Of a stretch of 21,425 bases of DNA, positions 1 through 21,425 are shown one piece after another (positions within the stretch are counted from its first letter, which is position 1; every line of letters begins with the position of its first letter). Origin of the DNA: a virus. The stretch spans positions 1-21,425 of the IMG/VR virus record IMGVR_UViG_3300033148_001023; one strand, written 5' to 3'. Below the pieces are notes generated by a model. The model did not search any database. It worked only from the letters and a program-made list of their open reading frames with translations, and had not been told where the DNA came from. Position numbers and translations under genes: made by a program.

Positions 1-1
1 T

Positions 2-592
2 ACTGAAGATGATATAGCTGAATTATGTAACTTTGGTTATGTGACTGTAGATGTTGTAACTGGTGATACACCTGTAAAATACGGTCAAGTTTATACAATT
101 AATGCAAGTGGTGCAGATGTTGGTAAAGCAACAGATGACAATACAAAAGTAGAAGTACCTGGTGCTATATTTTGGAAAGAAATTAAAACCGATGTATGGG
201 AAGTTCGTATTATGATGGGTGTAGAAAATGCACTTACAGCTATTGCAGCATCTTCTTTTGATGTTACAGCGGTTGATAATACTGATGGTACGGCTACATT
301 AACATTACAAGCAAAAGCTATTGATGGTAGTGAATTAGCAGAAAACATACTTTCAAGAGTGTGGGTAGGTACTGCTGATGATTTTGGTGCGGATGCAATT
401 ACAGGTATAACAGTTGCTACAGGTACATCTAAAGAAGCTGTTACAGCTAATGCTGAGTATTTGGTTATTACTGATGCAACAGGTGAAGCAGTACTAACAC
501 TTGATAATGGTGGTGCAGGTACAATATATGCTTGGGTAGAAATAGCGGGTAATATTTACCCATCAGATGCTATTGTCATTACTTCGGTTTAA
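2..592 (+). CDS. Capsid cement/decoration protein, P22 gp24-like, with C-terminal Ig-like domain (5' partial)
   Basis: The reading frame is open from the first bases of the window (T-E-D-D-I-A-E-L... from position 2), so the gene starts upstream and the GTG at 41 is probably internal. The visible N-terminal half has the pattern GDTPVKYGQVY, then VGKA, then VPGAIFW. This resembles structural cement proteins of the P22 gp24 type, which lie just before DUF2184 capsid genes and stabilise the shell. From about position 340 the protein reads as a bacterial Ig-like domain (SRVWVGTADDFG ... DATGEAVLTLDNGGAGTIYAWVE), a fold common on exposed capsid and tail surfaces. The stop falls 12 bases before the major capsid gene, consistent with co-transcription. 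The family call is by pattern recognition; the position is the strongest support. An alternative is a separate head fibre or decoration protein. Confidence 0.6.
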   Translation, partial: TEDDIAELCNFGYVTVDVVTGDTPVKYGQVYTINASGADVGKATDDNTKVEVPGAIFWKEIKTDVWEVRIMMGVENALTAIAASSFDVTAVDNTDGTATLTLQAKAIDGSELAENILSRVWVGTADDFGADAITGITVATGTSKEAVTANAEYLVITDATGEAVLTLDNGGAGTIYAWVEIAGNIYPSDAIVITSV

Positions 593-604
593 GGGAGTTT
601 AGAG

Positions 605-1558
605 ATGAAAAAGAAAATTTTAGTAAAAAATTTATACGACATTGGTAGTATTTTAGCAGCAGCTAAAGAAGCTACTACATTTGATGGTGCTGCAGGGTTA
701 TTATTACCTAGACAGTTAGAACATATATCTACTACTATTTATAAACAGCAGTTTGCAGAGTTAACATTTTTATCTCAGTCAGGTATTACTGTTAATAATG
801 AGGGTGGGTCAGCTGAGTTTATCACTAAGATTAAACAAGGTATTAACGGAAACTTTGCTACTGCAGGTAATTCTACTAATACGGATGGTAAGATTTCATT
901 AAAAAATCAATCTGATACTATCCCTGTTATCATGAAAAAAGCAGAATCTGATTGGACACAAATTGAGTTAGAACAAGCTCAATCTGCTAATCAAAATTTA
1001 GTAAGTGATCTTATTGGTGCACATAACACAAGATATAATCAATTAATTGATACTACAGGTTATGTAGGTACTGATAATATTGAGGGTCTATTAAATTGGA
1101 GTGGGTTTACTTCAGGTGCTTCTGCTAATACTTTTGAAAACTTAACGGGTCTTGAACAATACAATGAGATTAGAGATTTAGTAAATGCTCAACGTACAGC
1201 AGTTTCTAATGACCCTGTTTTCGGTTGTGACAAAATTGCTATTGATACATCTACTTATAACTTACTTACTAGTTCTTATATTGATACTACTGGTGGTGTA
1301 GGTACTGTACAACAAGCTGTAGAACGTGACTTTAATGTTAAGTTTGTACTTACATTTAGAGCAGGTGCTGTAGGTGGGGGTAAAGTGCTTAATGCTTATA
1401 GTTCAGATGCACGTGCTATGGTTATGCGTATTCCTATGCAACTACGTGTGTCTAATATCTATCAAAAAGGTTTTAGTTCTTATGTAGAATCTATGTTTAG
1501 AGTTGGTGGTCTTGATGTTATTGAGAATGCATCAGGTTATATTCTTACGGGAGTTTAA
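605..1558 (+). CDS. Major capsid protein, DUF2184 type (HK97 fold expected)
   Basis: This 317-residue protein has the hallmarks of DUF2184 major capsid proteins. There is a short N-terminal arm, a leucine-rich entry with LLPRQLEHISTTIYKQQF (about residues 32-49), a glycine-rich loop region (residues 60-95), a central acidic helix, and a C-terminal half with IAIDTSTYNLL and RIPMQLRVSNIYQKG. Members assemble the icosahedral shell with an HK97-like fold and are about 300-350 residues long, so the gene looks complete. An AGGGAG ribosome-binding box lies at about 592-597, just upstream of the ATG. It sits between the cement protein and the head-tail connectors, the standard place. No separate protease or scaffold is visible in the window; they may lie upstream. 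Confidence 0.85.
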   Translation: MKKKILVKNLYDIGSILAAAKEATTFDGAAGLLLPRQLEHISTTIYKQQFAELTFLSQSGITVNNEGGSAEFITKIKQGINGNFATAGNSTNTDGKISLKNQSDTIPVIMKKAESDWTQIELEQAQSANQNLVSDLIGAHNTRYNQLIDTTGYVGTDNIEGLLNWSGFTSGASANTFENLTGLEQYNEIRDLVNAQRTAVSNDPVFGCDKIAIDTSTYNLLTSSYIDTTGGVGTVQQAVERDFNVKFVLTFRAGAVGGGKVLNAYSSDARAMVMRIPMQLRVSNIYQKGFSSYVESMFRVGGLDVIENASGYILTGV

Positions 1559-1560
1559 TT

Positions 1561-2112
1561 ATGGCTATTAATTCATACAGAAAACTTACTAAAGGCCCTT
1601 TAGGTCTTGGTAGAGGTCTTACTATCACAGATGATACTTTCACAGATAAAGGCTTTAATGACGTTAACAAAAAAAAGCTTAAAGCTGCTCTACGTGTAAA
1701 TCTTGCGGAAGAAATTGATGCTAAAGCTGTAAATGTAGATAAAGCCAATACAGCTGAAGCTCGTATAATTGAGTTAGAAGGTTTATATACAAAGGCTTTA
1801 AAAGATTTACAAGAAGCTGAAAATAAATTAGCTGATCTACAAGAAGGTGATACTGATGCGTGGCTTACTATGTCTGCAAAAGAACTAGCAAAAGCGTATA
1901 CTATCCCTGAATTAAGAAAGTTAATTAAAGATGAGTTTCCTGAATATGATTTAGGAAGAGGTCTAAAAGAAGCAGCATTAACTAAAATTATTGTAGATTG
2001 TATAGCTGAAGCTAATGCTGAGTTTGATGCTATTACTGGTTTTAACGCTGAAGGTTTTAACGCTGAAGGTTTTAACGCTGAAGGTTTTAACGCTGAAGGT
2101 AACAAAGCTTAA
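1561..2112 (+). CDS. HeH/LEM-like capsid-associated protein with C-terminal GFNAE repeats
   Basis: The 183-residue protein starts 3 bases after the capsid stop. It has a basic N-terminus, a charged predicted coiled-coil stretch at residues 47-95 (NLAEEIDAKAVNVDKANTAE onward), a helix-extended-loop-helix-like segment at about 105-150 (YTIPELRKLIKDEF then ALTKIIVDC, the arrangement of HeH/LEM/SAP domains), and a tail of four identical GFNAE units at 160-179. HeH domains are frequent in small proteins beside phage capsid genes and are thought to bind nucleic acid or mediate assembly. Its exact role is not known; head decoration, scaffold-like or connector functions are possible. The motif LGRGL occurs twice (residues 16-20 and 131-135). 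The repeats are exact at DNA level, unlike the rest of the gene, suggesting recent expansion. Confidence 0.6.
   Translation: MAINSYRKLTKGPLGLGRGLTITDDTFTDKGFNDVNKKKLKAALRVNLAEEIDAKAVNVDKANTAEARIIELEGLYTKALKDLQEAENKLADLQEGDTDAWLTMSAKELAKAYTIPELRKLIKDEFPEYDLGRGLKEAALTKIIVDCIAEANAEFDAITGFNAEGFNAEGFNAEGFNAEGNKA
2038..2097 (+). repeat. Perfect 15-bp tandem repeat, 4 copies, coding GFNAE
   Basis: Four head-to-tail identical copies of GGTTTTAACGCTGAA lie at 2038-2052, 2053-2067, 2068-2082 and 2083-2097, followed by one more GGT. The unit is a multiple of three, so copy-number change keeps the frame and only alters the length of the protein tail. Synonymous sites are identical between copies, which points to recent slippage or recombination. 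Confidence 0.97.
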
Positions 2113-2114
2113 TC

Positions 2115-2477
2115 ATGGCAACTACTACACCTGATAACTTTAGAGTAAGATTTCCTGAGTTTTCGGACACAGGTACTTATCCTGATGTTAGAATAGAATT
2201 ATTTATAGATGATGCTACAACTTTAGTTAATACTAAATGCCCTAATAGTGATTTAATGATCTCTTATTTAACAGCACATCTATTAACTATAGCTACTCAA
2301 ACAAAAGCAGGGGATACATCTACAGTTAAAGGTGTTGCTAGTGAATCAGTAGGTGATGTAAGTGTATCTTATGGTACAAGTAGTGGAACGCCTGAAGATG
2401 AGTTTTATAAAACATTATATGGACAACGCTATTTAGATTTACGTAAAAATTGTATAGGTAGGCCCATCATTGGCTAA
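2115..2477 (+). CDS. Head-tail connector/adaptor, DUF4054 family
   Basis: The 120-residue protein begins with FRVRFPEFSDTGTYPDVRIELFIDDA, close to the diagnostic FRxRFPEF opening of DUF4054 proteins. It continues with a helix-rich segment containing YLTAHLLTIA, the long helix typical of phage head-completion adaptors. It ends in DEFYKTLYGQRYLDLRKN, also typical of the family, where a conserved tyrosine- and arginine-rich helix precedes the C-terminus. These proteins form a ring under the portal and begin the neck. The ATG is 2 bases after the previous stop with no strong Shine-Dalgarno box, so translation is probably coupled. It overlaps the next gene by 8 bases. Confidence 0.8.
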   Translation: MATTTPDNFRVRFPEFSDTGTYPDVRIELFIDDATTLVNTKCPNSDLMISYLTAHLLTIATQTKAGDTSTVKGVASESVGDVSVSYGTSSGTPEDEFYKTLYGQRYLDLRKNCIGRPIIG

Positions 2478-2952
2478 AAATAAAGCTTATCTAGCTGAAG
2501 TACATAATTATGCTAATCAGTTAAAAGCTTTATCTAAAAAAGAAGTAGTTGTAGGTATACCTGCTAAAAAAAATAAAAAACATGATGATAGTCCTTTTAC
2601 TGTTGCTGAAATAGGTGCTGTTCATGAGTTTGGGTCACCTTCTGCAGGTATCCCACAAAGAAGTTTTTTAAGAGTACCTTTATCTGAAAATGTTAAACAA
2701 CTCTTTAAAGCATTGGATAAAGATTTAAAGTTTTCTAAAATTAATACTAATAAGGCACTTGGTAAATTAGGTGCAAAAGGTCAAAGTATAGTTTTAGAAG
2801 CCTTTAAGACACAAAATAAAGGTAGATGGGAAGTGTTAAAACCTGCTACTATTTCTAATAGATTACAAGGTAGCGGTACTGGAAGTACTAAACCTCTAAT
2901 AGATACAGGTCAGTTAAGACAAAGTATAACTTTTGAAGTGAGGGATATATAA
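2470..2952 (+). CDS. Neck/virion morphogenesis protein, HK97 gp10- or Mu gpG-like
   Basis: The 160-residue product starts at a TTG, preceded by an AGGTAGG-like ribosome-binding box at about 2456-2462. No ATG is available before the first conserved block. Visible features are VVVGIP (residues 26-31), IGAVHEFGSPSAGIPQRSFLR (about 48-68) and a C-terminal PLIDTGQLRQSITFEV. The combination of HEFG, IPQRSFLR and DTGQLRxSI is characteristic of the broad family of neck, tail-completion and virion morphogenesis proteins (HK97 gp10, Mu gpG, lambda Z-like). They act where head and tail join. Order relative to the DUF4054 and terminator genes fits. The subfamily cannot be decided by eye. Confidence 0.75.
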   Translation: MAKNKAYLAEVHNYANQLKALSKKEVVVGIPAKKNKKHDDSPFTVAEIGAVHEFGSPSAGIPQRSFLRVPLSENVKQLFKALDKDLKFSKINTNKALGKLGAKGQSIVLEAFKTQNKGRWEVLKPATISNRLQGSGTGSTKPLIDTGQLRQSITFEVRDI

Positions 2953-2953
2953 G

Positions 2954-3277
2954 ATGTTACCTAATTTATCAAGTACCATTTTAAGATTTGCACAAACTAT
3001 CATTAAAAGAACAGTTACACAAACTGTAGTAAATCATTTACCTCAGAAAAGTTTTGTAGATACTAATTTTTTAGCTACTGTAACTACACCTAAAAGTGAA
3101 GATTTGCAGAATGTACAAATAGACACAGCACTTAAATATAAAAATATTCATTCAGTAGATAGTATAGTTATAGATGATCTATTTGTACATAAAGGTACAG
3201 AATATAAAATTATAGTATTAGCAGATAGAGAAGATTACGGTTATTTTAAAGCTTTAGGTGAAGAGGTACAGTCATGA
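2954..3277 (+). CDS. Probable head-tail joining (stopper) protein
   Basis: This 107-residue protein lies between the gp10-like neck gene and the tail terminator, the usual slot for the stopper that seals the neck until ejection. The sequence has an N-terminal amphipathic stretch (LSSTILRFAQTIIKRTV) followed by a beta-rich body (DSIVIDDLFVHKGTEYKIIVLAD). The segment HKGTEYKIIVLADREDYGYF resembles the C-terminal strand pattern of small barrel neck proteins. No decisive motif is visible, so the call rests mainly on size and position. The start codon overlaps neither neighbour upstream; its stop overlaps the next ATG (ATGA). Confidence 0.5.
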   Translation: MLPNLSSTILRFAQTIIKRTVTQTVVNHLPQKSFVDTNFLATVTTPKSEDLQNVQIDTALKYKNIHSVDSIVIDDLFVHKGTEYKIIVLADREDYGYFKALGEEVQS

Positions 3278-3753
3278 GTATATTAATAACAGTAGCTTCT
3301 TTGGTTTCATTAGTTGCAAATTTAGCTGATGATAAAGTAATAGTAGCAAGAGAAAATTATTTAGAGTCTGATTTTAATGCTAATATTGCGGTAGTGGATG
3401 ATTTAACTATCACACCTATTGGTAGAAGTAATAGTTTTGATGGGGATGCTGAAGATTTAACATATAGTGTACGTAATAAAGGTGTATTTACTATTGATTT
3501 TTACGGACCTGATGCGCTAACTAATGGTAATATTTTCATAGCTAGATTAAATAGTCAAGACGCTCACGAATACACAAGAGATAATGATATAGAAGTTTTT
3601 AATAATACCACTCTTACAAATATAAAGAAATTACAAGGAAAAACTACTTATAATAGGTATCAGGTAGAAATTACGGTAAAATATACAGAAGAGTTTACTG
3701 ATGCAGTACTTAGAATAGATACAGCTGAGTATACTATTATCACAGATAACTAA
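3274..3753 (+). CDS. Probable tail terminator/neck protein (gp12-like, LIC_12616-type)
   Basis: The 159-residue protein starts in an ATGA overlap with the gene before. It has an alternating strand pattern with charged turns: FTIDFYGPDALTNGNIFIA around residues 71-89 and TTYNRYQVEITVKYTEEF near the end. That layout (a central strand reading out a probe-like sequence, a helix containing short charged residues, and a C-terminal YQVEITVKY strand) is what I expect of tail terminator proteins that cap the tail tube and join to the neck. Position immediately before the sheath gene supports this. The assignment is family-level only. Confidence 0.6.
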   Translation: MSILITVASLVSLVANLADDKVIVARENYLESDFNANIAVVDDLTITPIGRSNSFDGDAEDLTYSVRNKGVFTIDFYGPDALTNGNIFIARLNSQDAHEYTRDNDIEVFNNTTLTNIKKLQGKTTYNRYQVEITVKYTEEFTDAVLRIDTAEYTIITDN

Positions 3754-3768
3754 AAAAGGAATGATTAC

Positions 3769-5268
3769 ATGAATGCAAATATTAGTAATGTAGTACAGGT
3801 ACAACTACTAAGAGAGCCTTTACTAGCACGTAGAGCTAATGTAAATACAGTAGCGGTATTTACTAGTGAGTTAGGTATTTTAACAAGTGCAAATAGAACA
3901 GAGGTGTATACTGATTTAGCAAGTGTTGCTACTGATTTTGGTACTAATAGTGAATTTTATGATTTCGCTTCTGTATTTTTTCAACAAACACCTAATCCTG
4001 TTAGTGCAGGTGGTCATTTAGTGGCTGCATATTGGAGAGCTGCGTCTGAAAATGTAGACGCTACTAGTGCTACTTTAACAGGTGTACAGCTTGTTGAAGA
4101 TACTGTAGTTAGTCAATTACAACAAGTAAGTGACGGTACTTTAGATATTACAGTTGATGCAGGTGTTGAAAATTTAACCGGTCTAGATTTTACAACTTCA
4201 TTAACACTTGAAGATATAGCTACAGTTTTAGATGATGCTTTAACTGATGCAGGTGCAGAAGTATCTAATTTATCTATTAAAATTACAAGTGATACTACAG
4301 GTGTAACAAGTTTATTATCTTTTACAAGTGATCCAGGTACAGGTACTTATGTAGGTAATATCTTAAAACTTAATGATGGTAGTGGTGCTGTTTTATTACA
4401 AGGTGCTGCGTCTGATACATTAACTGTTGAAACAAAAGTAGAAGCTGTTACTGAAGCACAAGGTAGTGACGGATTTAAAAGTTTTGTATTTATTGATACA
4501 CCAACAGATCAAGAACGTGAAAATTTGGCTACATTAGCACAAGCTTCTAATCTTATGAGTGGTGACGTATTTAGTGGTGCTTCATACTTAGAAGTAGATG
4601 CATCTAACACAGCATGGAAAATTAAACTAGCTGGTCAAATTAATTATCGTATGTTTTATTCTAAATCTAATGATAGAAAATTAGCAGTGGGTGTTTTATC
4701 ACGTATGCAAACAGTTTTATTTACAGGTACAAATACTGCAAATACTGAAAATTTAAAAAGTATTACCGGTGTTGTACCTGATGCTTATTCTCAAACTGAG
4801 ATTAACAAAGCTTCTAATGTAGGTTTGGATATTTATACTACTATAAAAGATATACCGGTTATGCTTACGAGCCCTGCTAATGACTTCTTTGATAATGTAT
4901 ATAATCTTATTGCTTATGTTGATGCTCTAGAGATAGATACATTTAACATTTTAAAAGCAGCTACTACTAAAATACCTCAAACAACAAAAGGTATGAATAG
5001 ATTAGTAGATACTATTGAGAAAACTACACAAGGTTTTGTAAACGCTGCTGTATTTGCACCTGGTGAATGGACAAGTCCTGAAACATTTGGTGATTTAGAA
5101 ACTTTTTATGCTGCTATACGTACTAAAGGGTTTTATGTTTTTGCTAATAGATTAAGCGATCAACCACAAGCAGATAGACAAGATAGAAAATCACCCCCTA
5201 TTCAAATAGCGGTTAAAAATGCAGGTGCGATACATAAAGCAAATCTTATCGTACAATTCAATATATAA
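3769..5268 (+). CDS. Contractile tail sheath protein, DUF3383 family
   Basis: The protein has 499 residues, close to the usual length of DUF3383 sheath proteins. It starts behind an AAGGA box. Recognisable stretches are ANVNTVAVFTSE (near residue 24), EVYTDLASVATDFGTNSEFYDFASVFFQQ (45-73), a central beta-rich insertion with DITVDAGVENLTGLDF, FKSFVFIDTPTDQE, KSNDRKLAVGVLSRM, and a C-terminal block with GFYVFANRLSDQPQADRQDRKSPPIQIAVKNAGAIH. The terminal strand-rich part probably forms the handshake arms linking adjacent subunits. Sheath subunits polymerise round the tube and contract on infection, driving the tube into the host envelope. The following tube gene confirms a myovirus-type tail. 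Confidence 0.88.
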   Translation: MNANISNVVQVQLLREPLLARRANVNTVAVFTSELGILTSANRTEVYTDLASVATDFGTNSEFYDFASVFFQQTPNPVSAGGHLVAAYWRAASENVDATSATLTGVQLVEDTVVSQLQQVSDGTLDITVDAGVENLTGLDFTTSLTLEDIATVLDDALTDAGAEVSNLSIKITSDTTGVTSLLSFTSDPGTGTYVGNILKLNDGSGAVLLQGAASDTLTVETKVEAVTEAQGSDGFKSFVFIDTPTDQERENLATLAQASNLMSGDVFSGASYLEVDASNTAWKIKLAGQINYRMFYSKSNDRKLAVGVLSRMQTVLFTGTNTANTENLKSITGVVPDAYSQTEINKASNVGLDIYTTIKDIPVMLTSPANDFFDNVYNLIAYVDALEIDTFNILKAATTKIPQTTKGMNRLVDTIEKTTQGFVNAAVFAPGEWTSPETFGDLETFYAAIRTKGFYVFANRLSDQPQADRQDRKSPPIQIAVKNAGAIHKANLIVQFNI

Positions 5269-5278
5269 GGACTTATAG

Positions 5279-5707
5279 ATGAGTATTATGACAGTAGATA
5301 TTAAAAATGCAACATTGACATTAAATGGTAGAACAATAGAGGACTCACCTGAGGGTGATATGTTTACGGTAGCTTATGGTAATGACATAACTAATCAAAC
5401 ACAAGGGGTAAACGGGGGTAAGGTTATAAAAGAACGTAATGATAAGGATGACGGTCTTTTAACTATACGTTTATTACGTTATAGTGCTGATGATGCATTT
5501 ATGAATAATGCGGTTAATAATCCTGATATTACTATTTTTGATGGTTCATTAAAAATTAACTTTACTAGAGATGGTGTTGATGGTGTAGAAACACATAGTA
5601 TAGCAGGTGGTTCATTGATAACAAGAAGTGACAATACTGCTAATAATCAAGATGGTGAAGATGTTCAGGAATACTCTATATTATCAACTATGATAAGAAG
5701 TGTATAA
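5279..5707 (+). CDS. Tail tube protein
   Basis: The 142-residue product follows the sheath by 10 bases. The sequence NATLTLNGRTIEDSPEGDMFTVAYGND, followed by a segment with DDGLLTIRLLRYSADDAF, fits small tube proteins of contractile tails related to DUF3277-type proteins. In these, a beta-sandwich with an extended loop stacks into hexameric rings. The length is normal. Its stop overlaps the next ATG (TAATG), implying coupled translation with the tail assembly chaperone. Confidence 0.8.
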   Translation: MSIMTVDIKNATLTLNGRTIEDSPEGDMFTVAYGNDITNQTQGVNGGKVIKERNDKDDGLLTIRLLRYSADDAFMNNAVNNPDITIFDGSLKINFTRDGVDGVETHSIAGGSLITRSDNTANNQDGEDVQEYSILSTMIRSV

Positions 5708-6072
5708 TGACTGAAGTTGAAAAAAGAGAAGAAGGATTAAAGCAGATTAAAGCTGTTGCTGATGATGGTTTTGCTGAAATAAATGGGCGTAAATACACAT
5801 TTAATAAATTCACATTTGTAGAAAGACGTACTGTGTTTGGTTATATGTCAAGTATAGAAATGCGTTTAAAAACAAAAGATTTGAGTTTTTTTGATGAACC
5901 TAAATTTACTGAAGTGGAACGTATTATAAATCGTAATGTTACTTTTGATGATGGTATGACTTTATCAAAAAAGAATGTATTTGAAGATTATCCTGAAGAT
6001 TACATGATGTTTATTCAAACTGCTTTAATGGTGATCAGTTACCCTTTTTTAAAAGGTCAGCTTGGAGAGTAA
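5707..6072 (+). CDS. Tail assembly chaperone, short (G-like) product
   Basis: This 121-residue protein occupies the position between tail tube and tape measure, where G-type chaperones are almost always found. It has the typical acidic helical character (TEVEKREEGLKQIKAVADDGFAEINGRKYTFNKF), then a helix-rich C-terminal half ending YPFLKGQLGE. Chaperones of this type coat the tape measure during tail assembly and are absent from the finished virion. Its start overlaps the tube stop by one base. A slippery run T TTT TTA AAA lies near its 3' end, and a longer product is made in the -1 frame (separate entry). Confidence 0.8.
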   Translation: MTEVEKREEGLKQIKAVADDGFAEINGRKYTFNKFTFVERRTVFGYMSSIEMRLKTKDLSFFDEPKFTEVERIINRNVTFDDGMTLSKKNVFEDYPEDYMMFIQTALMVISYPFLKGQLGE

Positions 6073-6296
6073 AAGGTTATATACCTTCTAAGAAAAAAAA
6101 TCTTATTGAATTTACAAATATAGACGATACAAGATTTTTTTTACTTAGTATAGCAAAAAGGGGTTATGATTATTTCAAGTTGTTAAAGTGTGATGCTGAT
6201 GAAATATTAGATATAGCTGAGTTTGAAGGTATAACGGATGCTATAGATTATATAGATTATATAGAGTATGAAAGGTTAAAAAATGGCAGTAGTTAA
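5707..6296 (+). CDS. Tail assembly chaperone, -1 frameshift fusion (GT-like)
   Basis: Reading the -1 frame after the slippery run gives an open stretch of about 80 codons ending TAA at 6294-6296, 14 bases inside the tape measure gene. The extension begins R-S-A-W-R-V-K-G-Y-I-P and ends Y-E-R-L-K-N-G-S-S. It contains no methionine. Upstream this frame is blocked by TGA at 5994-5996, and no ATG, GTG or TTG lies between that stop and the slippery site; a TTG at 6180 is the only start-like codon. A shift on either overlapping heptamer gives the same 196-residue fusion. The arrangement matches the lambda G/GT tail chaperone principle, where the T part contacts tail tube subunits and G binds the tape. 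Frameshifting is an inference from sequence, but there is no other explanation for about 210 bases of open, gene-like sequence. Confidence 0.8.
6045..6054 (+). promoter_or_regulatory. Programmed -1 frameshift slippery site
   Basis: In frame zero the codons are CCT TTT TTA AAA GGT. This contains T TTT TTA (6045-6051) and T TTA AAA (6048-6054), both of the X XXY YYZ type. A small stem-loop, AAGGT (6073-6077) with ACCTT (6083-6087) and a 5-base loop, lies 18 bases downstream. It is short for a stimulator. The efficiency cannot be judged from sequence. Confidence 0.8.
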
Positions 6297-7590
6297 CGAA
6301 CTAGTAACTAAATTTACATTTCAAGGTAATTTAAAACCTTTAGGTGACTTTCAAAAAGGTTTACAAACTAGCATCATAAGTCTTGGTAAAATAGGCTTAG
6401 CTATGGGAGCTGTTACTGCTGCTGTTGGTATTTGGGCTAATACCACTCTTAGAGGTGCTGAATCATTAGTACGTCTGTCTGAAGATACAAATATAGCGAT
6501 AGAAACATTACAAAAAATGCAATTAATAACTGCACAAAATGGCGTAACTACTGGTGTTTTTGAATCTAGTATAATATCATTAACAGATAAAATTGGTGAA
6601 GCTGCTACACAAGGTAGTGATGATTTTAATCGTCTTGGTATTTCAGTCAGAGATTCTGAAGGTAATATAAAAAGTACAGATCGTATCCTCAAAGAATTAA
6701 CATCAACTTTCAGAACATTAAGCACACAACAGCAGATTAATTTTGCTAATAAACTGGGTATAGATATAAAAGTAATAAAAGCTTTTAATAAAACTAATCA
6801 AGAATTAAAAAGATTAACAGAAACAGCTTTAAAATTTGGTGTAGTTACTGAAGCTCAGACTAAACAATTAGATAGTTATTTTGCAAGTATAGAAACTTTG
6901 AAATTTGGCTTTACTGCTATAGGTAGACAAATGGCTTTAAATTTTGCTCCTATTATGGAAAGAGTATCCAATAGTATTACTGATTTTCTAGCTAATTTTG
7001 GCGGTTCTTTTTCTATTATATTTGCTGAATTTGTAGACGGTATAGGTAATTTAATAGGGGGTGTTGATGATTTCATAAGTGCCACTATTGGATGGAAACC
7101 TGCATTACTTGCTTTTGGCGTGGCTATGTCTTTAGCTTTTCCAATTATTCCTATTGTTGCTGCTGTAGGTGGTATATTAATAGCTATAGAAGATTTAATA
7201 ACAGCTTTTAAAGGTGGTAAATCTGTAATAGCAGACTTCTTCCAAGATACTTTTGATTTAGATATAGTTGAGTCATTAACTACTGCTTTTGATAGTTTAA
7301 GAAATACTTTTAATGCTTATATTGATTCTCTTTTAGCAGGTTTTGACATAATAAAAGAAACATTTAGCGGTATCACAGGTTTGTTTACAGGGGATACTAA
7401 TGTTAATACATCACTAACTGCTTTACCTATTGCAGGTGGTAGGGACAATAATACCACACAGATTATGACTAATGATATAAAGATAGAAGTTAAAAGTAAT
7501 GACCCTGAAGCTGCAGGTGTTGCTGTTAGTTCTGCATTATCAAGAGAATTAGAACAGGCTAGTTTTCAGTATGGTAAAGGTGGTAGATAA
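6283..7590 (+). CDS. Tail tape measure protein (short)
   Basis: The 435-residue protein follows the chaperone pair, as tape measures do. An AAAGG box lies 7 bases before the ATG. It has long helical stretches, a glycine- and alanine-rich hydrophobic segment near the N-terminus (about residues 31-52) and a second strong hydrophobic region at about 270-305 (PALLAFGVAMSLAF, then IPIVAAVGGILIAIEDLI), typical of tape measures that may insert into the host membrane. The segment TLRGAESLVRLSEDTNIAIE (about 54-73) is similar to the N-terminal block of many phage tape measures. It sets tail length and is ejected with the DNA. At roughly 0.15 nm per residue it suggests a tail of about 65 nm. Only one base overlaps the next gene. 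Confidence 0.85.
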   Translation: MAVVNELVTKFTFQGNLKPLGDFQKGLQTSIISLGKIGLAMGAVTAAVGIWANTTLRGAESLVRLSEDTNIAIETLQKMQLITAQNGVTTGVFESSIISLTDKIGEAATQGSDDFNRLGISVRDSEGNIKSTDRILKELTSTFRTLSTQQQINFANKLGIDIKVIKAFNKTNQELKRLTETALKFGVVTEAQTKQLDSYFASIETLKFGFTAIGRQMALNFAPIMERVSNSITDFLANFGGSFSIIFAEFVDGIGNLIGGVDDFISATIGWKPALLAFGVAMSLAFPIIPIVAAVGGILIAIEDLITAFKGGKSVIADFFQDTFDLDIVESLTTAFDSLRNTFNAYIDSLLAGFDIIKETFSGITGLFTGDTNVNTSLTALPIAGGRDNNTTQIMTNDIKIEVKSNDPEAAGVAVSSALSRELEQASFQYGKGGR

Positions 7591-8342
7591 TGATTGAAAA
7601 TTTTAAAAAAGTTATATTACCTGATAGTTTGAAAGGTAGTGAATTAGAAAAAATAGGTATAGGTGGTTTTACACTATATGCTAGTGTTTCAGAAACATCA
7701 ACTAAAACAGCTACAGTTACTGCTAATCCTGTTGAGAACGGTAGTATGTTAAACGATCATATTATAAAAAACCCTAACACAATATCTATTAATGGTGAAG
7801 TTGCTAATGTATTTATTGAAACTCCTATAATACCTAATACTATTCAAAAGTTATTACCCCCTGTCGGTATTATTCAAGATTATTTACCTCAAAGAACACA
7901 AACACAAATAAGTAAAGTGAACGGATTATTAGCAACAGTTGATGATTTTTTTACAGCTGCTGATGTTGCTATTAATAAAGGTAAACAATTATATAATTTT
8001 TTTACGGGTAATGAAGCAGATACATCAATCACATCTAAATTTTTAGAATTTTTTGATCAGGTGTATGAGAGTAAAAGTGTTATTGATGTTGAATGTGTTG
8101 ATAAAATATTTAAAGGTATGGCCATTACTTCATTCACAATTAATAAAACTAACCCTAACAATTACACATTTACAATTTCATTACAATCTATAATAAAAGC
8201 TGAAACTACATTAATAGAGTTGATAAAAAATGCTAGTGGTGATGCTGTTTCACAAGGTGCTGATTTAACAGATAAAGGTACACAACAAACTAAAGAAGTA
8301 GATCAGAGTTTTGCATCAGCTTTATTACAGGAACTACAATAA
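7590..8342 (+). CDS. Dit-like baseplate/tail protein
   Basis: The 250-residue protein begins one base inside the tape measure stop (TAATG). Residues about 30-72 hold the pattern ETSTKTATVTANPVENGSML followed by DHI and PNTISINGEV. This is the signature of the Dit-like phage tail protein N-terminal domain, where a TxxPVExG...DH...P pattern precedes beta strands. The middle carries helices (LATVDDFFTAADVAINKGKQ), and a later block, VECVDKIFKGMAITSFTINK, resembles the strand region that closes the domain. In Pam3- and Mu-like baseplates this type of protein lies between tape measure and plug/hub genes. It is thought to link tube to hub. The role is inferred from family and position. Confidence 0.7.
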   Translation: MIENFKKVILPDSLKGSELEKIGIGGFTLYASVSETSTKTATVTANPVENGSMLNDHIIKNPNTISINGEVANVFIETPIIPNTIQKLLPPVGIIQDYLPQRTQTQISKVNGLLATVDDFFTAADVAINKGKQLYNFFTGNEADTSITSKFLEFFDQVYESKSVIDVECVDKIFKGMAITSFTINKTNPNNYTFTISLQSIIKAETTLIELIKNASGDAVSQGADLTDKGTQQTKEVDQSFASALLQELQ

Positions 8343-8675
8343 ATGAAACAAATAACTATAGGTACAGAACCTAAACAAAAAATCACTTTATTATATGAAG
8401 ATACTACTATCATATTAACTGTAAAATATAGAGCTACTATATCAAGTTGGACTATGGATATAAATTTTAGAGATGAACCTTTAGTTAAGGGTAAAAAATT
8501 AGTTATGGGTATTCCTTTATTAAAACAGTTCAATAAACCTTTTGATATTACCTTAGTTGAAAATCAAAATACGGGTATCGATCCTTTTAAACAAGATGAT
8601 TTTAAAGATAGAGTGAGTGTATACTTATTAGAGCGTGATGATTTAATAGCTATACGAGGTTATGATGTCATTTAG
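8343..8675 (+). CDS. Baseplate plug-like protein (Pam3 gp18-like)
   Basis: The 110-residue protein begins directly after the previous stop codon. The sequence starts with IGTEPKQKITLLYEDTTIIL and continues YRATISSWTMDINFRDEPLV, then KLVMGIPLLKQF. Small proteins with a TIxLxYR...WxxDI pattern, placed between the Dit-like and hub genes, are known as the baseplate plug family in compact contractile tails such as that of cyanophage Pam3. The plug blocks the tube lumen above the hub. It overlaps the hub gene by 14 bases, implying coupling. The call rests on pattern and gene order. Confidence 0.65.
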   Translation: MKQITIGTEPKQKITLLYEDTTIILTVKYRATISSWTMDINFRDEPLVKGKKLVMGIPLLKQFNKPFDITLVENQNTGIDPFKQDDFKDRVSVYLLERDDLIAIRGYDVI

Positions 8676-9504
8676 ATTTGGTAGAGATTATAGGTTATTT
8701 ATTAGATTAAGTGCTACTGATGTGGTAGAAATAAAACCCCCTTTACGTATTCAATTTGAAGGTAAAAAAACAATAATATCAGATGTAAATGAATTAAAAT
8801 TAAAAATATATAATCTAAATAGAGATAAAAGAAATAAATTAATAAAAGATAAATCAGCACAAGGTGTAAAAGATAGATATTTACAAGTTATATTACAAGC
8901 CGGGTATGATACATTAGTTGATATTTTTATAGGTAATGTTTATGAAGCAGGTAGTAGTAAAGTAGGTGCTGATTTTATAACTACTTTAGTGTGTAAAGAT
9001 GGCGGTTTTGACTTTAGAAATAGTTTTACCAGTAAAACAGTATCACCTAGTGTATCTATAATTGATGAGTTATTAAAAGATATGACTAATACTAGAAAAG
9101 GTAAAGTTACTACACCTAAACCTAGAGTTAGACCTAAAGTATTAGTAGGTGCTACTTCTGATTTAATAGAAGAAAATCTTAATAATGATGAGAGTTTTTT
9201 TATAGATAATGAACAGTTAAATATTATAAAACAAAATGAATTAGTTGATGATTTTGCAGTTGTTGTTTCTAGTAATACAGGGCTTTTAAATTCACCTCAA
9301 AAACAAGAAACTTTTATAATAGCTGAAACTTTAATGAACCCTGCAATTAAAACTGGTGGTCAAGTGAAGTTAATATCTGATATAATTGAACTTAATAATT
9401 TATATAGAGTAGATACTATTGACTTTAAGGGTGATTATAGAGGCCAAGACTGGTCACAAACTTTATATATGCGTAAAAGCTCAGGGTTTAAGGTAATAAC
9501 ATGA
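8662..9504 (+). CDS. Baseplate hub protein (gp27/Mu gp44-like)
   Basis: The 280-residue protein starts ATGATG inside the plug gene; either Met may be used (8662 or 8665). Its N-terminus is beta-rich (PLRIQFEGKKTIISDVNELK, then LKIYNLNRDKRNKL). The phrase KIYNLNRDKRN is typical of hub proteins that connect the tube to the spike. A central GSSKVGADFITTLVCKDGG follows. Towards the end comes SSNTGLLNSPQ, a pattern often found in hubs near ETLMNPAIKTGGQVKLIS. The function is to form the trimeric hub on which the spike sits. The gene ends in an ATGA overlap with the spike gene. Confidence 0.75.
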   Translation: MMSFRFGRDYRLFIRLSATDVVEIKPPLRIQFEGKKTIISDVNELKLKIYNLNRDKRNKLIKDKSAQGVKDRYLQVILQAGYDTLVDIFIGNVYEAGSSKVGADFITTLVCKDGGFDFRNSFTSKTVSPSVSIIDELLKDMTNTRKGKVTTPKPRVRPKVLVGATSDLIEENLNNDESFFIDNEQLNIIKQNELVDDFAVVVSSNTGLLNSPQKQETFIIAETLMNPAIKTGGQVKLISDIIELNNLYRVDTIDFKGDYRGQDWSQTLYMRKSSGFKVIT

Positions 9505-10094
9505 TAGATGTGAATTTAGACACATTGACTTTAATTATTAGAAATGCATTAGATGAGGCATTGTCTAATACACATACTGCTACTATTGCAAAAGTTACAA
9601 AGATAACAGGTTCTACTATTAGTGCTAAGCCTGTATTTAAAAGAGTAATAGGTGATGTAGAGGTAGAATTACCTGAGTTTGCTGAGATACCTATATTTAC
9701 TATTCAAGGTGGTTCTAACTATAGAATCATGCCTATTGCTATTGGTGATACTGCTTTACTTATTTTTAGTGAAAGATGTATAGATGATTGGTATTTAGGT
9801 GCTGATAATAAAAAACCTAGAGAGTATCGTATGCATGATTATAGTGATGCAATAGCTTTAGTAGGTCTTAATGATATGACTAATGCAATAAATATACCAT
9901 CAGGTCATGAAAAAGTACAAGGTGATATAATACATACAGGTAATTATACTCTAACCGGTGATATGCTAATAAATGGTAATTTAACAGTTACGGGTACAAT
10001 AACAGCACCTAATATAGTAGTAGGTACAAATATTACAGTTAATGGTAAGTCAGTAGATAGTCATAATCATAATGGTACAGTACCTAATTTTTAA
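9501..10094 (+). CDS. Baseplate central spike (Gp138/gpV-like)
   Basis: The 197-residue protein has an N-terminal OB-fold-like region with TATIAKVTKITGSTISAKPV and IPIFTIQGGSNYRIMPIAIG then ALLIFSERCIDDW, characteristic of the Gp138/gpV-type spike N-terminal domain. After about residue 130 comes a regular beta-helix-like stretch (GDIIHTGNYTLTGDMLINGN, then LTVTGTITA) with the repeating T-x-T-G-x pattern of membrane-piercing needles. It ends VDSHNHNGTVPNF. The two histidines at 188 and 190 form the HxH motif that in P2 gpV and phi92 gp138 holds an iron ion at the tip of the trimer. The spike is thus expected to pierce the outer membrane. The length is normal for the family. Confidence 0.87.
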   Translation: MIDVNLDTLTLIIRNALDEALSNTHTATIAKVTKITGSTISAKPVFKRVIGDVEVELPEFAEIPIFTIQGGSNYRIMPIAIGDTALLIFSERCIDDWYLGADNKKPREYRMHDYSDAIALVGLNDMTNAINIPSGHEKVQGDIIHTGNYTLTGDMLINGNLTVTGTITAPNIVVGTNITVNGKSVDSHNHNGTVPNF

Positions 10095-10105
10095 AGGGAT
10101 TTGTT

Positions 10106-10462
10106 ATGTCAGTACGTAAAATAGAAGAAGATAGTGATTGGACTTTTGGTCAAGGTTTAGGTAACTATATAACTAAAGATAATGAAATAGCTCAAAATGT
10201 AGTAACTAGAATTAAATCATTTAAGAATGATTATTTTTTAGACAACTCACAAAATATAGATTGGTTAAATATATTAGGTGTTAAAAACAATGAAGATTTA
10301 ATATTAAGTGAAGTTAGAAGAGTTGTACAACAGACCGAAGGTGTACAAAGAGTTAATGATGTGTCTTTAATTCAGAACGTAGAAAGAAATGCTATAATAC
10401 AAATAAATTATGATACTATATATAATCAAAATATTTTAAAAGAGGTTGGTGTGAATGTCTGA
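10106..10462 (+). CDS. gp25-like baseplate protein (sheath initiator)
   Basis: The 118-residue protein follows the spike by 11 bases and has an AAAGGG box upstream. The block DWTFGQGLGNYITKDNEIAQ then TRIKSFKNDYFLD matches the general layout of the T4 gp25/lysozyme-like wedge family. In that family an N-terminal strand leads into a conserved helix ending in an arginine followed by a short loop. A later VQRVNDVS and the paired beta strands at the C-terminus also fit. These proteins start sheath assembly on the baseplate. It overlaps the J-like gene by 8 bases. Confidence 0.7.
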   Translation: MSVRKIEEDSDWTFGQGLGNYITKDNEIAQNVVTRIKSFKNDYFLDNSQNIDWLNILGVKNNEDLILSEVRRVVQQTEGVQRVNDVSLIQNVERNAIIQINYDTIYNQNILKEVGVNV

Positions 10463-11630
10463 TTTAAAACTAGATCGTAACGGTCTTACAATAAATGATT
10501 TAGATGATGTTTTCACTTACTTATCAGAGCAGTATAAATTAATATATGGTGAAGATATTATTATAGATGCTGATACCCCTGATGGTCAAGTAATAGCTAT
10601 ATATAGTAAGTTAAATGCAGATGCACAAGCAGCTTTATTACAGATATATAATTCTTTTGATCCTGATACTGCTGTAGGTGTAGAGTTAAATAAGATTATA
10701 AAATTAAATGCTATAACACGTGGACCTGCTACTAAATCAACAGTAGAGGTAAACATAACAGCAACTACTACAATCGATCTTACAATAGGTTATACTGTAG
10801 TTGATACATTAGGTCAAAATTGGGTTATACAAACTCCTGAAACTATTTCAGCAGGTACTACATCTATTATATTTGAAGCTAATGAGTGGGGTAGTGTACA
10901 AGCATTACCTAATACTATTACAACACAAGGTACTATATTAACTGAAGTGACAACTGTTGACAATCCTTTAGCTTCTTCTGTAGGTATAGACGAAGAAACT
11001 GATGTAGAATTAAGACAAAGACGTGAACTAAGTTTAGAAAAACCCGCATATAGCACAATAGGTAGTATGTTGGCTAGACTTTTAGAAGTCACTAATGTTT
11101 TAGATGCTATTGTTTATGAAAATTTTACTGATGTTTATGATGCTACTTTAGATTTAGATGCCCATACTATATGGTGTATAGTAGAAGATGGTTTAAATGC
11201 TGATATAGCTGAAGCTATTGCTAAAGAAAAAACAGCAGGTGCGGGTCTTAAAGGTTCAGTTACTGATACTTATGAAGAAGATTTTTTACGTTCAGATGGT
11301 ACAATAAGAATACACACACATACTATCAACTTTGATAGACCTACAGAGTCTGAGATATTTATAAAACTAGATGTAACGCCTAAGATAGGCGGTGATACAA
11401 TAGATACAGATTTGATTAAAGAAAAATTGACAGAAAAACTTTTCACTATTAATGAAGATTTAACTATAACTGAACTATATAGTTATGTATATCAAGCGGG
11501 TGCTAATTTTATAGCTACTGATTTAGAAGCTAGTACAGATGATATTACTTATGTAGCTACTAAATTAGTAGCTGATTTTGATGAAAAGTTTTTAATTACT
11601 ACCGCTAAGATCACAATTACGGAGATATAA
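10455..11630 (+). CDS. Baseplate J-like wedge protein
   Basis: The 391-residue product has the layout of J/gp6/gp47-type baseplate proteins. The N-terminal block contains DADTPDGQVIAIYSKLNADA (39-58) and SFDPDTAVGVELNKI (67-81). It is followed by RGPATKSTVEVNITATTT, a beta-rich middle, then GIDEETDVELRQRRELSLE (about 176-194), which is strongly diagnostic of Baseplate_J. Later comes a C-terminal strand domain with FIKLDVTPKIGGDT. Two copies per wedge typically form the triangular frame that ties the baseplate together. The length is within the normal range. Confidence 0.88.
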   Translation: MSDLKLDRNGLTINDLDDVFTYLSEQYKLIYGEDIIIDADTPDGQVIAIYSKLNADAQAALLQIYNSFDPDTAVGVELNKIIKLNAITRGPATKSTVEVNITATTTIDLTIGYTVVDTLGQNWVIQTPETISAGTTSIIFEANEWGSVQALPNTITTQGTILTEVTTVDNPLASSVGIDEETDVELRQRRELSLEKPAYSTIGSMLARLLEVTNVLDAIVYENFTDVYDATLDLDAHTIWCIVEDGLNADIAEAIAKEKTAGAGLKGSVTDTYEEDFLRSDGTIRIHTHTINFDRPTESEIFIKLDVTPKIGGDTIDTDLIKEKLTEKLFTINEDLTITELYSYVYQAGANFIATDLEASTDDITYVATKLVADFDEKFLITTAKITITEI

Positions 11631-11631
11631 G

Positions 11632-12294
11632 ATGTTTACTGAAAGTTATCTTAATCTTTTAATTTTACAATATAGTGATTTACCTAAAGCAAGTCAAACA
11701 ATCACAGCACTTACATCTAAATTCTCAGAGTTATATGATGTAATATTACAATTTGAAGAAGCTTTTGATGTGGATACGGCAGTAGGTGTTCAATTAGACA
11801 CAATAGGTAAAATAGTAGGTTTATCTAGAATTGTACCTGATGTCATACCTAAAGTTTATTTTGGTTTTGCAGATACACCTAATACTGATACTTTTAGTAA
11901 AGCTCCAATGTTTAGAATTTTTGATAATACATTGACAGATACTCAATTAAATGATAGTGATTATAGATTTTTTTTAAAAGCAAAAATCACTAAAAATGTA
12001 GTTACTGCTAAGATGATAGATGATAATTTATCTATACAAGATGCAATAGCTTTTATGTTTGGTACTGAGGCTTATATAAATGATAATCAAGATATGACTA
12101 TGACACTTTATATAGATGATACATATCCTACAAGATTACTTACTTTCTTATTTGCATTAGACTTAATACCTAGACCTCAAGCAGTAGGTATAAAATACGG
12201 TATAATTATTAGTAGTAAAACATTTGGCTTTAATAATAATCCTAACGCTCTTAGTTTTGGACAGGGTAAATTTGCTAGAGTTGTAACATTATAA
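11632..12294 (+). CDS. DUF2612 baseplate wedge protein
   Basis: The 220-residue protein starts 1 base after the J-like gene stop. It has the diagnostic DUF2612 block, FDVDTAVGVQLDTIGKIVGL (about residues 45-64), then a beta-rich middle region. The C-terminal end, VGIKYGIIISSKTFGFNNNP followed by ALSFGQGKFARVVTL, is also typical: it extends towards the tail fibre. In Mu-like and Pam3-like baseplates this protein follows the J-like wedge and joins the fibre to the baseplate. A weaker AAAAAGG box is found before the following fibre gene. Confidence 0.85.
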   Translation: MFTESYLNLLILQYSDLPKASQTITALTSKFSELYDVILQFEEAFDVDTAVGVQLDTIGKIVGLSRIVPDVIPKVYFGFADTPNTDTFSKAPMFRIFDNTLTDTQLNDSDYRFFLKAKITKNVVTAKMIDDNLSIQDAIAFMFGTEAYINDNQDMTMTLYIDDTYPTRLLTFLFALDLIPRPQAVGIKYGIIISSKTFGFNNNPNALSFGQGKFARVVTL

Positions 12295-12310
12295 AAAAAG
12301 GATAGATACA

Positions 12311-13408
12311 ATGGGATCAAAAATAACAAGACCTAATATAGATTTTCCTATATTTGGATCAGACGCACAAGCTGATGAATTAACTATATTTGGTACAGAT
12401 ACTGAAAGTACAGATATTACAGCATTATTAACTAATACTAATTCTGTTGAGGGATGGGCTAGTGGTGTAGATAGTAACGGTTTTCCGGCTCTTAGTTGGT
12501 TTAATGCAGTAGGACATACATTAAGTTATATTACGGCTTACTATTTACAAAATGGTATACCTGAATGGGTTGCGTTACAAGAGTACTTTATAGGTAGTAA
12601 AGCAGTGGCTAGTGATGGTTTTACTTATGTATCAAAGACTGATAATAATATAGGTAATACTCCGGTAGGTGACTCAACTAATTGGCGTTTAGCTTTTTTA
12701 GATAGTGCTAATACTGTAGTTTACGTACCTACTACTAATTATAACCCGGCTACTAAAAAGTATGTAGATGATTTAATAAGTGCTATTGATTTAAGTAACT
12801 TTGTAGATAAGACAACAAATCAGACTATATGGGGTATTAAAACTTTTAGTGTGTTCCCTATTACACCTTCTTCAAACCCTACTACTAATTATCAAGTGGT
12901 TAATAAAAAGTATGTAGATGATGCAGTAGCTGCTATACCAAGTGGTGGTAAAGTTTTACAAGTTGTATCAGCAACAAAAACTGATACTTTTAGTTCTTCA
13001 AGTTCTAGTTTTATTGATATTACGGGTTTATCAATAAATATAACTCCATCAAGTACATCTAGTAAAATTATGATTTTATCTCATTTTACGGGAGATTCTA
13101 ATAATGGGGCAAGATGTGGTATGAGAGTATTAAGAGATTCCACGCCTGTTGGGGTTGGGGGTACTGCAGGGAGTAGAAAAAGTGCTACATCAGGGGGAAC
13201 AATAGGGGGTGGTGATAATACTACCAGGTTTGATTTTTCGGGAACACATTTAGATAGTCCGTCAACAACTTCACCAATAACATATAAAATACAAGGAGTT
13301 GCTGAGGGCGCAGGTACTATATATGTTAACAGGTCTGCTTCAGATGTAGATGATGCTGCTGTTTATAGAACAGCTTCTTCAATAACAGTTATGGAAATAG
13401 GAGTATAG
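12311..13408 (+). CDS. Tail fibre with CBM5/12-like segment and compositionally distinct tip
   Basis: The 365-residue protein lies directly downstream of the baseplate wedge and has a fibre-like build. Residues 1-40 form a proposed baseplate attachment region. Residues 84-128 (PEWVALQEYFIGSKAVASDG then TNWRLA) follow the W-x-Y-x-G-x-x-V...Y...W pattern of carbohydrate-binding modules of the CBM5/12 type. Two YVDD-containing repeats (residues 141-154 and 191-204) are common in fibres. A serine- and glycine-rich C-terminal domain from about 215 carries ATKTDTFSSSSSSFIDITGL then STSSKIMILSHF. This kind of tip is widespread in unrelated phage fibres and probably recognises the receptor. The tip uses GGG and GGA for glycine more than the rest of the region, a sign of exchange. 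Confidence 0.75.
   Translation: MGSKITRPNIDFPIFGSDAQADELTIFGTDTESTDITALLTNTNSVEGWASGVDSNGFPALSWFNAVGHTLSYITAYYLQNGIPEWVALQEYFIGSKAVASDGFTYVSKTDNNIGNTPVGDSTNWRLAFLDSANTVVYVPTTNYNPATKKYVDDLISAIDLSNFVDKTTNQTIWGIKTFSVFPITPSSNPTTNYQVVNKKYVDDAVAAIPSGGKVLQVVSATKTDTFSSSSSSFIDITGLSINITPSSTSSKIMILSHFTGDSNNGARCGMRVLRDSTPVGVGGTAGSRKSATSGGTIGGGDNTTRFDFSGTHLDSPSTTSPITYKIQGVAEGAGTIYVNRSASDVDDAAVYRTASSITVMEIGV
12731..12922 (+). repeat. Two-copy repeat within the tail fibre gene, 150-bp spacing
   Basis: ACTACTAATTAT occurs at 12731 and again at 12881. AAAAAGTATGTAGATGAT occurs at 12755-12772 and 12905-12922. Both pairs are exactly 150 bases apart, giving two TTNY...KKYVDD units. The bases between the two shared blocks have diverged, so this is an old duplication or a conserved coding motif. 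Confidence 0.85.
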
Positions 13409-13409
13409 T

Positions 13410-13883
13410 ATGAGAGATTCGGCAATAAGAAATATATATCCAACGGTAATTAGTATTAATGGGGATAATGATGCAACAGATGAAGAGGGTAAAAAAGTAA
13501 CTTTAGATGAGAGCTTAATATCTGCTGAGATTGACAAGTTATTATTACTAGATGCAAAAATTAATAAAAAAGTTGAAATGTCATATAAATTTGATGAAGT
13601 TTCAATAAAGCCTGTAACTGTTAACGATGTTATATATAATGGAGGTTTTGACTCAGCATTAAAATTAGATGGTGCTAAACGTCTTATAGAACTTGCGGGT
13701 GGTTCGGAGGTTACTTTCTATGACATAGACAATAAACCTAATGTATTATCTATTGTAGATGCTAATACAGTCATCTTAACCATATCAGCTAAAGTACAAT
13801 CAGATTTTGGACACCTTCAAGATTTAAAAGTATTAATAGCTAGTAAGCTTAAAGTATCTACTGTAGAATCTATAACTTGGTAA
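13410..13883 (+). CDS. Probable tail fibre assembly protein, DUF4376-like C-terminus
   Basis: The 157-residue protein starts one base after the fibre stop. It begins IRNIYPTVISINGDNDATDE followed by an acidic GKKVTLDESL. This resembles the short N-terminal module of small phage proteins that pair with fibre genes. Its C-terminal part, with SDFGHLQDLKVLIASKLKVS then TVESITW, resembles the DUF4376 domain, which ends in a helix followed by a conserved tryptophan. Such proteins are usually encoded beside tail fibres and may help fold or trimerise them, or form part of the tip. The role here is inferred from location. Confidence 0.5.
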   Translation: MRDSAIRNIYPTVISINGDNDATDEEGKKVTLDESLISAEIDKLLLLDAKINKKVEMSYKFDEVSIKPVTVNDVIYNGGFDSALKLDGAKRLIELAGGSEVTFYDIDNKPNVLSIVDANTVILTISAKVQSDFGHLQDLKVLIASKLKVSTVESITW

Positions 13884-13894
13884 AAGGTATATAA

Positions 13895-14353
13895 GTGCAA
13901 TTAAGTGAAGAAGAGTTAGCTAAATTTGTAATGCAACAAGCTATATTAAATGAAAGATTATCCACTTCATTAGAAACTATGACTAAAGATATGCACTCAC
14001 TAGTTAAAAGTGTACAGGGTATAGAGAAAGTAATATCTAAAATTGATAGTTTAGAAAAAGAATCTAATGAACGTAATAAAAGATTACATCAAAGACTCAA
14101 TGATTTAGATCAAGACTTAAAAGAAGTGCAACAATCACAAAATGGAGAAGGGTGTGCTGCATTACAGAAAGTTGAATTAGCTATCACTAATTTAGAAGAT
14201 AAATTATTAGACCCTGAAAATGGCATTATACCTAATATAAAAAAGGATGTAAAAGAAGAGAAGAAGTCTAGACTATGGTTATGGCGTACTCTCTTTACTG
14301 TTATTTTTACTGCTTTAGTAGGTCTTTTACTTACTATGTTTGCACCAGATTAA
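13895..14353 (+). CDS. Coiled-coil protein with C-terminal membrane anchor, XhlA-like (lysis-associated)
   Basis: The 152-residue product starts at GTG with a good AAAGG box 7 bases upstream. Most of the protein is charged helix with heptad-like spacing (EKVISKIDSLEKESNERNKR, then LNDLDQDLKEVQQ). A single hydrophobic segment lies at about 127-150 (LWLWRTLFTVIFTALVGLLL), preceded by a positively charged KKSR. The predicted topology is cytoplasmic coiled coil with a C-terminal anchor. Phage proteins with this layout (XhlA-type) often accompany holins. It is not an inner-membrane spanin, which would have its membrane segment at the N-terminus. It lies between the fibre genes and the lysozyme, consistent with a lysis role, although this is inference. 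Confidence 0.5.
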   Translation: MQLSEEELAKFVMQQAILNERLSTSLETMTKDMHSLVKSVQGIEKVISKIDSLEKESNERNKRLHQRLNDLDQDLKEVQQSQNGEGCAALQKVELAITNLEDKLLDPENGIIPNIKKDVKEEKKSRLWLWRTLFTVIFTALVGLLLTMFAPD

Positions 14354-14357
14354 TATA

Positions 14358-14510
14358 ATGACTGATACACAGTTCTACATTACTTGGATTTTACTATTAA
14401 TAACTATGTTTACAGCTACTGTTAAAACTATGAATGAAGATGATGTAAGATCAAGGACTAAACCTCAACGTATTAGACTTATGAGAATGATGAGAAGGGT
14501 TGGTAATTAA
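14358..14510 (+). CDS. 50-residue single-membrane-segment peptide (holin candidate)
   Basis: A complete small frame, ATG at 14358 to TAA at 14508-14510, fills what would otherwise be a 150-base gap between its neighbours. The sequence begins MTDTQFYITWILLLITMFTA (one membrane segment, about residues 6-22), then a short acidic turn (MNEDD), and then a strongly basic tail (RSRTKPQRIRLMRMMRRVGN). Short, single-segment proteins with a basic C-terminus beside a lysozyme are a common type of phage holin. No clear Shine-Dalgarno box is present; the start lies 4 bases after the previous stop, so coupling is likely. No homologue is recognised. Confidence 0.6.
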   Translation: MTDTQFYITWILLLITMFTATVKTMNEDDVRSRTKPQRIRLMRMMRRVGN

Positions 14511-14511
14511 A

Positions 14512-14913
14512 ATGAAAGGTTTTGTAGAAGATTTTATAGATGTTAGGATTCCAAAAGAAGGTGTAATAAGAACTACATTAAGTGAGCTTAATTACTATTC
14601 TGATATAGTAGATGCTTGGATTTGTGTTCCAGTTGGTTTAAAAACTGATTTAGGTTCAATACCAAAACCTCTTCAGATAATATACCCAAAAGATGGTTTG
14701 GCTGTTCTTGCTTATGTATTGCATGATTATTTATATAAAATTGGTAAATATAGTAGAAGCATATCTGATGATATTCTTGAAGAAGCTATGATAACATTGG
14801 GTGTTGGTGTATTTACAAGTAAACCTGTTAGATTAGGTCTTATGATTGGTGGTGGTGGTGCGTGGGATGTACATCGTTCAAATGAAGAAACTGAAGAAGC
14901 TACTTATAATTAA
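14512..14913 (+). CDS. DUF1353 family protein
   Basis: The 133-residue protein starts at the ATG at 14512, one base after the small membrane peptide. The frame could also be read from a TTG at 14500, but that would sit almost on top of the AGAAGG box, so the ATG is preferred. DUF1353 signatures are clear: VPVGLKTDLGSIPK (39-52), AYVLHDYLYK (67-76), SRSISDDILEEAM (81-93) and GGGGAWDVHR (113-122). The family is common in phage late regions, often close to lysis genes; its biochemical role is not established. The HDxLY and D-DxxLxEAM residues suggest a possible metal-binding site, which is inference only. Confidence 0.85.
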   Translation: MKGFVEDFIDVRIPKEGVIRTTLSELNYYSDIVDAWICVPVGLKTDLGSIPKPLQIIYPKDGLAVLAYVLHDYLYKIGKYSRSISDDILEEAMITLGVGVFTSKPVRLGLMIGGGGAWDVHRSNEETEEATYN

Positions 14914-14923
14914 GGAATTAAAG

Positions 14924-15130
14924 ATGAAAAAAATAGTAATAAGTTTAATAGCTACATTGGCTATGATAGGATGCTCTACAACAGACAAAGTATATAATAC
15001 AGCTAAAGATGTATATACCACAAGTAAAACAGTTGTAAAAGCTGTAGGTACTAAAAGTAAAACATTAAAAGCTATTGATACAGTAGCTACAAAATATGAT
15101 GATACTAGAGAGATTATAAGAGGTGATTGA
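14924..15130 (+). CDS. Small lipoprotein (o-spanin-like candidate)
   Basis: The 68-residue protein starts at ATG 14924 with an AAGGA box 7 bases upstream. A longer reading from 14846 would overlap the DUF1353 gene heavily and would hide the signal peptide. The N-terminus MKKIVISLIATLAMIGCSTT is a lipoprotein signal peptide with a lipobox-like MIGC, so Cys17 would be lipidated after cleavage. The remaining 52 residues are mostly polar (threonine-, lysine- and aspartate-rich) and contain no membrane segment. Outer-membrane spanin subunits are small lipoproteins encoded near lysozymes, so this is a candidate; no inner-membrane partner is evident. An alternative is a superinfection-exclusion lipoprotein. 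The presence of a lipoprotein suggests a Gram-negative host. Confidence 0.6.
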   Translation: MKKIVISLIATLAMIGCSTTDKVYNTAKDVYTTSKTVVKAVGTKSKTLKAIDTVATKYDDTREIIRGD

Positions 15131-15132
15131 TT

Positions 15133-15693
15133 ATGGTAGATATTAAAAAAACTCTTAATTTATTAGCTTTATTGGAATATGACAATACACCTCGTTTATT
15201 CTTACATCAAAACAAACATGAAAATACTATGACGTGTGGGGGTATATATGAGTATGCTAACCCTACTGCTATTGATTGGGCTTTTATTAAAGGTGTTTAT
15301 AAAGCTACAGGTAATGATATTAAACGTACTAGTGTGATGTTATATCATGATGATAAAATAAATGCACAAATAAAAGATTGGGCTAAAATCAATATATGGG
15401 ATAAAATGAAATTAGATGAGATTAAATCTCAAAAAATAGCTGATGAAATGTTTTTATTTGCTTTTCATACTCATTATAAAACGGCAGCTAAAGTAGCTCA
15501 AAGAGTTGTGGGTGTTGTATCTGATGGTTTTATAGGTAGTAAGTCTATTAAAGCTTTAAATGACTTTGATAGTGATACTTTTGATATTGTTTATGATGAA
15601 CATGAAAAAGAGCATTATAAAGATATAATAAAACGTAAACCTTACTTACAAATGTACTATGATGGTTGGTTAAAGAGAGCTTATAAAATATAA
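15133..15693 (+). CDS. GH108-like N-acetylmuramidase (endolysin)
   Basis: The 186-residue protein starts at ATG 15133, 6 bases after AGGTGA; a TTG two codons earlier is less likely. The N-terminal half has LLALLEYDNTPRLFLHQN and CGGIYEYANP. It is related to the EGGY...GGxTxxGI layout of GH108 muramidases, although the usual EGGY is replaced by EYDN; Glu15 is the presumed acid catalyst. The C-terminal half is the companion PG_binding_3-like region with IADEMFLFAFHTHYKTAAKV then AQRVVGVVSDGFIGSKSIKA, ending YYDGWLKRAYKI. It would cleave the glycan backbone of peptidoglycan at the end of infection. No signal peptide is visible, so a holin is needed. Confidence 0.75.
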   Translation: MVDIKKTLNLLALLEYDNTPRLFLHQNKHENTMTCGGIYEYANPTAIDWAFIKGVYKATGNDIKRTSVMLYHDDKINAQIKDWAKINIWDKMKLDEIKSQKIADEMFLFAFHTHYKTAAKVAQRVVGVVSDGFIGSKSIKALNDFDSDTFDIVYDEHEKEHYKDIIKRKPYLQMYYDGWLKRAYKI

Positions 15694-15909
15694 TTTAATA
15701 CGTTCTCTAATTAACTCTTTTCTTTTCCATTTGGGTAATTTTCTTAACCTTTTACATACGTTACAAAAATTCCTAGTATAGGGTTTTAATGTATTTTTTA
15801 TTACATTAAAATTCACTTCATCTAAACCTTTTTTACATGATGAACATTTATGTTTAGGGTCAATAGTATCTGCATATTTTATATCCTTTATCTGCCTACC
15901 TCTACCCAT
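15670..15909 (-). CDS. Small Cys4 zinc-ribbon-like protein
   Basis: The 79-residue protein is translated from an ATG at 15909, preceded by AAGGAG at 15918-15923 (reverse strand). A longer frame is open up to 15963 but lacks this good ribosome-binding site. It contains two CxxC pairs, Cys22/Cys25 (CSSCKKG) and Cys49/Cys52 (FCNVCKRLRK), with 23 residues between the pairs. The rest is very basic (PKWKRKELIRERIK). The pattern suggests a zinc-stabilised nucleic-acid binder; no nuclease motif is visible. It is the last gene of the minus-strand operon and its 3' end overlaps the end of the muramidase gene by 24 bases. Confidence 0.65.
   Translation of the reverse strand: MGRGRQIKDIKYADTIDPKHKCSSCKKGLDEVNFNVIKNTLKPYTRNFCNVCKRLRKLPKWKRKELIRERIKLYFISSL
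15674..15708. terminator. Weak hairpin at the convergent gene junction
   Basis: An imperfect inverted repeat pairs AGAGAGCTTAT (15674-15684) with ATACGTTCTCT (15698-15708). It has nine Watson-Crick pairs, one G-T wobble and one mismatch around an A+T-rich loop. It lies across the ends of two convergent genes and could act in both directions. There is no long uridine tract immediately after it in the plus direction, so strength is doubtful. Confidence 0.25.
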
Positions 15910-15910
15910 C

Positions 15911-16282
15911 TTAACAACTCCTTCTACGTCTGCGTTTATTTCTTCTAAGTAATGATTTATCAATATCTTTACCTAATAAGTCTATCATATTTTCAACTGA
16001 GGTTATATCACTTGCCGATATACCCCCTGCTCTTTTTATTTGCTTTATATTTCTTTTTTGTAAAGGACTAGTAGTACCACCTGGTTGTTTTATTTCAGGT
16101 GCTACAAATATACCTACTACATCTTGTTTATCAAAAAGTTTTAATACCTGCTCTTTAGTCATGGGTACACAAGCTATAATATCAGTAACACCACTCTTAT
16201 TAGCTTGAATAACTTTTACAGTCCATGCACCTAAAGAATGTAGATGATCGGTTACTTTTTTTTGTCTTTTTGATTCTAACAT
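15911..16282 (-). CDS. VRR-NUC type nuclease (PD-(D/E)XK)
   Basis: The 123-residue protein follows the pattern of VRR-NUC domain endonucleases. Glu3 is followed by an early Gln-poor helix with QKKVTDHL, then LGAWTVKVIQANKSGVTDII (17-36) with the active-site Asp34, then GIFVAPEIKQPGG (57-69) with Glu63 and Lys65 as the E-x-K core. The TSPLQKRNIKQIKRAGG segment (71-87) carries the conserved Gln. Phage-encoded VRR-NUC proteins are structure-specific nucleases, often proposed to resolve Holliday junctions. The C-terminus is strongly basic (LLRRNKRRRRRSC), consistent with DNA binding. Its ATG shares one base with the stop of the gene upstream (TAATG). Confidence 0.85.
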   Translation of the reverse strand: MLESKRQKKVTDHLHSLGAWTVKVIQANKSGVTDIIACVPMTKEQVLKLFDKQDVVGIFVAPEIKQPGGTTSPLQKRNIKQIKRAGGISASDITSVENMIDLLGKDIDKSLLRRNKRRRRRSC

Positions 16283-16599
16283 TATATATGTCCTGATACT
16301 TGATTTTGTAAAGCTTCTAATATATCAGCTATTTCACTTCTTACGGTATCGTTTTTTATATTCTTTATTAATTCTTCAGCTTCTCTAAATAAACCTAACT
16401 GTTCTTCTATGTCACCTAATACATCATCATAATATATTTGTAACTTTTCAATATCATCTTTTTGTTGTATTACAGTAGGGTTATTTTCAGCTATTTCATT
16501 TATTTCATTTATTTCATCTATAGACAATCTAATAGAACGTGAAGGTATTCTGTCTAGATATATTTTATATCTATCATTACCTATGTATTGAAATGTCAT
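16282..16599 (-). CDS. Hypothetical protein with charged helical region
   Basis: I do not recognise this 105-residue protein. The N-terminal 25 residues look strand-rich (MTFQYIGNDRYKIYLDRIPS, then RSIRLS). From residue 27 onward it is dominated by acidic helix: IDEINEINEIAENNPTVIQQ followed by DDIEKLQIYYDDVL and LFREAEELIKNIKN. Coiled-coil formation is plausible. It is coupled by one-base stop/start overlaps to the 55-residue gene before it and the VRR-NUC gene after it, so it is probably co-translated and may be an accessory of the nuclease/helicase set. Confidence 0.7.
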   Translation of the reverse strand: MTFQYIGNDRYKIYLDRIPSRSIRLSIDEINEINEIAENNPTVIQQKDDIEKLQIYYDDVLGDIEEQLGLFREAEELIKNIKNDTVRSEIADILEALQNQVSGHI

Positions 16600-16766
16600 T
16601 ATTTTAATGCTCTTTTATGAGCCTCACAATAATTTAATAACATTGTCTTATGTTGCATATGGAATTTTTTTTGCTTCTTAATCAATTCTATTAAGTCTAA
16701 CATTTGTTTATCAAATGTATCTTCAGCAAAAGCAGTAGCACAATTTATAATTTGTGATTTAGTCAT
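16599..16766 (-). CDS. 55-residue hypothetical protein
   Basis: A short complete frame from ATG (16764-16766) to TAA (16599-16601) fills the gap between the helicase gene and the 105-residue gene. Its start shares one base with the helicase stop, and its stop shares one base with the next start, exactly as for the neighbouring genes. The product starts MTKSQIINCATAFAEDTFDK and ends NYCEAHKRALK, with an amphipathic, basic middle (LIELIKKQKKFHMQHK). Two cysteines and two histidines are spread through it, without a zinc pattern. No function is proposed. Confidence 0.7.
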   Translation of the reverse strand: MTKSQIINCATAFAEDTFDKQMLDLIELIKKQKKFHMQHKTMLLNYCEAHKRALK

Positions 16767-18043
16767 TACTTAATCCTCTTTTTATTATATCTTTGTTTTA
16801 ATTTCCACTTTTTACGGTCTTGTTTCTTTTTATCTTTTTTAACTGCTTTGTGATACCATGAAGCGGTAAAATCTTCTTTATTTTTAACAGCTTCATATAC
16901 ATATTCATCTACACCACTTATTAAAAAGTGTACTATAACATCACTATCTCTAGTATTAAAATTCATTTGTCTAGCTCTTACCTGTTCATAAGTTACAGCA
17001 TGAAAACCAAAAGAATATATAATAAGATGTTCATAATGGCTATAATCCACACCATCACTATTTTTACCTAATGATGCAACGTGAGGAAATATATCCGCTA
17101 AATACTTTTGTTCAGGTATATAATAAGCTAATATTATAGTATTTTCTATATCAAAGTTATCTAATATATATTGTACTTTAGGTATACGATTAAATGAATG
17201 TACTTTAGTTTTACTTTCATCAAAATCATCTACTGCATTTACAAACCCTCCTGATATTTGATGTTTCTTTTGTAATAATTTACCTGCAGTATCGGCTAAA
17301 ATAGTATAATCATCACGTAACTCATACATCTTATCTTTATCTAATACATCATATACACGTTGTTGTCTATGTGATAAAGGTATATAATGTAACTTATCTT
17401 TAGCAAAATACTTATGCCCTGCTTCTTCTTGTGTAATACTCACTACCAAATGCTCTATAGCTTTTTTAATTTTAGGTGTATTACCTTTATCCCATCCAAT
17501 AGCTGTTTTTACTTTACGTTTATATTCATCATAACCTATTACTTTATTATAAGGTACACCATAATCTTTATGCCAGTCAGCATAATTTTTATATTTATTA
17601 AAAGGACTCTTACATGATAAAGCTAAAGGACTGTATATACTTGCGTATGTTTCAGGTGTGGGTGTACCACTACTAAATATAATAGGTGTGTAATAACAAA
17701 TAGGTAATAAATCTTTCCATATAGGTGGTCGTTTTTTACCTGCATTTGATATATACCGGTGAAACTCATCTAACCATATTAGATCATATTCTTTTATATC
17801 TAGATTTTTTACTTGATGATAATTAGTGACAGTATATGTATTAGGTGATACTTCTTTTATACCTATTAATGCACCTTTTTTAGATATGGTAAGTACATTT
17901 TTCACACCTATTAATTTACAAGCGTATATAACAGCAAGTGTTTTACCTGAGCGTACCTCACCTGCTAATATACATATACCATATTGTAATAGTTTGGATT
18001 TTATTTTACGACCTGCTCTACGTTGGTGTTTTTTAGGTTTCAT
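16766..18043 (-). CDS. SF2 DNA helicase, SNF2/DEAD-like
   Basis: The 425-residue protein has the superfamily 2 helicase order. An N-terminal PKKHQRRAGRKI matches the Q-motif area of SNF2-like phage helicases. Walker A is GEVRSGKT (28-35), motif II is LDEFHR (91-96, DEAD-box equivalent DEFH), and motif III is SSGTPTP (124-130). The spacing then includes KKHQISGGF (259-267), typical of the SNF2-like second domain, and a motif VI-like QVRARQ (354-359). It probably unwinds or remodels DNA during phage replication or recombination. The C-terminus is strongly basic (KKDKKKQDRKKWKLKQRYNK). In many phages it pairs with the VRR-NUC nuclease downstream, as here. Confidence 0.87.
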   Translation of the reverse strand: MKPKKHQRRAGRKIKSKLLQYGICILAGEVRSGKTLAVIYACKLIGVKNVLTISKKGALIGIKEVSPNTYTVTNYHQVKNLDIKEYDLIWLDEFHRYISNAGKKRPPIWKDLLPICYYTPIIFSSGTPTPETYASIYSPLALSCKSPFNKYKNYADWHKDYGVPYNKVIGYDEYKRKVKTAIGWDKGNTPKIKKAIEHLVVSITQEEAGHKYFAKDKLHYIPLSHRQQRVYDVLDKDKMYELRDDYTILADTAGKLLQKKHQISGGFVNAVDDFDESKTKVHSFNRIPKVQYILDNFDIENTIILAYYIPEQKYLADIFPHVASLGKNSDGVDYSHYEHLIIYSFGFHAVTYEQVRARQMNFNTRDSDVIVHFLISGVDEYVYEAVKNKEDFTASWYHKAVKKDKKKQDRKKWKLKQRYNKKRIK

Positions 18044-18050
18044 CTTTTAT

Positions 18051-18809
18051 CTATAAACTTTTTAAAACTCTATAAGCATAACTACAATAGTTAATTTGAT
18101 GTTTACAATCATCTATACCTCTATGTTTTATGCCTTCAAACTTAAAATCACGTGTATTAATATTTGATAAATTTACTAAAGTTCTCACATCATTATCGCA
18201 CCAGTAAGGTACTACTAATTCTTTACCGTGTCTTTTAAAAAGATTTCTAAGTTTTATATTATCAAACTCTTTACCATTACCCCATAATTTTATATACTTT
18301 AATTCTAAACCTGAAGTTTTAAAGAAGTGATTTATACTATCTAATACAACATCTACTTTTTGTTGGGGTATACGTAACATAGTATCTATAGCTTCTTTAT
18401 CTTGTTTTAACCACCATTGTACAGTATCAGGACATATATGAGCTTTATGTTTTATTTGTTCGTTCCAATTTAAACCTATTTCATATTCAGTACCTAAATC
18501 ACCTGTACTTAAATCAAAACGTACTATTGATATTGTAGTGATTAATGCATTATCGTCAGTAGACATAGTTTCTATATCTAGCATAAAATCTAACATAATA
18601 GCATAAGGTAGTGATTCAACTTCTGATACTAAGCATTGTTTATGGTCTAATGCACTTCTATAACTTAAATATACTTTTCCTTCTTCGGTATATATAAATT
18701 TATTATCACCTTCAAACAATAAATTATTAATTCCATATTTTACTATCTTAACTGGATAACCTAAACTATTCACATAAGTTTTACCTACTTCTAATTTTAA
18801 TACTTCCAT
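18051..18809 (-). CDS. DEDDh 3'-5' exonuclease with added N-terminal domain
   Basis: The 252-residue protein has a DEDD exonuclease domain from about residue 70 to 250. LDIET (77-81) supplies Asp78 and Glu80. The QWWLKQ motif (131-136) is followed by LWGNGKEFDNIKL (175-187) with Asp183, and HRGIDDCKHQI (229-239) gives the His229-x4-Asp234 ending of the DEDDh type. The TVQWW and WGNG blocks are typical of Rv2179c-like exonucleases found in many phages. The first 65 residues form an additional small domain (GKTYVNSLGYPVKIVKYG, beta-rich) of unknown function. It probably degrades or trims single-stranded nucleic acid during replication. It overlaps the FEN gene by 13 bases. Confidence 0.85.
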   Translation of the reverse strand: MEVLKLEVGKTYVNSLGYPVKIVKYGINNLLFEGDNKFIYTEEGKVYLSYRSALDHKQCLVSEVESLPYAIMLDFMLDIETMSTDDNALITTISIVRFDLSTGDLGTEYEIGLNWNEQIKHKAHICPDTVQWWLKQDKEAIDTMLRIPQQKVDVVLDSINHFFKTSGLELKYIKLWGNGKEFDNIKLRNLFKRHGKELVVPYWCDNDVRTLVNLSNINTRDFKFEGIKHRGIDDCKHQINYCSYAYRVLKSL

Positions 18810-19786
18810 AATTTTAATCCTCTTCTTTTACCTTTAAATTGATCTAAACCTACTAAACGTCTAGTTAGTATGGCATCCTCTTTAGTGTAATTATAGAACA
18901 CTCTATAAGACTTACATTGATTACATGTGCCTGTTATGTCTCCGTCATGTTCTAAGTCTTCTATTTTACTCATTACTACTGCTCTTGTTTTAGGTACATC
19001 CATACAATGAACACACATAATATGACTTTCATATATATTAATAACATCATCAAAAGTAGCATCTTCTTTTAATAGTTTTGTTTTCATACCTACACCAGCA
19101 ATACCTGGTATATCATCAGTAGAGTCACCTGCTAAAGTCTGAAGTAATACAAACCTCTCACCATCTTCTTTAGATACTTTGACTACTTTACGGTGTGCTG
19201 AATGATAAAAATAATTATTACCCTCTACACCATATATTACGTCTTTATCCCCTGAAGCAATAGGGTGTCCTCTTCTAGCGTAATAAGCCACTACATCATC
19301 TGCTTCAAAACCTTCTACTATTAACCCTTTAGGTTTAACAAGTTTTTTTAACTCTTTGAGTTCTTTAGACTCTTCTTTACCTAATCTTCTATATTTATAC
19401 TCAGGAAAAATATCATATCTAAAGTTAGTAGAAGGTGTGTATACTAATTTAAAATCTTTGAACATAATCATATTACCTAATAAACTTTCTGTTCTACACG
19501 TAGATACTACACTATCTACTAAGTCATAAAAAGCATCTTCTAAACTAAACTCTATTTTATTACCTACAAATGTACCACCTTCAATGGGAGTACAACTATC
19601 ATTATTCATAGGACTATAAGCAGAATAATATATTAAACTATCTGCATCTATATATAATGTTTTTGTAGGTTTAGGTAGTAGAGTTTCTAACTGTATTAGA
19701 TATGCTCTAACACCGTCCTCATCTATGTTACCCTTCTTAATCTCAGTTCTGAGTTGTTTAACTCTTTTTTGTTGTTCTAGTGTCAT
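18797..19786 (-). CDS. FEN/T7 gp6-like 5'-3' exonuclease with Cys4 insertion
   Basis: The 329-residue protein carries FEN-family active-site motifs in order: YIDADS (45-50), EGFEADDVVA (158-167), ASGDKDV (177-183), and the helix-3-turn-helix block AGDSTDDIPGIAGVGMK (219-235). These bind two metal ions and DNA. Such enzymes remove RNA primers and degrade host or replicating DNA from 5' ends. Its unusual feature is a pair of CxxC motifs after the helix-3-turn-helix region, Cys258/Cys261 and Cys288/Cys291, a probable zinc site in the C-terminal part. The start overlaps the polymerase stop (ATGA) and its end overlaps the next gene. An N-terminal helical extension (about 40 residues) precedes the nuclease core. 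Confidence 0.87.
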   Translation of the reverse strand: MTLEQQKRVKQLRTEIKKGNIDEDGVRAYLIQLETLLPKPTKTLYIDADSLIYYSAYSPMNNDSCTPIEGGTFVGNKIEFSLEDAFYDLVDSVVSTCRTESLLGNMIMFKDFKLVYTPSTNFRYDIFPEYKYRRLGKEESKELKELKKLVKPKGLIVEGFEADDVVAYYARRGHPIASGDKDVIYGVEGNNYFYHSAHRKVVKVSKEDGERFVLLQTLAGDSTDDIPGIAGVGMKTKLLKEDATFDDVINIYESHIMCVHCMDVPKTRAVVMSKIEDLEHDGDITGTCNQCKSYRVFYNYTKEDAILTRRLVGLDQFKGKRRGLKLWKY

Positions 19787-21425
19787 GATTTTACTCCTAA
19801 GTCTTGTAAATGTTCTTCACATAATGATAAATACTTATCGTAGTCTAAATCTTTTGGTATATAATCCGTCAAGTCCATCATAGGTTTTGCACCATCAGAT
19901 TTAGGTACTTTGTTACCTGTTTTGTAAAATATAGGTTTACCATCAATAGAATAATACCATCTAACAACTTTACCTAAATACACAGAATTATCAGAACTTA
20001 ATACTATTTGTTTTTGAAAATCATCATTACGTTTACCTACAGCTTTTACTTTCAAATAACCCCATTTAGATATATGGTCATTATATTCATCACTATTAGG
20101 TAACACTTCATTGTTAGAAATAACACCACCTTTTACATTTCTACTAGATGTAAATCTAGCTATTTTTTTACAATTATATAAAGTTTCTTCCATTGGTATA
20201 TTTTTAGATAAATAATCACGTATAGCTTCAAATACTATAGGATATTCTACATTCTTTTCTAATATAGGTTTACGTTCTTCAGGGTCAACATATGCACCTT
20301 TTGCTTTTGCTTCACCATTAGGATACACAGCCACATAATTATTTACATCTCTAGCATATAGAGCATTATAAGTACCATACTCCATAATCATATTTGTTTT
20401 CGATTCCCATTCTGATACAATTCTTTTTAAACCTTTTTCACTAAATGAATCATTACTTCTTAAAACTTCTACACCATCTGTATTAGATGATACAACTTTA
20501 TAACCGTTATATTCTAACTCTTCAATTAACATTAATAAATATAGTTGTCCTGTGAACGTAACAGTTATGAGTAATTTAGGTGAATATAAAAAGCTATATT
20601 TACTACCTAATTTACCAAAGCTACCATTTAATGTAATTTTTAATATTGCATCAATTACTTTAGCTTCATCTCTTTGTTTTTGAGATAATGATTTATCTTT
20701 AGCATCTTTTTTAGCTTGTAATCTTGTGGCTTTAATATTTGCATATACTTTTAAGAACGTCTTAGTTAATTGTTCGGGGTATAATTCAAGATCGATTATT
20801 AAAGATGGGTAATAACTAGCAACATCCACATTAGATAATATTTCATTTTCATTTGGAATTACTATCATAGATTTTTCTTGTGAGTGTAAACCACCTAAAC
20901 CTATATTATAAGTTGTATTACCTATTTGTATAGTTTCTTTTTTTAACCAAGCAGGTAATAAAGGTGATCCATTATCCCCTAATTCAATAATAGTATCTTC
21001 TATTTTATCTACTATTAAGTTTAAATCATCATCTCTAAATACAATACAATTAGGTGCTTTATATCTTACTTTTTTATTAGTTTCACCTCGTTTTACTTTT
21101 ACACCTTTTTTACTTAATTCTTCTCTAAATATAGATTCTGCTATTTGTGCATCTGATTTACTCATAACATCAATGTTATATTTTTTACCAATTTTTTTAC
21201 GTATATCTAACATAGGTATTAATTTATTATATAAATCTAAAGTAAGTTTTAAATCATTTATATTATATTTACCAACTTCAGCAGCTTCAAAATCTGTTAA
21301 TACTGTATCAGGTTCATAAGGTAAGTCCTGTAGTTTTTTAGAATTTAATCTAGCTCCGTATAATTTTAATGAAGCTTGTCCGGGTGCTACATCAATTAAA
21401 TCAATAGATTCAAAAGTTTTACTTA
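19783..21425 (-). CDS. Family B DNA polymerase (5' end missing)
   Basis: The frame is open to the right edge of the window, so the methionine at 21213 is internal. The extra upstream part (21214-21423) reads IDLIDVAPGQASLKLYGARL and later YNINDLKLT, the C-terminal end of a 3'-5' proofreading domain with its Y-x3-D motif (ExoIII). The polymerase domain has motif A NVDVASYYPSLI (128-139, numbered from the Met at 21213), motif B LKITLNGSFGKLG (191-203) and motif C VSSNTDGV (241-248). GGLHS (107-111) is also typical of this phage subgroup. It would replicate the phage genome. The first Asp of the usual DTD of motif C is Asn here. Confidence 0.9.
   Translation of the reverse strand, partial: SKTFESIDLIDVAPGQASLKLYGARLNSKKLQDLPYEPDTVLTDFEAAEVGKYNINDLKLTLDLYNKLIPMLDIRKKIGKKYNIDVMSKSDAQIAESIFREELSKKGVKVKRGETNKKVRYKAPNCIVFRDDDLNLIVDKIEDTIIELGDNGSPLLPAWLKKETIQIGNTTYNIGLGGLHSQEKSMIVIPNENEILSNVDVASYYPSLIIDLELYPEQLTKTFLKVYANIKATRLQAKKDAKDKSLSQKQRDEAKVIDAILKITLNGSFGKLGSKYSFLYSPKLLITVTFTGQLYLLMLIEELEYNGYKVVSSNTDGVEVLRSNDSFSEKGLKRIVSEWESKTNMIMEYGTYNALYARDVNNYVAVYPNGEAKAKGAYVDPEERKPILEKNVEYPIVFEAIRDYLSKNIPMEETLYNCKKIARFTSSRNVKGGVISNNEVLPNSDEYNDHISKWGYLKVKAVGKRNDDFQKQIVLSSDNSVYLGKVVRWYYSIDGKPIFYKTGNKVPKSDGAKPMMDLTDYIPKDLDYDKYLSLCEEHLQDLGVKS

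Follow-up and report, generated by a model that had tools for sequence, protein, structure and literature searches.

Evidence for a -1 frameshifted tail assembly chaperone in a contractile-tailed phage related to marine Vibrio phages

In the tail module of the virus record studied here, an open frame overlaps the end of the gene at 5707-6072 and runs on to the tape measure gene, which raises the question of whether and how this frame is translated. The window, that is, the whole stretch of DNA analyzed, is the entire record (21,425 bases, GC 30%), and its source phage is contractile-tailed and akin to marine Vibrio phages. Genes for the major capsid protein (605-1558) and a tail terminator-like protein (3274-3753) precede that of the tail sheath protein (3769-5268, + strand; Pfam DUF3383, 4.8e-61; phrog_205, tail sheath, 3.6e-73). 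The gene at 5279-5707 (+) was assigned to the tail tube protein by its position, a match to phrog_280 (virion structural protein, 1.6e-13) and the annotation of the gene at the homologous position in phage PP270 as tail tube. The putative chaperone gene (5707-6072, +) lies between the tube gene and that of the 435-aa tape measure protein (6283-7590, +; phrog_8125, tail length tape measure, 2.8e-71), as in the G/GT class, and genes for a Dit-like protein (7590-8342) and baseplate J (10455-11630) are found further on. Sheath, tube, chaperone and tape measure is the Mu-like gene order. Compared with gp41/gp42 of phage Mu, the order is alike, and the Gp41_Mu family was matched weakly by one relative only (E 0.02).

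The 121-aa product of the zero frame, the G-like form, belongs to phrog_16705 (4.8e-32), a family without a name, and a Pfam search with it returned no match, chaperone families included. Among the aligned proteins, 9 of 19 matched Phage_TAC_15 and 3 of 19 matched Phage_TAC_9, and the annotation of one Vibrio homologue reads tail assembly chaperone. Homology of the zero-frame protein to these TAC-matching relatives is established; judged by its sequence, it is an apparent distant relative of Phage_TAC_9/Phage_TAC_15, filed under neither Pfam family because it has no Pfam match itself. AlphaFold models, for which the alignment was reduced to the window and the loci of its relatives, were confident for the zero-frame protein (pLDDT 87) and of low confidence for the extension (pLDDT 65). 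Comparison of the zero-frame model with solved structures gave no PDB match at E <= 0.001 (the HK97 TAC, 2ob9, scored E 6.8), and comparison with predicted structures gave weak matches to phage proteins, several of them named tail assembly chaperones.

Around the putative shift site the zero frame reads TAC CCT TTT TTA AAA GGT and continues to the TAA stop at 6070-6072. Three slippery heptamers overlap here in the tandem-slip register of the 5707-6072 frame, namely C_CCT_TTT (6042-6048), T_TTT_TTA (6045-6051) and T_TTA_AAA (6048-6054), all on the + strand, and the full site, CCCTTTTTTAAAA (6042-6054), occurs only once in the record. The -1 open frame (5997-6296, +) is stop-free from 5997 to 6293, between TGA at 5994-5996 and TAA at 6294-6296; it overlaps the 3' end of the chaperone gene, with the slippery sequence inside the overlap in the correct register, and ends 14 nt into the tape measure gene, which starts with ATG at 6283. 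The part read after a shift, the T-like extension, corresponds to 6054-6293. Start codons are scarce in this frame, with neither ATG nor GTG and a single TTG, late in the frame at 6180. A -1 shift yields a 196-aa fusion whichever heptamer is used; as read from the sequence, slippage at C_CCT_TTT gives ...YPFFKRSAW and slippage at T_TTT_TTA or T_TTA_AAA gives ...YPFLKRSAW.

An earlier sequence-only reading had proposed a -1 programmed frameshift at this place, and its description of the -1 frame as lacking methionine and ending inside the tape measure gene was borne out. It had named two overlapping heptamers, T_TTT_TTA and T_TTA_AAA, both of which are indeed in the zero frame, and had overlooked the third, C_CCT_TTT. 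Its single 196-residue fusion holds for the length and for the two shifts that it named, which both give PFLKR, and fails for C_CCT_TTT, which gives PFFKR. The distance of 58 bases between TGA 5994 and the site is correct when counted from 6052, and becomes 51 when counted from 6045.

Under codon shuffling, at least one in-frame heptamer appears in an equally long overlap with P ~0.29; a heptamer alone is weak evidence, because chance in-frame heptamers are frequent in sequence of 30% GC. The length of the 79-codon open -1 frame was reached in 0 of 5000 dinucleotide shuffles. A shift into the +1 frame was considered and rejected, as in the window that frame is closed 5 codons beyond the stop, and among relatives it varies.

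Relatives were found with the sheath protein, which yielded phage records and 48 IMG/VR loci; the close relatives that reach the chaperone region are L012 and L013 (84-85% sheath identity). Searches of viral contigs with the 121-aa protein and with the tape measure protein returned no matches, and a search of genome contigs returned one relative, in Dyadobacter. Every locus that covers the region with a callable chaperone gene has a -1 frame across the chaperone stop and an in-frame heptamer in the overlap. Both stand at the same place in 22 of 22 representative loci (the window and 21 others, with sheath identity down to ~30%), and the relatives' -1 frame mostly extends 50 to 70 codons beyond the chaperone stop, less in cut-off loci. 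The codon-shuffle chances multiplied over the representative loci come to ~4e-16, a figure that assumes independent loci and is hence overstated. With the fusion as a tblastn query, both parts were found in 8 of 8 matching Vibrio phage records. These comparisons also bear on the idea that the overlap is non-coding or that a sequencing error has split a single gene. The sequence comes from a metagenome, and homopolymers are prone to such errors, yet every other representative locus, among them those of the sequenced isolates VBM1, XM1, Athena1 and Aaphi23, has the zero-frame stop and the open -1 frame as well, which leaves this explanation a negligible probability.

The heptamer itself varies among relatives. 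The site reads CCCTTTTTTG in L013, L002, L003 and the other Vibrio phages, and L014; CCCTTTTTTC in L021 and L024; CCCTTTT in L017, L023, L031 and L032; CCCTTTC in L012, L026 and L029; TTTTTTC in L016, L022 and L025; and TTTTTTT in Aaphi23. The most widely conserved heptamer is C_CCT_TTT, and T_TTA_AAA was present, among the loci compared, in the window only. The slip codons encode Pro-Phe; in the alignment, Phe114 never varies and Pro113 hardly does. Of the candidate slip sites, the key conserved one is probably C_CCT_TTT/T_TTT_TTA and not the T_TTT_TTA/T_TTA_AAA pair on which the sequence-only reading had settled, and CCCTTTY/TTTTTTN can be identified as the conserved slip site of the clade. 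In L013 a TAG codon stands in the -1 frame 3 nt upstream of CCCTTTT, and entry to that frame must therefore occur at or after the slippery site.

The window site contains a run of six T followed by one of four A, and slippage on homopolymer runs is known in other systems. It could thus be the RNA polymerase that slips on these T6/A4 runs, producing a mixed pool of mRNAs from which the fusion is translated; ribosomal and transcriptional slippage are both discussed in PMC5009743. We consider the transcriptional variant very unlikely, because relatives with CCCTTTC (L012, L026, L029) or CCCTTTT (L031, L032, L023) have no homopolymer longer than four at the site and keep the -1 extension. The conserved feature is the heptamer in tandem-slip register, which also disfavors transcriptional slippage.

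The extension is protein-coding and conserved, as in the G/GT class. Between the window and L013, the -1 frame of the extension gave dN 0.168 and dS 0.628, whereas frames 0 and +1 of the same DNA gave dN/dS of 1.09 and 1.45. The part between the chaperone stop and the tape measure start, which no other gene overlaps, gave dN/dS 0.27 (bootstrap 95% 0.11-0.66); the tail tube gene, for the same pair, gave 0.31. Since dN/dS is low in the -1 frame alone, the extension evolves as a translated protein, and its alignment has invariant residues of its own (K39, G41, E62). Of the checks that the sequence-only reading had suggested, the one on codon conservation thus gave dN/dS 0.27, against L013, in the -1 frame only; the frame itself is open in all 21 other representative relatives.

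A translated -1 frame might also be a separate small gene with its own start codon or translational coupling. TTG 6180 would be available, and ORFs of 45-54 aa are annotated here in several Vibrio phages. Independent initiation is nonetheless disfavored, because the window frame has no ATG or GTG, most relatives lack a start codon before 60 nt past the slip site, and conservation of the extension already sets in at the slip site, ahead of any such start. We regard a separate gene as highly implausible, in agreement with the earlier judgement that independent translation is unlikely.

Frameshift stimulators were sought in the window. No SD-like element was found upstream of the site, and no strong RNA structure was found at proper spacing downstream, where 50- and 80-nt windows folded near random expectation (z -0.95 and -1.27). 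The 126-nt downstream fold reached z -2.7 against shuffles, mainly from an A/U stem beginning ~35 nt beyond the site. A long A/U-rich hairpin inside the -1 extension at 6089-6148 (AAGAAAAAAAATCTTAT / ACAAGATTTTTTTTACTT), which folds better than shuffles over these 126 nt, is more remote from the slip site than ordinary stimulators are. That no conserved stimulator was found fits the remark in PMC5009743 that frameshifts in certain tailed phages apparently proceed without stimulators.

The gene position, the TAC families among homologues, the selected -1 extension and the conserved slip site uphold the frameshifted chaperone first proposed from the window sequence. We are confident that 5707-6072 encodes a tail assembly chaperone with a -1 ribosomal frameshift fusion formed by tandem slippage; the occurrence of the shift in the window phage, and its rate, are what we infer from sequence. 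Most ribosomes would stop at TAA 6070-6072 and release the 121-aa protein. In a minority, slippage by one base backwards would occur with P- and A-site codons inside 6042-6054, C_CCT_TTT and T_TTT_TTA being its likeliest places; these ribosomes would then read the -1 frame to 6293 and make the 196-aa fusion. In lambda, as summarised in PMC5009743, the common domain acts on the tape measure and the extension on the tube protein. By analogy with gpG/gpGT, the common domain would bind the tape measure protein, the extension would recruit tail tube subunits, and neither form would enter the virion. It is a doubtful further possibility that the three stacked heptamers, lacking a stimulator, offer three successive chances to slip, raising shift efficiency, yielding two isoforms (PFFKR and PFLKR) and allowing lineage-specific tuning of the ratio.

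Frameshifted tail chaperones are standard in long-tailed phages, including lambda G/GT (PMC5009743), P2 E/E+E' with its T6G (PMC3931495) and FelixO1-like myophages (PMC4591319), and the window chaperone is a further, ordinary case of the lambda and P2 class. In lambda a low-rate -1 shift likewise produces a minor extended chaperone (PMC5009743); unlike the window phage, lambda is a siphophage with a different slip site, and the window protein has no Pfam chaperone-family match. P2 also shifts by -1, on T6G in the chaperone gene of a myophage tail gene cluster (PMC3931495), and T6G is present in some relatives of the window phage, but the P2 tail module is of another type. ORF54/ORF54-54' of Aaphi23 (NC_004827), a distant relative, shares the order sheath, tube, chaperone, tape measure and a -1 extension that reaches into the tape measure gene before it ends, and is already annotated as a joined CDS; its sequence similarity is low, and its site is TTTTTTT rather than CCCTTTTTTAAAA. 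In Vibrio myophages of the VBM1/XM1/Athena1 type, both parts of the chaperone are homologous to those of the window (~30-33% identity) and CCCTTTTTTG stands at the same place. The fusion is unannotated in these records, where the extension is missed (VBM1, 1.052.A) or annotated as a short ORF of its own, 45-54 aa long (XM1, Athena1, PP270, PvVp04_M and 1.154.O; L006-L009 and L011, about 693-857). The window case leaves the understanding of tail chaperone frameshifting unchanged. What it adds is a missed protein for a phage group that is known chiefly from metagenomes. In several Vibrio phage genomes already deposited, including XM1, whose virion structure is solved, the extension is absent or mis-called.

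In a more distant group (L035, L037-L043, L045-L050, L054-L059), GGGAAATTTT or AAATTTT takes the place of CCCTTTT/TTTTTT, and this branch may have exchanged its shift signal for another. Its two tested members, L037 and L058, showed good folds in the 50 nt downstream (z -3.1 and -3.6).

Two other features of the record were observed. The ORF at 1561-2112, after the major capsid gene, carries at its 3' end a perfect 15-bp tandem repeat (2038-2100, 4.2 copies) with the unit GGTTTTAACGCTGAA, which encodes GFNAE repeats. Near the end of the record, a Family B-like DNA polymerase gene (19783-21213, - strand, 476 aa) aligns with the phrog_1252 profile over positions 229-654 of 663; its ORF lacks the N-terminal part of that profile and ends 212 bases from the record end.
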